DNA of 64,000 bases from Bdellovibrionales bacterium RIFOXYC1_FULL_37_79 (GTDB lineage: Bacteria > Bdellovibrionota > Bacteriovoracia > Bacteriovoracales > Bacteriovoracaceae). The position numbers and the translations under genes are program-made. The notes under the pieces were generated by a model. That model was given only the letters and a program-made list of their open reading frames with translations. It was not told the DNA's origin and did no database searches. Positions within the stretch are counted from its first letter, which is position 1. Each line of letters starts with the position of its first letter. This document shows positions 1 through 64,000 of the stretch, one piece after another. The stretch is from the NCBI GenBank assembly GCA_001770015.1, contig MEQB01000001.1, forward strand, positions 62,001 to 126,000, read 5' to 3'.

Positions 1-72
1 GTTATATTAGACCAGTAATGCAATGAGTCAATTTGTGAAAATTATCCACTTTTTATGTCTAGGAGTTTAACA

Positions 73-1611
73 ATGATAAATTTAGCGCATAATCTTTTGT
101 CAGAAATTAAGTATCTTGAGACCAATTTATTGACACAACTAGATGAATCAGCCTTTTTTATGCAATTAGGTGATTTCATTAAAAAACAGATAGATGCACA
201 GTTATTTTCAGTGGGTTTGATCTACGAAAATTTGAATATTAAACAGATTATAAGGAATGGCGAATTTCTGAAAGATCAAGAGGTTACCCAAATAGTGGGG
301 ATAGATAGCTTTGTACTTAGGACCAAGAAAGCTTATTACTCGAATAATGTTAACAGTGATCCCCTTTTTTGTAATGAGGACCGTAGCAGAATTAAAGCTT
401 CTCTTTGTGTCCCGGTGGTGATCGAGGGCGTGGCAATTGCAATTCTTAACTTTCAAAATATTGAAGAAAAATATTTTAAACGAGAAGATATAACCCAGAT
501 ACTGGGTATCTTAAACGAACTTATACGCCCTATCTCGAACATAAAAATGTATTTACAGGCTAAGCAACTCAATGAGCTGCTTTTAAAGCAGATAGAAATG
601 AAAGAAAAAGAAATAGAATTTCAAAAAAATGGCCTGCTGGTGTCCAACGGAAATCAAGTGGAAGAGAAAGAGATTATCGGTATATCGGAGGCAACCAGCC
701 GTCTAAAAAATATTGCCGATAAACTGGCAGGTGTGGAAAGCAATTGTATTATCCAAGGTGAACCAGGAGTTGGTAAGGAGCTTTTGGCCCGTAGAATACA
801 TTGCCGCAGTCAGAGAAAATTGGATAATTATCTAATTGTGGATTGTTCCTCTATGAGTGAAAAGGAAATGGATGTTGAATTGTTTGGCGAGGAGTTGATC
901 GGGGTTTGTGTAAAAAAAGGCCTTTTGGAATTGGCCAAAAATGGAACTCTTCTGATTAAAAATATCAATTTTTTGACAGAAAAACTGCAAGCTAAGCTTT
1001 ATCAGGCCATCAATAGCAAAAAAGCGCAAAAAATCGGTGGGGAATTATTTTATTCTATAAATCCAAGGATCATAGCTACCTCCACGGTGAGTATGCAAGA
1101 AGAAGTTGATGGTGGGCATTTTAGAGAAGATTTGTTTTATGGTGTTGGTAAAATTATTGTGGTGATGCCTCCTTTGAGAGACCATGTCGAAGATATTGAG
1201 GTTTTGGCAAATAATTTTTTAAATGATGGCCAGTCCATTGTAGAGCAAAAAATATTATCACCTGGGGCAGTTGTACTTCTTAAGAGTTATAAGTGGCCGG
1301 GTAACGTGAGAGAATTAAAAAACATCATGGAAAGATCCTATATCATGGCCGATGGGCCGATCGTTGAAAAGATACATTTGATGGATAAGTTGGTTACTAA
1401 GTCCGAGGATTCAGAGGAAACCATCCAGTTACATGAAGAAAAATACGTTGAAATGACGCTGGAGGATCTTGAACAAAGACATATTATAAAAACCCTGGAA
1501 GTGTTAAGTGGCAATAAGACGAAAACCGCCAAGATTCTCGGGATTACCGTTAAAACGCTTTATAACAAACTTCATAATTATGGGCTTATTGAGGATAAAG
1601 AAATGATATAG
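73..1611 (+). CDS. Sigma-54 activator-like protein with degenerate AAA+ domain
   Basis: The protein has the layout of an NtrC/NorR-type enhancer-binding protein: a GAF-like sensor (about residues 25-165), a coiled linker, an AAA+ module (about 205-430) and a C-terminal Fis-type helix-turn-helix containing KTAKILGITVKTLYNKL. Walker A is intact (GEPGVGKE, 229-236). The Walker B acidic pair is replaced by Lys-Asn (GTLLIKN, 296-297). The GAFTGA sigma-54 contact loop is absent (ELIGVCVKK in its place), and the second arginine of the FREDLYYRL-type segment is lost (FREDLFYGV). DNA binding is likely, but ATP-driven sigma-54 activation is doubtful. The start is ATG 73, with AGGAG 7 nt upstream; the in-frame ATG at 55 has no such site. 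Family placement is firm; the regulatory role is inference. Confidence 0.85.
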   Translation: MINLAHNLLSEIKYLETNLLTQLDESAFFMQLGDFIKKQIDAQLFSVGLIYENLNIKQIIRNGEFLKDQEVTQIVGIDSFVLRTKKAYYSNNVNSDPLFCNEDRSRIKASLCVPVVIEGVAIAILNFQNIEEKYFKREDITQILGILNELIRPISNIKMYLQAKQLNELLLKQIEMKEKEIEFQKNGLLVSNGNQVEEKEIIGISEATSRLKNIADKLAGVESNCIIQGEPGVGKELLARRIHCRSQRKLDNYLIVDCSSMSEKEMDVELFGEELIGVCVKKGLLELAKNGTLLIKNINFLTEKLQAKLYQAINSKKAQKIGGELFYSINPRIIATSTVSMQEEVDGGHFREDLFYGVGKIIVVMPPLRDHVEDIEVLANNFLNDGQSIVEQKILSPGAVVLLKSYKWPGNVRELKNIMERSYIMADGPIVEKIHLMDKLVTKSEDSEETIQLHEEKYVEMTLEDLEQRHIIKTLEVLSGNKTKTAKILGITVKTLYNKLHNYGLIEDKEMI

Positions 1612-1679
1612 ACTTATGATTTGATTTGAAAAAATAACTATTAGTAAGTATATTGGGCATATTGAAAGGGAGCATCCAT

Positions 1680-1889
1680 ATGAATCAAGACACGCAAGTT
1701 ATCAGTCCGGTGAAGGTTGATTTGTCCAAAAGTATCAGAACTTTTAAATCAGGGTCTGAAGTTGAATTGTTCTATCGTTTTGTAAACGATAATGATTTGA
1801 GAAGAGAAGCCGGTATTATGCTGAACGTTCTCATTTCCGGGCTTCGCAGAATGAAAAAAAGAAAGACTTCGGGAACTAAACAACATTAA
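1680..1889 (+). CDS. Small hypothetical protein (69 aa)
   Basis: Unrecognised small soluble protein. The start is ATG 1680, with AAAGGGAG just upstream; an earlier in-frame TTG at 1653 has weaker support. The N-terminal 20 residues are polar, a central segment (ELFYRFVNDNDLRREAGIML) looks helical, and the C-terminus is very basic (RRMKKRKTSGTKQH), which would suit nucleic-acid or membrane-surface contact. There is no signal peptide or transmembrane segment. It follows the activator-like gene in the same direction after about 70 nt and is followed by about 190 nt without a gene before ftsE. That gap holds AT-rich sequence with no clear promoter that I can defend. Confidence 0.6.
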   Translation: MNQDTQVISPVKVDLSKSIRTFKSGSEVELFYRFVNDNDLRREAGIMLNVLISGLRRMKKRKTSGTKQH

Positions 1890-2080
1890 TAGCTTTGATC
1901 GGGTGTGAAAACCTATAAATAAATGCTATTTTAAAATACCTGACAAATTTGCCCAGTTTATACTTGTCTTTACTTTTATTTACTCACTAAGTTAAAATGA
2001 ATATGGAATATTCTGGTTGCTCTAACTAGGTATTTCAGTAATTATTAGGATGATAATCGGATGACTTAAGGATGGGTGTT

Positions 2081-2782
2081 ATGTTTGATCAATCAAAGAC
2101 AATTAATCAAAAAAATGCTCATTACGGACTTAAAAGCGGGAAAATTCTAACTCTTGATAATGTGGGAGTTAATTTTAAAAATTTTAATGCTTTAAGTACG
2201 ATTCAAATGGATATCGGACAAGGAGAAATTCTTTTTATCACTGGTGCTTCAGGGGCAGGGAAGACCACTTTGCTACGAGTACTTTCTGGTCAGCTACCCC
2301 CTACTAAAGGACGGGTGCAGCTGTTAAGGCCCAATGCACATATGGCCTTGGTTTTTCAGGATCTGCGGTTGATGGAAAACTATACTTGTGAAATGAATTT
2401 GATGATGGCCTACGATACCAGCATTTATAAAAATAAAAATGAATTTATTTATGACATGATCGAGTTTGCGAATGTTTTAAAAATCAGGAATCGACTGAAT
2501 TTGAAAATAAAAGATGCCAATGGTGGACTGAAGCAGAAGGTGGCCATTTTGCGGGCCCTTTTGTCCCGACCGGATGTTATTTTTTTGGATGAACCGACGA
2601 GTTCCCTTGATCAAGAAAATGCCCAGAAAATATTCGAGTTATTAAATTTTCTCAACGTAAAAAAAGGATTAACTGTGATTTGGGCTTCGCACGACCGAGA
2701 TCTGATCAGAAGTTTTTCCGGTAGAATTATACATTTGGACGGTGGACGCTTGATTCATGCGGGGCATGCATGTTTTATTTAA
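2081..2782 (+). CDS. ftsE: FtsE cell-division ABC ATPase
   Basis: ATP-binding subunit of the FtsEX complex, which couples cytoplasmic ATP hydrolysis to periplasmic murein hydrolase activation at the division site. Walker A is GASGAGKTT, the Q-loop is VFQDLRL, and Walker B is PDVIFLDEPTSSLD followed by the H-loop in WASHDRD. The signature region reads NGGLKQKVAILRALL, so the usual LSGGQ appears as NGGLKQ. Start ATG 2081 has AAGGA 8 nt upstream; an ATG at 2072 lies inside that site. The length of 233 residues is normal for FtsE. The next gene is FtsX-like and overlaps by 13 nt, which supports FtsE over a generic lipoprotein exporter ATPase. Confidence 0.88.
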   Translation: MFDQSKTINQKNAHYGLKSGKILTLDNVGVNFKNFNALSTIQMDIGQGEILFITGASGAGKTTLLRVLSGQLPPTKGRVQLLRPNAHMALVFQDLRLMENYTCEMNLMMAYDTSIYKNKNEFIYDMIEFANVLKIRNRLNLKIKDANGGLKQKVAILRALLSRPDVIFLDEPTSSLDQENAQKIFELLNFLNVKKGLTVIWASHDRDLIRSFSGRIIHLDGGRLIHAGHACFI

Positions 2783-3561
2783 GCTTGTTTACCAGGGCGG
2801 TCCGAGAGCACCCTTTGAAAGGATTTGGTTTTGTTTTTTTATGTGGGTTGTTCATACTTGTTTTGTTAGCGCAAAACATAGTGAATGATTTTTTAGAGAG
2901 TAAATTCGCCAAAAAAGATTACTTTTCTTATTTTTATGTCTTGATGTCTTCCAGCGAAAATCATGAGGATGTTGTGCGAAAACTAAGAGATTTAGCCGAG
3001 ATCAAGCAAATAGAAACTTTAAATCAAGCAGTGATCGCCAAAGAAGTTAAAAAAATTTTAAGTGAGCTGGATGTAAACACCTTAAGTCCCATGTTAAATT
3101 TGGAGTACGTCGGATTTAAAATAATATTTGGGTTAAAGACCAGCATCAGAAGCCAGCAGCTGGTTAGAGAATATGTGGAAAGACTGGTGGATAAGAAAAA
3201 TTTAATATTGGGTGATATCAAAGATAATATCAGCGAAAAAAAAGATCAAGAGGATTTTCTTATACAAAAAAGCCATTTCATTTATCCTTCCATATTATTA
3301 ATGGTGATAGGCTTGTGGTTGGTATTTTTTATCTCGCTTAAAAAGACTTTAAGCCGGATTGCTTATCTGGTGGAGCAATATCAACGAAGAAGACAGGTTC
3401 TATTAAAAACGCTTCTGATCGGGGTGGGGAGCTGGTTGGTATTTTTTATTTTAATTTTCAGCTTCATTCCCCAGGTTAATCATCTTAATGCGGTGGGGGT
3501 TATTATCTTGGTGCTCTTTATGATTGTGGGTGGTTTTAAAAAAAATATGTGGGAGTCATGA
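2770..3561 (+). CDS. ftsX: FtsX cell-division permease-like protein
   Basis: Membrane partner of FtsE. I see four hydrophobic segments in the FtsX pattern: about residues 18-36, 172-190, 212-232 and 238-257. The charged extracytoplasmic loop between the first and second (about 40-170) is where FtsX contacts its murein hydrolase or activator. The sequence itself is not strongly conserved, so the assignment rests on topology, length (263 aa), the 13-nt overlap with ftsE and the EnvC-like gene directly downstream. No catalytic residues are expected. The start ATG lies inside the end of ftsE, which implies translational coupling. Confidence 0.8.
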   Translation: MFYLSLFTRAVREHPLKGFGFVFLCGLFILVLLAQNIVNDFLESKFAKKDYFSYFYVLMSSSENHEDVVRKLRDLAEIKQIETLNQAVIAKEVKKILSELDVNTLSPMLNLEYVGFKIIFGLKTSIRSQQLVREYVERLVDKKNLILGDIKDNISEKKDQEDFLIQKSHFIYPSILLMVIGLWLVFFISLKKTLSRIAYLVEQYQRRRQVLLKTLLIGVGSWLVFFILIFSFIPQVNHLNAVGVIILVLFMIVGGFKKNMWES

Positions 3562-4607
3562 GAAATACTGCTTATTATTTATTTTTTCTATGGATTGGAT
3601 TTGGCCTTGGCCTTATTGAATCAGCACAATGTTCCTTGCCTCCAGGGCAGACCAATGAACTGGTCAAACTCAATGACGTTAAAAAAAATATCAAGGAAAT
3701 TGCGCACGAAATTAAAAAAATCAGTTTGTCGATTACCGAGGTGGAAGACCAGCTAGCCAATAATTTTAAAAAATACTTGCAAGCAGCCAGTGAACGAAAA
3801 CGAATTGAAAAAATGGTTGCAGACATGACCAAAGGATTGGAAGCCAATGAAGTCAATCTCAAAGTCAATCTTGAAAATACCCAAAAAATGCTTAAGGCTG
3901 TTTTAATCAAACATATTGATTCAAATAAAGGACCGGCCGATCTGGTTGCTAAAAAAGTAATTCTCAATTCGCTTGCTATGCAAATTGAGGGAGTAAAAGG
4001 GGAATTACTTAATAGTCAGGAATTGAAAAGGCAAATTGACGATTTAAGAAACCGGGTTTTAGAATATTCCCGGATTGAAATGAGTTTGAAATCCCTGCTC
4101 CTTGAAAAAGAAGAAGAGAAAAAAATAATTAGTGATCGATATAGTGAACAGCTAAAAAAGCAAATGTACCTGAATTCCCAATATGATAAGATGAGGGTAG
4201 AGTTAAGCAATAAAAAGAAAAAAGTCTTCCCTGAAATAGAACTGAGTGCGAATAATCGTTTTCGATTGCCGCTTGAAAGTTCCCAATTGCGGTATAAAAA
4301 TAATGGAGAAGGGATTTATATAGGTCATGATCATGAAATGCCACTTTTTGCCACGAATACGGGTACCGTGGTTTATGTCGGAGATTTGTCAACGTATGGC
4401 AAGTTGGTAATGATCGATCATGGCCGGGGGCTTAGGTCCGTGATCCTGGGAAATTATAAAGTGATCATTAAAAAGGGAGACCGGGTTAATAAGGGTGATG
4501 TGATTGGTACTACCAATCTTGGTCTTTTAAAGCATGGTGAAATTTATTTTGAAGTTAGAAAGGGGAGTAAAATCCAAAATACTTCGAATTTGCTGGAGAG
4601 GACATAA
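3558..4607 (+). CDS. envC: EnvC-like murein hydrolase activator (degenerate LytM)
   Basis: Exported coiled-coil protein with a C-terminal LytM/M23 fold. A signal peptide occupies about residues 1-26 (hydrophobic AYYLFFLWIGFGLGL), long coiled coils run from about 30 to 225, and the LytM-like domain follows (about 240-345; motifs NTGTVVYVGD, YGKLVMIDHG, GDRVNKGDVIG). The zinc ligands of active M23 enzymes are missing: the HxxxD site reads GEGIYIG, the HxH site reads GEIYFEV, and the Tyr-Ala-His region reads VILGNY. That is the EnvC pattern, a non-catalytic activator of amidases controlled by FtsEX. ATG 3558 overlaps the ftsX TGA by 4 nt; the in-frame GTG 3549 has no ribosome site. Confidence 0.85.
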   Translation: MRNTAYYLFFLWIGFGLGLIESAQCSLPPGQTNELVKLNDVKKNIKEIAHEIKKISLSITEVEDQLANNFKKYLQAASERKRIEKMVADMTKGLEANEVNLKVNLENTQKMLKAVLIKHIDSNKGPADLVAKKVILNSLAMQIEGVKGELLNSQELKRQIDDLRNRVLEYSRIEMSLKSLLLEKEEEKKIISDRYSEQLKKQMYLNSQYDKMRVELSNKKKKVFPEIELSANNRFRLPLESSQLRYKNNGEGIYIGHDHEMPLFATNTGTVVYVGDLSTYGKLVMIDHGRGLRSVILGNYKVIIKKGDRVNKGDVIGTTNLGLLKHGEIYFEVRKGSKIQNTSNLLERT

Positions 4608-4643
4608 TTTAATTTAATCGGCTATTTTATATTTGAGGACATA

Positions 4644-6041
4644 ATGAAAAAAAACTATCCGTACTACTTGAAATTAATTGTCTTGATTCTTTTAATAGGT
4701 AGCAGTGCCAGCTTTTGGTTACATCATTCTTTAGCCGCTTCGAAATCCAGATTTGAGCAATTGGAGCTGTTTAACAAGGTTTTGTTTTTAATTGAAAGTC
4801 AGTATTACCGTAATGTGGATACCGAAAAACTGATTAACGGAGCGCTTCGAGGTATGATGAATACCCTTGATCCACATTCGACTTTTTTAGAAAAAAAAGT
4901 TTTTGAAAAAATGCAGGAAGATACCAAAGGTGAGTTTGCTGGGGTCGGCATAGAAGTTACCCAAAAGGATGGCATCTTGGTTATTATTACTCCTATTGAG
5001 GATAGTCCGGCTTACAAGGCGGGTTTAAAACCAGGGGATCAAATTATTGAGATTAATCACGAGTCAACTTTGGGCATGACCCTCCAGGAGGCCATTGATC
5101 TGATGAAGGGAGAACCTGAGACGGATATCACGATTGGTATTCGCCGGGAGAACGTGGAAGGGCTCAAAAACTTTACCATTAAAAGAAAAATTATAAAAAT
5201 TAAGCCGGTTAAATCAGAGCTACTTGATAATGAGTATCTTTTTATTCGTCTGAGCCAATTTCAAAGTGGCTCAACGGAATATATTGGCAAGGAAATCATG
5301 ACCTATGAAAAAAAGGGTTCCAAACAAAACAAGCTTAAAGGAATTATACTGGATCTGAGGTTTAATCCGGGGGGATTATTGGACGAGGCGGTGGATGTTT
5401 CTTCCATTTTCTTAAGGGATGGCGTGGTTGTTTCAACGGAGGGCCGGGATCCTAAGCAAAAGGAAATAAGATATGTTAAAAAAACTGGCTTTAAGGCCTT
5501 GGATGTTCCGATGATCGTACTCATTAACGGTGCTTCCGCTTCGGCTTCTGAAATAGTAGCGGGTGCTTTGCAAGATCATAAAAGGGCCATTATTATGGGA
5601 ACCCAGTCCTTTGGTAAAGGGTCGGTGCAAACGGTTGCCAAGGTTGATGAGGAAAATGGGGTCAAGTTGACGATTGCCCAATATATGACTCCGTCTGGAA
5701 AAAAAATTCAAGCTCTTGGCATCAAACCGGATATCACGGTTGAATCCCTTGAAATGAAGGCAGATAGCGGACAAGACCAGATGGAGGAACCATTTGTTAG
5801 AGAAATTGATTTAAGAAATCATCTGACCGCTACCATTGAAACCAAAGAGGAAAAACAAATTCGTCTGGAAAAGGAAAAAGAGGAAAAATTACTTAGAAGA
5901 AATAAGTACTCCAAGGATAAGAGTGTAGGCAAAAGTCAAGATGCTGTGTTGAAGAAATACTCTGCCAAAGAGGATAATCAGGTTGTGCAAGCACTGGTGC
6001 TTTTAAAGTCCTATAAAAAAATGAAGGATATGGCCCTTTAA
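4644..6041 (+). CDS. ctp: Carboxyl-terminal processing protease, S41 family
   Basis: Periplasmic serine protease of the CtpA/Prc family that cuts proteins near their C-termini. An N-terminal membrane anchor or signal (about 8-31) is followed by a PDZ domain (about 90-175; GEFAGVGIEV, SPAYKAGLKPGDQI), the core domain with LRFNPGGLLDEAV, and the Ser-Lys dyad: Ser300 in GASASASE and Lys325 in FGKGSVQ, 25 residues apart as in characterised members. The highly charged C-terminus (about 385-465) is less conserved. It follows envC by 36 nt in the same direction, so it probably belongs to the same envelope-remodelling operon; Ctp enzymes elsewhere process or control peptidoglycan hydrolases. Confidence 0.93.
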   Translation: MKKNYPYYLKLIVLILLIGSSASFWLHHSLAASKSRFEQLELFNKVLFLIESQYYRNVDTEKLINGALRGMMNTLDPHSTFLEKKVFEKMQEDTKGEFAGVGIEVTQKDGILVIITPIEDSPAYKAGLKPGDQIIEINHESTLGMTLQEAIDLMKGEPETDITIGIRRENVEGLKNFTIKRKIIKIKPVKSELLDNEYLFIRLSQFQSGSTEYIGKEIMTYEKKGSKQNKLKGIILDLRFNPGGLLDEAVDVSSIFLRDGVVVSTEGRDPKQKEIRYVKKTGFKALDVPMIVLINGASASASEIVAGALQDHKRAIIMGTQSFGKGSVQTVAKVDEENGVKLTIAQYMTPSGKKIQALGIKPDITVESLEMKADSGQDQMEEPFVREIDLRNHLTATIETKEEKQIRLEKEKEEKLLRRNKYSKDKSVGKSQDAVLKKYSAKEDNQVVQALVLLKSYKKMKDMAL

Positions 6042-6073
6042 ATCTGTGGTTCCTGTTGATATGATCATTTGTG

Positions 6074-7366
6074 ATGAATAAAAAAATAACTGTTACCGAT
6101 TTACTTTCGGCTATTGCCAATGCCTTGGATGACACCTTTGGCAGTATCTGTGTAGAGGGTGAAATAAAAGGCTTAACCCAGTCCGCCTCCAAACATTGGT
6201 ATTTTTCCATAACTGATCCCAACGCTTCGTTGTCTTGTGCCCTGTTTTATATGAATGCTGCTCGTAATCCCATTATTAAAACGCTTAAAGACGGTGATCA
6301 AGTCATTTTGACCGGGGCTATTAATCTTTATAAGGTAAGAGGGAATTTGCAATTGATCGTTTCAAGCGTTAAAAAAATTGGTAAAGGGGATTTTTTTGAG
6401 GAATTTGAAAAGCTTAAAAATAAACTAAGAAGTGAAGGTTTGTTTGAAGAATCCCACAAAAAAATAATTCCCTCCTACCCCACTAATGTGGTGATTATTA
6501 CTTCTGAAAAAGGGGCTGCCATTACAGATTTTATCAATGTGTTTAAAAGAAGAAGCCAATTGATGAATCTGCTTTTAATCCCGGCCTTGGTCCAGGGAGA
6601 GGAGGCTCCGCTGTCCATCAGACGGGCCATGCAGAAAGTTCTTTTGATAATTGAAGAGAAAAAAATGCCAGTGGATGTGGTGGTTTTGATGAGAGGAGGG
6701 GGAAGTATTGAGGATTTATGGGCCTTTAATGATGAGTTGCTTGCCAGGGATATTTATCATTTTCCTCTGCCGGTTATAAGCGCCGTTGGTCACCAAATTG
6801 ATTTTACCATTTGTGATTTTGTTGCTGATAAAAGAGCTGAAACGCCTTCAGCCGCTGCCGAAATATTGACCGAAAATCAGGTGCATTTACTGGACCGGTT
6901 AAGTAATCTTAGGGATTCGTTAAAAAGAAGCATGGATAACACTAGCTTGTATTATAAAAACAAGCTGGCGAAATGTGATCCCGGCAAAACCATTGGCTTA
7001 ATATGGGAGCGGATTAATCTCTATAAAAAACGGTTGGAGCGGCTGGATGTCATTAAAAATATCTGGGAAATGACCAAGGTTGCCGAAAAAATTATTTTTC
7101 TCGATGATCTGCACACCAGACTATTTCAAAGTATTGACCTTTATCTAATGCAAAAAAATAATCAGCTTGGCACATTGGCCGCAAAATTAAATTCATTAGA
7201 CCCCAAAAAGGTGCTTGAGCGTGGTTATACCATGGTGGTGGATGCCGATCAGCAAGTGGTTTTATCTGTCAAGCAGTTTGACCAGGGTGATGGGATGAAA
7301 CCATTTAAACTACATTTTGCCGATGGAACCAGAAAGGTGTACAAGCAGGGTGCAGAGGAAAAGTGA
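6074..7366 (+). CDS. xseA: Exodeoxyribonuclease VII large subunit
   Basis: Large subunit of exonuclease VII, which degrades single-stranded DNA to oligonucleotides. An N-terminal OB-fold (about 4-100, with KHWYFSITD) is followed by the catalytic core with PTNVVIITS, RGGGSIEDLWAFNDE, SAVGHQIDFTICDFVAD and RAETPSAAAE, then a helical region and a final segment with ERGYTMV. The family GHE motif reads GHQ here. ATG 6074 and GTG 6071 are adjacent; neither has a strong ribosome site. The small subunit xseB, often the next gene, is not here: a histidine-kinase-like gene begins 3 nt after the stop. Confidence 0.93.
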   Translation: MNKKITVTDLLSAIANALDDTFGSICVEGEIKGLTQSASKHWYFSITDPNASLSCALFYMNAARNPIIKTLKDGDQVILTGAINLYKVRGNLQLIVSSVKKIGKGDFFEEFEKLKNKLRSEGLFEESHKKIIPSYPTNVVIITSEKGAAITDFINVFKRRSQLMNLLLIPALVQGEEAPLSIRRAMQKVLLIIEEKKMPVDVVVLMRGGGSIEDLWAFNDELLARDIYHFPLPVISAVGHQIDFTICDFVADKRAETPSAAAEILTENQVHLLDRLSNLRDSLKRSMDNTSLYYKNKLAKCDPGKTIGLIWERINLYKKRLERLDVIKNIWEMTKVAEKIIFLDDLHTRLFQSIDLYLMQKNNQLGTLAAKLNSLDPKKVLERGYTMVVDADQQVVLSVKQFDQGDGMKPFKLHFADGTRKVYKQGAEEK

Positions 7367-7369
7367 TCA

Positions 7370-9061
7370 ATGAATGGGCGAAAATATTTTATAATCAGCG
7401 ACCAGATGCCACCTCGGATTGCTCATCATGTGGCAGAGATACTAAACCGGCAAAATATTTTTTTCGAGCATCAACCCAGCGAAGAGTGGTCGGTCAATCC
7501 AGGGGATGTCCTGTTCACCTGCTCTACCGATTTTGTGCAAAAAATTATCAATGATCTGGCAGTCGTCAAGGTGTTTTTAATATTTGATCAATCGCATGAG
7601 CTGATTTGTGAATCGGTTTATGTAGTACCTGTCCAGCAGTTGGATAGTCTTGCCAGTGTGGTTGAGCTTATAAAAAAAAATGATTTTCAAGAAAATATGA
7701 ATAATGTATTGGAGGCAATCTTTTCTAATTATCAAAAAGTGCTCACGAAGGTACTGGTATATTTAGAAAATACCAACCATCAACTGGTGCAAAATATCCA
7801 AAGCCAGTCTGATGACATGATTGATTTGTTAAACATATTTAATGTTTTTTTAGAGTTTGAAAACAAGTTATTTGGTATATTTGATACGACCGATTATTTT
7901 AATCTTTTAAACAGCGAAATTAAAAAACATGGACTTTATGAGAAGTTGGAATTTCTAAGTTTACCGAAATTAGTGGAGCTTTATCCGGTTATCGATTTTG
8001 AACAAAATGCGGTTTATCCCTTAAATCCTCCAGCTAACAGCTTTGTATGGATCAAATATCACAAGAAAAAAGAAGAAGCATATCAGGAGATTTGGGAGAT
8101 TTTTTTTATAAAAATGATCAATGAGTTTATCACAAGGCAGTTAAATAAGGAGGAAACCGAGAAGAATAATGATATTCTAGAAAAAACCTTTTCGCTTATC
8201 CCTTATCCCCTGGCGCTTTTTGGACAAAATAAGGAATTGATTCTTTATAACCAGAAGTTTTTGCAAATGAATATTTTACCTTCAGTCTGCACCCATTTTG
8301 GTCATGAAGAAAAATATGAACATGATGGTTTGTTTTATAAGATTTACCGCAAAGATTTTTTTTATGAAAATGAAAATTATGTTTATTTCATTTTTGTGTC
8401 AGATAAAGATGTACTGGACAAGACTGATAAAAAACTGTCTTCAAGTGAGCTGGGGATTATTTCAAGCTCAATTGCCCATGAGTTAAACAATCCGCTCGCC
8501 GGTATCTTGGCAGCTATTGATGTGTTACTGCTGGATAATGATGACGATACTGAGGTAAGGCAGTCTTTAATGATTATGCAGGATTCCGCTAAACGTAGCA
8601 AAGAACTGGTCGAGATATTTCTGGGCTTTTCGAAAAAAGATCCTCGTTATTATAAAAGCACAAGTATCAAAACGGCATTTGTCCTGGCCATTAACCTGTT
8701 GCGTTTTCGGATGATTGAATCCAGTGTACGGTTGGAAATGAATGAAGTGATCGAAATAAAACCTTTTGAAAAAGAATTAAATGGTTCAGTGATGGCCATG
8801 ATTTTTTATATTCTACTGGGTGAAATGATTACCATCGTTTCTAAAATGGAACTGATCAATTCCGGCTCAAAAAATTCAAGTGAAACCATTATTCGAGGTG
8901 GACTTTCAATTAATGGGGATGAATTGATTGTGCAAATTGAAACTAGTTTGGCAGATTTAATATTGCTTCCCAAACTTAAATTGCTAAATTATTTAATTGA
9001 GATTGAAGCACTTACGATGAAAATTAAAAATAATTGCCAGGTTTGTTTACGGTTGCAATAA
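7370..9061 (+). CDS. Histidine kinase-like protein lacking the ATPase motifs
   Basis: A 563-residue cytoplasmic protein. Residues 1-265 are unrecognised; about 270-345 resembles a PAS fold; about 358-425 is a HisKA dimerisation segment with the H-box IAHELNNPLAGILAAIDVLL, phospho-acceptor candidate His370. The C-terminal part should be a HATPase domain, but I find no N-box Asn, no DxGxG and no GxGxGL glycine loop, so autophosphorylation looks impossible. It may be a pseudokinase that binds another kinase or is phosphorylated by one. It starts 3 nt after the xseA stop, which suggests cotranscription, and converges on the exonuclease gene with only 7 nt between stops. Confidence 0.75.
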   Translation: MNGRKYFIISDQMPPRIAHHVAEILNRQNIFFEHQPSEEWSVNPGDVLFTCSTDFVQKIINDLAVVKVFLIFDQSHELICESVYVVPVQQLDSLASVVELIKKNDFQENMNNVLEAIFSNYQKVLTKVLVYLENTNHQLVQNIQSQSDDMIDLLNIFNVFLEFENKLFGIFDTTDYFNLLNSEIKKHGLYEKLEFLSLPKLVELYPVIDFEQNAVYPLNPPANSFVWIKYHKKKEEAYQEIWEIFFIKMINEFITRQLNKEETEKNNDILEKTFSLIPYPLALFGQNKELILYNQKFLQMNILPSVCTHFGHEEKYEHDGLFYKIYRKDFFYENENYVYFIFVSDKDVLDKTDKKLSSSELGIISSSIAHELNNPLAGILAAIDVLLLDNDDDTEVRQSLMIMQDSAKRSKELVEIFLGFSKKDPRYYKSTSIKTAFVLAINLLRFRMIESSVRLEMNEVIEIKPFEKELNGSVMAMIFYILLGEMITIVSKMELINSGSKNSSETIIRGGLSINGDELIVQIETSLADLILLPKLKLLNYLIEIEALTMKIKNNCQVCLRLQ

Positions 9062-9068
9062 AAGGTTA

Positions 9069-10430
9069 TTACACAAATTCTCTGGGATAATTATATTTTC
9101 GAACGGATTCATCACAAAAATTTTTTGCCAGTTCCAAGAATTCTGACTCGTTTTTTTGAATTTGTTTTTTGGTAAAAATCAAAGCATGATCCTTACTATC
9201 TTTTAAATTGATAATGTAGTGGGTGAGAAATTTTCTAAGCTGGGGGGCAAAGGGGGTTTTTTTAATTTTGCCGGCCTGGATTTTGGCACTCCTTGATCGC
9301 AAGAACTGAATTAATTTTTTTTGGTGAGCCGGGTATCTGAAGATCAAGCATGATTTTTGGTGCAGGGACAAAATAGGATAGACAACATACTGTTCAGGAA
9401 CGAGGTGATTGGTGATAATAAAATCCCCGATGTCACGGCCGGAAATTTCTAGCATGTTTTTATCCAGGGTATCTTCTTTTCCAATAATGGAGTTGTCGGG
9501 AATTTTGTAATTATTCAAATGCTCTTTCCATAAAAAATTGGTGATTTCATTTCTTAACTCGTTGTCAATTTTGGTGAAATGATTATTAAGTTGCACCAGG
9601 CATTCCAGCAAGGAGCCATAAAGCTTGATGGAGATGGTTTTCCATGGGAGTTCGCTGGCATATTTTTTAATAAATTTTATTTCGTTTTCGCTGTGTTTGC
9701 AGGGGAGTGCCAGCAGTATGATGCCATTATCCCCTTTAAAGGTTATAAGGAAAGGGGAATTAAAGGATTGGAGTGAATTGGCCAACTTGGTTTTTTTTTC
9801 AGTTGATTTAATGTTGATCAGATCAAGTTCATATTTATTGCGAGGATAGTAAATATGGTTAATTTTGCTGATATCCTTGGCCATAAAAATATTGATGTAA
9901 GTAATTAAAAGTTCTGCCGTGGCCTTGGCATCATCCAAGGCCCGGTGTGCCTGCTTATGTTTTATCCCAAAAATTTTGCTCATATAGTTCAAGTTGGAGT
10001 TTAGCAGGTTGGGAATCAAGTGTTTGGTCATTAAGTTGGTGCAAAGACTTTTGTTGGCAAGTTCCTTTTTGCCAAGTCGCTTTAAAACAGAATTAAAAAA
10101 AGGAATATCAAAAGAAGTGTTATGGGCCACCAATATACTATTTCCCATAAAGGTTAAAATTTCCTCAATGACGTCTTGAATAAGCCGGGCATTTTCTACT
10201 TCTTTGGGACCTATCTGGGTGAGTTTTTGAATAAAATCAGGGATTTTAATTTCAGGTTGGATCAAATAATGTTTTTCATCCACAATTCTTAGATTTTCAA
10301 TCTTGACCAGCCCGATTTCGATAATTTTATCCTTGTCATGATTTCCCCCAGTGGTTTCCAGGTCAAATACGCAAAAAGAGAGCGCTTCAATTTCTTTTTT
10401 TACATTCTTAGCTTCAACACTTTTGATCAT
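9069..10430 (-). CDS. DnaQ-like 3'-5' exonuclease domain protein
   Basis: The N-terminal 180 residues form a DEDDh exonuclease of the DnaQ/PolC-epsilon type: ExoI FDLETTGG, ExoII VAHNTSFDIPFF and ExoIII HRALDDAKATAEL supply the acidic residues and the His of the two-metal site. The remaining 270 residues are unrecognised and have no nuclease motif I know. The ATG at 10430 has AAGGA 7 nt upstream and is my preferred start; ATG 10451, seven codons earlier, is possible. It is the last gene of the minus-strand nucleoside-salvage cluster, 38 nt after cdd. It could be a DNA polymerase III epsilon-like proofreader or a repair or nucleotide-scavenging nuclease; context fits scavenging but does not prove it. 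Confidence 0.85.
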   Translation of the reverse strand: MIKSVEAKNVKKEIEALSFCVFDLETTGGNHDKDKIIEIGLVKIENLRIVDEKHYLIQPEIKIPDFIQKLTQIGPKEVENARLIQDVIEEILTFMGNSILVAHNTSFDIPFFNSVLKRLGKKELANKSLCTNLMTKHLIPNLLNSNLNYMSKIFGIKHKQAHRALDDAKATAELLITYINIFMAKDISKINHIYYPRNKYELDLINIKSTEKKTKLANSLQSFNSPFLITFKGDNGIILLALPCKHSENEIKFIKKYASELPWKTISIKLYGSLLECLVQLNNHFTKIDNELRNEITNFLWKEHLNNYKIPDNSIIGKEDTLDKNMLEISGRDIGDFIITNHLVPEQYVVYPILSLHQKSCLIFRYPAHQKKLIQFLRSRSAKIQAGKIKKTPFAPQLRKFLTHYIINLKDSKDHALIFTKKQIQKNESEFLELAKNFCDESVRKYNYPREFV

Positions 10431-10468
10431 TCCAAAATCCTTATCAAACATTCGTCCGATTTTTTTAT

Positions 10469-10870
10469 TTATTTTAGTTTATCAGGAGTAAAGCTGGCCG
10501 GAAAAAGATCTTTAAACGGAATATTTTTCTCGTTGCCTTCCCTGTCTCCTATCGTAACGACCAGATCATCAGCGGCAAATTCACAAATAACCTGCCTGCA
10601 AAGACCGCATGGTGGCCATCCATCCCGGCTATATACATAAATTTTTTTTATTTTAGTTTCACCTTCACTAATTGCCTTGAGTACGGCCACTCGTTCTGCG
10701 CAGATAGTGGCACCATAACTGGCGTTTTCCACATTACATCCTGAGAAAATTTTTCCCGATTCCATTAAAACTGCCGAGCCAATTTGAAAATGTGAGTAAG
10801 GGGCGTGTGCTCTTGTCGATGCGTTTAAGGCAGTATCACGAAGCAGTTTATTGATATTTTCTTTGGTCAT
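10469..10870 (-). CDS. cdd: Cytidine deaminase
   Basis: Homotetrameric-type cytidine deaminase (133 aa) that converts cytidine and deoxycytidine to uridine and deoxyuridine. The zinc site is visible as CAE in GATICAERVAV and PCGLCRQV, giving three Cys ligands and the proton-shuttling Glu, and the substrate segment GCNVENASYG is intact. The length matches the short tetrameric family (about 130 aa). The start is an ATG with AGGA about 8 nt upstream, 2 nt after the punA stop. Together with PunA, DeoA and the nearby NupC-type transporter it forms a nucleoside salvage set. Confidence 0.95.
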   Translation of the reverse strand: MTKENINKLLRDTALNASTRAHAPYSHFQIGSAVLMESGKIFSGCNVENASYGATICAERVAVLKAISEGETKIKKIYVYSRDGWPPCGLCRQVICEFAADDLVVTIGDREGNEKNIPFKDLFPASFTPDKLK

Positions 10871-10872
10871 TA

Positions 10873-11691
10873 CTATTTTCCTATTTTGGCAATGGTCTTT
10901 AGTAATAAATTACTAAAGAGTTGCATAACTTTTTTGGCCTGATCTTTGACGTCGTCATGAGATAATTTTTCGTCTTTAATTCCGGCAGCCATGTTGGTGA
11001 TACAAGAAATACCACAAACTTTTACTCCTAGATGATTGGCGGCAATAACCTCTGGAACAGTACTCATCCCCACCATATCAGCGCCCAGTACTCTTAGCAT
11101 GTTAATTTCGGCAGGGGTTTCATAAGTTGGGCCTAGTAGGGCACAATAGACTCCAGCTTTTATTTCAAATCCCACTTCCTTGGCTGCTTCTTTTAAAATA
11201 GCTCGAAGGGCGGGATTATAGGCCCTGGTCATATCAGGAAAGCGAGGACCGAGTTCTTGAATATTAGGGCCTACCAGTGGATTGGTGCCAAGTAGATTAA
11301 TGTGGTCTTTGATATCCACTAAATCTCCTGGATTAAATTGATGATTGATACCACCGGCAGCGTTGGTAAGAATGAGATTTTCGATACCTAAAATGGAAAG
11401 TACCCTGATGGGAAAAACGATTTTATCCATCGGTACGCCCTCGTATCCGTGTGTGCGTCCTTGTAGTACCGCCACTGACACCCCTTCAATTTCCCCGAGA
11501 ATTAAACAACCTTCATGGCCTTCCACCGTAGTTGAGGTGAAAAATGGTATTTCAGAATAAGGAATTTTGGTTGAGTTGGTAATCGCATTAACAAAGGCTC
11601 CCAGTCCGGAACCCAGTACAATACCGATCTGGGGAATAGTGGGATAAATTTTTTGGATGTATTTAGCGGAAGTTTTTAATTGGCTGTACAT
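10873..11691 (-). CDS. punA: Purine nucleoside phosphorylase (trimeric family)
   Basis: Phosphorolyses purine nucleosides to free base and (deoxy)ribose-1-phosphate. Family motifs are all present: GSGLGAF near the N-terminus (phosphate site), LQGRTHGYEG, LTNAAGGINHQF, LLGPTYETPAEINML with the purine-binding Glu, and GMSTVPEVIAANHLG. At 272 residues it is the trimeric family-II type, not the hexameric DeoD type. The start ATG has GGAG 8 nt upstream, partly inside the end of deoA, so deoA-punA-cdd is one transcript with probable translational coupling. Likely substrates are guanosine and inosine; the exact preference cannot be read from the sequence. Confidence 0.95.
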   Translation of the reverse strand: MYSQLKTSAKYIQKIYPTIPQIGIVLGSGLGAFVNAITNSTKIPYSEIPFFTSTTVEGHEGCLILGEIEGVSVAVLQGRTHGYEGVPMDKIVFPIRVLSILGIENLILTNAAGGINHQFNPGDLVDIKDHINLLGTNPLVGPNIQELGPRFPDMTRAYNPALRAILKEAAKEVGFEIKAGVYCALLGPTYETPAEINMLRVLGADMVGMSTVPEVIAANHLGVKVCGISCITNMAAGIKDEKLSHDDVKDQAKKVMQLFSNLLLKTIAKIGK

Positions 11692-11692
11692 T

Positions 11693-13066
11693 TTATTTGC
11701 TCCAATTGATCTTGGTTTCCATAATAAGTGGGGTCATCTGCTTGGGTTTCGTTGATTTTATAACGACATACTCGTTTTGGTATTTATGACAGATGGCCTG
11801 CGCTATTTCTTGTTGATGATCGTGATAATAAAGACTGGCCAGGGAATGATCCTTGGTGACTTTGTCACCAAGTTTTTTATGGACAATTATACCTACTGCA
11901 AAATCAATTTTGTCCGTAGATTTTTTTCTTCCTCCCCCTAGATCGACTAGGCTGAGTCCAATTCCAATGCCGTCCATTTGATTAAGGTATCCGCTTTGGG
12001 GGGCTTTTATTTCCATGATGTTACTGGCCACCGGGAATTTAGTGTAGTCGTCAATATAATCCCCTGATCCTCCCTGGGAAATAATTAATTCCCGGAATTT
12101 TGCCAAGGCTTTTCCATTGCTAATAGAATTTTTGGCCATTTTTATGCCGGTCTCCAAGGTTTTGCTTAGCCCTGCTAGGTAAATCATTCCCCCGGCGAGG
12201 GATACGGATAAATGGGTCAAATCTTTTGGGCCTTTGCCTTTAAGGGTTTCGATACACTCAATTATCTCCAGGCTATTTCCCACGGCATTTCCCAGTGGTT
12301 GATTCATATCGGTAAGCATGGTGATAATATTTTTGTTAAATCGAAGGGCCGTGTTACGAATACTTTTGGCCAGGGCACGGGCCTCCTTTAGGTTTTTCAT
12401 AAAAGCGCCGCTTCCAGTTTTAATATCCATGACAATACCACTGGTACCTTCAGCCAGTTTTTTACTCATGATGGAAGCTGTAATGAGGGGAATGGATTCA
12501 ACGGTGGCAGTAACGTCTCGAAGGGCATAAATTTTTTTATCTGCCGGGGCGATATCCTTGGTCTGGCCGATTAACACAATATTGGTTTGATCCAAATTGT
12601 GTTGAAGCTGATCGAGGCTTAGAGATGTATTAAAGTTTTCAATACATTCAATCTTATCCACCGTTCCTCCGGTGTGGCCCAGCCCCCTGCCTGCAATCAT
12701 AGGCACCTTAACTCCGCAGGAGGCGGCAATGGGGCCTAAGATAAATGAGGTTTTATCACCCACTCCACCAGTGGAGTGTTTATCGATAACTTTTTGATCA
12801 TTGAAGTTTAAAACTTGGCCTGAATAGAGCATGGCATCAGTGAGAAATTTGGTTTCTTCCACGCTCATATCTTTTAAATAAATGGCCATAAGCAAGGCTG
12901 CCATCTGATAGTCAGGAATATCACCTGACGTGTATGAGTTGATAAACCATTCAATTTCTCCCTTGGTAAGTTCTTTTCCATCCCGTTTTTTTTGGATTAT
13001 TTGGTAAGGAGAATAATTAAAACCTTCAAGTTTTATGTTTGAATCTTTTATCATTTCTTGACTCAT
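11693..13066 (-). CDS. deoA: Thymidine / pyrimidine-nucleoside phosphorylase
   Basis: Cleaves thymidine, deoxyuridine and perhaps uridine with phosphate. Motifs: IIQKKRDGKELT at the start of the helical domain, IPDYQMAALLMAIY, the phosphate-binding KHSTGGVGDKTS, RGLGHTGGT, the pyrimidine site LRDVTATVESIPLITASIMSKK, and a C-terminal domain with LGGGR. The start is uncertain: in-frame ATGs at 13099, 13066 and 13054 all lack a clear ribosome site. I chose 13066 because the earlier 11 codons look unrelated to the family. First gene of the deoA-punA-cdd cluster. E. coli-type DeoA and Pdp-type enzymes are hard to tell apart by eye. Confidence 0.92.
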   Translation of the reverse strand: MSQEMIKDSNIKLEGFNYSPYQIIQKKRDGKELTKGEIEWFINSYTSGDIPDYQMAALLMAIYLKDMSVEETKFLTDAMLYSGQVLNFNDQKVIDKHSTGGVGDKTSFILGPIAASCGVKVPMIAGRGLGHTGGTVDKIECIENFNTSLSLDQLQHNLDQTNIVLIGQTKDIAPADKKIYALRDVTATVESIPLITASIMSKKLAEGTSGIVMDIKTGSGAFMKNLKEARALAKSIRNTALRFNKNIITMLTDMNQPLGNAVGNSLEIIECIETLKGKGPKDLTHLSVSLAGGMIYLAGLSKTLETGIKMAKNSISNGKALAKFRELIISQGGSGDYIDDYTKFPVASNIMEIKAPQSGYLNQMDGIGIGLSLVDLGGGRKKSTDKIDFAVGIIVHKKLGDKVTKDHSLASLYYHDHQQEIAQAICHKYQNEYVVIKSTKPKQMTPLIMETKINWSK

Positions 13067-13155
13067 TATTAAAAAAAAAGCATTGTTTAAGTATGTCATT
13101 ATAATTTTATAAACCTAAAGTTCAAGTAATTACTTTTGGTTTTATAGGGGTAAAG

Positions 13156-13617
13156 GTGAGGTTAAAGATATTTATGAAAAGATTGATGCACTCAGTAAGG
13201 TGGATGGTTATATTAGGTATGGGTTTGGGGTATGTTCTAAACTCTAGTGCTCAAGAGCAAAGCGGGGGAAATGATCTTATAAAAGATAGTGTGACAGATC
13301 TTTCAATTGTGGTGGCGGCAGGGGTGACTGGTGCCATTATTGGGATATCAACACTCCCTTTTGTAGAAGAGCCTAAGGAACATTTAAATAATATTTTGAT
13401 AGGTGGGTCTATTGGGATTATTCTGGGAGTTGGCTTTGTAGCTTATTCCCAGGCCATGAAAGGAAGATCAACCTTTCAAACGGTGGATGGGCCTTATGAA
13501 AAGTTTGATACCCGTGAAAGATACTCCTGGCATCAGGTCAATCATCAACAGGCTGCCAAGTATTTATCGCCGGGAGATCGTGATATATCTGCGCTTAATT
13601 ATTTATTCACTTTCTAA
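13156..13617 (+). CDS. Hypothetical inner-membrane protein (153 aa)
   Basis: Unrecognised. It begins with a signal peptide or anchor (RWMVILGMGLGYVLNSSAQE; possible cleavage after the alanine of SSA) and has two further glycine-rich hydrophobic stretches at about 50-68 and 80-98. The polar C-terminal 50 residues end in NYLFTF. GTG 13156 has AGGGG 5 nt upstream and is taken as the start; ATG 13174 is an alternative. It is the first plus-strand gene after the divergent deoA operon and lies 16 nt before the glycosyltransferase. A membrane location is likely; no function can be assigned. Confidence 0.65.
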   Translation: MRLKIFMKRLMHSVRWMVILGMGLGYVLNSSAQEQSGGNDLIKDSVTDLSIVVAAGVTGAIIGISTLPFVEEPKEHLNNILIGGSIGIILGVGFVAYSQAMKGRSTFQTVDGPYEKFDTRERYSWHQVNHQQAAKYLSPGDRDISALNYLFTF

Positions 13618-13633
13618 TTGGGAATGATTGATC

Positions 13634-14599
13634 ATGAAAATTCTTTTTAAGCATGATGGCGTTTTGCCAGTTAAAAGATATGGAGGGACGGAGCGGATTA
13701 TTTACTGGCTTATGAAACACTTGGTTAAGCTTGGACATGAAGTGGTTTTGATTGGAAATCCAAAAAGTGAAGTTGAGAAAGACGGTATAAAGCTCATAAA
13801 AAATAATTTGGTGAAGGATTGGCGAACCTTGATTCCAAGCGATATTGATTTGATTCATCTTTTTTATTCTCCCCATTTGGAAATGGATTTTCCGCTTTTG
13901 GTGACGATAGAGGGAAATGGGATACCTGGAGAAGAATTTCATATTAATACGGTCTTTGTCTCACAAAATCATGCGCAAAATCATAGTGGCCATGAATTTG
14001 TTTACAATGGACTTGATTTTGATGAGTATCCTTATCATCCTAAAAAAGATAAAGCTTGGAAGGATTTTTTATTTTTGGCCAAGGCCAATTGGAAGGTTAA
14101 AAATCTCAACCATTGTATTAAAGCATGTAAAAATGCCAAAAAAAATCTGCATATCGCAGGTGGAAAAAAATTTTCTTTTTCCAGCAAAATAAAATCTTAT
14201 GGAATGGTTAATCAAGAAAAAAAACGGGAACTGCTTGGGCTAGTGGATGCACTTTTATGGCCGGTCAGATGGCATGAACCTTTTGGGATAGCGATTATTG
14301 AAGCCTTTGCCTTTGGGGTGCCGGTTATTGGTTCACCCTACGGTAGTTTAAAAGAGCTGATCACCAAAGAGACGGGATTTATCTGTAATAATTTTAGCGA
14401 ATTTAAAGATAGGATCGCAACATCTCATCAATTTAACTCAGATCAGATTCGACACATGGTGGAGAGCAAATACTCGGTGGCAGTGATGACCGAGAAATAT
14501 CTGGACTATTATAAAAGGGTCATCAGAGGTGAAAATCTCAATCCGCAAAGACCGCATTATGTGGGGACTATTCATCCGGAAGAGTTGCTGGCTTTTTAA
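13634..14599 (+). CDS. GT4-family glycosyltransferase
   Basis: GT-B fold glycosyltransferase, 321 residues from ATG 13634. The N-terminal nucleotide has KHDGVLPVKRYGGTERIIYW, typical of GT4 enzymes that act on a lipid or glycan acceptor, and the C-terminal half has the donor-binding E-x7-E type motif in HEPFGIAIIEAFAFGVPVIG followed by YGSLKELI. The middle is short for the family. The donor is probably a nucleotide sugar and the acceptor unknown. A GGGA about 10 nt upstream supports the ATG. Neighbours (a small membrane protein and a nucleoside transporter) do not indicate a polysaccharide cluster. Confidence 0.85.
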   Translation: MKILFKHDGVLPVKRYGGTERIIYWLMKHLVKLGHEVVLIGNPKSEVEKDGIKLIKNNLVKDWRTLIPSDIDLIHLFYSPHLEMDFPLLVTIEGNGIPGEEFHINTVFVSQNHAQNHSGHEFVYNGLDFDEYPYHPKKDKAWKDFLFLAKANWKVKNLNHCIKACKNAKKNLHIAGGKKFSFSSKIKSYGMVNQEKKRELLGLVDALLWPVRWHEPFGIAIIEAFAFGVPVIGSPYGSLKELITKETGFICNNFSEFKDRIATSHQFNSDQIRHMVESKYSVAVMTEKYLDYYKRVIRGENLNPQRPHYVGTIHPEELLAF

Positions 14600-14628
14600 T
14601 CCTTTATCATTCATAAATAAATTGATAA

Positions 14629-14648
14629 CCTCCATTTTTTATTGGAGG
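14629..14648 (+). promoter_or_regulatory. Hairpin covering the nupC ribosome-binding site
   Basis: CCTCCA (14629-14634) pairs perfectly with TGGAGG (14643-14648) across an 8-nt AT-only loop. The GGAGG of the second arm is the Shine-Dalgarno sequence of the transporter gene starting at 14653. Folding would hide the ribosome site; that it controls translation is inference. No U-run follows, so it is not an obvious terminator. Confidence 0.4.
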
Positions 14649-14652
14649 AAAA

Positions 14653-15867
14653 ATGGAAAGGTTCATTTCATTTGTTGGCCTGCTGGTAATGGTTCTTATT
14701 GCATTCCTACTTAGTGATAATAAGAAAAAAATTTATTGGAAACTAGTGATCGGCGGGATTATTTTACAGTTCATGTTTGGAGTTATCATTTTAAAAACCA
14801 GTTTTGGGGCAATGGTTTTTCAGTGGGCCACTAGCTTTTTTAATGCTATTTTGTCCTTCACTAATCATGGCACTAATTTTGTCTTTGGCCCCCTTAATGA
14901 CTACACGAAAATTGGTTTTGTGTTTGCCATCTCCGTTTTGCCAGTCATTTTATTTATGAGCACCCTGATGAGTATTCTCTATCATTTGGGGGTTATGCAA
15001 AAAGTTATTCAAGCTACCGCATGGATTATGGTAAAAGTACTTGGTACATCTGGAGGAGAATCATTGGCTGCAGCCGCAAATATTTTTGTAGGGCAAACTG
15101 AAGCACCACTAGTTATAAAACCTTATATATCAAAAATGACTCGCTCAGAACTTCTTGCCCTCATGACTGGAGGGATGGCAACCGTGGCAGGCAGTGTGCT
15201 GGGGGTCTATGTGAAGATGGGGGTGAGTGCCGGACATTTGCTGGCCGCTTCAGTTATGTCGGCACCTGCCAGTTTGGTTTGTGCCAAATTAATGATTCCG
15301 GAGACCGAAGAATCAGTAACCAAAGGACAAGTGAACATTAATCTACCAAAAAACTCGGTTAATATTATTGATGCAGCGACGATTGGTGCGATCGATGGGC
15401 TTAAACTGGCCTTAAACGTTTTAGCCATGCTGTTGGTTTTTATTTCCCTAGTGGCGTTGTTTAACGGAGTTCTCAGCTTTGTGGGTGGAATTTTTGGCCA
15501 TCAGGAGTTGAGCCTAGAACTTATTACAGGATATCTTTTTTTTCCGATAGCATGGATAATGGGAGTACCAGGTCATGATTCCTTGATTGTGGGAGGGCTT
15601 CTTGGGAAAAAACTGATCTTAAATGAGTTTGTTGCCTATCAGGATTTGCAAACTTATATGAAGGATTTGTCTCCCAGGGCAGTGGTTATCGCAACATATG
15701 CTTTGTGTGGATTTGCCAATTTTGGTTCCATAGGCATACAGGTTGGGGGCATTGGTTCACTGGCCCCTGAAAGATCCCGTGATCTAGCAAGGCTTGGAGT
15801 AAAGAGTCTGATAGCCGGAACCCTTGCCTGCTTGATGACGGCTTGTATTGCTGGAATTTTAATATAA
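14653..15867 (+). CDS. nupC: CNT-family nucleoside transporter
   Basis: Concentrative nucleoside transporter that imports nucleosides with a cation (H+ or Na+). The family signature is clear: GGESLAAAANIFVGQTEAPL, KMTRSELLALMTGGMATVAGSVLG and the C-terminal GHDSLIVGGLLGKKLILNEF. About eight to ten hydrophobic segments span 404 residues, the usual bacterial CNT length. ATG 14653 has GGAGG 4 nt upstream, and that GGAGG lies in a possible hairpin. It sits across from the divergent deoA-punA-cdd operon, so uptake and breakdown of nucleosides are encoded together. That would suit a bacterium feeding on nucleic acids, for example from prey. Confidence 0.95.
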   Translation: MERFISFVGLLVMVLIAFLLSDNKKKIYWKLVIGGIILQFMFGVIILKTSFGAMVFQWATSFFNAILSFTNHGTNFVFGPLNDYTKIGFVFAISVLPVILFMSTLMSILYHLGVMQKVIQATAWIMVKVLGTSGGESLAAAANIFVGQTEAPLVIKPYISKMTRSELLALMTGGMATVAGSVLGVYVKMGVSAGHLLAASVMSAPASLVCAKLMIPETEESVTKGQVNINLPKNSVNIIDAATIGAIDGLKLALNVLAMLLVFISLVALFNGVLSFVGGIFGHQELSLELITGYLFFPIAWIMGVPGHDSLIVGGLLGKKLILNEFVAYQDLQTYMKDLSPRAVVIATYALCGFANFGSIGIQVGGIGSLAPERSRDLARLGVKSLIAGTLACLMTACIAGILI

Positions 15868-15894
15868 TAAAATTTTTTTAAGGATAGATAAACC

Positions 15895-17478
15895 ATGCCA
15901 AAAGAACTGATTATTAACCAGACTTTAAATGAATGTAGAGCGGCTTTAATTGAAAATGGGGAAATTCTTGATTACTTAATGGAAAGTGGGGAGAAAATTG
16001 ATGCCAGTGCTCCTAAAGTTGGCAGTATTTATAAAGGGAAAGTCATTCGGGTGCTTCCTGGAATGCAGTCTTGCTTTGTTGATATTGGCCATGAAAAGGC
16101 AGCTTTTTTGTATGTGGATGATGCCTATCTTCCAACGCTTGTTGAACAAAGAGAAATGATTGAGAAGGCCAAAAAATTTCAAGAAGAAAATCGTTTTAAG
16201 AAAATTGGTGAGATTATACCTGACGAATTTTCAACCTTAAGTGAAACGGTGGATATGAGGTTTCGTCAAGATGTGAGTATTGAATCATTTATGAAAGAGG
16301 GGGATGAGATATTGGTTCAGGTTGCCAAAGAACCTATTTCCACCAAAGGTGCCCGGGTGACCAGACAAATAACCATAGCTGGTCGGTATGTGGTTTTCAT
16401 GCCCATGATCGAACATACTGGTGTTTCTCGTAGAATTGAAAATGAAAAAGAGCGGGATCGATTAAAAGAAATTTTGGAAACGATCCGTCCGGAAGGAACC
16501 GGTATTATCGCCAGAACGGTGGCAGACGGCCAATCTTATAAAACGCTCAAGAATGATTACAACATGCTGGTTAAAATATGGAAGGAAATCCAAAAGAAGG
16601 ATGAAAAAACCAAGGCTGGAACTTGTATTTACGAAGATATGAATTTTATTCAAAGGGTGCTTCGGGATATTACCGACGAGGATGTTTTTCAGATATGGGT
16701 TGATTCCAAGGATAACTTTCGAGAGGTGGATAAGTTTACCACCAAGTATCTTCCCAAAATGAAAAGTAAATGTAAGCTCTATGATTCCGAGGTTCCTATC
16801 TTTGAACATTATGGAATAGATTTGGAAATTGAGCGGGCCTTGGCCAATAAAGTTTTTTTGAAGTCAGGGGGCTCGATTAATATTGATCAAACCGAAGCCT
16901 TGGTTTCCATTGATGTCAACACCGGAAAATATGTTGGTAAAAAAACCCTGGAAGAAACCATCGTAAAAACCAATTTGGAAGCTGTTAAGGAAATTACCTA
17001 TCAACTTCGTCTTCGAAATTGTGGTGGAATTATCATTATTGATTTTATCGATATGGAAAATGAGGAGCATCGCAACTCCGTTTATAATGCTTTACTGGAA
17101 GCCTTGAAAAAAGACCGATCCAAAACCAATGTTCTTCCTATCTCGGGCCTAGGCCTTGTGGAGATGACCAGAAAACGCACCAGGGATACGTTGACCCGGC
17201 TGATGTGTGAGCCATGCCCTTACTGCGAAGGAACCGGCAAGGTAAAGTCAACCCTTACGGTATGCCACGAACTTATCCGGGAGCTTGTGAAGGTATTGAA
17301 GAAAACACAGGCCACCAGTGTCTATATCTATACTCATCCCGAGGTAACCGCCCGCTTATGTAGCGAAGATTTGGGGATCATTGAAAGCCTGGAAGAAGCC
17401 TACGGAAAAAATCTTTTAATCCGCTCGGAAAATGGTTATCACATTGAGCAGTACGAGATTTTTGCGCAGGAAGGATAA
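15895..17478 (+). CDS. rng: Ribonuclease G/E family endoribonuclease
   Basis: Single-strand-specific endoribonuclease used in rRNA maturation and mRNA turnover. An S1 RNA-binding domain (about 36-135, starting GSIYKGKVIRVLPGMQSCFVDIG, 23 residues in all) contains an insertion of roughly 40 residues around 85-125. The catalytic core follows with RRIENEKERDRL, the DNase-I-like segment EALVSIDVNTGK (first catalytic Asp), IIIIDFIDM (second) and the zinc link CEPCPYCEGTG. The length of 527 aa and absence of a long C-terminal tail favour RNase G over RNase E; there is no degradosome scaffold. AAGGA precedes ATG 15895. Confidence 0.95.
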   Translation: MPKELIINQTLNECRAALIENGEILDYLMESGEKIDASAPKVGSIYKGKVIRVLPGMQSCFVDIGHEKAAFLYVDDAYLPTLVEQREMIEKAKKFQEENRFKKIGEIIPDEFSTLSETVDMRFRQDVSIESFMKEGDEILVQVAKEPISTKGARVTRQITIAGRYVVFMPMIEHTGVSRRIENEKERDRLKEILETIRPEGTGIIARTVADGQSYKTLKNDYNMLVKIWKEIQKKDEKTKAGTCIYEDMNFIQRVLRDITDEDVFQIWVDSKDNFREVDKFTTKYLPKMKSKCKLYDSEVPIFEHYGIDLEIERALANKVFLKSGGSINIDQTEALVSIDVNTGKYVGKKTLEETIVKTNLEAVKEITYQLRLRNCGGIIIIDFIDMENEEHRNSVYNALLEALKKDRSKTNVLPISGLGLVEMTRKRTRDTLTRLMCEPCPYCEGTGKVKSTLTVCHELIRELVKVLKKTQATSVYIYTHPEVTARLCSEDLGIIESLEEAYGKNLLIRSENGYHIEQYEIFAQEG

Positions 17479-17518
17479 TGAAGCCGTTTGGATTAAATGG
17501 TACATAAACTGGAAGTCA

Positions 17519-18046
17519 ATGAATCAAAGAAAAACCAAGAAATGGAATGATTATGAGGTAGATTTTTATCTTCAGGATACATGGATTTGGGCATTGAACC
17601 AATTTCCAAACGCAAAACTATGCAATATTTGTTCAGGACATGAAATAAAAGAAATGACCACTCTTGGAGGCGATCAATATCCAGGGATGGTGTTGAAGTT
17701 GGAAATCCCTAAAGAAAATAAGGAAACATTTTTATCTCAGACATTGGTTATCACAGAAAAGCTTAATCAAATTAATGATACCTGGGCAGAAGTTGAGTGG
17801 CATTTTTCTAGCGATAGTATTATTGAGCAAGATTATAGTGGGTCAAGATATTTTAAAGATTTCCAAGGGCAAGTGGAATTGCCCACCAATATCATGATTA
17901 ATGGCGTAGGGAAAATTCATTCGGGTAGGGTTGAAAGTATTAACTTACGAATAAAATCTAAGCTTCATTTTTGTGAAAAAAATTTTGATGCAATTAACTG
18001 CTGGTGGGAGAACTTGATAGTCCACCTTAAAATCATATTTGGTTAA
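17519..18046 (+). CDS. Hypothetical protein (175 aa)
   Basis: Unrecognised soluble protein. The open frame extends upstream into the end of rng, but the likely start is ATG 17519, 40 nt after the rng stop, with GGAAG close upstream. Visible features are many tryptophans, a CNICSGHE segment that could bind a metal, and a C-terminal stretch INCWWENLIVHLKIIFG that is mildly hydrophobic. There is no signal peptide. It converges on the epimerase gene with 3 nt between stops. Codon use looks like that of its neighbours. No function is proposed. Confidence 0.55.
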   Translation: MNQRKTKKWNDYEVDFYLQDTWIWALNQFPNAKLCNICSGHEIKEMTTLGGDQYPGMVLKLEIPKENKETFLSQTLVITEKLNQINDTWAEVEWHFSSDSIIEQDYSGSRYFKDFQGQVELPTNIMINGVGKIHSGRVESINLRIKSKLHFCEKNFDAINCWWENLIVHLKIIFG

Positions 18047-18049
18047 CTT

Positions 18050-18976
18050 TTATAAATCACAATGCAATGTTAAGGGGAGATTTTTTAAGTAATCATTGGT
18101 TGCTTGTATAGTATTTTCTATGGCAATATCCATAAGGCCATCAGCATAAGCTTTATTACCATCAAGTTGGAATATTCCATTCATTTTTGGATTGTTGAAG
18201 TACATTGGGAAATTGAGATTGGCATCCACCGGAATATAATTTAATTCTAAACCAGGATTGAGAAGCTTCTTTGCGGTATTTATAAAATCTATCAGGCGAA
18301 TAGGTTTTTTAGGGCCAATGACGTTGTATGTACCAGATCGTTTACGATCAAAAGAGCTTAAAATAAAGTGGCTGATGGCCCGTACATCAATGAATTGAAT
18401 CATGGTCTGATGGTCACTTGGAATATCTAGGGTTTTGTTTGAAGCAATAAGTTTTATGAGCTGGTCAAAGCGTTTTGAATCGTCGTAAGGACCTACAATA
18501 ATGCCAGGTCTAAGGATCAGCGATTTTTTTATACCGAACGTATTGGTAACGACTTGCTCGCATAAGGTTTTAAGAGGGCCATAATTATTATTAGTTATAG
18601 GAGCACTAATTGGTGGAATGTCTTCAAGCGTGGAGGTGGTGGACTGCTCATTGAGTCCAGGCATCGAAAAATCTGCATATAGGGAACCGGTGGAGATAAA
18701 GATATATAAGTTGGTGCGATCTTTAAGTAGCTGACATGATTTTTTTACGATTTCCGGGTGGTAACCACAAGTATCAACCACCAAATCGTAGTGGTCGTTG
18801 GCGGGTAGTATTTCGGATATTTTTTCTCGATCACCGTAGTATTTGGTGACGTTTTGAAAAAGGTCAGGATTAGTTTTTCCTCGTTGAAGGATATAAATAT
18901 TGTGACCTTGAATTAAGGCGTCTTCCACAGTTTGTCTTCCTAAAAAATGTGTTCCACCGATAAACAGTATCTTCAT
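18050..18976 (-). CDS. NAD-dependent epimerase/dehydratase (extended SDR)
   Basis: Extended short-chain dehydrogenase/reductase. The Rossmann loop is FIGGTHFLGR; the catalytic pair is in the YxxxK segment NYGPLKTLCEQ with an upstream FISTGSLY; RPGIIVGP and the QFIDVRAISHF segment are typical of sugar-nucleotide epimerases. The start is ATG 18976 with AAGGAG 6 nt upstream. The substrate is unknown: the protein resembles the branch of epimerase-like proteins that includes RNA-binding and reductase relatives, and no sugar-synthesis genes are next to it. Its upstream region is shared, divergently, with hipBA. Confidence 0.82.
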   Translation of the reverse strand: MKILFIGGTHFLGRQTVEDALIQGHNIYILQRGKTNPDLFQNVTKYYGDREKISEILPANDHYDLVVDTCGYHPEIVKKSCQLLKDRTNLYIFISTGSLYADFSMPGLNEQSTTSTLEDIPPISAPITNNNYGPLKTLCEQVVTNTFGIKKSLILRPGIIVGPYDDSKRFDQLIKLIASNKTLDIPSDHQTMIQFIDVRAISHFILSSFDRKRSGTYNVIGPKKPIRLIDFINTAKKLLNPGLELNYIPVDANLNFPMYFNNPKMNGIFQLDGNKAYADGLMDIAIENTIQATNDYLKNLPLTLHCDL

Positions 18977-19067
18977 AGACAACTCCTTTTTTTAATTTTA
19001 ATTCTATCAAACTCCATTTAGTATAGGAATTAGCATTTCATATACTTGCATAGAACGTTTAAGAAGG

Positions 19068-19091
19068 TAATATACCCTTTCGGGTATATTA
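19068..19091. promoter_or_regulatory. hipBA operator O1 (perfect palindrome)
   Basis: Two perfect 10-bp arms, TAATATACCC and GGGTATATTA, flank a 4-bp spacer (centre 19079.5). With O2 and O3 it forms a set of TATACC-N4-GGTATA sites at exact 40-bp centre-to-centre spacing, as expected for binding by the HipB dimer. Binding is inference. Confidence 0.7.
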
Positions 19092-19103
19092 CATCTAATA
19101 GTA

Positions 19104-19132
19104 TTGATTTTATACCTTATCAGGTATAAAAT
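19104..19132 (+). promoter_or_regulatory. Candidate hipBA promoter
   Basis: TTGATT (19104-19109) and TAAAAT (19127-19132) are separated by 17 bp, a sigma-70-like arrangement about 40 nt upstream of hipB. Operator O2 covers almost the whole promoter, so a protein bound there would exclude RNA polymerase. Confidence 0.5.
19107..19132. promoter_or_regulatory. hipBA operator O2 (perfect palindrome)
   Basis: Perfect 11-bp arms ATTTTATACCT and AGGTATAAAAT flank the spacer TATC (centre 19119.5). It lies on top of the candidate hipBA promoter, making autorepression by the antitoxin likely. Confidence 0.7.
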
Positions 19133-19150
19133 ATTGTTAAACTATAAAAT

Positions 19151-19169
19151 TATACCCGACCGGGGATTA
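19151..19169. promoter_or_regulatory. hipBA operator O3 (imperfect)
   Basis: TATACCC, 4-bp spacer, then GGGGATTA: one good half-site and one degraded half-site, centre 19159.5. It is 40 bp from O2 and includes the GGGG that probably serves as hipB ribosome site 8 nt before ATG 19174. Confidence 0.5.
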
Positions 19170-19173
19170 TTTA

Positions 19174-19392
19174 ATGAAAAAACAACCGCTTACGTCTGAA
19201 ATAATTAGAATGAAAAGAAAGGAATTGAAGCTCACTCAAGAAGAGCTCGCTATGCGGGCGGGAGTTGGACTTCGATTTATACGTGACGTAGAACAGGGGA
19301 AGGAAACTGTCCGCTTGGATAAATTAAACCAGGTTCTTCGGTATTTTGGCCTTGAAGTGAGTGCTGTTGGTATGAGAAGAGATGATGAATAA
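19174..19392 (+). CDS. hipB: HipB-type antitoxin, helix-turn-helix
   Basis: Short (72 aa) HTH_3/Xre-type DNA-binding protein, the antitoxin partner of HipA. The helix-turn-helix is visible as KLTQEELAMRAGVGLRFIRDVEQGK (25 residues; recognition helix around GVGLRFIRDVE), and the tail LRYFGLEVSAVGMRRDDE matches HipB-like proteins. ATG 19174 has GGGG 8 nt upstream. It overlaps hipA by 11 nt, the usual coupling of such pairs. It should bind the three palindromes upstream and repress its own operon, with HipA as co-repressor. The promoter overlap makes this regulatory model reasonable but it is untested. Confidence 0.92.
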   Translation: MKKQPLTSEIIRMKRKELKLTQEELAMRAGVGLRFIRDVEQGKETVRLDKLNQVLRYFGLEVSAVGMRRDDE

Positions 19393-20692
19393 GGTTTCGG
19401 TTTTTTATAAAGATATTCTGGCAGGAGAGCTTTTAAAAACCAGTGATGAGAATTTTATCTTTTGTTATGATGAAAAATATTTAAATTCAGATAATCCGTC
19501 AATCAGTTTGACCTTGCCCAAGGTTCAAAAAAAATTTGAATCAGATAATTTATTCTCATTTTTTGATGGACTTATTCCCGAAGGTTGGCTCTTAAATTTG
19601 GCCAGTACAGAACTTCGTTTGAATCCACTTCAAGATCGCTTTGAATTATTAATAAAGCTTTGCCATGACACTATTGGTGCCGTTCATGTTGGTGATAAAA
19701 AATTGATCAAAACACAACCAGATTTGAAACATCGCAAGGATGCTCAATATAAAAAATATAATAGATGCTTGATTTGCTATGAACCAAGTGATCAGATATA
19801 TCATGATGATTGCATGATGAATGTTTTTGATGAAAAGATTGTCCCGTATGTGGATATTGATGATCAAATTTTAGAAATACTGGCTAAAAAACAATTAAAC
19901 AAAAAATTGGCAATCACAGGTGTTCAAAAAAAATTATCTCTTGATTTGGCGAAGGAAACAGGAAAAAGCTCACGAATGACAGTCACGGACCTGTGGGGAA
20001 GATTCATTTTCAAACCAAAAGGTGCGCCACCTTATCTGCCAGAGAATGAACATCTTTGTTTAAAGTTGGCTCAAGTTGCTAAAATCCAGGTGGAAAAGGC
20101 GGCACTCATTCCTACCAAATCTGGAGCGCTTGGTTTGATGGCGGCAAGATTTGATCGAAATAGTTCTCATGATGAATTTCATCAGGAGGATTTTTGCCAA
20201 ATTTTAAATAAGGAGAGTTTTAAAAAATATAATGGAAGCCTGGAACAAGTCGGAAAAATCTTAAAACAAAAGTCTGATTTTCCCGGAGATAATTTATACC
20301 GTTTGTATGAACAGACTATCTTTAATTTTATTATTGGAAATGTTGATGCTCATTTAAAAAATATATCGTTGGTGTATGAAAATGAAACAGGAAAAAAAAT
20401 CCTACTGAGTCCGGCCTATGATTTGATTTCTACAGATTTATATATTTCTGATGATCACGAGGAATCGGCTCTGGCGATCAATGGAAAAAAAAATAAGTTG
20501 GATAGAGCGGATTTTTTGTCACTTGCTGCAGGATATGGAATAAGTTTAAAAACGCATGATAAGATTACTCATAAATTTCAGAAGATATTGCCAATTTGGG
20601 ATAAAATAATTGATAAAAGTTTTATTGAGAATAATAAGAAAATCGAGTTTAAAAAGCTTATTCGAAAAAAAATCAAGAGACTTTGCGTTTAA
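19382..20692 (+). CDS. hipA: HipA-family serine/threonine kinase toxin
   Basis: Full-length HipA (436 aa). Residues 1-105 form the N-terminal HipA subdomain (FSFFDGLIPEGWLL); about 128-145 is a zinc-ribbon-like CLICYEPSDQIYHDDC; then the kinase with TGVQKKLSLD (ATP-binding loop with an autophosphorylation-type Ser), FKPKG, catalytic Asp322 in IGNVDAHLKN and metal-binding Asp347 in LSPAYDLIS. All key residues are present, so it should be an active kinase. Characterised HipA proteins phosphorylate an aminoacyl-tRNA synthetase and cause dormancy. ATG 19382 and 19385 are both possible starts. The N-terminal part and the zinc-ribbon kinase, separate genes in some bacteria, are one protein here. 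Confidence 0.93.
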   Translation: MMNKVSVFYKDILAGELLKTSDENFIFCYDEKYLNSDNPSISLTLPKVQKKFESDNLFSFFDGLIPEGWLLNLASTELRLNPLQDRFELLIKLCHDTIGAVHVGDKKLIKTQPDLKHRKDAQYKKYNRCLICYEPSDQIYHDDCMMNVFDEKIVPYVDIDDQILEILAKKQLNKKLAITGVQKKLSLDLAKETGKSSRMTVTDLWGRFIFKPKGAPPYLPENEHLCLKLAQVAKIQVEKAALIPTKSGALGLMAARFDRNSSHDEFHQEDFCQILNKESFKKYNGSLEQVGKILKQKSDFPGDNLYRLYEQTIFNFIIGNVDAHLKNISLVYENETGKKILLSPAYDLISTDLYISDDHEESALAINGKKNKLDRADFLSLAAGYGISLKTHDKITHKFQKILPIWDKIIDKSFIENNKKIEFKKLIRKKIKRLCV

Positions 20693-20813
20693 CGCTGCGC
20701 ATGTCTGGTAAAAAAATCGGTGATCATACTTTTTATAATTTTACTTTAATTTTTAGTCCTTTGATGCTACATTCCGTGAACATTTATTTTTTGAAAGTAA
20801 ATCCATAAATCTC

Positions 20814-20846
20814 GCTTTGGTCCACTAACGAGACCGAGGCTTTTTA
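20814..20846 (+). promoter_or_regulatory. rpsF leader hairpin: attenuator or S6:S18 autoregulatory site
   Basis: GCTTTGGTC (20814-20822) pairs with GACCGAGGC (20832-20840) over nine positions, two of them G-U, around a 9-nt loop, and five Ts follow. It looks like an intrinsic terminator but ends only 13 nt before the rpsF ribosome site, leaving no room for a promoter after it. It could attenuate the operon or be an S6:S18-binding leader; CCG occurs in the 3' arm. The choice is inference. Confidence 0.5.
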
Positions 20847-20863
20847 TAATCCAGGGGGTTAGA

Positions 20864-21484
20864 ATGATTTACGAACTTTGCGTAGTTGCAAAAGATTCTG
20901 TTACTGATGAAAATCTAAATTCCCTCAAAGATCTTTGTAAAGAAGTGATGAAAGAGTACAAAACTGAACTTCTTATCGAGGACGATTGGGGAAAAAGGCT
21001 GTTTGCTCAGGCCTCTAAAAATGGCAGCAAGCAAGGACATTTCCTTTATTTTATGTATAAGGGTGAAGCCAGTGCTCTTAACCAGGAATTGTACAGACGT
21101 CTTAGAATCAATGATCATGTACATAAGTTTTTAAACGTGAATATGGGACGAGATCGTGATCTAGATACCATATTAAAAAATTACAAAACTCCTTTTTCTA
21201 GAAAGTATAATGGCAGTGTGACTGATGAATCAGAAGGCATGGACATTGAAAAAGATCGTAGAAGATTTGCTCGAAGAAGAAATTGCTGGTTTATCGCTCG
21301 TGGTATTAAAGCTGATTGGAAAGATCCTAAAACCTATATGTGGCTGATCAATGAGTTTGGAAAAATTTCGCCTGCTCGAGTAAGTGGCGTAAGCACTAAG
21401 CATCAAAGATTTGTAAACAGCGCCATTAAGAGGGCCAGACAACTTAATATCGTAAGTCACCTTTCAGATGCTGTTTTAAAATAA
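20864..21484 (+). CDS. rpsF-rpsR: Fused ribosomal proteins S6 and S18
   Basis: One 206-residue frame carries two ribosomal proteins. Residues 1-100 are S6 (MIYELCVVAKDSV, DDWGKRLFAQASKNG, LYRRLRINDHVHKFL). A linker of about 28 residues follows. Residues about 129-206 are S18 (RRRNCWFIARGIKADWKD, NEFGKISPARVSGVSTKHQR, NSAIKRARQLNIVSHL). S6 and S18 bind each other on the platform of the 30S subunit, so a covalent link is structurally sensible. The operon order (S6-S18, DUF2232, L9, DnaB) matches the usual rpsF-rpsR-rplI-dnaB arrangement, and there is no separate rpsR here. AGGGGG precedes ATG 20864. No frameshift or internal stop separates the parts. Confidence 0.93.
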   Translation: MIYELCVVAKDSVTDENLNSLKDLCKEVMKEYKTELLIEDDWGKRLFAQASKNGSKQGHFLYFMYKGEASALNQELYRRLRINDHVHKFLNVNMGRDRDLDTILKNYKTPFSRKYNGSVTDESEGMDIEKDRRRFARRRNCWFIARGIKADWKDPKTYMWLINEFGKISPARVSGVSTKHQRFVNSAIKRARQLNIVSHLSDAVLK

Positions 21485-21507
21485 ACGCTTTTTAGAGGGT
21501 GAAACCG

Positions 21508-22515
21508 ATGCTTTCTTTTGGGGTTAACATAGATACAACTCAAAGTTTTTCTTTAGAATTAAGAAGGATATTCTTTTTGGGTATTTTATCCTTGTTGCTC
21601 ATATTAATGGGGCCTACCGGTATTTTTGCACCGATACCCCTGGTTTTTATTTTTCTGCTGTATAGCCAAAGTAAAGGAATAATTACAGGCATGGTTGGTT
21701 TTTCAATATTACTGTTGTTGACCATCATTTTTAACTTTACCCCTTTGCTCAGTGTGGTTTTTCTTTTGTCTTTCGTTAATGCAATTTTAATTGCCAACAC
21801 AATCTTAAAGGGTTTGTCGCCTGACCGTGGTCTGGTGATGGCCGGGATTGTCTTTTTTATAATTGTCTTAGTGGGAGTGGGAAGCTATTTGGCGATCGGG
21901 CCAGATTTCGTGAAAGGGGAACTTACTCGAGTTTTGGCGGGTTTCATAGATCAAATTAAAAAAGAAAATGCAGATTTTATTGCTCAAGGTGGTGATGATG
22001 CAAGGGTGCTTCAGGATCTTTTAAAAGATCCTAAAACCATTGTTGAGAATTTTTTGAATTGGGCCTGTGCGGCTTTTTTTTCAATTTTAATGTTTGGTCA
22101 CTGGTTGTGCTTGATAATTGTTCTAAGAAGCTCATTAGTGTGGAAAAAAAAGAGAGCGTATGATTTTACGATCAGACATCTGATAAGTTTTAAAGCTCCG
22201 GAATTTTTCGTTTGGCCTTTGATTATGGCCTTGGGTCTGGTTCTAGTTGGAGAGTATATTCTAGGCCCGGTGGGAACCGTGCTGGGAATGAATTTTTTAT
22301 ACTTTCTGGGAGTTTTTTATTTTATTCAGGGTGTGGGAGTCTATTACGATGTGTTACAGATGGTGGGAATAAGAGGGGGATTTAGATCCATACTTGTTAT
22401 TCTAGCAGCGGTTATGGCCTATCGTTTTTTGGCCATAGTTGGTGTTTTTGATCAATGGATTAATTTTCGTCAACAGATAAAAAATTTTAAAAAAAATAAA
22501 GGAGATAACTTATGA
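21508..22515 (+). CDS. DUF2232-like multi-pass membrane protein
   Basis: Integral membrane protein of 335 residues with about eight hydrophobic segments (around 15-30, 33-50, 52-72, 75-92, 105-125, 180-200, 220-245 and 260-285). Proteins of this kind (YybS/DUF2232) commonly lie between rpsR and rplI in other bacteria, and the position here is the main reason for the call. No biochemical role is known to me. The start ATG 21508 has GAGGG 8 nt upstream; GTG 21499 overlaps that site. The stop overlaps the rplI start by 4 nt (ATGA), so translation of L9 is coupled to it. Confidence 0.75.
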   Translation: MLSFGVNIDTTQSFSLELRRIFFLGILSLLLILMGPTGIFAPIPLVFIFLLYSQSKGIITGMVGFSILLLLTIIFNFTPLLSVVFLLSFVNAILIANTILKGLSPDRGLVMAGIVFFIIVLVGVGSYLAIGPDFVKGELTRVLAGFIDQIKKENADFIAQGGDDARVLQDLLKDPKTIVENFLNWACAAFFSILMFGHWLCLIIVLRSSLVWKKKRAYDFTIRHLISFKAPEFFVWPLIMALGLVLVGEYILGPVGTVLGMNFLYFLGVFYFIQGVGVYYDVLQMVGIRGGFRSILVILAAVMAYRFLAIVGVFDQWINFRQQIKNFKKNKGDNL

Positions 22516-23114
22516 AAGTTATATTAACAGAAAAAGTGCCGTTTTTAGGCAATGTGGGTGAGATCGTTTCAGTTTCTGCTGGGCATGCCAGAAATTATCT
22601 TATTCCCAGGAAGCTAGCGGTAACCGCAGATGAATCCAACAAAAGACAGTTGGAGGATGGACAAAAGAGGCTTTCAAAAAAGATCAATGAATACAAAAAA
22701 GCTGCCGAGGACATCAAAAAAAGAATTGATGGGCAACACATTGAACTTTTTAAGAAGGTTGGGGGTTCTGGAAAACTATTTGGTAGTGTTACCAATACCG
22801 AGCTTGCCAAAGAATTGGAAAATAAGGGTGTGGTCGTTGAGAGAAGACTGATTAATATCGATAACCCTATAAAAAGTCTTGGGAATTTTGATATTACCGT
22901 AAAACTTTTTAAAGATGTGGATGCCACCTTTCATGTTAAGGTAAGCATTGACCCAGCCCAAGTTGAAGAGATGAAAAAGCAACAACTACTCGCTGAAAAG
23001 AGAAAAGCCGACAAGAAATTAGCGGAAGCGAAAGCCTTGGAAGAAGGTACTGCCGAAGAAAAACCGGAAGGCTCAGAAGATGATAGTGAAGAAGTAGCTG
23101 AAGAAGAAAATTAA
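22512..23114 (+). CDS. rplI: Ribosomal protein L9 with acidic C-terminal extension
   Basis: L9 of the 50S subunit. The N-terminal domain MKVILTEKVPFLGNVGEIVSV and GHARNYLIPRKLAV are typical; a long helix (about 50-80) connects to the C-terminal domain with KVGGSGKLFGSVTN. L9 is usually near 150 residues; here about 50 extra residues follow (about 152-200), first Lys/Glu-rich and then strongly acidic, ending EEVAEEEN. The tail is low-complexity and probably disordered. AAGGAG precedes ATG 22512, which overlaps the upstream membrane-protein stop. Confidence 0.95.
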   Translation: MKVILTEKVPFLGNVGEIVSVSAGHARNYLIPRKLAVTADESNKRQLEDGQKRLSKKINEYKKAAEDIKKRIDGQHIELFKKVGGSGKLFGSVTNTELAKELENKGVVVERRLINIDNPIKSLGNFDITVKLFKDVDATFHVKVSIDPAQVEEMKKQQLLAEKRKADKKLAEAKALEEGTAEEKPEGSEDDSEEVAEEEN

Positions 23115-23135
23115 ACATATCATCCAATCAATAGG

Positions 23136-23180
23136 CCAAATCCATTTTATAATAAATCCATGAAATGGGTTTGGTTTGTT
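23136..23180 (+). terminator. Possible weak terminator or leader hairpin between rplI and dnaB
   Basis: CCAAATCCATTT (23136-23147) can pair with AAATGGGTTTGG (23163-23174; one G-U) around a 15-nt loop, followed by TTTGTTT. The stem is AT-rich and the tail is interrupted, so termination would be partial. TATAAT in the loop could also be a -10 for dnaB. Confidence 0.3.
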
Positions 23181-23206
23181 TAGTGTAGCGAAAGGAAAGA
23201 AGTTCA

Positions 23207-24547
23207 ATGATTCAACTACCGCACGATGAATTGGCAGAAAAATCCTTAATCGGATCGCTGTTGGTGGATGGCAAGGCCTTTGATGAAATTGTGGATTTGA
23301 ACTTAAAAAAGAGTGACTTCCATAATCCACGGTTTGGGATGGTATTTGATGCCATAAAAGAACTCTCCAATACCAGTCGTCCGGTCGATTATGTTACGGT
23401 TTGTTCTGTCCTGCAGGATCAGGGAAAGATTGAAGATATTGGCGGGCAAAAATATATTTTGGATATTATTGAGGAACAAGTTTCTTCAGCCAACGTCTAT
23501 CATTACGGCAAATCGGTAAAGGATAAGTCGAGCCTTCGGAAAATTATCAGAGAAAGTCAAAACCTGGCCCAAAAGGGCCTGAATCTCACCGGCTCAGTGG
23601 AAGATTATTTAACGGAAGTCGAGGCGACTTTTTTTAAACTTACCAGCGATGCCAAAACTTCTGGAATGCTCGATTTAAAGTCATGTTTGAAGGCCAATCT
23701 GCGTGAATTGGAAGATACCTCTCGGGTGTCCGGTGAAATATCTGGTCTTCCCACCGGCTACGGCAAATTAGACCAAATTCTACTGGGATTGCAACCTGGT
23801 CAGTTGGTTGTCCTGGCTTCCCGTCCGGCAATGGGGAAAACGTCTCTTGCTATGAATATGGCGATTAATGCATGTGACATGACCGGTGGTACTTTGCCGG
23901 TGGCTGTATTTTCCTTGGAAATGATGGCCAATGAATTATCCATGAGACTGCTTTCCAGTGAAGCCAAGGTGGATTCAAAAAGATTGAGAACTAAAAATTT
24001 TTTGGAAACCGATTTGCATTCCATTGGTAACGCCGTTAGAAAACTTTCTAGCTTGCCAATTTTTTTAAATGATGCTTCTAATGTGACGGTTTATGATATT
24101 CAAAGTTATTGTCGAAAAATCAAGACTGAACATGGACTTGGCATAGTGGTGATTGATTATTTGCAACTGATGAAGCCACATAATAGTAGTTCGCCCAGAG
24201 AGCAACAAATTGCCGAGATGTCGAGAAGTCTGAAAAATTTGGCGAAAGAATTGGAGTGTCCTATTTTATGCTTGTCGCAGTTAAATCGAAGTGTGGAATC
24301 CAGGCCTAATAAACGGCCGATGCTTTCGGATTTAAGGGAATCTGGAACCATTGAGCAAGACGCAGACATTGTTATGATGATTTATAGGGATGAATTCTAT
24401 AATCCAGAGACCACCAAGGATCCGGGAATGGCGGAAATTCTGGTGGTTAAAAACCGGTCAGGAGAGCAAGGCACGGTAAGATTGGTGTTTAAGGGCGCCT
24501 ATACCAGTTTTTTAAATCCTGATTTTGTCCATGAACCTCCCCGATAA
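23207..24547 (+). CDS. dnaB: Replicative DNA helicase DnaB
   Basis: Hexameric 5'-3' helicase that unwinds DNA at the replication fork. The N-terminal helical domain (about 1-105; LPHDELAEKSLIGSLL) is followed by the RecA-like motor: Walker A ASRPAMGKTS, EMMANELSMRLLSSEA, Walker B in VVIDYLQLM, PILCLSQLNRSVESR, and the arginine-finger region LRESGTIEQDADIVMM. The 446-residue length is normal and there is no intein. GAAAGGAAAG lies upstream of ATG 23207. It closes the ribosomal block and overlaps the start of pabB. Confidence 0.97.
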   Translation: MIQLPHDELAEKSLIGSLLVDGKAFDEIVDLNLKKSDFHNPRFGMVFDAIKELSNTSRPVDYVTVCSVLQDQGKIEDIGGQKYILDIIEEQVSSANVYHYGKSVKDKSSLRKIIRESQNLAQKGLNLTGSVEDYLTEVEATFFKLTSDAKTSGMLDLKSCLKANLRELEDTSRVSGEISGLPTGYGKLDQILLGLQPGQLVVLASRPAMGKTSLAMNMAINACDMTGGTLPVAVFSLEMMANELSMRLLSSEAKVDSKRLRTKNFLETDLHSIGNAVRKLSSLPIFLNDASNVTVYDIQSYCRKIKTEHGLGIVVIDYLQLMKPHNSSSPREQQIAEMSRSLKNLAKELECPILCLSQLNRSVESRPNKRPMLSDLRESGTIEQDADIVMMIYRDEFYNPETTKDPGMAEILVVKNRSGEQGTVRLVFKGAYTSFLNPDFVHEPPR

Positions 24548-25700
24548 TATTTTTACAATTTATAGCGGACGTGAAGAGGTAAAATTATCCAGGCCTCAGT
24601 TTGCCTATGCTTGGTATGACCAGTATAAGATCAATTTGCTGAGTGGAAAAAAAGAAAAAACCAGTCCCGCTCAATTGCATGCTTTTTTGGATGAATTTTA
24701 TTTTGTAGATAATCATCAAAAAACGGTTATTCATTTAACTTATGAGTTTGGCTTTTATTATTTATTGGATAATTATCAATATAAGAAAGAGACACTGCTT
24801 GGGATTGTGATTGGGTATGAAAAAAAAGAAAGGTTCTATCCTGAAAGTGGCCCTCGGGTTAAGCTTGGTCAGATTTCTTCTCCCTCGTGGGAAAAATATA
24901 CCCAGGCTTTTAAGAAAGGCAGAAAAAAATTATTAAATGGTGATTGTTACCAATTTAATCTCACGTTTCCGTTTCAGTTTGCGTTTAAAGGTCAAACCTC
25001 CACTGATTTTGTTAATCAATTTTTTGCCAGTCGGGCACAGAGGGGGGCCTATGCTCATGTTACTTGGTTGCCTTATTTTAATACGATGATTTTAAGTAAT
25101 TCGCCGGAATGTCTTTTTCAAATGCGTAAAAACAAGTTGGGTTTTTTGTGCTGGTCGATGCCAATCAAGGGGAGTATAAAAGTTTCATCACCTCGAAAAT
25201 TTAATGGTGCTTGGTCTGCTCTGAAAAAATCAAAAAAAGATCAAGCTGAGCTATTTATGATTTCTGATATGCTTAGAAATGATTTATCAAGGATTGAACA
25301 ACCTCAGGCCCAAATCATCAAAAAGAAAATACCTCTGATGGTTCCTCAAATACTTCATCAGTGTTCGCTCATAAAAGTTCAACTAAGTGAAAAAATAACC
25401 TTGGGACAGATAATTAAAAATATTTTTCCGGGAGGAAGTATAACCGGAGCACCTAAAAAAAGAGTGGTGGAAATATTGCGGGATTTGGAAGATTATGATC
25501 GTGGATTTTACACTGGTTCAACTATCATTTTAGATGACGAAGTGATGGCCGCTTCAATTAACATTCGTACCGCCGAAATTGATTTTAATAAGGGAAAGTT
25601 GTTGTACAAGTCCGGGGGCGGTATTACTTTGCTTAGCAATATACGGGCTGAATTTAAGGAAATGGAACTTAAATTATTAAGCTTTCTAAAAATTTTTTAA
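24531..25700 (+). CDS. pabB: Aminodeoxychorismate synthase component I-like enzyme
   Basis: Chorismate-utilising enzyme of the PabB/TrpE family. The diagnostic C-terminal motifs are clear: SNSPECLFQ, PIKGSI, ELFMISDMLRNDLSRIE, the catalytic FPGGSITGAPK, YTGSTIILDDEVMAASINIRTAEI (24 residues, split across the active site) and GGGI. The PIKG motif favours PabB (p-aminobenzoate for folate) over anthranilate synthase. It is 389 residues, shorter than E. coli PabB, with a divergent N-terminal part. ATG 24531 lies inside the end of dnaB, and TTG 24525 is an alternative; no strong ribosome site is visible. No pabA or pabC is adjacent. Confidence 0.85.
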   Translation: MNLPDNIFTIYSGREEVKLSRPQFAYAWYDQYKINLLSGKKEKTSPAQLHAFLDEFYFVDNHQKTVIHLTYEFGFYYLLDNYQYKKETLLGIVIGYEKKERFYPESGPRVKLGQISSPSWEKYTQAFKKGRKKLLNGDCYQFNLTFPFQFAFKGQTSTDFVNQFFASRAQRGAYAHVTWLPYFNTMILSNSPECLFQMRKNKLGFLCWSMPIKGSIKVSSPRKFNGAWSALKKSKKDQAELFMISDMLRNDLSRIEQPQAQIIKKKIPLMVPQILHQCSLIKVQLSEKITLGQIIKNIFPGGSITGAPKKRVVEILRDLEDYDRGFYTGSTIILDDEVMAASINIRTAEIDFNKGKLLYKSGGGITLLSNIRAEFKEMELKLLSFLKIF

Positions 25701-25943
25701 CCAATTTCTTACAATTAATTCTTTACAAAAAAGTCATTAAGAAACATTACCTGGATATGTGATATCAGTTAAATACACTTGATTTGATGACAAGAAATAT
25801 AGCTTGTCTAACAAAAGCTTACAAATAAGTAATTAATGAATTTCAAATTTGACATCAGAAAAACACCGTGGATATGATCATTTTAATAATTTTAAAATCG
25901 GGCAACATAGAAGTTTGCCTTAAAACTGCGCAAGGGAGTGTCA

Positions 25944-26159
25944 ATGATCACTACTGGAATTTCTGGTATCAAAAACGTTAAAAAAAAATTTGAGCATATT
26001 ACCGAAAATGAAAAAGTGAGTCTTGATACATTAGCAGAGCTTACGGGATTTCCAAAAGAGTTTATTCAAGATGAGTTAGGACTTATTTCTGATGAAATTA
26101 CTCTTAAAAATTTACGGATGAATATGCTCAAATACTTGGAGAATGTCACCAGCAATTGA
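25944..26159 (+). CDS. Small hypothetical protein (71 aa)
   Basis: Unrecognised. ATG 25944 has AAGGGAG 5 nt upstream, a strong ribosome site that supports a real gene; GTG 25938 overlaps that site. The protein is predicted helical and has a segment (SLDTLAELTGFPKEFIQDELGL) whose spacing resembles a helix-turn-helix, followed by a second helix (LKNLRMNMLKYLENV). It could be a small DNA- or protein-binding regulator. The 243-nt region before it (from 25701) is AT-rich and holds no gene I can support. It lies in front of motAB but is separated from it by a likely sigma-28 promoter. Confidence 0.6.
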   Translation: MITTGISGIKNVKKKFEHITENEKVSLDTLAELTGFPKEFIQDELGLISDEITLKNLRMNMLKYLENVTSN

Positions 26160-26266
26160 ATTAATAATTCATGTCAGAAGTTTAATCCAGAGAAAAAGGA
26201 TCAATTAATAAAAGAAAATTACTTCATTGTATGCAAGTGATCTATTTGCTCATGTCAAACATTTTT

Positions 26267-26293
26267 TAAAGTATCTCTTTTAATTTCCGATAT
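26267..26293 (+). promoter_or_regulatory. Sigma-28 (FliA) promoter for motAB
   Basis: TAAAGTAT (26267-26274), 11 bp, then TCCGATAT (26286-26293). This closely matches the flagellar sigma-28 consensus TAAAGTTT-N11-GCCGATAA, including the core CGAT, and lies about 68 bp before motA. Recognition by FliA is inferred. Confidence 0.75.
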
Positions 26294-26360
26294 TTGAATC
26301 AAGAAAGAAAATAAACTGATGGATAGATAATAATTCGTTAAAAGATGAGGAAGAAGGTTT

Positions 26361-27125
26361 ATGGATATTACAACGATTATTGGCCTGGTCTTTGTTTCGG
26401 TCGCCATTATTGGATCCATTTTAACTGGTGCCGACTTGATACTTTTTGTAGATATACCCTCGGTAATCTGTGTTGGTGGTGGTTTGATTGGTGCTACCTG
26501 TATAAAATGGCCAATAGAAGTCATCAAAACGGTCGCTACTGTTATGATGAAAACTATTTTTATTACTCCAGTTGATCCGAAAAAAACTATTGATGAAATA
26601 GTAAAGCTGGCGGAAACCGCCAGAAGAGAATCAGTGTTTGCTCTTGAGAAAGTTCAAATTGATGATATTTTTTTAAAGAAGGCCATGAATCTGGCCGCTG
26701 ATAACCGACCCCCTGAAGTGTTGCAATCCATTTTGCAGTTGGAAATTGATTCCATGGAGGAGCGTCACAAGGTAGGTGTCATGGTGCTTGATGGTATGGG
26801 CGCTGATGGCCCGGCTTTTGGAATGCTTGGAACATTGATTGGTTTGGTTATTATGTTGCAAAACCTTTCCGATCCCTCATCCATTGGTCCGGCTATGGCG
26901 GTTGCTCTTTTAACCACCTTCTATGGTTCGGTCGTGGCAAATGCTATCGCACTTCCTATGAAGGTCAAGATCGAATATCGATCTAAGAGCGAAGTGATGA
27001 AAATGAATATTATCATTGCGGGGACTTTGGGTATTGTGGCCGGGGAAAACCCACGACTAATTAGAGAGAAATTGAATTCATTTTTACCACCGAAGCAAAG
27101 AGCGCTTGAGGAAACTAAAGAATAG
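26361..27125 (+). CDS. motA: Flagellar stator protein MotA
   Basis: Inner-membrane stator subunit that, with MotB, uses ion flow to turn the flagellum. Four transmembrane segments are visible (about 4-22, 29-50, 148-168 and 180-202), with the family signature GPAFGMLGTLIGLVIMLQNL and GPAMAVALLTTFYGSVVAN. The cytoplasmic loop between segments 2 and 3 carries charged residues that contact FliG. Length 254 aa is standard. GAAGAAGG precedes the ATG. A sigma-28-type promoter lies upstream, and motB follows after 23 nt. Confidence 0.94.
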   Translation: MDITTIIGLVFVSVAIIGSILTGADLILFVDIPSVICVGGGLIGATCIKWPIEVIKTVATVMMKTIFITPVDPKKTIDEIVKLAETARRESVFALEKVQIDDIFLKKAMNLAADNRPPEVLQSILQLEIDSMEERHKVGVMVLDGMGADGPAFGMLGTLIGLVIMLQNLSDPSSIGPAMAVALLTTFYGSVVANAIALPMKVKIEYRSKSEVMKMNIIIAGTLGIVAGENPRLIREKLNSFLPPKQRALEETKE

Positions 27126-27148
27126 TTTTTTGAAAAAGAAGGTGAGTC

Positions 27149-28006
27149 ATGGCCGATGAAAATGCAAAAACCGCTCCCGCAGCTCCAGAACCTCCCGCCA
27201 AGAAAGGAGGAGGTGGATGTCCGCCTTGTTTACCTGGTTGGTTTGCAACTTATTCGGATATGGTGACCCTTTTATTGACGTTTTTTGTTTTGCTTTTGTC
27301 ATTTGCTAAAACGGAAACATCCAAATATGAATCGGCGCTTGGATCAATTCGAGATGCCTTTGGAGGGAATGTTCTGATTCAAGGAGAGGTTCTTCAGCAG
27401 GGAAAATCACCGGATGATTATCCAACCATGATTGAAAGTCAGCAGCCTATTAAGCCTTTTCCAATTGAATTTCTTACGATGGAAGGTCTTTTAGATAAAC
27501 ACGAAATCAATCGGGCATCCACCGAAGATTTAGAATTGATGAAAAAAGATTTAAAAGATTACGAACTGGCTGAATCGGTGGAAGTTTATGAAATGCCAGA
27601 AGGTATAAAGGTGGTACTTAAGGATAGTTTGATTTTTAAAGAAGGGACTGCCACCTTATCGGATCAAGGTTTGGCGGTAGAGGTTTTTAAAAGATTGGTG
27701 AAGATGCTTTCGGAAGGAAAATGGGTCATCTTTATTCAAGGCCATGCGGCCAGAGGAGAAACTTCGGTTGATGGTAAATTGGATGCTTTTGCGCTTTCTG
27801 CCTATCGGGCAACTGAAGTGAGTCGCTCTCTGATTGAAAGAGGGGTTCCTCATAAAGTGATCACCACCGTTTTTTATGGGGATTCAAGGCCTTTGGTGAT
27901 GCCTGGAAAAAAACAATCTGAGATTGATTATCTAAGTCGACGGGTAGAGTTTAGCCTGGGAAAAACTGATTTATCAACGCTTGGGCATAAAGTCTATGTT
28001 CATTAG
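27149..28006 (+). CDS. motB: Flagellar stator protein MotB
   Basis: Stator subunit that anchors to peptidoglycan and carries the ion-binding aspartate. The single membrane helix follows Tyr-Ser-Asp (Asp37 in YSDMVTLLLTFFVLLLSFA), matching the essential Asp of E. coli MotB. The N-terminus is Ala/Pro-rich and has GGGGCPPCLPGW just before the membrane; the two Cys are unusual. An OmpA-like peptidoglycan-binding domain fills about 160-270 (WVIFIQGHAARGE, LSAYRATEVSRSLIERG, SRRVEFSL). The ATG of the next gene directly abuts its stop codon. Confidence 0.93.
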   Translation: MADENAKTAPAAPEPPAKKGGGGCPPCLPGWFATYSDMVTLLLTFFVLLLSFAKTETSKYESALGSIRDAFGGNVLIQGEVLQQGKSPDDYPTMIESQQPIKPFPIEFLTMEGLLDKHEINRASTEDLELMKKDLKDYELAESVEVYEMPEGIKVVLKDSLIFKEGTATLSDQGLAVEVFKRLVKMLSEGKWVIFIQGHAARGETSVDGKLDAFALSAYRATEVSRSLIERGVPHKVITTVFYGDSRPLVMPGKKQSEIDYLSRRVEFSLGKTDLSTLGHKVYVH

Positions 28007-28903
28007 ATGAATTCAAAAAAAGAAATAGGATTTTGTTTTCTAGATGAGTATGCGAATTTTGAAATTGCCCTAAAAAGCGTATTTGAGTGTTCAAAATCTT
28101 ATCTAAAAAAAATCATTGGAAATAAGAAAAAATTAAGCCAAAAAGTTTATGCCAGGAGAGAGTATGCCATTGATTTAAACCTGGTTAATCATTTAATGAT
28201 TAATCCGATTTATTGTGGGAAGCCTTTGGCAATCTTGTTTCAAGATGAGAATTATCTGGTTTTAAATAAAATCCCTGGCATTCATGCTCATCCCCATTTT
28301 TATGATGAAAGTGATAATTGTTTGAGTTTTCTAAGGCAGGAGTTTGATCCTAAGATATTAGAAGTGAATAAAAACTTTTATGATCGGGGGTTGTTATTCC
28401 GTCTTGATCTGGTTACTTCGGGAGTACTGGTTTACGTGAAAAAGGAAATTTTATTAAAGAAGTTAAGAGATCAATATGAGGATCTGGTGAAAAAGAAGAC
28501 CTATCTGGCAGTGGTGGAGGGCCAACTGGAACAAGCATATCATCTTACTCATTACTTCAGAAAATCCCAGTTTAAGGGGAAAAAGATGAGCGTTACTGAT
28601 CATGACACAGAAGGGGCAAAACCGGGAATCTGCATGGTTAATCCTCTTAAATTCAATCGGGAAGAAAATGTTTCTTTAGTAAAAATTGAGTTAAAAACCG
28701 GACTTCGACATCAAATAAGGGCCCAGCTTGCTCACCTTGGTTTTCCTATTTTGGGGGATGAACTGTATGGAGGCAAGAAGGCGCCAAGGGTTTTTTTGCA
28801 CGCTTATAACTACGAAATAAATGTTCCGGGTACATATTTGAACGTATTTTCCAAGGACCCCAGTCTATTTGACATATTCTTTGACCTGGACACTTGTCTT
28901 TAA
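28007..28903 (+). CDS. RluA-family RNA pseudouridine synthase
   Basis: Converts selected uridines in rRNA or tRNA to pseudouridine. The catalytic-Asp motif reads FRLDLVTSGVLVYV where RluA enzymes usually have HRLDxxTSG; the Asp is kept and the preceding His is Phe. The C-terminal motif TGLRHQIRAQLAHLGFPILGD (21 residues) and the LHAYNYEI segment are intact. The 70-residue N-terminal part may hold a degenerate S4 domain. It begins immediately after the motB stop and probably shares that transcript. The last 39 nt overlap the oppositely oriented next gene. The target RNA cannot be told from the sequence. Confidence 0.88.
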   Translation: MNSKKEIGFCFLDEYANFEIALKSVFECSKSYLKKIIGNKKKLSQKVYARREYAIDLNLVNHLMINPIYCGKPLAILFQDENYLVLNKIPGIHAHPHFYDESDNCLSFLRQEFDPKILEVNKNFYDRGLLFRLDLVTSGVLVYVKKEILLKKLRDQYEDLVKKKTYLAVVEGQLEQAYHLTHYFRKSQFKGKKMSVTDHDTEGAKPGICMVNPLKFNREENVSLVKIELKTGLRHQIRAQLAHLGFPILGDELYGGKKAPRVFLHAYNYEINVPGTYLNVFSKDPSLFDIFFDLDTCL

Positions 28904-29359
28904 GTGCTCTGCAATTATTTTACTATCGGTTAAGGTTGCAAAACGAGCGAGGTGCTTGCCTTCCGTCCTGGCAGAGATGTTCATTTTATTGGATTCAAAT
29001 AAGACGACCACCCAAGGTACTCTCTCAAGGCTATCGTTAGCACAATTTTTTGAGATAAAAAAAATAGAATTGGCCAGTTCTCGGTACATGGCTGCCTTGT
29101 ACTTATAATCATCCTTATATGATTCTCGCTTGATGTTTGATGAGATGGTGATAATCATGTTTTTATCATCACATTCTGATTTCCAATTCTTGGCAATCCT
29201 TTTATCAAGCATGACTAGGGCGGATCGGCAGGAGGTGGCCTGTAACTTGTCAAAATGATCTTTGAAAACACCTTTGTTTTTTAACTGAAATAGGAAAATG
29301 ACCATAAATAGAATGCCCACCATAAGTACTGGATATGCCATTAGCTTTTTTATTATCAT
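28865..29359 (-). CDS. Hypothetical membrane-anchored protein
   Basis: Unrecognised protein of about 164 residues with one N-terminal transmembrane helix (about 7-26, YPVLMVGILFMVIFLFQL) and a soluble, presumably periplasmic remainder with three Cys. The start is uncertain: ATG 29359 is preferred, GTG 29371 lies four codons earlier, and neither has a good ribosome site. Its 3' end overlaps the tail of the pseudouridine synthase gene by 39 nt in the opposite direction. The amino-acid composition looks like a genuine protein. No function is proposed. Confidence 0.6.
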   Translation of the reverse strand: MIIKKLMAYPVLMVGILFMVIFLFQLKNKGVFKDHFDKLQATSCRSALVMLDKRIAKNWKSECDDKNMIITISSNIKRESYKDDYKYKAAMYRELANSIFFISKNCANDSLERVPWVVVLFESNKMNISARTEGKHLARFATLTDSKIIAEHLKTSVQVKEYVK

Positions 29360-29570
29360 CGATATGCTCACTTTTTATATAAAAATAAAGATATTTAACA
29401 AATTCACGGTTTTAGTATTCATTAAAAAAATATATTTGGCAAAGGACTAAAGATAGAGGCCTTAAAAGCCGACTAGATTAGTGTGTTATTAATGATGGGC
29501 CGAATAAACAGATTATTAAAAGCAAGCCTGCATTCCTCTAAAATGGCTTGCTATACGCAGGAGTCTGAGC

Positions 29571-30134
29571 GTGGGCGATGAGAATGCCGTGGTTGTTATT
29601 AATGAGGCCTTAAAACAAAAGAAAGTGTTGAGTCTGACCGTTCACGATGAAATCACCGAGGTTTATCCACACCTGCTTATTTATGTGGACGGAACCCTGA
29701 CTTTGATTGGTGAGCATTTACCAGGTCGTATTTTAATTAATATCCCTACAGGTATAATTCAAAAAATTAAGCTGGTTAAACGGAAATATGTGGCGAATTT
29801 TATGGGGATGCAGCTGGAAGGATATGTCAGAGAGCTAAGGAGCATGAATGGTAAAGAGGATCGGTTAATTTTGAAGATAAGGGCGGGGGAGAATTTTGAA
29901 ATTTTGCCGCCTTATCAATTGCTTTTAAACAGGTATATTGTCAAGACTCCTAATCAGGATTTGATATGGGCCGCCACCTTGGAGATGACTCCGGATCTAT
30001 TGGATTGGTTTGATCAAATAAAGGACAAGGTCGAAATTATTGCGCCTGAATCATTTAAAAGAGATTTTTTTGAATATCTTGAAAAGAAGATTGCCTTAAT
30101 ACCAATGCATAAATATTATCCTAAAGTGTCTTAA
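29571..30134 (+). CDS. WYL-domain-like protein without a helix-turn-helix
   Basis: A 187-residue soluble protein. The N-terminal 75 residues (INEALKQKKVLSLTVHD, VYPHLLIYVDGTLTLIGEH, IPTGIIQKIKLVKRKY) follow the beta-rich pattern of WYL domains, and the C-terminal part (DLIWAATLEMTPDLLDWF, KVEIIAPESFKRDFFEYL) resembles the WCX extension. WYL regulators usually carry a DNA-binding domain before this; none is present here. The start is GTG 29571 with AGGAG 7 nt upstream. If the assignment is right, it may sense nucleic acid or nucleotides as a free-standing module. It is a pattern call; a profile search could overturn it. Confidence 0.5.
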   Translation: MGDENAVVVINEALKQKKVLSLTVHDEITEVYPHLLIYVDGTLTLIGEHLPGRILINIPTGIIQKIKLVKRKYVANFMGMQLEGYVRELRSMNGKEDRLILKIRAGENFEILPPYQLLLNRYIVKTPNQDLIWAATLEMTPDLLDWFDQIKDKVEIIAPESFKRDFFEYLEKKIALIPMHKYYPKVS

Positions 30135-30160
30135 TCAGGGTATTTTAATAATGAAAATGA

Positions 30161-30766
30161 ATGGGGGACTTTATTAAAGGAATGTCCAAGCACTTTTTTC
30201 TTATCTCTTTTCTGCCGGCAGTTTTTTATTGGTATCTGGAATCCTATTACGAACCTAAAATTGCAGCGGTCGGGGGCGTTTTGCTGGCCTTGATAGAAAT
30301 TATCTTTGAAAAAATATGTATGAAGCATGTTCATTCAATATCCAAGGCCAATTTTTTTCTGATCTTTTTTTTGGGAACCTTGTCTTTTTTTGATAACCAG
30401 GGAATCTGGTTTAAATTGCAACCTGGTATAACTGGCATTGGTATTGGGGCTTTTTTAATGTTCAAGGTCTTAACCGGAAAAGGTCTTTTATTTGAGATGA
30501 TGGAATCACTGAGTGATCCACGCAAAATGCCTCCGCTTGAAATCATGACGAAATTTGAAACTCACACAGCCTTGTTTTTTGTGGGGTATGGTGTCTTTAT
30601 GGGGTTGGTGGCCTTTTATGCAACTACTGGCCAATGGACCTTTTTTAAAACGATCGGCTTTTATCTAGTTTCCATAGTCTTTTTATTGATTGAACTTATT
30701 TGGTTGAAAGTAGCGATGAGAAGATGGTTTTTAAGGAAAAATGAAGAGATGATTAAAAAATTCTAG
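30161..30766 (+). CDS. YciB/IspZ-like membrane protein
   Basis: A 201-residue membrane protein with about five to six hydrophobic segments. The pattern LPAVFYWYLESYYEPKIAAVGG near the start, a middle FFLGTLSFFDNQGIWFKLQPGI, and an FFKTIGFYL segment near the C-terminus resemble the YciB (intracellular septation protein A) family, which has a conserved lysine in KPT and an N-terminal LP motif. The similarity is partial. ATG 30161 is the likely start; its upstream AATGAAAATGA is a weak ribosome site. The downstream neighbour converges with a 10-nt gap. The alternative is an unrelated hypothetical membrane protein. Confidence 0.55.
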   Translation: MGDFIKGMSKHFFLISFLPAVFYWYLESYYEPKIAAVGGVLLALIEIIFEKICMKHVHSISKANFFLIFFLGTLSFFDNQGIWFKLQPGITGIGIGAFLMFKVLTGKGLLFEMMESLSDPRKMPPLEIMTKFETHTALFFVGYGVFMGLVAFYATTGQWTFFKTIGFYLVSIVFLLIELIWLKVAMRRWFLRKNEEMIKKF

Positions 30767-30776
30767 TGAGTTCAGG

Positions 30777-31829
30777 TTAGAAGGTTTTCATTAAATCACT
30801 TTGATATTTCACGGCATCTTCGTGGATGGTGGTAAACAGCTCTTCAATCATCTCCTTTGAAAGTCCCAGGGATTGTCCCCACTTGATTCTTTCTTGACAG
30901 ATTTTTTGAAAACGACCAAGTTGCAGGGGACCTATGTTGTTTTGAAATTTGAGTTTGGCAATTTCCGTTACCACTTCTTTGCGACTGGCCAGTTGATGAA
31001 GCATCTCATGATCAATTTTGTCGATTTGACCCCGAAGCTCTTCTAATTTCTCCAGATAACTTTGATTAGTGGAGTTTTCCTTTCTCTTTTTTAAACGTTC
31101 GATGATTTCTACAAACTGAGCGGGAGTGATTTGTTGCTGCTGATCCACCAAGGCTCGCATTGGATCATTGTGAACTTCAAGCATAAGTCCTTTCATATTT
31201 AAGTCGAGGGCCTTTTGGGAAATTTGTTCGATATACTGGCGATTCCCTGAAATATGGCTGGGATCGCATAGAAGGGGAAGATCCGGGTATCTTTTTATTA
31301 TTTCGATGGGAATTTTCCAAATCGGATCGTAGCGATAGGGGGCAGGATTTAAAGAAGTGAATCCTCGATGAACAAGCATGATTTTTTTGATTCCGGCCTG
31401 TTTTATCCGTTCAATGGCCCCAATCCAAAGGGAAATATCGGCGTTGATGGGATTTTTTATTAAGACGGTGGTATCGGTACCGCTTAGTGCATGGGCCAGT
31501 TCTTTGACTGAAAATGGATTGACCGAGGTACGGGCCCCGATCCATAAAATGGAAATATTATGTTTTAACGCCTTCTCGACATGAGCGGGAGTGGCGACTT
31601 CAGTTGCCACCAAAATATCCAGTTCTTTTTGTACATCCTCCAGCCACAAAAGGCCGCTCTCGCCAGGTCCCTCATAGGTTCCAGGCATCGTTCGGGGTTT
31701 CCATATGCCGGCACGAAAAATATCGACTTTGCCAGTTTCTTTCAGTGCTTGGGCAATTTGAAAAACTTGCTGTCTGTTTTCAGCGCTACATGGACCGGCA
31801 ATAATTAATGGTGAGTGGTTGTGGAACAT
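30777..31829 (-). CDS. aroF: Bifunctional DAHP synthase / chorismate mutase
   Basis: Two shikimate-pathway activities in one 350-residue protein. Residues 1-260 are a 3-deoxy-D-arabino-heptulosonate-7-phosphate synthase (IIAGPCSAEN, FRAGIWKPRTMPGTYEG, IGARTSVNPFSV, LLCDPSHISG) of the short, KDO8P-synthase-like type. Residues about 270-350 are an AroQ-type chorismate mutase (LRGQIDKIDHEMLHQLASRKEVV, here split at 23 residues; KLKFQNNI). The synthase-then-mutase order is the one known from Bacteroidetes-type enzymes, where the mutase domain also confers feedback control. It is a single minus-strand gene, 13 nt downstream of glgP. The gene symbol is approximate. Confidence 0.92.
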   Translation of the reverse strand: MFHNHSPLIIAGPCSAENRQQVFQIAQALKETGKVDIFRAGIWKPRTMPGTYEGPGESGLLWLEDVQKELDILVATEVATPAHVEKALKHNISILWIGARTSVNPFSVKELAHALSGTDTTVLIKNPINADISLWIGAIERIKQAGIKKIMLVHRGFTSLNPAPYRYDPIWKIPIEIIKRYPDLPLLCDPSHISGNRQYIEQISQKALDLNMKGLMLEVHNDPMRALVDQQQQITPAQFVEIIERLKKRKENSTNQSYLEKLEELRGQIDKIDHEMLHQLASRKEVVTEIAKLKFQNNIGPLQLGRFQKICQERIKWGQSLGLSKEMIEELFTTIHEDAVKYQSDLMKTF

Positions 31830-31842
31830 GGAACTACCTTGA

Positions 31843-34410
31843 TTACTCCTTATACCAATAGACCAGTCCAGGTAATAATTTGTTTTCTAAATTTTCATTT
31901 CCAGGCCTGATGCGTATCGTGTAGGCGTATTGCCCCCCTAAATCACAAGGAATCATGGCCTTGAAAACGGTCTGGCTGTTAGTGTGTTCGATGACTTCCA
32001 TTTTAACAATTTTGGGGGTGGAGATCACACCTTTGGGACTTAGTTGCCCATGATAAACTTCCGCAAAAATTTCATCCGGTTTAATTTGGCCTAAGCTCAT
32101 TTTGGCGGTTATTTCAACTTTGTTCCCGGCCAAAACCACTTCTTGCTCTGGTTTGCTTACTTCGATGATTTTGATATCTTTCCAGTGCTTTCTTAATTTG
32201 TTATTTAAATCCGCAATCATCCGGGCATCGTTGCAAGCATTTTCGGTAAGGGCGATGTGAAGTTGTTCTGCGGGGTTATAGTAATGAGTGATGTAATCGC
32301 ACACCATTCGATGGGCATTAAAATCCTGTCCACAGGCCTTGATGGTTTTTTTCATCATGGTGATCCAGGCCAGGGGTAAATTGGATTCTTCATCTTTTTC
32401 GTAGTAAAGAGGGGCTATTTCTTTGGTGATAAGTCGATAAATCAAAGTGGATTCAACATCGTCTTGGTGTTCGAGATTTTTATACATTTCACCATGTCCG
32501 ATGGCCCATCCATGGGTTTGATCAAAGGCTTCATCCCACCATCCATCCAGTACCGATAAATTAGGAGCACCATTTATGGCCGCTTTCATTCCGCTGGTTC
32601 CAGATGCTTCCAGGGGGCGTCTGGGAGTATTGAGCCAGACATCGACCCCTTGAACTAAATATCTCGCCATATCCATATCGTAATCCTCTAGAAAAATAAT
32701 TCTTTTGGAAAATTCTGGATGATCAATTAATGCTTGAAAAATGGTTTTAATGATTTTTTTCCCATTGTCATCTGCCGGGTGTGCTTTTCCTGCGAAGATA
32801 AATTGAACTGGCATATTGGGGTCAGTTACCAGTTTTTTAAGTTTTTCCATGTCTCTAAAAAGCAGTGCTCCTCTTTTGTAGGGGGCGAATCGGCGGGCAA
32901 AACCAATGGTGAGGACTTCGGGATCCAAAATACTTTTTATGCGATTGATTTCATCGGCATTGGCACCTCTTCTTTGCAGTTGAAAGCGCAGCCGGTCTCT
33001 GGCGTAGTCGATGAGGGCTTTTTTGCGTTCGTTATGGATTTTCCAAAGCGTGTGATCAGGGATTTCATCAACAATTTTCCAGATGTTGAAATCAGCCAGC
33101 TCTTTTACATAGCTTCTGGGAGTAAAGCGGCTCATGATTTTTTCCAGTTCACCTGACATCCAGGTGGCCGTATGCACTCCGTTGGTGATGTGACCGATGG
33201 GCACTTCTCTAATTGGTAACTCAGGCCAAAGCTCTTTCCACATTTCTTTGGAGACTTCCCCGTGCAGTTTGGAAACCCCGTTGGAAAGGGAAGAAAAACG
33301 AAGTGCCAAAATAGTTAAACAGAATTCTTCAGTTTTACTTTTGGGGTCTTTGAGACCAAGTGCTACGAAATCTTCCCAATCAAGACTTAGATTTTCCTTC
33401 ACCCAGGTTTCCAAATATTTTTTTATCAGTTCCTGTTTAAAGAGTTCGTTTCCAGCCGCTACGGGTGTATGGGTGGTGAAGATATTGCTGGCCCAAATAA
33501 TTTCCCGGGCTTCGTTAAAGGAGAGATCGCGGCTTTTCATCAGGGTGCGCAGACGCTCTAGGATTAAAAATGCAGAGTGACCTTCATTAATGTGGTAACA
33601 AGATGGACGAAAGCCAAGATAGCGGAGGGCCTTGACTCCTCCAATCCCAAGTAAAATTTCCTGCTTAAGTCTGGTATCGCGGTCAGCAACATAAAGTCTT
33701 TGAGTAATGGTTTTTTGGTGCTCGTTATTTTCAGGGAGATCAGTGTCAAGCAGGATTAAGGGATTACGTCCGACTTGAACTTTCCAGATTTGATAGAAGA
33801 TGGTTTCATCTCCAATTTTCATTTTTAATTTTAAGGCCTGCCCATCTTGATCCTTAATGGGAATGATGGGCAGGGAAAACCATTCGTTTTTCGGGTAAAA
33901 TTCCTGTTGTAATCCTTCAGGATCTAGTCCTTGCCTAAAATAACCTTCCCGATAAAGAAGTCCCACGGCAACCAGAGGAACACCCAGGTCACTGGCTGAT
34001 TTGAGATGGTCACCTGATAAGACCCCAAGTCCTCCCGAATAGATTGGAAGAGATTCATGGAGACCAAATTCACAGGAAAAATAGGCCACATGTCCCTCGG
34101 GCTTTTTTCCATATTGACCTTCATACCAGGTTTTTGATTCCATATAATTGGTGAAAGAGGCGTAGATCGTATTAAGTTCATTTACAAATTCGTCGTCTTT
34201 AGCAATTTCTTCCATTCTTTTTTGAGGTAGATTGCAAATAAGCTTGATGGGGTTGTTTCCGCACTCTTCCCAGATTTCGGGTTCAATTTTTTCAAAGAGT
34301 GAAAAAGCATCCTTATTCCAGGAAAACCATAGATTGTTGGCCATTTCCAATAGCGGTTTAAGCTTGGTAGGGACAGTTGGTAAAACAGTGAATGTATTAA
34401 GTTTGAACAT
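31843..34410 (-). CDS. glgP: Alpha-glucan phosphorylase (GlgP, TIGR02094 type)
   Basis: Releases glucose-1-phosphate from glycogen or maltodextrin using pyridoxal phosphate. An N-terminal DUF3417 segment (about 1-100; MANNLWFSWNKDA) is followed by the GT35 core: FSCEFGLHESLPIYSGGLG, HINEGHSAFLILER, TTHTPVAAGNELF, HITNGVHTATWMS, GFARRFAPYKRG and the PLP-lysine motif EASGTSGMKAAINGAPNLSV with the Lys of GMK. The C-terminal 110 residues form an extra beta-rich domain. Start ATG 34410 has GGAG 7 nt upstream; ATG 34422 is weaker. It sits with a GH57 hydrolase and a GT4 synthase-like gene, making a storage-glucan module. Confidence 0.95.
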   Translation of the reverse strand: MFKLNTFTVLPTVPTKLKPLLEMANNLWFSWNKDAFSLFEKIEPEIWEECGNNPIKLICNLPQKRMEEIAKDDEFVNELNTIYASFTNYMESKTWYEGQYGKKPEGHVAYFSCEFGLHESLPIYSGGLGVLSGDHLKSASDLGVPLVAVGLLYREGYFRQGLDPEGLQQEFYPKNEWFSLPIIPIKDQDGQALKLKMKIGDETIFYQIWKVQVGRNPLILLDTDLPENNEHQKTITQRLYVADRDTRLKQEILLGIGGVKALRYLGFRPSCYHINEGHSAFLILERLRTLMKSRDLSFNEAREIIWASNIFTTHTPVAAGNELFKQELIKKYLETWVKENLSLDWEDFVALGLKDPKSKTEEFCLTILALRFSSLSNGVSKLHGEVSKEMWKELWPELPIREVPIGHITNGVHTATWMSGELEKIMSRFTPRSYVKELADFNIWKIVDEIPDHTLWKIHNERKKALIDYARDRLRFQLQRRGANADEINRIKSILDPEVLTIGFARRFAPYKRGALLFRDMEKLKKLVTDPNMPVQFIFAGKAHPADDNGKKIIKTIFQALIDHPEFSKRIIFLEDYDMDMARYLVQGVDVWLNTPRRPLEASGTSGMKAAINGAPNLSVLDGWWDEAFDQTHGWAIGHGEMYKNLEHQDDVESTLIYRLITKEIAPLYYEKDEESNLPLAWITMMKKTIKACGQDFNAHRMVCDYITHYYNPAEQLHIALTENACNDARMIADLNNKLRKHWKDIKIIEVSKPEQEVVLAGNKVEITAKMSLGQIKPDEIFAEVYHGQLSPKGVISTPKIVKMEVIEHTNSQTVFKAMIPCDLGGQYAYTIRIRPGNENLENKLLPGLVYWYKE

Positions 34411-34518
34411 TGATAACTCCATGACTTCTTCTTTAATTTGGTATTACTATTTTGTAATGCATAACAGGGGAGTTGTAAAGGTTTCAGGAATTTAACTTAG
34501 ATCAATATTACGTTAAGA

Positions 34519-35700
34519 TTAGTTTGGAGATAGATTATATTTTATAAAGTTAATAGCGTTGGAGTAGGCCACAAAAGCCTCATGAGGGGAATTAAAGGGG
34601 CTGAAATAGTTGTGAACGGCTCCGTCGCTATAGTTTTTTAAACAGGTATAATAACTATGATCGGAGGATGTAAGTAATTTCCAAGAGCGGATCAGATCGA
34701 AATTGTGTGTGGCCTTGACGGCTTTTTCCAAAGAGTAGAGCAGCTCGGTGGCAGAGTTTTGCATGGGATTGCCGTACCAGGCTGAAAGGTCTCTTTCCGT
34801 ATCCGCCCATGATATAGCATCTGGAATACTAAGAGCACCGTGGGATTGATAGCAATTGATGACGTCAGAAGGTGAAGCCAGGGATAAAGTAGAGGACTGG
34901 ACAATTGATTCTATCAGGTTTTTCAAGTAATCGATAATCCCGGATTCTTTCCAATGATGCTCGCCAAAGGTTTCGTAATCCATAAACAGACCGATGACTT
35001 CACTGCCTTTTAAAGCTAGCTGCTTTAATTTATCTAATAATAAACGGTTGTGATTTTTTAAAACTACTGGGTAGCGGAAAGCCAGATCATCGGAGAGTCG
35101 GTAGTTTTTTAAAATCAAAAATAGCTCTGGATATTTGGCCGGTGAATAAAGAAAATTGGGACTCCTCCATTTAAGCACCCGATCAATTCCATCAATCATA
35201 ATCCCTTTAAGTCCCAGTTCATGGACATGTTGGGCAATGAGATCACTATAGATTAGCTCGGTATTGCGAAAAATAGTGGGGATTTGCCCAAAAGTATTTT
35301 GGATTATTTTTTTATGTTCCATTACCTGGTTTGAAAATTCTTCGTGGGAAAAGATGGAGGAAAGTGAGTGATAGTATGTTTCTGCCAGAAATTCTACACA
35401 TCCGGTGTGAGCCAGCTTTTGAAAACTATCAAGCGCTTCTGGGGCATGGGTTTTCATTTGTTCAATAACGATACCAGATAGACTAAAACAAATTTTTATC
35501 TGGGAAGGATATTTTTTTATTAGCTCCAATAAAATATTATTGGTGGGAAGGTAGCACTGGTTTGCGACTTTGTTTATGATTTCACAATTGGTTTTGTCAT
35601 CTACAAATGAACGGTTCATGCCCATGTCAAAAAATGAATAGTCTGGTTTGATACGGTAAGGTTGGTGAACTTGAAAATAAAAGCATACGGAGGTTTTCAT
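34519..35700 (-). CDS. GH57 glycoside hydrolase (alpha-amylase/branching type)
   Basis: Retaining glycosidase of family GH57 that acts on alpha-1,4 glucans. Family motifs: FYFQVHQPYR at the N-terminus; FSLSGIVIEQM; the nucleophile Glu in FRNTELIYSD; the acid-base Asp in GLFMDYETFGEH; and a C-terminal helical region containing AISWADTERDLSAW. At 393 residues it is about the size of the intracellular alpha-amylase-like GH57 proteins and shorter than AmyA-type or branching enzymes. No signal peptide, so it is cytoplasmic. It lies directly upstream of glgP on the same strand. Which reaction it performs (hydrolysis, transglycosylation or branching) cannot be told from the sequence. Confidence 0.9.
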   Translation of the reverse strand: MKTSVCFYFQVHQPYRIKPDYSFFDMGMNRSFVDDKTNCEIINKVANQCYLPTNNILLELIKKYPSQIKICFSLSGIVIEQMKTHAPEALDSFQKLAHTGCVEFLAETYYHSLSSIFSHEEFSNQVMEHKKIIQNTFGQIPTIFRNTELIYSDLIAQHVHELGLKGIMIDGIDRVLKWRSPNFLYSPAKYPELFLILKNYRLSDDLAFRYPVVLKNHNRLLLDKLKQLALKGSEVIGLFMDYETFGEHHWKESGIIDYLKNLIESIVQSSTLSLASPSDVINCYQSHGALSIPDAISWADTERDLSAWYGNPMQNSATELLYSLEKAVKATHNFDLIRSWKLLTSSDHSYYTCLKNYSDGAVHNYFSPFNSPHEAFVAYSNAINFIKYNLSPN

Positions 35701-35780
35701 TAAACCTCTCCTACCATGAATGAAACTTTATTTAAAGTTAGTTTAGGGAAATGATCTGGTATTTTTTAAAAAAACTAAGC

Positions 35781-35809
35781 TTGTATAAAATTTGGCTTGT
35801 TTTTATAAT
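35781..35809 (+). promoter_or_regulatory. Sigma-70 promoter for the CBS gene
   Basis: TTGTAT (35781-35786), 17 bp, TATAAT (35804-35809), giving a start about 30 nt before the CBS-protein ATG at 35845. Confidence 0.65.
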
Positions 35810-35844
35810 GGGGTATAGTATGCGTTTTAAAAAAAGGATGAATT

Positions 35845-36243
35845 ATGGTAAAGGCAAAAGATGTCATGACAACCAATGTATATTCGGTGGCCCAGGATAC
35901 GGCACTAATTGATGCGATTATTTTGTTGATTGAAAAAAAAATTGCAGGTGTCCCAATAGTTGATAAGGATAACAATTTACGGGGTGTGATCACGGAAAAG
36001 GATATGTTGGATCTGCTCAATAAAGGAAAGGTTACCAGCGATATGAAGGTCCGGGATTTTTCCAGCGTGAAGGTGAATATGGTTAGTCCTAATGACGAGT
36101 TAGGAAAAGTATCAAAAGTCTTTCTTGAAAATTCATACCGGATGATTCCTGTCTGTGACGGCCAAAAACTGGTGGGAGTTATTTCCAGGCGGGATATCAT
36201 CAAAATTATTTTAAGTGATGCCTTTGGAGTCGATATAGAATAA
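35845..36243 (+). CDS. Two-CBS-domain protein
   Basis: A 132-residue protein made of two CBS domains in tandem (about 1-60 and 70-130). Recognisable pieces are KAKDVMTTNVYSVAQDT, LIEKKIAGVPIVDKDNNLRG, VITEKDMLDLL, and in the second copy FLENSYRMIPVCDGQKLVGVISRRDI. Such stand-alone pairs bind adenine nucleotides (AMP, ATP, SAM) and sense energy state, though the ligand is not readable here. A good promoter and AAAGGA ribosome site lie upstream. It is embedded in the glucan-metabolism genes, whose activity could be energy-linked; that link is inference. It converges with the GT4 gene, with 1 nt between stops. Confidence 0.9.
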   Translation: MVKAKDVMTTNVYSVAQDTALIDAIILLIEKKIAGVPIVDKDNNLRGVITEKDMLDLLNKGKVTSDMKVRDFSSVKVNMVSPNDELGKVSKVFLENSYRMIPVCDGQKLVGVISRRDIIKIILSDAFGVDIE

Positions 36244-36244
36244 T

Positions 36245-37498
36245 TTACATGTGGTAGATGGAAATTATGTGATCGGCAACGTGTTTCCAGTCAATCTGAT
36301 CTAGGCACTTTCGATTATTTTCCACCATCTGTCTGGTGACTTTGTCGTTGGTAAGAATATCAATCATTGCGCTGCTGAGCTCTTGAACATTCCAAAAATC
36401 TACTTTTTTAGCATGTTCAAGAATTTCTGCAATTCCTGATTGATGGGAGACGATAACCGGAACATTGTGTTTGATGGCTTCTAGCGGAGTGATCCCAAAG
36501 GGTTCAGAAACGGAGGGCATTATATAAAGATCGCTTAAGTTAAATAGATGCTCTCTTTCCAGGGGTTTTAAAAAGCCAGTGAAATGGAATCTGCTGGTAA
36601 GATCCAGAGAAGCCATTTTTAGAATCATTTTTTTCGCCATGTCTCCTGAGCCGGCCATGATAAAACGAACATTGGGCAATTTATCGGCAACAATTTTACA
36701 GGCATCAATAAAATATTCTGGCCCCTTTTGCATGGTAATCCGGCCAAGAAAGGTCACAAATTTTTCATCGGGTCTTTTCTTGAACTGCCACAAGGGTTCA
36801 ATGGCAGAGAGGTCATCCTTAGTAACGGCATTGTACACGACATGAATCTTCTCGTTGCTGATCCCGTATTTCGTATTAAGCAGGTTTTTCATGCGCTCAC
36901 TTACCGTGATGACAGTATCTGCAGTCTCCATTCCAAGTTGCTCTATGTTAAAAATATCTTGTTGTGGATTATTTCCTGAGCGGTCATATTCAGTGGAGTG
37001 AACATGCACAATGAGTTTTTTGCCGCTGGCCTTTTTGGCTTCAATGCCGGCAAGAAAGGTCATCCAGTCATGAGCATGAATAATGTCGAAATCTTTTTTG
37101 GCGCCGAGTTTTTTTCCTACAGCCGAATAGCGTACGACTTCCTCCATAAGATTGCCGCCGTAATTTCCGCTAAATGAGAAAACAGATTCTTTGGTTTCTT
37201 GCTCAATTCTCTCTTTGTAAGTCACGTCGTTCAAGTAGGGAGTGAGGATAGAGGGGACTTCAATATATTTGCTGATATGTTTGATTTGTGACTTAATAAC
37301 TTTTTCGTTCATCGGGATGATGTTTTCCGCACCGATCAGGTGACAGGAGGCATTGGTGGGAGTGGACGTAAGTTTGGGAATAACAAATGTTATATTCACA
37401 TTTTTGGTTGCTAGGGCGGTGGTAATCCCGAAGCAGGCGGTGCCCAAGCCACCACTGATATGTGGTGGAAATTCCCATCCAAACATTAGAACTTTCAT
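36245..37498 (-). CDS. GT4 glycosyltransferase, glycogen synthase-like
   Basis: GT-B enzyme of family GT4, 417 residues, with FGWEFPPHISGGLGTACFGI at the N-terminus (the GGLG acceptor-side loop typical of starch or glycogen synthases), IHAHDWMTFLAGIEA, VYNAVTKDDL, FLGRITMQKGPEYFIDA, and the donor motif SEPFGITPLEAIKHNVPVIVS. Context strongly suggests glucan synthesis: GlgP and GH57 genes are close by. Maltose-1-phosphate-type GlgM or a sugar-nucleotide synthase are alternatives. AAAGGA is 6 nt upstream of the ATG. There is no GlgC in the window, so the source of ADP-glucose is elsewhere or another donor is used. Confidence 0.87.
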   Translation of the reverse strand: MKVLMFGWEFPPHISGGLGTACFGITTALATKNVNITFVIPKLTSTPTNASCHLIGAENIIPMNEKVIKSQIKHISKYIEVPSILTPYLNDVTYKERIEQETKESVFSFSGNYGGNLMEEVVRYSAVGKKLGAKKDFDIIHAHDWMTFLAGIEAKKASGKKLIVHVHSTEYDRSGNNPQQDIFNIEQLGMETADTVITVSERMKNLLNTKYGISNEKIHVVYNAVTKDDLSAIEPLWQFKKRPDEKFVTFLGRITMQKGPEYFIDACKIVADKLPNVRFIMAGSGDMAKKMILKMASLDLTSRFHFTGFLKPLEREHLFNLSDLYIMPSVSEPFGITPLEAIKHNVPVIVSHQSGIAEILEHAKKVDFWNVQELSSAMIDILTNDKVTRQMVENNRKCLDQIDWKHVADHIISIYHM

Positions 37499-37633
37499 TG
37501 ATTATCCTTTTATATGTATATTTAAATAATTCAAAAAACAGTATATAGCAAAAAAAGCTTTTTAAAAGTTAAATTTGAAAAAAGATTGTAGTAAATTAAT
37601 CAGCTCAAGTATTGTTAAACTTGTGTTAACAAC

Positions 37634-37662
37634 TTGTTGGTATTTTGGTAAGAAAAGATAAT
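37634..37662 (+). promoter_or_regulatory. Sigma-70 promoter for the apbE-rnf operon
   Basis: TTGTTG (37634-37639), 17 bp, GATAAT (37657-37662). The 14-nt block AACTTGTTGGTATT at 37631-37644 is identical to one in the same -35 position upstream of the TIGR02147 operon at 45500. Confidence 0.6.
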
Positions 37663-37702
37663 TTATATTTGGAAATGCTTGAACACAAAAGAGGAATTGA
37701 TA

Positions 37703-38746
37703 ATGAAATTACACTTGGTCACCTGCATTTTTTTTCTACTTATCTGTGGGGCCTGTATCATGCAGGACGAAAAGCCCTCATTTTTTGAAGGTCATACCAT
37801 GGGTACCACCTACCATATAAAATTGATACCCAAATTAAGCAAGGATAAAGAGCTTCAAGTACATGAAGGCATTAAGGCGGTTTTGGCCCGGGTGAATAAG
37901 CAAATGTCCACCTATATGGAGGATTCGGAGATTAGTAAATTCAATCGGCTGAAAAAAGGTGAGACCATGAAACCTTCTGCGGAAATTTATGGTGTCTTGA
38001 TGCGGGCCATAGATATTGGCCGGGATACCAATGGTGCTTTTGATGTTACGGTGGGGCCACTCGTTAATTTATGGGGGTTTGGTGCGCATGGTAATAAGAG
38101 AACACAACCTCCTAGTCCAGAGGAAATTTTGGAAGTCAAAAAAAATATTGGAATTGATTTCATTGAGATTGATTTTGTTAATGAAGTGGTCGGTAAGCGT
38201 CAAGATAATATTTTTGTTGATTTAGCGGCCATCGCTAAGGGGTACGGAGTGGATGCGGTGGCGACCTATCTTTCTGAAAATGGAATGACAAACTACATGG
38301 TGGAAATTGGTGGAGAAGTCAGGGTTTCAGGATTCAAAGATGTTAAAAACAAGAAGAGATGGTTGGTTGCCATAGAAAAACCTTTAGTGGATAAACAAGA
38401 ATCGGGAAGGTCTTTACCAGTTACAGATATTTCTATTGCTACATCGGGGGATTATCGAAATTTCTTTGTGTATGAAAAAATGCGATACTCGCATATTATT
38501 GATCCTACCTCAGGTTATCCGATCAAACATAATTTGACATCGGTTACCGTGCTTTCTGCTGATTGTGTGGATGCGGATGCTTATGCCACGGCTTTGTCGG
38601 TTATGGGGGAAGGAAAGGGATTGGATTTTGCCAACGAAAAAAAATTAAAAGTCATCTTTTATGTTCGGGTGGTTGATGTTGCAGGCAAAGAATCGTTTAA
38701 AGAAATTCTTTCCAAGGAAATGGAAAAATATCTGGAGCAGTTATGA
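37703..38746 (+). CDS. apbE: ApbE FAD:protein FMN transferase
   Basis: Covalently attaches FMN through a phosphoester to Thr residues of flavoproteins such as RnfD and RnfG. Visible motifs: FFEGHTMGTTYHIKL, FDVTVGPLVNLWGFG, VDLAAIAKGYGVDAVA, YMVEIGGEVRVSG, the conserved histidine and Asp in YSHIIDPTSGYPI, and LSADCVDADAYATALSVMG. A signal peptide with a possible but weak lipobox (LICGAC) suggests export and lipidation. ATG 37703 has AGAGGA upstream; the TTG at 37679 is unlikely. It is the first gene of an operon with rseC and rnfBCDGEA, exactly where its substrates are made. Its stop overlaps the rseC start. Confidence 0.95.
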   Translation: MKLHLVTCIFFLLICGACIMQDEKPSFFEGHTMGTTYHIKLIPKLSKDKELQVHEGIKAVLARVNKQMSTYMEDSEISKFNRLKKGETMKPSAEIYGVLMRAIDIGRDTNGAFDVTVGPLVNLWGFGAHGNKRTQPPSPEEILEVKKNIGIDFIEIDFVNEVVGKRQDNIFVDLAAIAKGYGVDAVATYLSENGMTNYMVEIGGEVRVSGFKDVKNKKRWLVAIEKPLVDKQESGRSLPVTDISIATSGDYRNFFVYEKMRYSHIIDPTSGYPIKHNLTSVTVLSADCVDADAYATALSVMGEGKGLDFANEKKLKVIFYVRVVDVAGKESFKEILSKEMEKYLEQL

Positions 38747-39180
38747 AAGCAGCTTGCTCAGAACAGGTAGGCGTTATTAGAAGTCAACAGGAAAATATTT
38801 TTTCGGTTGAAGTCATCAGTAGCTCTGCTTGTAGTGAGTGCCATGCCAGTTCAGCGTGTACAATGATGGACAAGAAAATCAAAATGATTGAAGTTAACGC
38901 GCAGAGCGGATATGCAGTAGGGGATAGGGTGTTAATTGAAATAACCAATGAACAAGGCTTGTATGCCGTTTTAATTGGTTATTTCTTACCCTTTGTATTG
39001 ATGGTTCTGGTGATGGTGATTGCTTTTGCAATTTTTCGAAATGAGCTCTTGGCTGGGGTTTGTGCTATCTTGATTCTGGCACCATACTATACAGTTATAT
39101 TTTTTTTAAAAAAGAAATTAACCAAACAATTTCAATTCCGTTTAAAAAAATATTTCTCCAATAATTTACCAGATTTTTGA
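38743..39180 (+). CDS. rseC: RseC/SoxR-reducing family membrane protein
   Basis: Small membrane protein (145 aa) with an N-terminal Cys cluster (SSACSECHASSACTMM, about 27-40) and two hydrophobic segments (about 76-97 and 104-122). This is the RseC/RsxC-associated family found with Rnf operons; in E. coli, RseC works with Rsx to reduce SoxR or influences sigma-E signalling. The Cys cluster may hold an Fe-S centre. ATG 38743 overlaps the apbE stop by 4 nt. It probably supports assembly or electron transfer of the Rnf complex, but no SoxR or RseA lies in the window. Confidence 0.85.
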   Translation: MKAACSEQVGVIRSQQENIFSVEVISSSACSECHASSACTMMDKKIKMIEVNAQSGYAVGDRVLIEITNEQGLYAVLIGYFLPFVLMVLVMVIAFAIFRNELLAGVCAILILAPYYTVIFFLKKKLTKQFQFRLKKYFSNNLPDF

Positions 39181-39270
39181 CTTTTAAAACAATAGTGGTC
39201 GTGTTATAAAAAAAAACCGAAAACATAATTTCAAATATTATTAATGTTATCAACCAGGACTGTGGAAGAC

Positions 39271-40128
39271 ATGGACAGTTTAATGCTTTCATCTATAGTA
39301 TCTTTAAGTGCAATTGGTTTTGTTTCTGCGAGTGTTCTTTTTGTTGCCTCCAAAAAATTCAAAGTCTATGAAGATCCCAAAATTGATTTGGTGGAAAAAC
39401 TTCTTCCCGGTGCAAATTGCGGAGGGTGTGGTTTTGCTGGATGTAGAAATTTTGCGGAAGCGGTGGTCAAGGCTGGAAAATTAGAAGGTCTCAACTGTCC
39501 GGTAGGTGGTTCTTCAACCATGATTGAAGTGGGAAAAGTGATTGGTATCGAGGTGGTTGTCTGCGAACCGCTTATTGCGGTACTTCGTTGTAATGGAACG
39601 AAGATTCATGCGGTTGCCAAAGTGAAATATGATGGAGCTCAGAATTGTGTCGTGGCCCATTCCCTATATTCAGGGGAGAGTGGATGTCCGAGTGGTTGTA
39701 TCGGACTGGGGGATTGTGTAAGAGTTTGTCAATTCGATGCCCTGTATGTGGATGAGCTAACCGGACTTCCAGTAGTGGATGAACAAAAATGTGTGGCCTG
39801 TGGTGCCTGTGTTAAGGCCTGCCCGAGAAATATTTATGAGCTAAGGCCTAAGGGACCAAATGGCGTTAGAGTATATGTGGCCTGTATGAATACTCAAAAG
39901 GGTGCGGTGGCTAAAAAAAATTGCGAGGTAGCTTGTATTGGCTGTATGAAATGTGTCAAGGTCACCGATAGTAAATCGGTCAGCGTAAATAATCAGTTGA
40001 GTTATATCGACACCAAGGTGGATGCCTGTGTCCACGGCCCTGCCTTGATTGGCTGTTGTCCTACCGGGGCCATTTTAGGGGTTAAAATAGAAGGGAATAA
40101 ATCAGTTAAAAGCGAGAGTCATTCATGA
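39271..40128 (+). CDS. rnfB: RnfB, Fe-S subunit of the Rnf complex
   Basis: Electron-transfer subunit carrying many iron-sulfur clusters. A membrane helix (about 6-26) is followed by the 4Fe-4S motif CGGCGFAGC with a later Cys (LNCPVGG), then ferredoxin-type clusters: GDCVRVCQFDAL, CVACGACVKACPRN, CEVACIGCMKC and a final ACVHGPALIGCCPTGAI. ATG 39271 is preferred; ATG 39244 and 39283 are possible. It hands electrons between ferredoxin and RnfC. The operon order is B-C-D-G-E-A. The last 4 nt overlap the rnfC start. Confidence 0.94.
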   Translation: MDSLMLSSIVSLSAIGFVSASVLFVASKKFKVYEDPKIDLVEKLLPGANCGGCGFAGCRNFAEAVVKAGKLEGLNCPVGGSSTMIEVGKVIGIEVVVCEPLIAVLRCNGTKIHAVAKVKYDGAQNCVVAHSLYSGESGCPSGCIGLGDCVRVCQFDALYVDELTGLPVVDEQKCVACGACVKACPRNIYELRPKGPNGVRVYVACMNTQKGAVAKKNCEVACIGCMKCVKVTDSKSVSVNNQLSYIDTKVDACVHGPALIGCCPTGAILGVKIEGNKSVKSESHS

Positions 40129-41468
40129 GTGATTTAAAAACGTTTCCTCAAGGTGGAGTTCATCCAAGTGATCAGAAACTGTCTGCTCATAAGCAGATTA
40201 TGGTTTTAAAACTTCCGCCAGTGGTTAAAATACCTCTGTCCCAACATCTGGGGGCACCTGCGATGGCCGTCGTAAAAAAAGGTGACAAGGTGAAAGTGGG
40301 GACATTGATTGCCCAATCAGGTGGGTTTATCTCAGCGAATATTCATGCATCGGTTTCTGGAACGGTATCCATGATAGGTGAATCAACTGATACCAGTGGC
40401 TATCTCAAAGAGGTGGTGATTATTAACGTGGAAGGGGATGAATGGGAAGATAGTATCGATCGATCGAGTGATTTAAAAAAAGAAATTGTGAAAACCAGGG
40501 AAGAAATAATTGAAACGGTTAAAAATTTAGGCCTAGTTGGTTTAGGAGGGGCAACTTTTCCCACTCATGTGAAACTAATGGTTCCTCCTGGTAAAAAAGC
40601 GCAGATTTTAATTATTAACGGAGTAGAATGTGAGCCTTACTTGACGAGTGATCATCGAGTGATGTTAGAGCGTGCTGATGAGATGCTGGTGGGAATCAAA
40701 ATTATCATGAAGGCCTTGAGTGTTGAAAAGGCCGTGATTGGAATTGAAAATAACAAATCGGATGCGATTAAACATTTGTCAGATAAAATCAAAGATTATC
40801 CTGGGATAACCGTGCAACCACTCAAAGTGATGTATCCTCAAGGTGGCGAAAAACAATTGATCAAGGCCATTACGGGAAGAGAGGTTCCAAATAAGGGCGG
40901 TCTTCCTATCGATGTGGGAGTTGTGGTTCAAAACGTTGGTACGGCTTTTTCTGTCTATGAAGCTGTTCAAAAAAATAAACCTCTACTTGAGCGCATTGTA
41001 ACAATCACTGGAAAATCTGTAAAAAATCCGGGGAATTATTTGATTAGAATTGGAACGTCAATTGCCGATTTGATTGAAGCAGCTGGTGGATTACCGGAAG
41101 ATACGGGCAAAATAATCAGTGGCGGTCCCATGATGGGAAAAGCGTTAACAGGGATTGATGTCCCCGTGGTAAAGGGAACCAGTGGAATATTAATCATGAC
41201 TAAAAAAGATGCCAAGAGAGAGTTACAAGGTAGCTGTATTCGTTGTGGAAAATGTATATCAGTTTGTCCACTCGGTCTGGAACCTTATCTCCTTTATCAG
41301 TTAAGTAATAGGAGAAAATTTGACAGACTTGAAAGTGAAGATGTGATGAACTGTTGTGAATGTGGTTCATGCCAATATACTTGTCCCTCCTCCTTGCCGC
41401 TGCTTGATTATATGAGACTTGGCAAGTTGGAAGTAGGTAAGCTTATTCGGGCCCGAAAAAACAATTAA
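40125..41468 (+). CDS. rnfC: RnfC, NADH-oxidising subunit
   Basis: Peripheral subunit that binds NAD(H) and FMN (447 aa). Motifs: GGVHPSDQKLSAHKQIM and PPVVKIPLSQHLG at the N-terminal domain, GLGGATFPTHVKL (the glycine-rich loop shared with NuoF), LIINGVECEPYLTSDHRVM, YPQGGEKQLIKAITGREVPNKG, VQNVGTAFSV, and two C-terminal 4Fe-4S motifs CIRCGKCISVCP and CCECGSCQYTCPS. The C-terminal Ala/Lys-rich repeat found in gamma-proteobacterial RnfC is absent, as in shorter clostridial and Bacteroidetes forms. Start ATG 40125 overlaps rnfB. It exchanges electrons with NADH and passes them to RnfB. Confidence 0.96.
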   Translation: MSDLKTFPQGGVHPSDQKLSAHKQIMVLKLPPVVKIPLSQHLGAPAMAVVKKGDKVKVGTLIAQSGGFISANIHASVSGTVSMIGESTDTSGYLKEVVIINVEGDEWEDSIDRSSDLKKEIVKTREEIIETVKNLGLVGLGGATFPTHVKLMVPPGKKAQILIINGVECEPYLTSDHRVMLERADEMLVGIKIIMKALSVEKAVIGIENNKSDAIKHLSDKIKDYPGITVQPLKVMYPQGGEKQLIKAITGREVPNKGGLPIDVGVVVQNVGTAFSVYEAVQKNKPLLERIVTITGKSVKNPGNYLIRIGTSIADLIEAAGGLPEDTGKIISGGPMMGKALTGIDVPVVKGTSGILIMTKKDAKRELQGSCIRCGKCISVCPLGLEPYLLYQLSNRRKFDRLESEDVMNCCECGSCQYTCPSSLPLLDYMRLGKLEVGKLIRARKNN

Positions 41469-41483
41469 AAAAGGAAGCAAAGA

Positions 41484-42482
41484 GTGACGACGAAAATGTT
41501 GACAGTATCTCCCTCTCCTCACGTTCATGGGGATTTTTCAACTCAAAGGATAATGTTGGATGTGGCAATCGCCTTGATGCCGGCTTTCCTTGTCTCCATA
41601 CTTTATTTTGGCATGGGTGCCATTAAGGTTACTTTTATCGCAGTGGTTGCCTGCATGCTGTTTGAGTATTTGATTCAAAAATTTTTACTAAAAGTTCCGG
41701 TGACCGTAACTGATGGATCGGCTTTGGTTTCCGGTATTTTGCTGGCGTTTAACGTTCCTAGCAGTATTCCGACCTGGATGGTGGTGTTGGGAGCCTTGGT
41801 GACGATTGGGGTTGCCAAAATGTCTTTCGGTGGACTGGGCAAAAATCCTTTTAACCCTGCGCTGGTAGGCAGGGTCTTTTTATTGATATCTTTTCCTGTG
41901 GATATGACAAATTGGCCGAGACCTCGCTTAATGGATTTCAGTTTTGCGGATGCGGTAAGTGGTGCCACTGCTCTTGGAAAGTTAAAAGAAGGGCTGATGA
42001 TGGGAGAAACCGTTGATAAGCTGATGGTTGATATTCCCGGCTACCTGGATTTATTTATCGGGAATGTTAATGGCTCTCTTGGGGAAATGTCTGCGATGGC
42101 CCTTTTAATCGGAGCGGTTTATTTATTAATGAGAAGAGTAATTAGTTTGTACATTCCGCTTAGCTTTATTCTATCAGTCGTCATTCTTACGGGAATTTTT
42201 TGGCTTTATAATCCAAGTCGATATGCTGATCCACTCTTTCATATTTTGTCAGGGGGGCTCATGCTGGGGGCCTGGTTTATGGCGACGGATATGGTGACTA
42301 GTCCTATGAGTAAAATGGGAATGATGATTTTTGGAATTGGTTGTGGCCTTATTACGGTGTTAATCAGACTTTTTGGTGCTTATCCGGAAGGCGTTTCGTT
42401 TGCCATACTTATAATGAATGCGGTAGTTCCTCTCATTAATAGATCGTGCAAGCCTAAAAGGTTTGGGGAGATTTTAAAGTGA
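41484..42482 (+). CDS. rnfD: RnfD, flavinylated membrane subunit
   Basis: Integral membrane subunit of the Rnf sodium- or proton-pumping complex (332 aa), with about ten hydrophobic segments. FMN is attached covalently to Thr162 in DAVSGATALGK, matching the SGAT site served by ApbE. Other recognisable stretches are SPSPHVHGDFSTQRIM and KNPFNPALVGRVFLL. The start is GTG 41484 with AAGGAAG 6 nt upstream; the internal ATG at 41496 lies closer to conserved sequence but has no such site. It overlaps rnfG by 4 nt. Confidence 0.96.
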   Translation: MTTKMLTVSPSPHVHGDFSTQRIMLDVAIALMPAFLVSILYFGMGAIKVTFIAVVACMLFEYLIQKFLLKVPVTVTDGSALVSGILLAFNVPSSIPTWMVVLGALVTIGVAKMSFGGLGKNPFNPALVGRVFLLISFPVDMTNWPRPRLMDFSFADAVSGATALGKLKEGLMMGETVDKLMVDIPGYLDLFIGNVNGSLGEMSAMALLIGAVYLLMRRVISLYIPLSFILSVVILTGIFWLYNPSRYADPLFHILSGGLMLGAWFMATDMVTSPMSKMGMMIFGIGCGLITVLIRLFGAYPEGVSFAILIMNAVVPLINRSCKPKRFGEILK

Positions 42483-43057
42483 AACCAAAAAATCTTGAAT
42501 CTACTTTTGTTAATATGGTGCTTGTTTTAGTGAGTATTGCGTTTTTGTCCTCTGCTTCTTTAGCCTACGTTTATAAATTAACTAAAGATAAGATTGAAAT
42601 GAGTAAAAAATCAAAACAATTGGTGGCCATCAAGGAGGTCATCCTGCCCGATTATGGTAACTCACCAAGCGAAGAAATGTATAAAATTAAAGTCGAAGAA
42701 GGTGGAGAGTTGGAATGTTATCCAGCCAAACAAAATGGTGAACTTAAGTCAGTAGCGGTAAAAACCTATACTAAAAATGCTTTTGGTGGAGAGATGTGGC
42801 TCATGGTGGGAATGCTTCCAGATGGAACCATTAATAAAATCTCCGTTATTGATCAAAAGGAAACTCCGGGGTTGGGAACTAAGGTAACTGAAGAAAAATT
42901 TACATCACAATTTATGGGAAAAAATCCCAATTTATTCAAACTTAAAGTCAAGAAAGATGGTGGGGATGTGGATGCTATAACTGCCGCCACTATCAGTTCA
43001 AGGGCCGTGTGTGATGCGATTGAGAGAGCGTATAAAGCGTTTGTAAGTAGTAAATAG
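42479..43057 (+). CDS. rnfG: RnfG, covalent-FMN subunit
   Basis: Periplasmic FMN-binding subunit anchored by an N-terminal helix (about 10-30). The flavinylation motif DAITAATISSRAV places FMN on Thr171, and the segment IDQKETPGLGTKV belongs to the FMN_bind domain. At 192 residues it is normal for RnfG. The start is GTG 42479, overlapping the rnfD stop, with GGGGAG 8 nt upstream. ApbE of the same operon would attach the flavin. RnfG passes electrons between RnfD and RnfA/E across the membrane. Confidence 0.94.
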   Translation: MKPKNLESTFVNMVLVLVSIAFLSSASLAYVYKLTKDKIEMSKKSKQLVAIKEVILPDYGNSPSEEMYKIKVEEGGELECYPAKQNGELKSVAVKTYTKNAFGGEMWLMVGMLPDGTINKISVIDQKETPGLGTKVTEEKFTSQFMGKNPNLFKLKVKKDGGDVDAITAATISSRAVCDAIERAYKAFVSSK

Positions 43058-43071
43058 GGAAGGGAAAAAAT

Positions 43072-43659
43072 ATGTGGAAAGAATTGATTAAAGGAATTAT
43101 TAAAGAAAATCCATCCTTGGTGCTTCTGCTTGGAATGTGTCCGACACTCGGGGTTACCACTTCGGCCCTAAACGGAATGGGGATGGGAATGGCCACCATG
43201 TTTGTACTGGCGTTATCCAACGTGGCGATTTCTCTTATCAAGAATCTGATTCCAGATAAGGTGAGAATTCCTTGTTATATTGTGGTTATCGCTTCATTTG
43301 TTACCATTGTTGATTTGTCTATGAACGCTTACACTCCTGCCTTACATGCCCAGCTTGGACTTTTTATTCCATTGATTGTGGTTAATTGTATTATTTTGGC
43401 CAGGGCCGAAGCTTTTGCCTCTAAAAATAATGTGATTATGTCGCTCATGGATGGCATAGGCATGGGACTTGGCTTTACTTTGTCTTTAACCCTTCTTGGA
43501 GGAATAAGAGAGATTCTAGGCAGTGGTTCATTTTTTGGATATAAGTTTGTAAGTGAAAATGCCAGTACCATTTTATTATTTGTCATGCCTCCAGGAGCGT
43601 TTATGGCGCTTGGATATTTGGTGGCGGTTGTTAATAAATTAAAAAAAGCTAAAGCGTAA
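43072..43659 (+). CDS. rnfE: RnfE membrane subunit
   Basis: Six-helix membrane subunit (195 aa), paralogous to RnfA. Motifs: NPSLVLLLGMCPTLGVTTSALNG, FVLALSNVAISLIKN, FIPLIVVNCIILARAEAFAS and the helix GMGLGFTLSLTLLGGIREILGSG. The Cys in LGMCPTLG and the one in VNCIILAR match the pair that coordinates the [2Fe-2S] centre between RnfA and RnfE. It forms the central channel with RnfA in an inverted-topology pair. GGAAGGGAA precedes ATG 43072; rnfA follows after 15 nt. Confidence 0.96.
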   Translation: MWKELIKGIIKENPSLVLLLGMCPTLGVTTSALNGMGMGMATMFVLALSNVAISLIKNLIPDKVRIPCYIVVIASFVTIVDLSMNAYTPALHAQLGLFIPLIVVNCIILARAEAFASKNNVIMSLMDGIGMGLGFTLSLTLLGGIREILGSGSFFGYKFVSENASTILLFVMPPGAFMALGYLVAVVNKLKKAKA

Positions 43660-43674
43660 GCTTAAGGATTACTT

Positions 43675-44247
43675 ATGGAATATTTTGTTATTATCATTGG
43701 TGCCGTTTTTGTTAATAATATTATTTTTGCCCAGTTTCTTGGAATATGTCCTTTCCTTGGGGTTTCCAATAAAATATCTACTGCTACCGGAATGGGGCTT
43801 GCCGTGGTTTTTGTGATCTCTTTGGCGACCACTGTAACCTACCTGGTCCATCATTATATTCTGGTTCCTTATAATATTGCTTTTATGCAAACCGTGACTT
43901 TTATTTTGGTGATTGCAGCACTGGTTCAGTTGGTTGAAATTATATTAAAGAAAGTTGCACCCCCTCTTTACCAGGCCCTTGGAATTTTTCTTCCTTTGAT
44001 TACCACTAACTGCGCTGTTTTAGGTGTGGCCATATTAGTTATTCAAAAAGAATTTAATTTGATTCAATCGGTGGTTTTTGCCAGTGCGACTGCGGTAGGT
44101 TTTACCCTGGCCATGATTTTGTTTGCCGGGATAAGAGAGCACTTGGAGCTGATGGATATCCCAGAAGGTATGAAAGGAATGCCAATTGCACTTATCACGG
44201 CGGGTCTTTTATCACTTGCCTTTATGGGTTTTGCCGGTTTGGTTTAA
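43675..44247 (+). CDS. rnfA: RnfA membrane subunit
   Basis: Six-helix membrane subunit (190 aa) paired with RnfE. Motifs: [49 protein letters not shown] and [17 protein letters not shown]. Cys residues in LGICPFLG and TTNCAVLG are the counterparts of those in RnfE and support a shared [2Fe-2S] centre. It is the last gene of the operon and completes all six Rnf subunits. Its stop is 1 nt from the stop of the oppositely oriented ATPase gene, so there is no space for a separate terminator. Confidence 0.96.
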
Positions 44248-44248
44248 T

Positions 44249-45412
44249 TTAATCAAGGTTATCGATTTTATCAGTGACCAAATATGAAGATTGGAAGAAA
44301 TTAGTAATGGGCACTGCAGTTATGTCACCATACTCTTCAGTTCTTTCTCCGCAATAAAGATAATAAAGCTCTGCTGAGGGGTAGTCTTTTTTAAATTCAT
44401 GCAGCCCTTTAAAATCTTTTCGATCTATGGTTTTAGTGGCCTTTGCTTCAATAGCGATCAATCTATCCTGGCCATAAAGAACAAAATCAACTTCGTTACC
44501 ATTTACAGAACGCCAATAATAGATTTCGTATTTTAATTTATAATAATGATTGTATGCCCTTAGTTCCTGCATGACTAAAGTTTCAACTGCAGCTCCCCAG
44601 ATATTCTCGGTTTTATCAAGAAATCCCTTAGGCCTGATTTGTTGAAAAACACCAACATCAAAAAAATAGAATTTTTCATGACTGATTAGTTTACGCTTGG
44701 CCTTTTTGGTGAAGACGGGAAGGAAGAATCCGATTAATAAGTCTTCAAGAATTTCAAAATAATTTTGTATAACTTTTCGGGTGTTGCCACTTTCCCTTGC
44801 AATTTCAGAAAAATTGACAACTTCTCCTTGGGAAAAGGATGCCGTTTCCAGAAATTTTAAAAACCCGGACAAGTTTCTGGTCAGTCCTTCGCTTTGAATT
44901 TCTTCCCGAAGATAGGTATCTACGTAACTTTCAAGATATTCATCAGGGGAAATATTCTTGGTTTTATCATACAAAGTAGGTAGAAATCCTTTTTTAAGGG
45001 CCACTTCTAATTCAAATTTGTCTTTAAGTTCTCTTATTGTGAGTGGAAACAAATGGGCATTTAGTGCACGTCCTGCCAGTAAATTACTATTGGCCTTTTT
45101 TAATTTTCTTGCGGAGGAGCCGCTTAATATGAAGTGTACTTTGTCCTTTTCGATTAAATGATGAACAATATCTAAAAGTTTGGGAATTTTTTGAACTTCA
45201 TCAATTATAACCTCCTTATTTTTAGTCCCGACGATATTTTGAAGTCTTCCAGGATCTTTCATTAGATCGTAGTAATAGGTTGTTTCTAATAAATTAATAT
45301 GGAGGTGGTTGGGAAAATTTTCTTTTAAAAATGTAGTTTTTCCAGTACCTCTTGGGCCAAATAGAAAATAGGTTTGGTTTGTTGTTAGATTCAGTAGGCG
45401 TTTCAGGTTCAT
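44249..45412 (-). CDS. AAA ATPase with DUF4143 domain
   Basis: P-loop ATPase of the AAA_14/DUF4143 family, 387 residues. Walker A is FGPRGTGKTTFL, Walker B VIIDEVQKIP, sensor-like LSGSSARKLKK and GRALNAHLFPLT. The C-terminal DUF4143 part has NEVDFVLYGQDRLIAIEAKAT, a PD-(D/E)xK-like core with E-V-D and E-x-K. Proteins of this family are common as solitary genes and have no agreed function; a DNA-related role is possible. It forms one edge of the accessory island, convergent with rnfA, with a short shared region before the TIGR02147 operon on the other strand. Confidence 0.9.
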   Translation of the reverse strand: MNLKRLLNLTTNQTYFLFGPRGTGKTTFLKENFPNHLHINLLETTYYYDLMKDPGRLQNIVGTKNKEVIIDEVQKIPKLLDIVHHLIEKDKVHFILSGSSARKLKKANSNLLAGRALNAHLFPLTIRELKDKFELEVALKKGFLPTLYDKTKNISPDEYLESYVDTYLREEIQSEGLTRNLSGFLKFLETASFSQGEVVNFSEIARESGNTRKVIQNYFEILEDLLIGFFLPVFTKKAKRKLISHEKFYFFDVGVFQQIRPKGFLDKTENIWGAAVETLVMQELRAYNHYYKLKYEIYYWRSVNGNEVDFVLYGQDRLIAIEAKATKTIDRKDFKGLHEFKKDYPSAELYYLYCGERTEEYGDITAVPITNFFQSSYLVTDKIDNLD

Positions 45413-45502
45413 TTTTAAAATGGTACCACAAGGTTATAAAATTGCCAATATTTTGACCTTCAAGGTTAAAAAAAATTGAGATTATATAAAAAGTGCTTTA
45501 AC

Positions 45503-45531
45503 TTGTTGGTATTATTAAATAGATGGATAAC
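45503..45531 (+). promoter_or_regulatory. Promoter for the TIGR02147 operon
   Basis: TTGTTG (45503-45508), 17 bp, GATAAC (45526-45531). The block AACTTGTTGGTATT at 45500-45513 is shared with the Rnf operon promoter. Transcription would start near 45538, giving a leader of about 97 nt to the preferred start at 45635. Confidence 0.5.
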
Positions 45532-45634
45532 ACTTTTGGGAGTTGGAAAATAATTCATGGTTCATAGCATTGTAACCACTTTGTTTACAACGCTATTGAT
45601 AATAATTGCAAGGCGTGGCATATTTCGCTCCATG

Positions 45635-46420
45635 AAAACAAAGAGCTTCAAAGAATATTTAAACATTGAATTTGCCAGAAGGTGTAAGAAGAATCCCATC
45701 TACTCCTTGCGCGCATTTGCCAGAGATATTCAAATCAGTCATTCATCGCTTTGCCAATTTTTTAAGGGTAAAAGGCAAATGTCCAAAGAGATGATTGAAA
45801 AAGTGGGGCTGGCCCTTTCCTTGTCACCAGATGAAATAAATAAATTTTCTAAAAATGCCAAAGGCGAAATGACGTACGATACCTTGAACGCAGATGAATA
45901 TCATCTGCTTAGTGACTGGTACTATGATGCTATTTTGGAACTTCTATCGACTAAGAATTTTAACTCAGATTTTAACTGGATAGCCAGAAAACTTAATATA
46001 ACCCTTGCCGAAGTAAAGCTTGCCATCCTGAGGCTTCAAAAATTAAATCTCATTCACATTGATGAAGACGGGAACATTTTTGATAAGACTTCGGGATTTA
46101 CGACGACGGCCTGTGATAATGCCTATACCGATTCGGCCAAGAAGAAAAAGCAAAAGCAGCTTTTCAATCTGGCCAAAGATGCAATTGATAAATTTGATGT
46201 TCGGGAGCGCAGTCATTCCGGAGTGACTTTTGCTGTCAGCATGAAAAAATTTGACGAGGCCCGTGCCATGATAAAAAAATTCAGACGTGAATTATCGGAA
46301 CTACTTGAACAAGATCAAGATGACTTGGAGAGTGTTTATCATCTAGCGATTGCCTTGTTTCCCCTTACTATAAATAAAACAAATCAAAGTATATCGGAGG
46401 AGATGTATGAAAAAAATTAA
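45635..46420 (+). CDS. TIGR02147-family regulator
   Basis: A 261-residue protein of a family known mainly from Bdellovibrionota and Fibrobacteres. The N-terminus KSFKEYLNIEFARRCKKNPI then YSLRAFARDIQISHSSLCQFF, FKGKRQMSKEMIEKVGLALSLS and SPDEINKF is the signature helix-turn-helix module; a winged-helix-like section (WIARKLNITLAEVKLAILRLQ, 21 residues) and a C-terminal segment AVSMKKFDEARAMIKKFRREL (21 residues) complete it. It is probably cytoplasmic and DNA-binding. ATG 45635 is preferred; an in-frame ATG at 45557 would add a hydrophobic, family-untypical 26 residues. The next gene begins 14 nt before its stop. Such genes tend to precede genes for exported proteins, as here. Confidence 0.85.
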   Translation, partial: KTKSFKEYLNIEFARRCKKNPIYSLRAFARDIQISHSSLCQFFKGKRQMSKEMIEKVGLALSLSPDEINKFSKNAKGEMTYDTLNADEYHLLSDWYYDAILELLSTKNFNSDFNWIARKLNITLAEVKLAILRLQKLNLIHIDEDGNIFDKTSGFTTTACDNAYTDSAKKKKQKQLFNLAKDAIDKFDVRERSHSGVTFAVSMKKFDEARAMIKKFRRELSELLEQDQDDLESVYHLAIALFPLTINKTNQSISEEMYEKN

Positions 46421-47303
46421 TTTATTATTATGTTTATTATTAACACTTGGAATGTTTCAATCAGCGCTTAGTGCGCCACTGATGGGACGAGAGTCCGATG
46501 GTGAAGAGGGCTTCAAGGAATGGACCTGGGATGATGGGTACTATGAGCCTGCGATTCGGAGGGAGAAGCAAGTATTTTTTTATTCAAATAATCATGTTCA
46601 CAATAATTTTGGAAACATGGCGCGGGGAACTTATTATCGCAATAATGAACACAATGCCTTGTCTCCTTTGGGGGGGATTAATGAATGTGAGTTCATAGGG
46701 CCATTAGAGGAGAAAGAGCTTCAGTGCTATGGTCAACAAGGTAATAAAATAGATAATGATTTTCGTCTATCAAGACATATTTTGTATCAAGTTTTTAAAA
46801 ATGATGAAAAAATGACTCTTGATAGGATTAATCTATGGAAAGAAGTTTTGAATTCGGTAATAAAGAGCATCAAGCCTAACCAGACGGATTCGTCTAGGTT
46901 CGTGGATGTTTATGTTGAACAAAGTGAATCGATTTTTAGGGATCTTAATGTGAATAATCTTTGTATCACTATGGCCGAATATAAAAAACTTCCGGACTAT
47001 AATCCAATCTTGTTTCAATGCGAAGCGATTAGTCGGCATTTAGGGCACGACTTGGATAGTTATGGTAGAAGTTTAAGACAAGAAGAAATGCTAATGGCTT
47101 TTTTTGATTTAGATAAAATTAAAAACTTTTATAAGGATATTATTCGATATCCAGAATTTGGAAATACTACTTTGATTAATAAAAGAAAAGAGAGAATAAA
47201 GCAGGCGGTAGCCTTTATTAAAAAGCTTGGTTATGACAAAGAGACTTTGGATAGTTTTGCACCTTTGACTTATAGTGTGATCAGGGATGAATTCAATAAG
47301 TAA
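46407..47303 (+). CDS. Exported protein of unknown family
   Basis: A 298-residue protein with a clear Sec signal peptide (MKKINLLLCLLLTLGMFQSA, probable cleavage after ALSA). The mature part has two acidic/aromatic stretches near the start (DGEEGFKEWTWDDGYYEP), a Cys pair (ECEFIG, QCYGQQ) and two further Cys (NNLCITMAE, FQCEAI) that may form disulfides. I do not recognise the fold. ATG 46407 has GGAGGAG 4 nt upstream and overlaps the TIGR02147 gene by 14 nt; its own end overlaps the metallopeptidase candidate by 17 nt. The three are one operon. Confidence 0.7.
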   Translation: MKKINLLLCLLLTLGMFQSALSAPLMGRESDGEEGFKEWTWDDGYYEPAIRREKQVFFYSNNHVHNNFGNMARGTYYRNNEHNALSPLGGINECEFIGPLEEKELQCYGQQGNKIDNDFRLSRHILYQVFKNDEKMTLDRINLWKEVLNSVIKSIKPNQTDSSRFVDVYVEQSESIFRDLNVNNLCITMAEYKKLPDYNPILFQCEAISRHLGHDLDSYGRSLRQEEMLMAFFDLDKIKNFYKDIIRYPEFGNTTLINKRKERIKQAVAFIKKLGYDKETLDSFAPLTYSVIRDEFNK

Positions 47304-48228
47304 TAGCGTGATGTTATTAATACTTTGGCTGCTTTGTTGTGGCCAAAGTATTGCTAATATCACCGATGATTATATCGAAAGTATAAGAGCGCATTCTGGG
47401 TTGGAGAGCTCCGAGAGTGCTCTTGTTTTGTATTATACTAAGCTAATTACTAGCGGCAACATTACGATCTTTAAAGAGGAAAGAAGTGAGTTGAATAACC
47501 GGTTAATTGATTTGGAAAATGTTCATCCGAGCTATTTTTTAAAGCGGATTGATAAAAAAATAATCAAAGAATATTTTTTGTATCATGGAAAAAAATTGGA
47601 GCGACTGGATGGAAAAAATCCAGGCAAGAAAGTTTTTAAAAAATACCTGGAAGTTAAAAATGATGAGTTGGAAGTGTCTTTTTTGGAAGATTTGATTCAG
47701 TTTGGACAAGGACGTGGAGTTTATTATTATAAAGAAAACAGCATAGTGGTTGATTTTGTGGAAACCGATTCTCTCATATTGGTTTTAATCCATGAACTGA
47801 CTCATTATTTTGATAAGGAAGCGAATGATGCTCGATTTAATTTACAGGAGCTTTTTTCTGAAGTTAAGTTTTTCGATGAAAAGCAGTTATTTGATAAAAA
47901 TAAAAAAGCAACATTTGGACGTTTCTGGTTTTTGAATACGGTTTATTTAAAGAGAAAATTTCATGAAGCAAAAGCGATCTATAATACCTGCATGATCGTG
48001 GATGAAATGAACAGACTTGGGGTTAAATTGGAATTAAGTGAAAGTGATAAAAGGTTTTATAAAAATGTTTTAAGTAGAAAGAAAAGTTGTAGTCAGTTCG
48101 TCAACGATTTGCTTGGTATTAATGAGCTCTTTGAAATGAGTTTGTTTTGGGATGATGGCACTCCTGAATACAAAGCGGTCACCTCCTATATTTATCAGTG
48201 GTTTAAAGAAAATGGATTTGAGTACTAA
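47287..48228 (+). CDS. Exported putative zinc metallopeptidase (HELTH)
   Basis: A 313-residue protein with an N-terminal signal sequence (SVMLLILWLLCCGQSIAN) and a gluzincin-type HExxH motif: His169-Glu170-Leu-Thr-His173 in VLIHELTHYFDKEAN, preceded by hydrophobic residues as in metallopeptidase helices. A third ligand is not certain; acidic residues follow in FDKEAND and QELFSEVKFFDE. The overall family is unrecognised. ATG 47287 lies 17 nt inside the upstream gene; ATG 47311 just after that gene's stop is an alternative that would shorten the signal sequence. If active it would cleave periplasmic or external substrates. Its paired genes are a TIGR02147 regulator and an unknown exported protein. 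Confidence 0.65.
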   Translation: MNSISNSVMLLILWLLCCGQSIANITDDYIESIRAHSGLESSESALVLYYTKLITSGNITIFKEERSELNNRLIDLENVHPSYFLKRIDKKIIKEYFLYHGKKLERLDGKNPGKKVFKKYLEVKNDELEVSFLEDLIQFGQGRGVYYYKENSIVVDFVETDSLILVLIHELTHYFDKEANDARFNLQELFSEVKFFDEKQLFDKNKKATFGRFWFLNTVYLKRKFHEAKAIYNTCMIVDEMNRLGVKLELSESDKRFYKNVLSRKKSCSQFVNDLLGINELFEMSLFWDDGTPEYKAVTSYIYQWFKENGFEY

Positions 48229-48235
48229 TTCTTGT

Positions 48236-48312
48236 TGTGCATATAAATATCGCTTTAAATATATGCACATGGTATGATGTGCATATATTTAAAAATGTAT
48301 AATTATGCACAT
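48236..48312. promoter_or_regulatory. Two-tier palindromic operator before the Fic-like gene
   Basis: Inner palindrome: 17-bp perfect arms (48254-48270 and 48277-48293) around the 6-bp spacer GGTATG. Two outer half-sites, TGTGCATATA (48236-48245) and TATGCACAT (48304-48312), are mirror-symmetric about the same centre at 48273.5. The GTGCATA cores lie 25, 17 and 25 bp apart. It sits just before the AGAGGA ribosome site of the Fic gene, which encodes an N-terminal helix-turn-helix. Autoregulation is inferred. Confidence 0.6.
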
Positions 48313-48323
48313 AGAGGATTGGT

Positions 48324-49382
48324 ATGGAATTTAACGAGCGAAAGGTCAAAATAATCCAGTTTCTGAAGACTTACGGGGCTATTTCTAACAATGATGCTCA
48401 GTCTATAAATAACGTACATAGAAACACCGCGACCAATGATTTACATAGATTAGTCGAGGAGGGACAACTTTTTGCGAATGGTGCGAAAAAGGGTACAAGT
48501 TATCAGTTCGTTGAAGAACTCATTTTTACCAGCGCTGAAATTGAGTCGGTTTTTCCTAAAAAAGAAAAAAATGAATTAGATAAATATTTTAAAGTTCACG
48601 ATCGAAAGAAGGTTTTTTTTAATAAAGTTTCAGAAAAGGCATTGAAAGCAGATTTTAGCTATTCAATGGATGTATTGCAAGCATTTGATCGAATGAAAAA
48701 ACTCATAGAGGAAAAAAGAAAAAATTTATCTACTGAAGTAAGAAAGAAAAAAAAAGAGAAATTGGTGATTGATCTTTCTTGGGCGTCTTCCAATATTGAG
48801 GGAAACACTTACTCCCTTTTAGAAACGGAGGGCCTGCTTAAATATAACCAAACTGCAAAAGGTAAGGATTTTTTCGATGCACAGATGATTTTAAATCATA
48901 AAGAATCTATTGAATATATTCGCCTGGATCACCATTATAAAAAGATTGATAAACAAAATGTTCTTGAACTGCATCAAATATTAATTAATAATTTAGGAGT
49001 GAATACGGGATTTCGTGAGCATCTTGTTTCGATTGGAAACTCCAGCTTTGTTCCTTGTGATAATAAGTTTCAAATAATATCCTTCTTTGATTTGATGATA
49101 AACAAAATTAATAAATCAGTTCATGTCTTGGAAAAAGCAGTAATCGCCAATTTATTGATAGCATTTTTGCAACCTTTTTCAGATGGGAATAAGCGAACCT
49201 TCCGGATGCTTGGAAATGCTCTATTGCTCTCCTTTGAGTATCTTCCAATTTCGTTTGTAAATACTGCTAAAACAGATTATATCATGGCAATTCTTTATTT
49301 TTACGAGAAACAAAACCCTGATTTTTTCAAACAACTTTTTTTAAATGAACTTAATCATTCGTTTAGGGAATATATTGGATAA
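48324..49382 (+). CDS. Fic-fold protein with HTH domain and catalytic His replaced by Gln
   Basis: A 352-residue protein. Residues 1-65 form a DeoR-like winged helix (VKIIQFLKTYGAISNNDAQS, HRNTATNDLHRLVEEG). Residues about 130-340 are a Fic domain: an inhibitory-helix motif SSNIEGN (155-161; S/T-x3-E-G/N, Glu159) followed by the Fic core LQPFSDGNKRTFRML. In catalytically active Fic enzymes this core starts HPF; here residue 283 is Gln (codon CAA at 49170). The phosphate-binding GNKR is kept. AMPylation is therefore doubtful, and it may act as a ligand-sensing transcription factor. AGAGGA precedes the ATG, and a complex palindrome lies upstream. The possibility of a sequencing or recent loss mutation remains. 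Confidence 0.85.
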   Translation: MEFNERKVKIIQFLKTYGAISNNDAQSINNVHRNTATNDLHRLVEEGQLFANGAKKGTSYQFVEELIFTSAEIESVFPKKEKNELDKYFKVHDRKKVFFNKVSEKALKADFSYSMDVLQAFDRMKKLIEEKRKNLSTEVRKKKKEKLVIDLSWASSNIEGNTYSLLETEGLLKYNQTAKGKDFFDAQMILNHKESIEYIRLDHHYKKIDKQNVLELHQILINNLGVNTGFREHLVSIGNSSFVPCDNKFQIISFFDLMINKINKSVHVLEKAVIANLLIAFLQPFSDGNKRTFRMLGNALLLSFEYLPISFVNTAKTDYIMAILYFYEKQNPDFFKQLFLNELNHSFREYIG

Positions 49383-49439
49383 AATTTGATTATTAATCTG
49401 GCTTTGAAATCATTGTACAATATTCTTATTTGGCATTGA

Positions 49440-49688
49440 GCAAAAGTGCCACTTGAAAATAATGAATCAGAAAGAGATTTGAGAGGAAAAGTAATCAAAA
49501 GGAAAATATCATTGTTTGATAGAACCTGGGTCGGAGTTTGGGCCAGGGATTTATACATTAGTTTACAACAAACCTGTCGCAAAAACGGGGTCCGTTTTTA
49601 TCAATATTTACTTGATCGGGTTTGTGGATATGGGCAAATTTCGAAATTATCTGAAATAATATTGAGGACTTGCCCCAAAGTTAGCTAA
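49440..49688 (+). pseudogene. IS66-family transposase remnant
   Basis: The reading frame from 49440 resembles the C-terminal end of IS66 TnpC: VPLENNESERDLRGKVIKRK corresponds to the IPLDNNxxERxLRxxxxGRK motif, and SLQQTCRKNGVRFYQYLLDR to the closing SLIETAKLNGxxPYxYL helix. A stop (TGA, 49437-49439) lies immediately upstream in frame, so the rest of the transposase is gone. I see no terminal inverted repeats or partner genes. This accounts for most of the 400-nt gap from 49383 to 49782; the remainder is AT-rich with no gene. Confidence 0.8.
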
Positions 49689-49782
49689 CCTTACGAAATT
49701 TTTACCGAAAAATGATGCGTAGCGTTTAAATTTTGGTAAATATATGCTATTATCGCCTAATTGTTAATTAAGGAAGTTTATT

Positions 49783-50625
49783 GTGAAATTTTTAGTCGTT
49801 ATATTTGTTGTTTTTCTATGTTTCACTAGAATTAGTCAGCTTGTCCTTGCGGCAGAGACTTCTATCTCCTGTGGGGAGCTTCTAAAGCAAATTGTGGTTG
49901 AAAACGATTTTGGAAGCTCAAGTGGTAAAGCGGTAAACCGTGGCAGCTTAGAATATTTTGAGAATTTTGGAGAAGAGTTTGTTAACCGAGTGGTGGACAA
50001 GGCCAGTTCAGCTGATCATGTTATGGACATGGGGGCAGGCAATGCTATATTTGCCCGTGATTTAGCTGGACAAACTCCTGGAGATTATGGCCAACAACCA
50101 AGGCTTCAAAAGCGAATTCTGGATGCAATTCCCAAAGTAACGGCCATTAGTTATAAAACCCAACACCCTATTTCTAACTTTGATGGATTCACGCTGCTTA
50201 CCGGAAGATTTTTTGAAGATATTCCGTCAGAGGAATTAATTCAATCCTACGGAGAAGTATCTGTCTTTACTGATTTTTGGGGTGTTATGGCATACACTAA
50301 AACTCCTCACCTGGTTTTAAAAAAAGTATTAAAAATCGCTCAAAATGATTTTATATATTTTTTAAAAGTTAGTTCAGTAAGAAGCTCATTAAACGATTCG
50401 ACAGTGCTTCTTCAAAACGGTGTTGAAATCTCCCTTGTAGATTGGTTTAAAACCATACCTGGCCTAGAAATTAGTATGATAAATCTTGAATCTTTTGGTG
50501 AAGCGATTGCGATAACTGCAAATAATAAAGAGTTCGTAGAAATTCCTTTACTAGAACTCATTTCTATCAACGATAATGTTATGCCACCTGCTCGAAAGTT
50601 TAAGGTAGTAGTTGGGAAGATTTAA
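49783..50625 (+). CDS. Exported methyltransferase-like protein
   Basis: A 280-residue protein with an N-terminal signal peptide (KFLVVIFVVFLCFTRISQLV, cleavage near LAA) and a class I SAM-methyltransferase-like motif I (HVMDMGAGNAIFARDL, about 80-95). Later segments (SVFTDFWGVMAYTKTPHLVL, then NDFIYFLKVSS) fit the acidic and strand positions of such folds. A methyltransferase in the periplasm has no obvious SAM supply, so it may be a non-enzymatic descendant or act where SAM exists, for instance inside another cell; that is speculation. GTG 49783 has AAGGAAG about 6 nt upstream. Part of the gene is repeated, decayed, at 53614-53787. Confidence 0.65.
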   Translation: MKFLVVIFVVFLCFTRISQLVLAAETSISCGELLKQIVVENDFGSSSGKAVNRGSLEYFENFGEEFVNRVVDKASSADHVMDMGAGNAIFARDLAGQTPGDYGQQPRLQKRILDAIPKVTAISYKTQHPISNFDGFTLLTGRFFEDIPSEELIQSYGEVSVFTDFWGVMAYTKTPHLVLKKVLKIAQNDFIYFLKVSSVRSSLNDSTVLLQNGVEISLVDWFKTIPGLEISMINLESFGEAIAITANNKEFVEIPLLELISINDNVMPPARKFKVVVGKI

Positions 50626-50718
50626 ACTGGAATATGAGAATTGAGCGCTGTGCTTATAAACTGGTGAACTTATTTATGTAAAAATTTTTGGAATAAAGTC
50701 ATTTAATCATAAGAGTTA

Positions 50719-50776
50719 AAACCGGTAGGAAAAACCTACCGGTTTAGTCTAAAAACAGTAGATTTTTCCTACCGGT
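50719..50776. terminator. Hairpin between convergent genes, with an extra half copy
   Basis: AAACCGGTAGG (50719-50729) and CCTACCGGTTT (50735-50745) form a perfect 11-bp stem with an AAAAA loop. Read on the minus strand it is followed by TTTT, so it suits termination of the 860-aa gene; on the plus strand it follows the methyltransferase-like gene. A third copy of CCTACCGGT lies at 50768-50776, preceded by TTTTT. Confidence 0.5.
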
Positions 50777-50866
50777 ATAATATCCTTAGATTTAAGGTGA
50801 GGGTGTGAGAGCCAGAAATGCAAATCGTATGGTTGATGGTATTCGAATATCCTACCAAGGAAAACT

Positions 50867-53449
50867 TCATTTTGGACACTTTTCTTGTAAGCGTGGAATC
50901 ACCTCAGGGTGCTTCATCAAATAATCTTGAAGATTGTAATACACCGCTTTATTTTCAAAACCGTTTCGAACCTTGTCAGTATTGTCCTTTGTTAAAGAAA
51001 CAACCTCTAATATCGCTTGATGTTCATCTGAAGATGGCAACTTTTCAGCTTTCGCTTTTTGAGAAGAATAGAGCTTTTTTATCAACTGATCTTCATGCAA
51101 AAGAATACCATATTCATTGTCTAGCAATTTTTTCATTTCACTTTCACTTGCTTTGTTCGAAGAAATTTTTTTCGCAATATCTTCCATCTTCTTTGCAGTC
51201 TGTTCGGTCATCCCCATGTTCACCATAAATTTCGGGTTGTCTTCAATCAGATCTTCTTCTAGTTTTGCTATTCTATTTTCAAATACCCAGCGAATTTCTT
51301 CTGCCTGTTTTTTCTTCATATCATCACGTATCATTTTACATCCAGGTTCCCCAAGTTTTTTAAGCTTGTCGATATACATTTCAATGGCCATTGTTCTGCC
51401 TGCGAGCCGATACCCATGATGTTTTTGTTCTTTTAAAACATCGCAGGTTAGTGGTTGTTTCATGCACTCGTCATCACAAAACCAAAACTCCTCTTTCCAT
51501 TTTCTTACTTTGCCATATGCTGCAATCATCTGCGCCCGTTCAGAAGTGGAATGCTTGCGTACAAAAGAATCAAGTACCTGTCCCACTTCAACTTCCATAG
51601 CATCGTGACCGTAATGTAAATAAAACTTTGACTGTAGATCTTCCCACTCTGTTGAGCAAAGAGAAAGCTCCATATAGTAATTTAGCGATTGCGTATAAAG
51701 TTCTTCAGCTTGAATCTTTTTTAAGGTGGTAAGCGTCTTAATCATGGCCTCACCTTCAAGCATCATCGTCAAATCCTGACATGCTGTTTGAAATTCATTA
51801 AGCTTCTTTTTAAACTGATCAGGTGACATCTCTCCAAGTAACTCTTTTTCTAAAGATAAAATTTCATTTTTTAAATCGCTCTTAGACTTTGCATTGACGG
51901 TAGAAGTAACCGTGTCGATAATAAGGTCAGCGGTCATCATCTCAAGCGCTGTTCTCACAATTCCGGTCGGCGTTGTCATACTTGCTGCCAAGAATCCCTC
52001 TAAGACCTTTAGATATTTGTCAACCCTTTGAACATTTTTTGACTGCATAGCGAGCCACAGTCGATTTTTATTTAGTTCGCTTTTCATAAGTTCTTTACCA
52101 GCACCAACGATTCCCCATGCCCCGGCACCCATACCACTCTGTTTCCACGTTTCTTGATTTGAAATATAATCAGTTATTTCTTTTAAACATCCTTCTCGAT
52201 CTTTCCCAATTTTATTAATACAGCTCCGAACCGCACCGGCAGATTCAAAGGCAACGGTATCAATAAGAAATTTCCCACTATAAATTCCGGCCACGTTAAA
52301 CCATTTTTTCTTGGTCAGAGAAGTGTCGAGGCTATTCCCTGCCTTCATAATTGCAAGCATTGTAGCCAGTCCTGCATTTTTTTCTAATGTAAACATACAA
52401 GCAAACGATTTGAGCGATTGATCAAGCCCATGTCCCGTAAGTTCTGCGAGGATTTCTGATAAATACAGGCTTCCAACACCTTTTCCATATTCAAATGCTT
52501 TTATTACTGAAGGACCTGCTACTTCAGTAAACATTGATTGGAACCTTATAGAAGAAATCGGATGAACTAGTGAGAATGATACTTTTACCAAATCACTCCT
52601 TGTACTTGATGTTTCATATGCATAAAATGTGTCTAATGGGGGTACGCCAATTCCTTGATTCACACCGAATGAAAATTGGGCAGGAGAATCAAACGATGCA
52701 ATCGGTCCAGGAGGAGTAATAAAACGTCCAACTTGTATCAAATCACGCTCACTCTGTGCAGTATATAAAAAAGCTTGTCCTGAAATTGCAACTTGGGCGA
52801 CAAAAGGTATGGCCCTCTTAAATTTTTGATCATCATGAAAAAATTCAAATACAAACCGATTCGTTGTTGAATTAAAACCAAACGAAACCCCAAGTCCTTG
52901 CCCCCAATACGCCCCTTTAGATCCGAGCCCCGCTCCCCCGTTGAGGTTTGCCGAAAGAATGAAACCAAATTCATCGGATGATGCAATAATAGGAGCATGA
53001 GACCATATCTCCATATCAATTGCTGAAAGCAAATTTTGCACAGATTTGCGACTTAAAGGTATATCGGACTCAACCTGATTATTTTTCTTTGACGAATTAA
53101 CGAGACATCGCATTTTATCTACAACAAACGCACAGGTTCCTAAAACTGGTTTTGTGATTTTTAAAACGCGTAGAGATTTTTCCAACAATTTTTTTCTAGT
53201 TTGCAAAAACTTTTTTTTGTTTTCGTCAGATAACGAATCAAAAAGTTTCTGCTGATCAGGTGTTATGGGTGTGTTTGAAATTGAATACGGAGTATCATTT
53301 CCAATATAAATTTTGTCGCTATTTGTTCCACCAACACTACTTTCCTGTGGAGCATCTTTTTCTACAATTTTATCCTCATTCTCTTGAGCTAAAGATAATG
53401 TTTGAAGCGAAAAAAGCACTAAGAGTAGAAAATAAAAGTTTCGTGTTAT
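50867..53449 (-). CDS. Large exported protein of unknown family, apparent ATA start
   Basis: About 860 residues. The first in-frame standard start is GTG 53419, but that would cut the signal peptide in half. Ten codons earlier, ATA at 53449 has GGAG exactly 7 nt upstream and gives a full signal sequence (TRNFYFLLLVLFSLQTLSLA, cleavage before QENEDK); an in-frame TAA at 53464 closes the frame, and no ATG, GTG or TTG lies between. The mature protein has a Gly-rich beta-like region (about 160-300), a helical C-terminal half and about 15 Cys. I recognise no domain. It is flanked by the methyltransferase-like gene and a partial copy of it. Confidence 0.65.
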   Translation of the reverse strand: MTRNFYFLLLVLFSLQTLSLAQENEDKIVEKDAPQESSVGGTNSDKIYIGNDTPYSISNTPITPDQQKLFDSLSDENKKKFLQTRKKLLEKSLRVLKITKPVLGTCAFVVDKMRCLVNSSKKNNQVESDIPLSRKSVQNLLSAIDMEIWSHAPIIASSDEFGFILSANLNGGAGLGSKGAYWGQGLGVSFGFNSTTNRFVFEFFHDDQKFKRAIPFVAQVAISGQAFLYTAQSERDLIQVGRFITPPGPIASFDSPAQFSFGVNQGIGVPPLDTFYAYETSSTRSDLVKVSFSLVHPISSIRFQSMFTEVAGPSVIKAFEYGKGVGSLYLSEILAELTGHGLDQSLKSFACMFTLEKNAGLATMLAIMKAGNSLDTSLTKKKWFNVAGIYSGKFLIDTVAFESAGAVRSCINKIGKDREGCLKEITDYISNQETWKQSGMGAGAWGIVGAGKELMKSELNKNRLWLAMQSKNVQRVDKYLKVLEGFLAASMTTPTGIVRTALEMMTADLIIDTVTSTVNAKSKSDLKNEILSLEKELLGEMSPDQFKKKLNEFQTACQDLTMMLEGEAMIKTLTTLKKIQAEELYTQSLNYYMELSLCSTEWEDLQSKFYLHYGHDAMEVEVGQVLDSFVRKHSTSERAQMIAAYGKVRKWKEEFWFCDDECMKQPLTCDVLKEQKHHGYRLAGRTMAIEMYIDKLKKLGEPGCKMIRDDMKKKQAEEIRWVFENRIAKLEEDLIEDNPKFMVNMGMTEQTAKKMEDIAKKISSNKASESEMKKLLDNEYGILLHEDQLIKKLYSSQKAKAEKLPSSDEHQAILEVVSLTKDNTDKVRNGFENKAVYYNLQDYLMKHPEVIPRLQEKCPK

Positions 53450-53613
53450 GTAATTACTCCTTTAGTTAAACCCTGACATATATATTTTAAAACTTTCTCG
53501 GTTAATAAATGATTTATTAATCCTTATTGATCGGAGTTTTTTAACATAAATATAGTATTTTGTTACGCTATGTTTTAGCACAGTGATTTTGTCAATTATT
53601 GGGTTGTAGATGG

Positions 53614-53787
53614 CTATTTCAAACTTTGATGGATTCACGCTGCTTACCAAAAGATTTTTTTGAAGATATTTTGTCAGAGGAATTAATTCAACCCTATGAA
53701 AAAGTATCTGTTTTTATTGATTGCTGGGGTGTTATAACATATACTAAAACTCCTCATCTGGTTTTAAAAAAAAGTATTAGAAATCGT
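53614..53787 (+). pseudogene. Decayed partial copy of the exported methyltransferase-like gene
   Basis: This segment aligns with 50168-50340 of the methyltransferase-like gene; by hand I count about 19 substitutions (mostly transitions) and two single-base insertions, one lengthening a T run and one an A run. The insertions shift the frame and no signal peptide, motif I or C-terminus is present, so it is non-functional. It fills most of the 325-nt gap between the 860-aa gene and exbD; 53465-53613 shows nothing I recognise. Confidence 0.85.
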
Positions 53788-53789
53788 TC

Positions 53790-54182
53790 TTATTTCTGAT
53801 TGGTAATCAGCGAGAGATTATGGAGCTTGCTGTTTTTGAGCATATCTAAAATATTTATTACTTTATCGTAAATCACATTTTTATCAACCCGCAGTTCGAC
53901 CGGTTCGGTTTTGTTGGTGATGGAAGCGAGGTGGTTTTTGAGTTCATCGATGGTGACTTCTTTTCCGTTGTAGGCCAGTCGATCGCTGGTCAGCTCAAGA
54001 TAATGAACATTTTTGACTTGCGAGACTGAATTATCTTTGGAAGCCTCGGGAAGGCTCATCAGCAAGGCCAGTTCATTTTTCTTGAAGACCGTGGAAACCA
54101 TGAAAAAAATCAGTAGCAAAAAAACAACATCGATGAGTGGGGTTAATTCGGGGGACAGACTTTCTCTTGATCTTTTTTTCAT
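53790..54182 (-). CDS. exbD: ExbD/TolR-family proton-channel subunit
   Basis: A 130-residue protein with one N-terminal membrane helix containing the essential proton-path Asp (LTPLIDVVFLLLIFFMV) and a soluble periplasmic domain. It pairs with the ExbB/TolQ protein of the preceding gene to convert the proton gradient into mechanical work on an outer-membrane partner (TonB or Tol system). The ATG is directly adjacent to the exbB stop. No tonB, tolA or tolB is nearby, so which system it serves is open. Its stop is 2 nt from the decayed methyltransferase fragment. Confidence 0.9.
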   Translation of the reverse strand: MKKRSRESLSPELTPLIDVVFLLLIFFMVSTVFKKNELALLMSLPEASKDNSVSQVKNVHYLELTSDRLAYNGKEVTIDELKNHLASITNKTEPVELRVDKNVIYDKVINILDMLKNSKLHNLSLITNQK

Positions 54183-54704
54183 TTATAAAAGTCCTCGGAG
54201 CAATTCTTTTTCAAGCTTGGTTTCCAGAGAATCCAGTATCCCTAGCAGATAGCTGTGACCGATGTAATGTGGAATAGCAACGATAAGCCCCCCCACCGTG
54301 GTGATCAAGGCCATGGAAATACCCTGGGCAAAATTTTCAGGACTGTTTAGTCCGGTGGATGCTATCACTTGGAAAGCGATCAATATGCCAACAACTGTTC
54401 CAAGTAGGCCTAGTAATGGAGATATTGTGGCAATAATTTTTATAGTGTTAACGCCGGATTCAAGTTTTCTCATATGCTCAGCAATTTCCTTTTTAGAAAG
54501 TTCAATGATGATGGACGGATCTTTGGTGGCTATTTTTTTTTCAGCAAGTGATTCCTCCAAAGATTTGACCCGGTCAGATATTTTATTTTTTTCCTTGTAA
54601 AACATGTAAAATTTGTAAAACATTATGGCAAAGCCCACCATATTAATAAGTAAAAGCAAATACATGATAGGGCCACCTTGCTCGATGTAATTAATGACTC
54701 TCAT
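54183..54704 (-). CDS. exbB: ExbB/TolQ-family proton-channel protein
   Basis: A 173-residue three-helix membrane protein (about 12-30, 90-115 and 128-152) with the MotA/TolQ/ExbB signature: TIKIIATISPLLGLLGTVVGILIAF and GISMALITTVGGLIVAIPHY. It forms the pentameric channel around ExbD dimers. The order exbB-exbD is normal. It lacks the long extension of TolQ. The partner complex cannot be named from this window. Confidence 0.92.
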   Translation of the reverse strand: MRVINYIEQGGPIMYLLLLINMVGFAIMFYKFYMFYKEKNKISDRVKSLEESLAEKKIATKDPSIIIELSKKEIAEHMRKLESGVNTIKIIATISPLLGLLGTVVGILIAFQVIASTGLNSPENFAQGISMALITTVGGLIVAIPHYIGHSYLLGILDSLETKLEKELLRGLL

Positions 54705-54797
54705 TAGGTCTCCTTAAATATAAAAATATATAATGATTCTAAATGACTTCAGTGGTTTTGCAAACTAAACAAAACACTTGACGGTATCGGTGTGGTA

Positions 54798-56621
54798 TTA
54801 GGAAAGAGGCAGGTTGTTTTGAGTGCTTGGAAATTCAGCGCGAAAAGTTGTTCCAATGCCTTCGTCGCTGCTGACACTGATTTTCCCGCCATGTTTTTGC
54901 ACAATGTGTTTGACAATAGCAAGGCCTAGTCCGGTGCCTCCAAGTTTTCTTGAGCGGGAGGTATCTACGCGATAAAATCTTTCAAACAGTCGGGGGATGT
55001 CTTTGCTGGGAATTCCGATTCCGTCATCTTCGATTTTCAAGATACAACCGTTTTTAAGATTATTTTCCCAAGAGATGAGGATATGTCCGGGCTCTTTTGA
55101 ATATTTATAGGCATTGTCTATAAGATTGGTTAACACTTGTTCCACCAGCAGGGGATTGCCCTGGATGGATTCAACTTCAAACTTGGTGATTACGCTGATA
55201 TTTTTGTTAAGATAACTTTGTCTGACGTTGGAAAGAACCGAGTTAGTGATTTCTTCTGTAAAAATATTTTCTTTTTTAATTTGAGGACGGGATTCGATCA
55301 TGGAGAGATTCAAGATATCTTGAAATAAAATATTAAGTCGATTGGAATTGGATTCAATTTTTTCCAGGGATTTCAGCGTGTCCTGGTCGTTGAGGGCCGG
55401 CTTGCTTTTTAAATACTGAACATAGCCTTTCATGGCAGTCAGGGGGGTTTTGACCTCGTGAGAGACATTGGCCACAAAATCCTCTCTCATTTTCTCATTT
55501 AATCGCCGGCTGGTGACATCATGAAAGATACAGACAATGCCAAACATTTTTTTGGAAGCGTCATACAAAGGAGTGATGGATAAATCGAAATATCCATCGC
55601 CGGCTTTGTTAATGGGCAATTTGATATTTTCCCTGGTGAAAGAAGTCTCGGATTCCAAAGCCTTCTCAAGTATCTCCTTAACTTTTTCATTTTTTGTGAT
55701 GCTGTAAAAGGAGCAGTTGGATGATTTTGAGTCAAGTGTGAAGTCCTCTAAAAAATATTCCCGATACCTTTTGTTGATGAATAAAACCTTATTTTGTTTG
55801 TTGATGGCCAAGATGGCATCCGAAATGCTTTCGATTAATGTGTTGAATTTTTCATTTTCATAATAGAGTTCATGAATATAGTTCTCCAAATCCTCCTTGG
55901 CATGATCCAGGGTCTCTTCCACCAGTTTCCAGTCTCGGTTTTGGCCTAGAACAAAGTTGTTGGCGTCCCTGGGGGAAAGTTTTTTTAAAACATCTATTTT
56001 TTTAAAAATACTTCTGAAAGGAAGAGCGGCATGCAGTAGCTTTAATAGGATAAATAACGAGGTAATTAAAATTAAAGGAAGCAAAATAGTCAAAATCGAC
56101 TGGTCGAATTTATAAATATTTTTATAAATAGGCTCCAGTGGGATGGCCTTGCGGATAATATATTTTTGATTATTATGTTCAATGATTTGAGCACCAAAAA
56201 GCATTTTTTTGGACAAAGTGTGACTGTATCGCAGAGATTCGCCGTAATTGTTTTGGAATGCTTGAATGACTTCCGGATGGTGAGATAAGTTTTCCAGTTT
56301 TTTCCAGTCTATGAAGCTATCACATAAGGCCACACCTTTGCGGTTGATGAGGGTATATCGGTTATGGGGATCAAAAGTGAGGGAGTTGCACCAGGTGATC
56401 GGGTCAAGCTTGGTCATCGATAACGATTCTTTTATGATTTTCAGGGAACCAGCCAGCTGTATTTTTGATTGGGCGATAATATAGGTTCTAAGATAATAAG
56501 TGGCCACAAAACCGGTGGCGATAATGGCAAGTGAAGTGACCAATGCCTGTGCCAAGGCTATTTTTTTAAAAAAACGCCAAGGCAGGTCAGTCATATTTTT
56601 TTCAAATCGTTTTTTACGCAT
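54798..56621 (-). CDS. phoR: PhoR-like sensor histidine kinase
   Basis: Membrane sensor kinase of 607 residues. Two transmembrane helices (about 22-45 and 175-195) bracket a periplasmic domain of about 130 residues; a HAMP-like and PAS segment (about 245-365; IESISDAILAINKQNKVLFI) precede the HisKA H-box FVANVSHEVKTPLTAMKGYV and HATPase motifs NLIDNAYKYS, IEDDGIGIP, and GGTGLGLAIVKHIV. All catalytic motifs are present, so it should be active. It lies just downstream of a PhoB-like regulator (5 nt apart). The layout fits PhoR, but no pst or phoU genes are nearby, so the phosphate link is only probable. Confidence 0.88.
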   Translation of the reverse strand: MRKKRFEKNMTDLPWRFFKKIALAQALVTSLAIIATGFVATYYLRTYIIAQSKIQLAGSLKIIKESLSMTKLDPITWCNSLTFDPHNRYTLINRKGVALCDSFIDWKKLENLSHHPEVIQAFQNNYGESLRYSHTLSKKMLFGAQIIEHNNQKYIIRKAIPLEPIYKNIYKFDQSILTILLPLILITSLFILLKLLHAALPFRSIFKKIDVLKKLSPRDANNFVLGQNRDWKLVEETLDHAKEDLENYIHELYYENEKFNTLIESISDAILAINKQNKVLFINKRYREYFLEDFTLDSKSSNCSFYSITKNEKVKEILEKALESETSFTRENIKLPINKAGDGYFDLSITPLYDASKKMFGIVCIFHDVTSRRLNEKMREDFVANVSHEVKTPLTAMKGYVQYLKSKPALNDQDTLKSLEKIESNSNRLNILFQDILNLSMIESRPQIKKENIFTEEITNSVLSNVRQSYLNKNISVITKFEVESIQGNPLLVEQVLTNLIDNAYKYSKEPGHILISWENNLKNGCILKIEDDGIGIPSKDIPRLFERFYRVDTSRSRKLGGTGLGLAIVKHIVQKHGGKISVSSDEGIGTTFRAEFPSTQNNLPLS

Positions 56622-56626
56622 TTTTT

Positions 56627-57349
56627 TTATGCATCTCCAATGACTCTGTAACCAATACCTCTAATGGTTTCAATCATATTAGAATATGGCCCAAGCTTTT
56701 TCCTTAGTCCAAAAATATGGGTGTCAATAGTTCTGTCGGTAACATGGATGGGCCCTTCTTGGATATATTCGACCAGTTGATTCCTGGTTAGGACTTTTCC
56801 GGGAGCTTCCATAAAGGCACATAAAATTTTGTATTCAGAAAGCGTAAGTTCAATTTCTTTTCCTTCCACAAAGGCTTTGCATTGGTCCTTATCAACTTTG
56901 ATTTGTCCGACAGTAATAACCGGGGAAGTAACCAGGTCATTGGCCGATTGTTCGATAATCTCAAAGCGGCGAAGCAATGCCCGAACTCTTGCCAGAAAAA
57001 TATCGGTTTCAAATGGTTTAGTAATATAATCATCTGCACCGGCATCCAGGCCTTCTACAATGTCTTCTGGACGACTAAGCGCTGTGAGCATCAAAATGGG
57101 GTGATATTTGGTTTTTTGATAAAGTCTGAGGAAGCGGCAGATTTCAATACCGCTGTTACCTGGGAGCATTCGATCCAAAACAAATAAGTGAGGAGGTTCT
57201 TCGGCGTCTTTTAAAGTTTGGATATAGGTTAGGGCATCATCTCCCCGATGAATGACCTTACAATCATGTCCCAGCGAGGATAGGTGGGTTTGCAAAAGAT
57301 CTCCAATATCGATTTCGTCTTCCACCACTAAAATCTTAAATTTTCTCAT
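56627..57349 (-). CDS. phoB: PhoB/OmpR-family response regulator
   Basis: A 240-residue regulator: receiver domain (about 1-125) with the acidic pocket VVEDEIDIG, phosphorylation Asp in LFVLDRMLPGNSG, Thr in MLTALSRPED and Lys in YITKPFE; then a winged-helix output domain (about 145-240) with LTLSEYKILCAF and VTDRTIDTHIFGLRKKLG. It should bind direct repeats upstream of its targets. It is followed, 5 nt later, by the PhoR-like kinase. The intergenic region to the next gene (57350-57567) has no obvious Pho box that I can defend. Confidence 0.92.
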   Translation of the reverse strand: MRKFKILVVEDEIDIGDLLQTHLSSLGHDCKVIHRGDDALTYIQTLKDAEEPPHLFVLDRMLPGNSGIEICRFLRLYQKTKYHPILMLTALSRPEDIVEGLDAGADDYITKPFETDIFLARVRALLRRFEIIEQSANDLVTSPVITVGQIKVDKDQCKAFVEGKEIELTLSEYKILCAFMEAPGKVLTRNQLVEYIQEGPIHVTDRTIDTHIFGLRKKLGPYSNMIETIRGIGYRVIGDA

Positions 57350-57567
57350 ATTCTACTCTTTGCTAGATTGTTTAATTATTTAAAATTATGAGGTTTATAT
57401 AAGATAAAAAGGAAACCATCAAGATAAAAAAAAACATATGATGCGTCACGTCTCGACGAACTTGAGTTTTATTAAACACTTGCTGGTTGGGATAATTTTC
57501 CATCTGCATTGAAAACTAAAATTTCGCTATAATTGATTTAAGAAATAATTATGGGAGTTGATTAAAT

Positions 57568-58806
57568 TTGGTTGTAAGCAAAACTGGTTTTTACTTTATT
57601 CAAAAAAAGAATAACAGGGCCATTCCTATTAATGATGGAATAATTATCGGTCGTGGTAACGATTGCAAAATTGTTATTAAAGATGAAAGAATTTCCAGTA
57701 ATCATCTCAAGATAGTGGTGAGTGATGAAGAATGTTTCATCGTTGATCTGGAAACCAAGAACGGAACCGTGGTAAATGGTCAAAAAATTCCCACCAATGA
57801 AAAATTCAAACTTTATCATAATGATATTCTCCAGTTAGGGAGATATCAGTTTCAATTTGTTGACGAGAAGTTAACCACTAGGCTGGGACAGACGGTGGAG
57901 GATATTGAAAAAACCTGTACCAATCTGGGGGTGAGCATTACTTACTCTAAAAATGAGGCCCAAAATCAGGACTACAATGCGATTAATTTTACTAGCAGTG
58001 GTAATAAAATATCAAATCCCATACCCCGTCGGAGTCGGGTCAGGGAGAATGTGTCAACCAACGTGCAAAGTGAAATTGAACTTACGCCAATGAAAACCAA
58101 GGCCAGTTTGACTCAGTCAGATCAAAATTCCTTTGCTTCCCAGGCGGAGCAGCTATTTAGAGAATTAAATTTTCAGCGCAGAGAAAGAGAAAAACGTCAA
58201 AAAATGAAGGAAAATGAAATACTCAAACTGATAGAAACCAAAAAAGAATTTTTAGAAAAGCAAAATGAGGCTAAGGAAAAATTTAAACAGCATAAAGCAT
58301 TGGAGGAAAAAAAAGTAGAGTTGCAGGCCCAGATCGGTCCTGGTCCTTTACCTGATGGTGAATTACTAAAACAAGAAACCAAACTTAATGCTGATAGAAT
58401 TGATGAATTTAAAAAAAGTATTGAAGAACTGGTAAGTCAGATTAAAAACATTGAAAAAGAAATAAATCTTTTGGAAGGAAAAAATACCAATATAGATCAA
58501 AAATTGAATGCCATTGAACAGGTGAAAATCGCGGAAGAGGAGTTGTTGGATTTAAAAGAAAATGTTAAGGCGTACAAGTACTACAATGATTATAATTATA
58601 AGGAATTGGAGCGTAAGCTGAAAATAAAAGAGAATGAAAAAGAAATCATTGATAAAGAAATAACAGATTATGATGAAAAGATTGCTCATCAACAAAAGAA
58701 AATGGAGATTGAAAGAGAAGCTGAAAGGAAATTGCAGGAGAAAAATCTGCAAAAAGAGATTGTTAAGCTTCAGCGAAAACTAGATTCAGTCAAAAAAGGC
58801 AGCTAA
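57568..58806 (+). CDS. FHA-domain protein with long coiled coil
   Basis: A 412-residue protein. The N-terminal FHA domain (about 5-90) has the phosphothreonine-binding signature IIIGRGNDCKIVIKD, RISSNHLKIV and DLETKNGTVVNGQKI. Residues about 110-185 are a variable linker, and about 190-410 form a highly charged coiled coil. It likely binds a phosphorylated partner and oligomerises; in other bacteria such proteins take part in secretion or cytoskeletal assemblies. The start is TTG 57568, with GGGAG 10 nt upstream; no other start is in frame. It converges with the next gene, sharing 4 nt. No kinase is adjacent. Confidence 0.85.
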   Translation: MVVSKTGFYFIQKKNNRAIPINDGIIIGRGNDCKIVIKDERISSNHLKIVVSDEECFIVDLETKNGTVVNGQKIPTNEKFKLYHNDILQLGRYQFQFVDEKLTTRLGQTVEDIEKTCTNLGVSITYSKNEAQNQDYNAINFTSSGNKISNPIPRRSRVRENVSTNVQSEIELTPMKTKASLTQSDQNSFASQAEQLFRELNFQRREREKRQKMKENEILKLIETKKEFLEKQNEAKEKFKQHKALEEKKVELQAQIGPGPLPDGELLKQETKLNADRIDEFKKSIEELVSQIKNIEKEINLLEGKNTNIDQKLNAIEQVKIAEEELLDLKENVKAYKYYNDYNYKELERKLKIKENEKEIIDKEITDYDEKIAHQQKKMEIEREAERKLQEKNLQKEIVKLQRKLDSVKKGS

Positions 58807-59018
58807 AGTACAGTTTGAGAAACATGTAATCTAAAGCTTTTATCCCTTGATCTTCTGATGGCACATTTTCCATCAATTTTTTGCTTGACAAGAAAGTCAT
58901 AAAAATCAGGTTCGGTGTCGCAAACCTCCAGTATCGACTTTCCTTCGTGCTCGCCAAAATCAATGTAAACTTTATCTTCCTCTAGAATGCCAGTAATCGG
59001 GCTGATGTCTTGTGCCAT
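58803..59018 (-). CDS. Small conserved-looking protein (71 aa)
   Basis: Unassigned 71-residue protein starting at ATG 59018 with GGGAGG close upstream. The segment VYIDFGEHEGKSILEVCDTE then PDFYDFLVKQK resembles the small domain at the C-terminus of ExoX-like exonucleases (DUF3820-like, with FGKHKGK and a terminal YLxWL), so it may be a free-standing copy of that nucleic-acid-associated module. The rest, CAIRRSRDKSFRLHV, is basic. The similarity is a pattern impression. It overlaps the end of the FHA gene by 4 nt. Confidence 0.55.
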   Translation of the reverse strand: MAQDISPITGILEEDKVYIDFGEHEGKSILEVCDTEPDFYDFLVKQKIDGKCAIRRSRDKSFRLHVSQTVL

Positions 59019-59160
59019 TATTCCCTCCCTAGAATGATTGCCAAGAAATTTCACTTAGTGCTAAATCCTTGTATTCATTGTGCGACAAAGTTTTCATTTT
59101 GCAAAGTAAAAATAATTTTAATAAGATAGATACCCGATTGGTTTGCTAGGCTTAAACATA

Positions 59161-60171
59161 TCAAGTGTAATACTTTTTGAAAAATTGTACGATTAATTTA
59201 AATTCTGTGGGGAATTGATCAAACATTATTTTTTTTACAAATTCCAGACTTTCTAAAAGGGTACAGGCATTCCGGTAGGGGCGGTCTGAAAGCATGGCTG
59301 CAATGATGTCCATGATGATGGTAGTAAGGGTTTCAAAACCCAGCATAACATTATTGGAGGGATTTAGTCTGATCTGCATTTCCGGTTTTAATTCACTTCG
59401 CAAGTCACTAAAGGCATGATGGTGCTCAATTATTTTTAAATGATGAGGTCTAAGCGGAGTCCGGCCGCTTAAAATTTTAAGGGAGATTTGGGGGTGTCTG
59501 AGAAATTGTTTTTTGTCGGAATCAGTAAGATTATTTTTTTCAAATTTATCTGTCGGGATGAACGACATCCCAACATCCTTTAATAGACTGGCCAAAAAAA
59601 AGGCTTCAATGTCTTGATCTATATAGGTTTTGGAATTTTTTAAAAGTCCTAAGAGAAAGAGGGACGAAAGCACCGGTTGGGCCAGAATGTAGTGATGTTT
59701 TTGGCCGATATAATCATCATATAATTCCTTATGAGTATGCATCATCTCCATCAGTATCTTGGAAAGGGCATGGGCACTTTGCAGTTGCAAATTGAGTGTG
59801 TCATTATCAAGTGCATCCAGATACAAATAATACATATTCAAGGTTAAAAAATTCATTTGTTTTTTTGTATTTTCGATGGTGTTTCCCATTGAAAGCGACC
59901 GGGTGGAAATGCGTAGAAGATCCTGTTGCTTCTTTACGATTTTTTTGTGTTCATCCTTTAATGTATACAAGGTTCCATTGGAGTGGCTTAAAATCGCCGC
60001 CAGTTGTTTTTTATCCACAGGGGATTCTTGTTTTAAAATCAACTCAAATAAACCGTTTTTAAGTCCATAGATGTCACAAGGGACAAATTCGATATTGAAA
60101 AGCTCACGCAAGGCCAGGGGAACCATTTCCAAACTGGCATGATACTGTTGTAAATAATGTAACGAATCCAT
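59161..60171 (-). CDS. Degenerate HD-GYP-like protein
   Basis: A 336-residue cytoplasmic protein. The C-terminal half follows the HD-GYP layout (ASLLKDVGMSFIPTDKF, LTDSDKKQFLRHPQISLKIL, LKIIEHHHAFSDL), but key residues are missing: the HD pair reads Lys-Asp, and no GYP triad follows the HH. It is thus unlikely to hydrolyse cyclic-di-GMP and may bind it or another partner. The N-terminal 180 residues are unrecognised and could be a sensor or effector domain. Enzymatically dead relatives of this type are known in predatory Bdellovibrionota. It stands alone. Confidence 0.7.
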   Translation of the reverse strand: MDSLHYLQQYHASLEMVPLALRELFNIEFVPCDIYGLKNGLFELILKQESPVDKKQLAAILSHSNGTLYTLKDEHKKIVKKQQDLLRISTRSLSMGNTIENTKKQMNFLTLNMYYLYLDALDNDTLNLQLQSAHALSKILMEMMHTHKELYDDYIGQKHHYILAQPVLSSLFLLGLLKNSKTYIDQDIEAFFLASLLKDVGMSFIPTDKFEKNNLTDSDKKQFLRHPQISLKILSGRTPLRPHHLKIIEHHHAFSDLRSELKPEMQIRLNPSNNVMLGFETLTTIIMDIIAAMLSDRPYRNACTLLESLEFVKKIMFDQFPTEFKLIVQFFKKYYT

Positions 60172-60293
60172 ACCCGAGTATTATACCATCAAGTGAGTAA
60201 AATTAAGTTCATGGAAATTTTGTTCCCAGTTATTTTGGATATGGGGGACACACCTCTCTATACATATTTAGTTATTGTTGATAAAATCACTCT

Positions 60294-61349
60294 ATGAATC
60301 AGGTCTATCTTTTTTCAAGTTTTGCATCAATCAAGAGAAAAAATGATTGTCCAGTTTGTGATAATCAAACCGGTGCTTTAGTCGGACAGATCAACTATAT
60401 CGGTCTTGAAAAATATAACATGGTTCAATGTGCAACTTGCGGGTTAGTGAACTGTGATCCATTACCAACAGGGGAAGTGACTCAGAAGGGGTGTGATTTG
60501 CTTTATCGAATGCAGCAAAACACCAACACCCATCAGAAAATTGTCAAAGGATTTAAAAGGTCTTATCGTCGAGGCGGATATTTTGCAAGAAACCATCTGG
60601 CCAACATTTTTGATAAAAATACACCGCTCAAAATATTAGAGGTGGGGGCAGGTGATGGCTATTTTTCCCAGGGGATTGCCAACTATTATAAAAAATCTCA
60701 TATAACCTACATGGATATTGTGGAAGATCTTTTAACCTATTATAAAGAGCATTTCACCTGCAAAACTATTTCAAGTGATTTGAAAAACGTTTTGTCATCT
60801 GGAAAATATGATCTGATCATTGCTCGTGATCTGGTAGAACATTTGATCAATCCGCTGGATTTTTTTAAAATGGCGAGCGAGGTTTTGGATAAGGATGGAT
60901 TAATTTTTTTTATAACACCAAATGGTCGAGAGGATTTTTGGCATTGCAATCAAAGATTTATTAAAAGAAATGAAGCCTTGCTGCTTCATTTGAATCACTT
61001 TAATTATTATTTGCCTGAAACACTGGATTTGTTATTATCAAAAACCGGATTTGCCAAAGAAAAAGCTTTTAAATTTGGATTAAAAAGATATCGTCAAGGT
61101 TGTGGACATCAAGCTATGAATGATTTTTATGAACAAGTTATGCCGGACACTGTTCAAGGATTTTTGAATACCAAACCTATCCATGAATGTTTCAAACATG
61201 ATTTTAAGCAGATCGTTTCTTCACTTTTACATGGGAATACCTGGGTGGCAAAAATTTATAGCACACTCGCAGATCGGGAAAGGGAAGTGGTCGATTATTT
61301 TGCTCCGATGGGGCATGAATTTTTTGTTATCGCCAGAAAGATCAAATAA
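60294..61349 (+). CDS. Zinc-ribbon SAM-dependent methyltransferase
   Basis: A 351-residue protein. An N-terminal four-Cys zinc ribbon (CPVCDNQTG, then QCATCGLV) is followed by a class I methyltransferase: motif I KILEVGAGDGYFSQ, SSDLKNVL, and the post-motif IIARDLVEHLINPLDFF. This layout is common in enzymes that methylate sugars or other small molecules in cell-surface synthesis. The C-terminal part (about 220-350) is helical and unassigned. No convincing ribosome site precedes ATG 60294. The fadJ-like gene follows after 18 nt; a functional link is not evident. Confidence 0.85.
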   Translation: MNQVYLFSSFASIKRKNDCPVCDNQTGALVGQINYIGLEKYNMVQCATCGLVNCDPLPTGEVTQKGCDLLYRMQQNTNTHQKIVKGFKRSYRRGGYFARNHLANIFDKNTPLKILEVGAGDGYFSQGIANYYKKSHITYMDIVEDLLTYYKEHFTCKTISSDLKNVLSSGKYDLIIARDLVEHLINPLDFFKMASEVLDKDGLIFFITPNGREDFWHCNQRFIKRNEALLLHLNHFNYYLPETLDLLLSKTGFAKEKAFKFGLKRYRQGCGHQAMNDFYEQVMPDTVQGFLNTKPIHECFKHDFKQIVSSLLHGNTWVAKIYSTLADREREVVDYFAPMGHEFFVIARKIK

Positions 61350-61367
61350 GAAACAGAAGGTTGGCAT

Positions 61368-63467
61368 ATGGAATATAATGGAAAAACTATTCAGCTAAAG
61401 TGTTTAGAGGCAGGACTTTATAATTTGCAATTTAATAATGATCATTCAAAAGTCAACGTTTTTGATGAAGTGACTCTGGGGGAGCTGGCAGAGGCTTTGA
61501 CCGTTATTAAATCACTCAAAGGTATCAAAGGTCTTTTAATTTCGTCGTTAAAGGATGTTTTTATTGTCGGGGCAGATATTTTTGAATTTATGATGCATTT
61601 TAACAAAGGCCATGACGAATTAAAAAACTGGCTGCGGGAAAAAAACCGGGTTTTTAATGACCTGGAGGATTTAAATATCCCAACAGTGACGGCCATCAAT
61701 GGCCAATCGTTCGGAGGAGGTTTTGAAATTACCCTGGCCAGTTCCTACCGAATCGCTGGTAAATTTGCCCAGGTCGGCTTACTGGAAACCAGTCTTGGCA
61801 TCATTCCTGGATGGGGGGGTACCGTAAGATTAAGCCGGTTATGTGGGTTAAAGACCGCCATTAATTGGATAACCTCTGGGAAAAAATTTTCAGCCATCGA
61901 GGCACAGCGTGCGGGAGCGATTGATTTTATCACCAATCAGGAAACATTAATGATTGAGGCGGTGGATTTACTTAAGCGTCTGGTGAATGGTGAACTCGAT
62001 TGGAAAAAAAGGCAAAAGGTCAAGACTCTTTTCTTGGAAGTTTCTCCTTCTGATCTGATTTGGGCAAATGATTATAAAAAGACCATTCAAAATATTCACT
62101 ACCCGGCCTTTGCGCTGGCCATAGATACTCTGCTTGATGGAAAAGATTTAAACCGGGCCAAGGCCCAAGATATTGAAGGTGAAAATTTTTCCTTACTGGC
62201 CCATAGTCAGACGGCAAAGGGTTTGACCCGAGTTTTTTTGTCAGATCAACAGGTAAAAAAAATGAGCAATAAAATGTTGGTTGAACGTCACCACCTGGAT
62301 AAGGTTTTGATCATTGGTGCCGGAACCATGGGTACTGGTATTGCTTGTAATGCCCAGGCAAAAAATATTCAAGTCTATCTGATGGATGAAAATGAAAAGG
62401 TTTTACATGAGAAAAAGAAATTTATTGATGAGTATTGTTTAAAAAATGCCCCCAATGACCTCCGGTGTATGGTCAAAAAAAGCCTGCCACAACCAAGGGA
62501 AGTGACCTTTGTGGTGGAGAATATCATTGAAAACGAGGACAAAAAAACCACGGTTTTTTCTCAAATAGAAGAACAGCTTTCAGAGGAAACCATTATTGCC
62601 AGTAATACCTCTGCGCTGAGTATTACTCAAATGTCACTAAAATTAAAACGACCTGAAAATTTTTGTGGCATGCATTTTTTTAATCCGGTCATCAAAATGC
62701 CACTGGTGGAAGTGATCAAAGGAAAATATACCAGCGAAAAAACTCTGCACCACGCAGTCACCTTTGCTAATGGCCTGGGCAAAAAAATAATTGTGGTCAA
62801 TGATTGTCCGGGCTTTCTGGTGAATCGTCTCTTGTTTGCCTATTTTCACAGCTTCATGCATCTGTTAACCGAGAGTGTTGAATTTGAACGGATTGATAAA
62901 GTCATGCAGGCCTTTGGCTGGCCCCAAGGACCGGCCGGTCTTATGGATGCTGTGGGTGTGGATATTGTTTGCCGGGCATTGTCCACGGTTAAGACTGCCT
63001 ATCCTGAGCGATTGAAGCATGATTTTATTACTGCGTACGAACTTCTCTTAAGTACCCAAAGACTGGGGTATAAAAATCTCAAAGGTTTTTATACCTATAA
63101 AACCAATGAGCAAGGCAAAAAAGAAAGATCGATTGACGGCGAAATAAAAACCCTCCTAAAGCAGCAAATTAGAAATCAGATCGAGATTACCGACGAAGAG
63201 ATCGTTCATCGGATGATGCTTCCGATGATTATTGAGGCCAGTTTATGTTTGGAGGAAAAAATTATTTCCACGCCGGCAGAAGTGGATATTGGAGTGATTT
63301 ATGGATTGGGTTTTCCGGCATTTCATGGTGGATTACTCGGGTATGCAGACAATTTAGGTGTGAGTAAAATTATCGGGTGGTTAAATAAATATCAAAATCT
63401 GGGCAAATATTTTACCCCCACCAAGCAGCTGTTTAAAATGCAAGAGTCTCAGCAATCGTTTTATTAG
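61368..63467 (+). CDS. fadJ: Fatty-acid oxidation enzyme: enoyl-CoA hydratase / 3-hydroxyacyl-CoA dehydrogenase
   Basis: The alpha subunit of beta-oxidation (699 aa). A crotonase N-domain (about 1-190: VGADIFEF; NGQSFGGGFEITLASSYR; LLETSLGIIPGWGGT) hydrates enoyl-CoA, with Glu in GGGFE and LLETS as the catalytic pair. A 3-hydroxyacyl-CoA dehydrogenase follows (about 310-690: NAD loop VLIIGAGTMGTGIAC, ASNTSALSITQMS, CGMHFFNPVIKMPLVEVI, DCPGFLVNRLLFAYF). The FadB/FadJ distinction is not clear, and the thiolase partner is not in the window. AGAAGG lies a few nt before ATG 61368. Confidence 0.94.
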   Translation: MEYNGKTIQLKCLEAGLYNLQFNNDHSKVNVFDEVTLGELAEALTVIKSLKGIKGLLISSLKDVFIVGADIFEFMMHFNKGHDELKNWLREKNRVFNDLEDLNIPTVTAINGQSFGGGFEITLASSYRIAGKFAQVGLLETSLGIIPGWGGTVRLSRLCGLKTAINWITSGKKFSAIEAQRAGAIDFITNQETLMIEAVDLLKRLVNGELDWKKRQKVKTLFLEVSPSDLIWANDYKKTIQNIHYPAFALAIDTLLDGKDLNRAKAQDIEGENFSLLAHSQTAKGLTRVFLSDQQVKKMSNKMLVERHHLDKVLIIGAGTMGTGIACNAQAKNIQVYLMDENEKVLHEKKKFIDEYCLKNAPNDLRCMVKKSLPQPREVTFVVENIIENEDKKTTVFSQIEEQLSEETIIASNTSALSITQMSLKLKRPENFCGMHFFNPVIKMPLVEVIKGKYTSEKTLHHAVTFANGLGKKIIVVNDCPGFLVNRLLFAYFHSFMHLLTESVEFERIDKVMQAFGWPQGPAGLMDAVGVDIVCRALSTVKTAYPERLKHDFITAYELLLSTQRLGYKNLKGFYTYKTNEQGKKERSIDGEIKTLLKQQIRNQIEITDEEIVHRMMLPMIIEASLCLEEKIISTPAEVDIGVIYGLGFPAFHGGLLGYADNLGVSKIIGWLNKYQNLGKYFTPTKQLFKMQESQQSFY

Positions 63468-63611
63468 ACAGTTAAGTTTTTTCCCAATCGCGCCAGGCCC
63501 TTTTATCTACCGTGTTTAGATGTGTTCAAATTTGCTTACCTTGAATTTAATAGGTGCTTTTGACATAATAGAGTTGAGTGAATGGGGCAAAAAGTCGCAG
63601 AGAAATTTTGT

Positions 63612-64000
63612 ATGAAATATTTTGTAATTCCCCTTATTTTTTTTCTCATCGCCAGGATAGAAGCCAGCACCACTATCCCTTTAAAAAATCAAAAATTAAC
63701 GGTTGAACTTCCCCGTGGTTGGACTTACCAACTTGATTATTGGAAAATCCCCTTGGCCTTTATCAATTCTTCAGATAACCTCATCATTGCCGTCAACGAA
63801 CTAGAACAGATAAATCAATTGTTGACCGACGCTGATAAGCAAAATTATTTTACCCATTATAAATTGGGGCGACTGGCCTGGCTTAGCCTGGCTTTTGGAA
63901 AACTGGTTAAATTTTATGAATATGAAGACATTAACAAAAACCCAGATTGGAAAGGCATGGTCTTTGGATATGTGTATAAACTGGGGCAAACCACATTTTA
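63612..64000 (+). CDS. Exported protein, cut by the window end
   Basis: The frame from ATG 63612 runs open to the window end, at least 129 residues, and lacks a stop here. It begins with a signal peptide (MKYFVIPLIFFLIARIEAST) followed by TVELPRGWTYQLDYWKIPLAF and an acidic/polar stretch. The ribosome site (AGAGA) is weak. A candidate promoter TTGAAT (63541-63546), 16 bp, CATAAT (63563-63568) lies upstream. The fold and function cannot be told from the visible part. Confidence 0.65.
   Translation, partial: MKYFVIPLIFFLIARIEASTTIPLKNQKLTVELPRGWTYQLDYWKIPLAFINSSDNLIIAVNELEQINQLLTDADKQNYFTHYKLGRLAWLSLAFGKLVKFYEYEDINKNPDWKGMVFGYVYKLGQTTF

What the first reader, a model, noticed from the sequence alone, without database searches (positions are those of the whole stretch)
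45635..48228. Three overlapping genes: TIGR02147 regulator, exported unknown, exported HELTH protein
Overlaps of 14 and 17 nt imply coupled translation of a cytosolic DNA-binding protein with two secreted proteins, one carrying a zinc-protease motif. This looks like a self-contained, self-regulated export module; a role in predation or envelope attack is a hypothesis.
Basis: inference. Interest (0 to 1): 0.6.

Follow-up and report, generated by a model that had tools for sequence, protein, structure and literature searches.

The report
Self-switching operon exporting zinc-peptidase-like proteins

Summary
Observation confirmed: ORF1 45632-46420 (TIGR02147/DUF4423), ORF2 46407-47303 (exported), ORF3 47287-48228 (exported, HELTH), overlapping by 14 and 17 nt. 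The partners are not accidental. The triad recurs in three other genomes, two of them in distant families. More widely, TIGR02147 genes are followed within a few nt by an exported protein: 19/35 in this genome against 29/362 background genes; 64/79 in named loci and 26/29 in an independent sample, against 24/223 controls. Most partners of the first sample belong to a superfamily absent from Pfam and NCBIfam: signal peptide, GNGG, about 130 residues, then an invariant His-Glu, HExxH in many members. Upstream of ORF1 a 33-nt palindrome abuts a -35/-10 promoter that starts transcription about at the ATG (leaderless). Cassettes share its core and its fixed 11-nt spacing but carry their own arms; ORF1's site is unique in the genome. 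Best reading: an autoregulated, insulated switch driving exported proteins, the last of which (HExxHxxD plus Glu227, two conserved Cys) is probably an exported gluzincin. Self-containment and self-regulation are well supported. Coupled translation is likely for ORF3, but ORF2 has its own strong ribosome site. A role in predation cannot be judged.

The parts
45564..45596 (+). Predicted operator: palindrome ATAGCATTGTAACCA-CTT-TGTTTACAACGCTAT, centre 52 nt before the ORF1 ATG
   Evidence: the repeat finder (15-nt arms, 13/15 complementary); core conserved in the congener G127; same core and spacing at seven other cassettes; unique in the genome within 3 mismatches
45596..45601 (+). -35 element TTGATA
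   Evidence: 17-nt spacing to the -10, same position (-35/-36) in 12 of 21 cargo-linked TIGR02147 genes; conserved in G127
45619..45624 (+). -10 element CATATT, 7 nt before the ATG, implying a leaderless transcript
   Evidence: no Shine-Dalgarno before ORF1
45632..46420 (+). ORF1: TIGR02147/DUF4423 regulator (HigA/XRE-like HTH, then winged-helix-like region, then C-terminal domain)
46396..46402 (+). Shine-Dalgarno GGAGGAG of ORF2, inside the 3' end of ORF1
46407..47303 (+). ORF2: exported protein, fast-evolving middle, conserved ends
46407..46475 (+). ORF2 signal peptide, residues 1-23
   Evidence: and inspection; rule-based, not SignalP
47287..48228 (+). ORF3: exported HExxH protein, predicted gluzincin
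47791..47805 (+). HELTH, residues 169-173 of ORF3; H169, E170, H173 and D176 invariant in four genomes
47965..47967 (+). Glu227 of ORF3, invariant, candidate third zinc ligand
   Evidence: conservation shown; ligand role inferred

Best explanation
This is one copy of a regulator-plus-exported-protein cassette. Shown by sequence: a TIGR02147 HTH regulator is encoded on an apparently leaderless transcript whose -35 is abutted by a palindrome with cassette-specific arms; one or two exported proteins follow in overlapping frames; the last, ORF3, carries conserved HExxHxxD, Glu227 and two Cys. Inferred: the ORF1 dimer binds the palindrome and controls only its own operon. The site lies just upstream of the -35 rather than over the promoter, which slightly favours autogenous activation (a switch) over repression, roughly 55:45. 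ORF1 is made sparingly from the leaderless start, ORF2 more strongly from its Shine-Dalgarno, and ORF3 by re-initiation. ORF2 and ORF3 are exported, and ORF3 acts there as a zinc-dependent gluzincin peptidase. The signal sensed by ORF1 and the substrate of ORF3 are unknown; a surface-variable partner role for ORF2 is a guess from its fast evolution.
For: Linkage: 19/35 TIGR02147 genes in the genome have an exported gene within 20 nt downstream, against 29/362 background genes with one within 60 nt (Fisher p = 1e-10); 64/79 named loci against 24/223 control ORFs; 26/29 in an independent sample of HMM hits. Triad: same three-gene order in G127, G171 and G269; the four triad regulators are one group on the regulator tree (support 86), and regulator kinship tracks cargo type (22 changes against a shuffled mean of 45.9, 0/200). 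Operator: CACTTTGT-N11-TTGA has 10 sites in 4.36 Mb, 8 of them at cargo-linked TIGR02147 promoters, reversed-pattern control 0; ACANNNTGT lies upstream of 33/74 regulators against 8/366 control genes, and of 8/21 cargo-linked against 0/15 unlinked in this genome; ORF1's own site is unique. Leaderless: -10 ends 6-7 nt before the ATG, and a Shine-Dalgarno is present at 24/74 regulators against 69/73 cargo starts. ORF3: H169, E170, H173, D176, E227, C235 and C268 invariant across 20-80% identity.
Against: The ORF3 model is poor (pLDDT 43), so the zincin fold is not shown. ORF3 has no Pfam hit above cut-off, and its profile match to the HExxH cargo covers only the motif helix. No binding, expression or secretion data. 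Signal peptides were called by a simple rule. Only 8 of 21 cassettes in this genome have the exact ACANNNTGT core in the upstream 95 nt, and the window copy differs by one base (CCANNNTGT). Two of the ten operator-pattern hits are not at TIGR02147 genes. A generic inverted-repeat score is not enriched upstream of TIGR02147 genes.
Confidence: 0.72

Rival explanations
1. ImmR/ImmA-type switch: the HExxH protein is a cytosolic anti-repressor peptidase that cleaves the neighbouring HTH regulator and so induces the operon.
For: An HTH regulator and an HExxH gene lie in one operon, as in ImmR-ImmA of integrative elements (PMC10233336, found; details from my knowledge of ICEBs1).
Against: The partner proteins carry export signals (64/79), the ORF3 homologues in G171 and G269 have ordinary leaders, most cargo have HE without HExxH, and no ImmA/IrrE Pfam or PADLOC match was found.
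Confidence: 0.08
2. Toxin-antitoxin or selfish addiction unit, with ORF1 as a HigA-like autoregulating antitoxin and ORF2/ORF3 as an exported toxin.
For: The nearest solved HTH is antitoxin HigA (E 2e-4); patchy distribution of the triad (4 of 369 genomes) and many paralogues; next to a DUF4143 ATPase and a Fic gene.
Against: Partners are 100-970 aa exported proteins of no known toxin family; no immunity gene is evident; the regulator is 262 aa with an extra DUF4423 domain; regulator and cargo types are co-inherited across a phylum.
Confidence: 0.08
3. Autorepressed rather than autoactivated operon: the palindrome-bound regulator blocks RNA polymerase at the -35 and is released by a ligand or by export stress. 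(A variant of the best explanation; its probability overlaps with it.)
For: XRE regulators are commonly autoregulatory on palindromes (abstract of PMC12565409); the palindrome ends on the first base of the -35, so a footprint could cover it.
Against: The palindrome centre is about -52 from the inferred start, outside the core promoter, and the -10 boxes are weak, both more typical of activator-dependent promoters (inference).
Confidence: 0.35
4. Ordinary operon that happens to contain a TIGR02147 gene; the overlaps and the motif mean nothing special.
For: Close packing is common in this genome (43% of background genes have a same-strand neighbour within 60 nt).
Against: Linkage, motif and operator enrichments, and conservation of the triad.
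Confidence: 0.02

Closest known systems
TIGR02147 / Pfam DUF4423 (PF14394) regulators
   Same: ORF1 passes both curated cut-offs; large paralogous expansion (about 36 in this genome)
   Different: Function undescribed: one full-text hit for DUF4423 (Bd3700, raised during growth in prey, PMC12546842) and none for TIGR02147; the exported partner, palindrome and leaderless promoter found here are not in the papers searched
Minigluzincins / selecase MJ1213 (PDB 4qhi)
   Same: Top hit of the GNGG-HE cargo superfamily both by sequence profile (E 0.16) and by fold (E 0.47, prob 0.30), the sequence match lying on the HE helix
   Different: Both matches are weak; most cargo have HExxY/W/G instead of HExxH, plus an N-terminal GNGG, a signal peptide and conserved Cys
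ImmR-ImmA (HTH regulator plus HExxH peptidase operons)
   Same: HTH and HExxH genes adjacent, autoregulation expected
   Different: Here the HExxH protein is exported, and most cargo lack the second His
RRNPP systems (HTH regulator plus overlapping exported pro-peptide)
   Same: HTH regulator followed by an overlapping exported product; many insulated paralogues
   Different: The partner is a folded protein of about 100-970 aa, not a short peptide, and the regulator has DUF4423, not TPRs
HigBA-type toxin-antitoxin operons
   Same: HigA-like HTH, autoregulated short promoter expected
   Different: Large exported partner, extra regulatory domain, no toxin family

Membership tests
TIGR02147 (ORF1) | Score above curated cut-off | tested here: met
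   129 bits against 50; DUF4423 135 against 30
TIGR02147 (ORF1) | N-terminal HTH of Cro/C1 type | tested here: inconclusive
   HTH_26 17.2 bits against cut-off 22; profile of the paralogues matches the HigA HTH at E 2e-4
Gluzincin-type zinc peptidase (ORF3) | HExxH | tested here: met
   H169, E170, H173 invariant in four genomes
Gluzincin-type zinc peptidase (ORF3) | Downstream Glu as third zinc ligand | tested here: inconclusive
   E227 invariant, but its position in the fold is not known
Gluzincin-type zinc peptidase (ORF3) | Zincin fold | tested here: inconclusive
   AlphaFold2 with two rows, pLDDT 43, pTM 0.31
Gluzincin-type zinc peptidase (ORF3) | Zinc binding and peptidase activity | not testable with these tools
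   needs protein
GNGG-HE exported superfamily | GNGG after the signal peptide (ORF2) | tested here: not met
   window has GRESDGEEG; the positional homologue in G171 has SNGG, in G269 TGGN
GNGG-HE exported superfamily | Invariant HE about 130 residues later (ORF2) | tested here: not met
   no HE motif in ORF2
GNGG-HE exported superfamily | Profile match including the HE helix (ORF3) | tested here: inconclusive
   hhalign pairwise E 7e-4 to the HELGHH subfamily, 48 columns only; ORF3 lacks GNGG
Regulator-exported-protein cassette (this work) | Exported gene within 20 nt downstream of TIGR02147 | tested here: met
   14-nt overlap
Regulator-exported-protein cassette (this work) | Palindrome abutting a leaderless-type promoter | tested here: met
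ImmR-ImmA | Cytosolic HExxH peptidase of the ImmA/IrrE family | tested here: not met
   leaders present; no ImmA/IrrE hit
RRNPP | TPR receptor domain and short exported pro-peptide | tested here: not met
   DUF4423 instead; partners of about 100 aa or more
Type II toxin-antitoxin | Known toxin family in the operon, no export signal | tested here: not met

The most novel reading that the evidence does not exclude
TIGR02147 cassettes are a phylum-wide regulatory system of their own: dozens of parallel, mutually insulated, self-activating switches per cell, each with private operator arms around a shared ACANNNTGT core and a leaderless regulator, and each driving a different exported protein, many from a new zincin-derived superfamily (GNGG-HE) in which the catalytic HExxH has often been changed to HExxY/W. 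That would be a stochastic or signal-gated repertoire of surface or secreted effectors in Bdellovibrio-like bacteria.
Probability: 0.35. Interest if true: 0.88.

Novelty: new variant of a known kind. Interest (0 to 1): 0.72.

Why it matters
TIGR02147/DUF4423 regulators are a large paralogous family in Bdellovibrio-like bacteria (about 36 in this genome), yet essentially nothing is published on them. The evidence gives each regulator a predicted target (its own promoter), a predicted DNA site and a partner (the next, exported gene), which turns dozens of 'hypothetical' genes per genome into testable pairs. It also defines an exported protein superfamily absent from Pfam and NCBIfam. If the switches are bistable or prey-triggered, they would be a direct handle on how such bacteria choose which secreted proteins to deploy.

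Tried and rejected
(2) Family-wide alignment A1 was too diverse to seed a collection scan; the closer set A2 worked. A2 was built from cargo-linked paralogues, so its 64/79 is biased; I checked this with the independent HMM-hit sample, which gave 26/29. (3) ORF3 in viral contigs: none; ORF3 against the PDB by profile: only a chance hit. (4) AlphaFold2 of ORF3 with two rows failed (pLDDT 43); the second and last job went to the cargo superfamily. (5) Foldseek of the good cargo model found no confident match in the PDB or viral library. (6) Weak extra ORF3 hits in G047, G068, G121, G195, G349, G353 and G356 were not accepted as triads: no TIGR02147 gene in the stretches inspected. (7) A generic inverted-repeat score upstream of TIGR02147 genes was not enriched over control genes; only the specific core and its spacing are. 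(8) Pfam near-hits of ORF2 and ORF3 (Orbi_VP1, DUF6782) are below cut-off and were not used. (9) 'Defence system' was considered because of the neighbouring DUF4143 and Fic genes; ORF1-3 have no meaningful PADLOC match.

Full report
OBSERVATION. The three frames are present as described, with the start of ORF1 at 45632 rather than 45635. ORF1 is a TIGR02147/DUF4423 protein above both curated cut-offs. ORF2 and ORF3 match no Pfam, NCBIfam or PHROG family above cut-off. The overlaps are 14 and 17 nt. The closest genome with the same genes is Bdellovibrionales bacterium RIFOXYA1_FULL_36_14 (L098; the same stretch as G127, L048), so the window comes from a relative of that organism in the Bdellovibrionota.

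THE TRIAD IS A UNIT. In G127 the triad lies beside the same rnf genes, but the DUF4143 ATPase gene of the window (44249-45412) is absent there and the downstream neighbour differs. A profile search of 369 genomes of the phylum found two more copies in other families: G171 (E 4.5e-17) and G269 (E 0.0013 with the two-row profile). In both, a TIGR02147 gene, an exported protein and the ORF3 homologue follow in the same order with overlapping or close junctions. A second search with the four-row profile added no further triad. The four triad regulators form one group on a tree of 101 regulators. ORF1 and ORF3 are moderately conserved between the two congeners (88% and 80% identity), but ORF2 only 41-45%, with conserved ends and a middle in which nonsynonymous divergence approaches synonymous; its dS is also raised (1.42 against 0.36 and 0.73), so replacement by recombination is as possible as diversifying selection.

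A SYSTEM, NOT ONE OPERON. The genome holds about 36 TIGR02147 genes. In 19 of 35 the next gene is on the same strand within 20 nt and exported, 13 of them overlapping; among 362 background genes, 29 have an exported same-strand neighbour within 60 nt (Fisher p = 1e-10). Of 79 loci from named genomes (nearly all Bdellovibrionota by their titles), 64 have an exported ORF at the junction against 24 of 223 other ORFs in the same stretches; 22 against 4 carry HExxH; 51 against 0 carry a GNGG-type motif just after the signal peptide. That query was built from cargo-linked paralogues, so I repeated the test on 29 of the best TIGR02147 HMM hits of the class: 26 of 29 have an exported, mostly 4-nt overlapping neighbour, here typically with a related GGVDVGNG or TGNP motif.

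THE CARGO SUPERFAMILY. Despite low identity, most GNGG cargo align over their first 150-200 residues with GNGG and a later His-Glu in register (hhalign 1e-15 to 1e-9 between the best-linked subfamilies). In a 30-sequence alignment Asn30, Gly31, His171 and Glu172 are invariant. The helix is HExxH in some subfamilies and HExxY, HExxW or HExxG in others, and HExxH, HExxY and HExxW forms occur within one subfamily. No Pfam or NCBIfam model describes it. AlphaFold2 gives a confident model of the domain (pLDDT 87.5, pTM 0.83). Its best fold match (selecase 4qhi, E 0.47) is also the best sequence-profile match (E 0.16), over the HE helix. Each match alone is weak; that both name the same minigluzincin suggests a divergent zincin. 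ORF2 and ORF3 are not shown to be members: ORF2 lacks both motifs, and ORF3 has only the HExxH helix in common (pairwise E 7e-4). They occupy the cargo positions of the cassette.

ORF3. Across four genomes down to 20% identity the invariant residues include H169, E170, H173, D176, E227, C235 and C268. HExxHxxD followed by a conserved Glu is what a gluzincin would show; two invariant Cys fit an oxidising compartment. The fold itself could not be modelled.

REGULATION. Directly upstream of ORF1 lies a 33-nt palindrome with two mismatched pairs (45564-45596) whose core is unchanged in G127 while the sequence further upstream has diverged. Lining up the cargo-linked regulators of this genome by their start codons shows the same design repeatedly: palindromic arms that differ from cassette to cassette around CACTTTGT, exactly 11 nt to TTGA, 17 nt to a -10-like box, and 6-7 nt to the ATG. 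The pattern CACTTTGT-N11-TTGA occurs ten times in the 4.36-Mb genome, eight of them at cargo-linked TIGR02147 promoters including this one, with no hits for the reversed pattern; adding a -10 TA leaves five, all at cassettes. Across named genomes ACANNNTGT lies within 95 nt upstream of 33 of 74 regulators against 8 of 366 control genes, and in this genome upstream of 8 of 21 cargo-linked against 0 of 15 unlinked TIGR02147 genes. ORF1's exact palindrome has no second site in the genome even with three mismatches. A generic inverted-repeat score, in contrast, is not enriched, so the claim rests on the core, the spacing and the placement.

HOW IT PROBABLY WORKS. Steps shown by sequence: linkage, operator-promoter layout, leaderless-type start, export signals, conserved HExxH site. 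Steps inferred: ORF1 dimers bind the palindrome and control this operon alone; because the site abuts the -35 from upstream, activation is somewhat more likely than repression; the regulator is made sparingly from the leaderless start; ORF2 initiates at its own strong Shine-Dalgarno (GGAGGAG), so the first overlap need not couple translation; ORF3 has no Shine-Dalgarno in any of the four genomes and probably depends on re-initiation after ORF2. Regulator kinship tracks cargo type (22 changes against 45.9 shuffled), so regulator and cargo are inherited together, as expected if they work as pairs.

KNOWN OR NEW. Autoregulated HTH operons with palindromes are a known kind (for XRE regulators, abstract of PMC12565409). 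HTH plus HExxH pairs are known from ImmR-ImmA (PMC10233336; my own knowledge for the mechanism), but there the peptidase is cytosolic. The combination of a TIGR02147 regulator, private operator, leaderless promoter and overlapping exported partner, repeated many times per genome, was not found in the papers searched: no paper names TIGR02147, and one mentions DUF4423, for Bd3700, raised during growth inside prey. Curators may have noted the neighbourhood without publishing it. I therefore file it as a new variant of a known kind.

LIMITS. What the cassettes do in the life of these bacteria, and whether it concerns prey, is open.

Noticed in passing
window 48233-48312 and 48324-49382: A Fic-domain gene with an N-terminal HTH-like region starts 95 nt after ORF3; the gap holds two 38-nt direct repeats, each with ATGTGCATA/TATGCACAT-type inverted arms, a likely operator of the Fic gene.
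   Followed up: partly
window 44249-45412 (-): A DUF4143/AAA_14 ATPase gene (PADLOC candidate PDC-S01) lies between the rnf genes and the triad here but is absent at the same place in G127; similar-looking ATPase genes sit next to other TIGR02147 genes (beside those of L016, L030, L037).
   Followed up: no
window 46407-47303: ORF2 is far more diverged between congeners than its neighbours (dN 0.54 against 0.06 and 0.13), with conserved first 45 and last 55 residues and raised dS: recombination or diversifying selection.
   Followed up: partly
L069-L097: Classical TIGR02147 genes of the class are followed by mostly small exported proteins with GGVDVGNG/H or TETGNP motifs after the leader, apparently a second cargo class.
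   Followed up: partly
L013, L019, L028, L029, L031: Several cassettes carry two or three exported genes in a row, some clearly duplicated cargo (L013, L019), and in L029 the GNGG and HE motifs sit in two overlapping genes, recalling ORF2/ORF3.
   Followed up: no
L016, L024: Two GNGG-HE cargo proteins have weak MORN_2 repeat matches in their C-terminal parts.
   Followed up: no
G000:C11:305124, G000:C52:97559: Two operator-pattern hits (CACTTTGT-N11-TTGA) not at TIGR02147 genes; not examined further.
   Followed up: no
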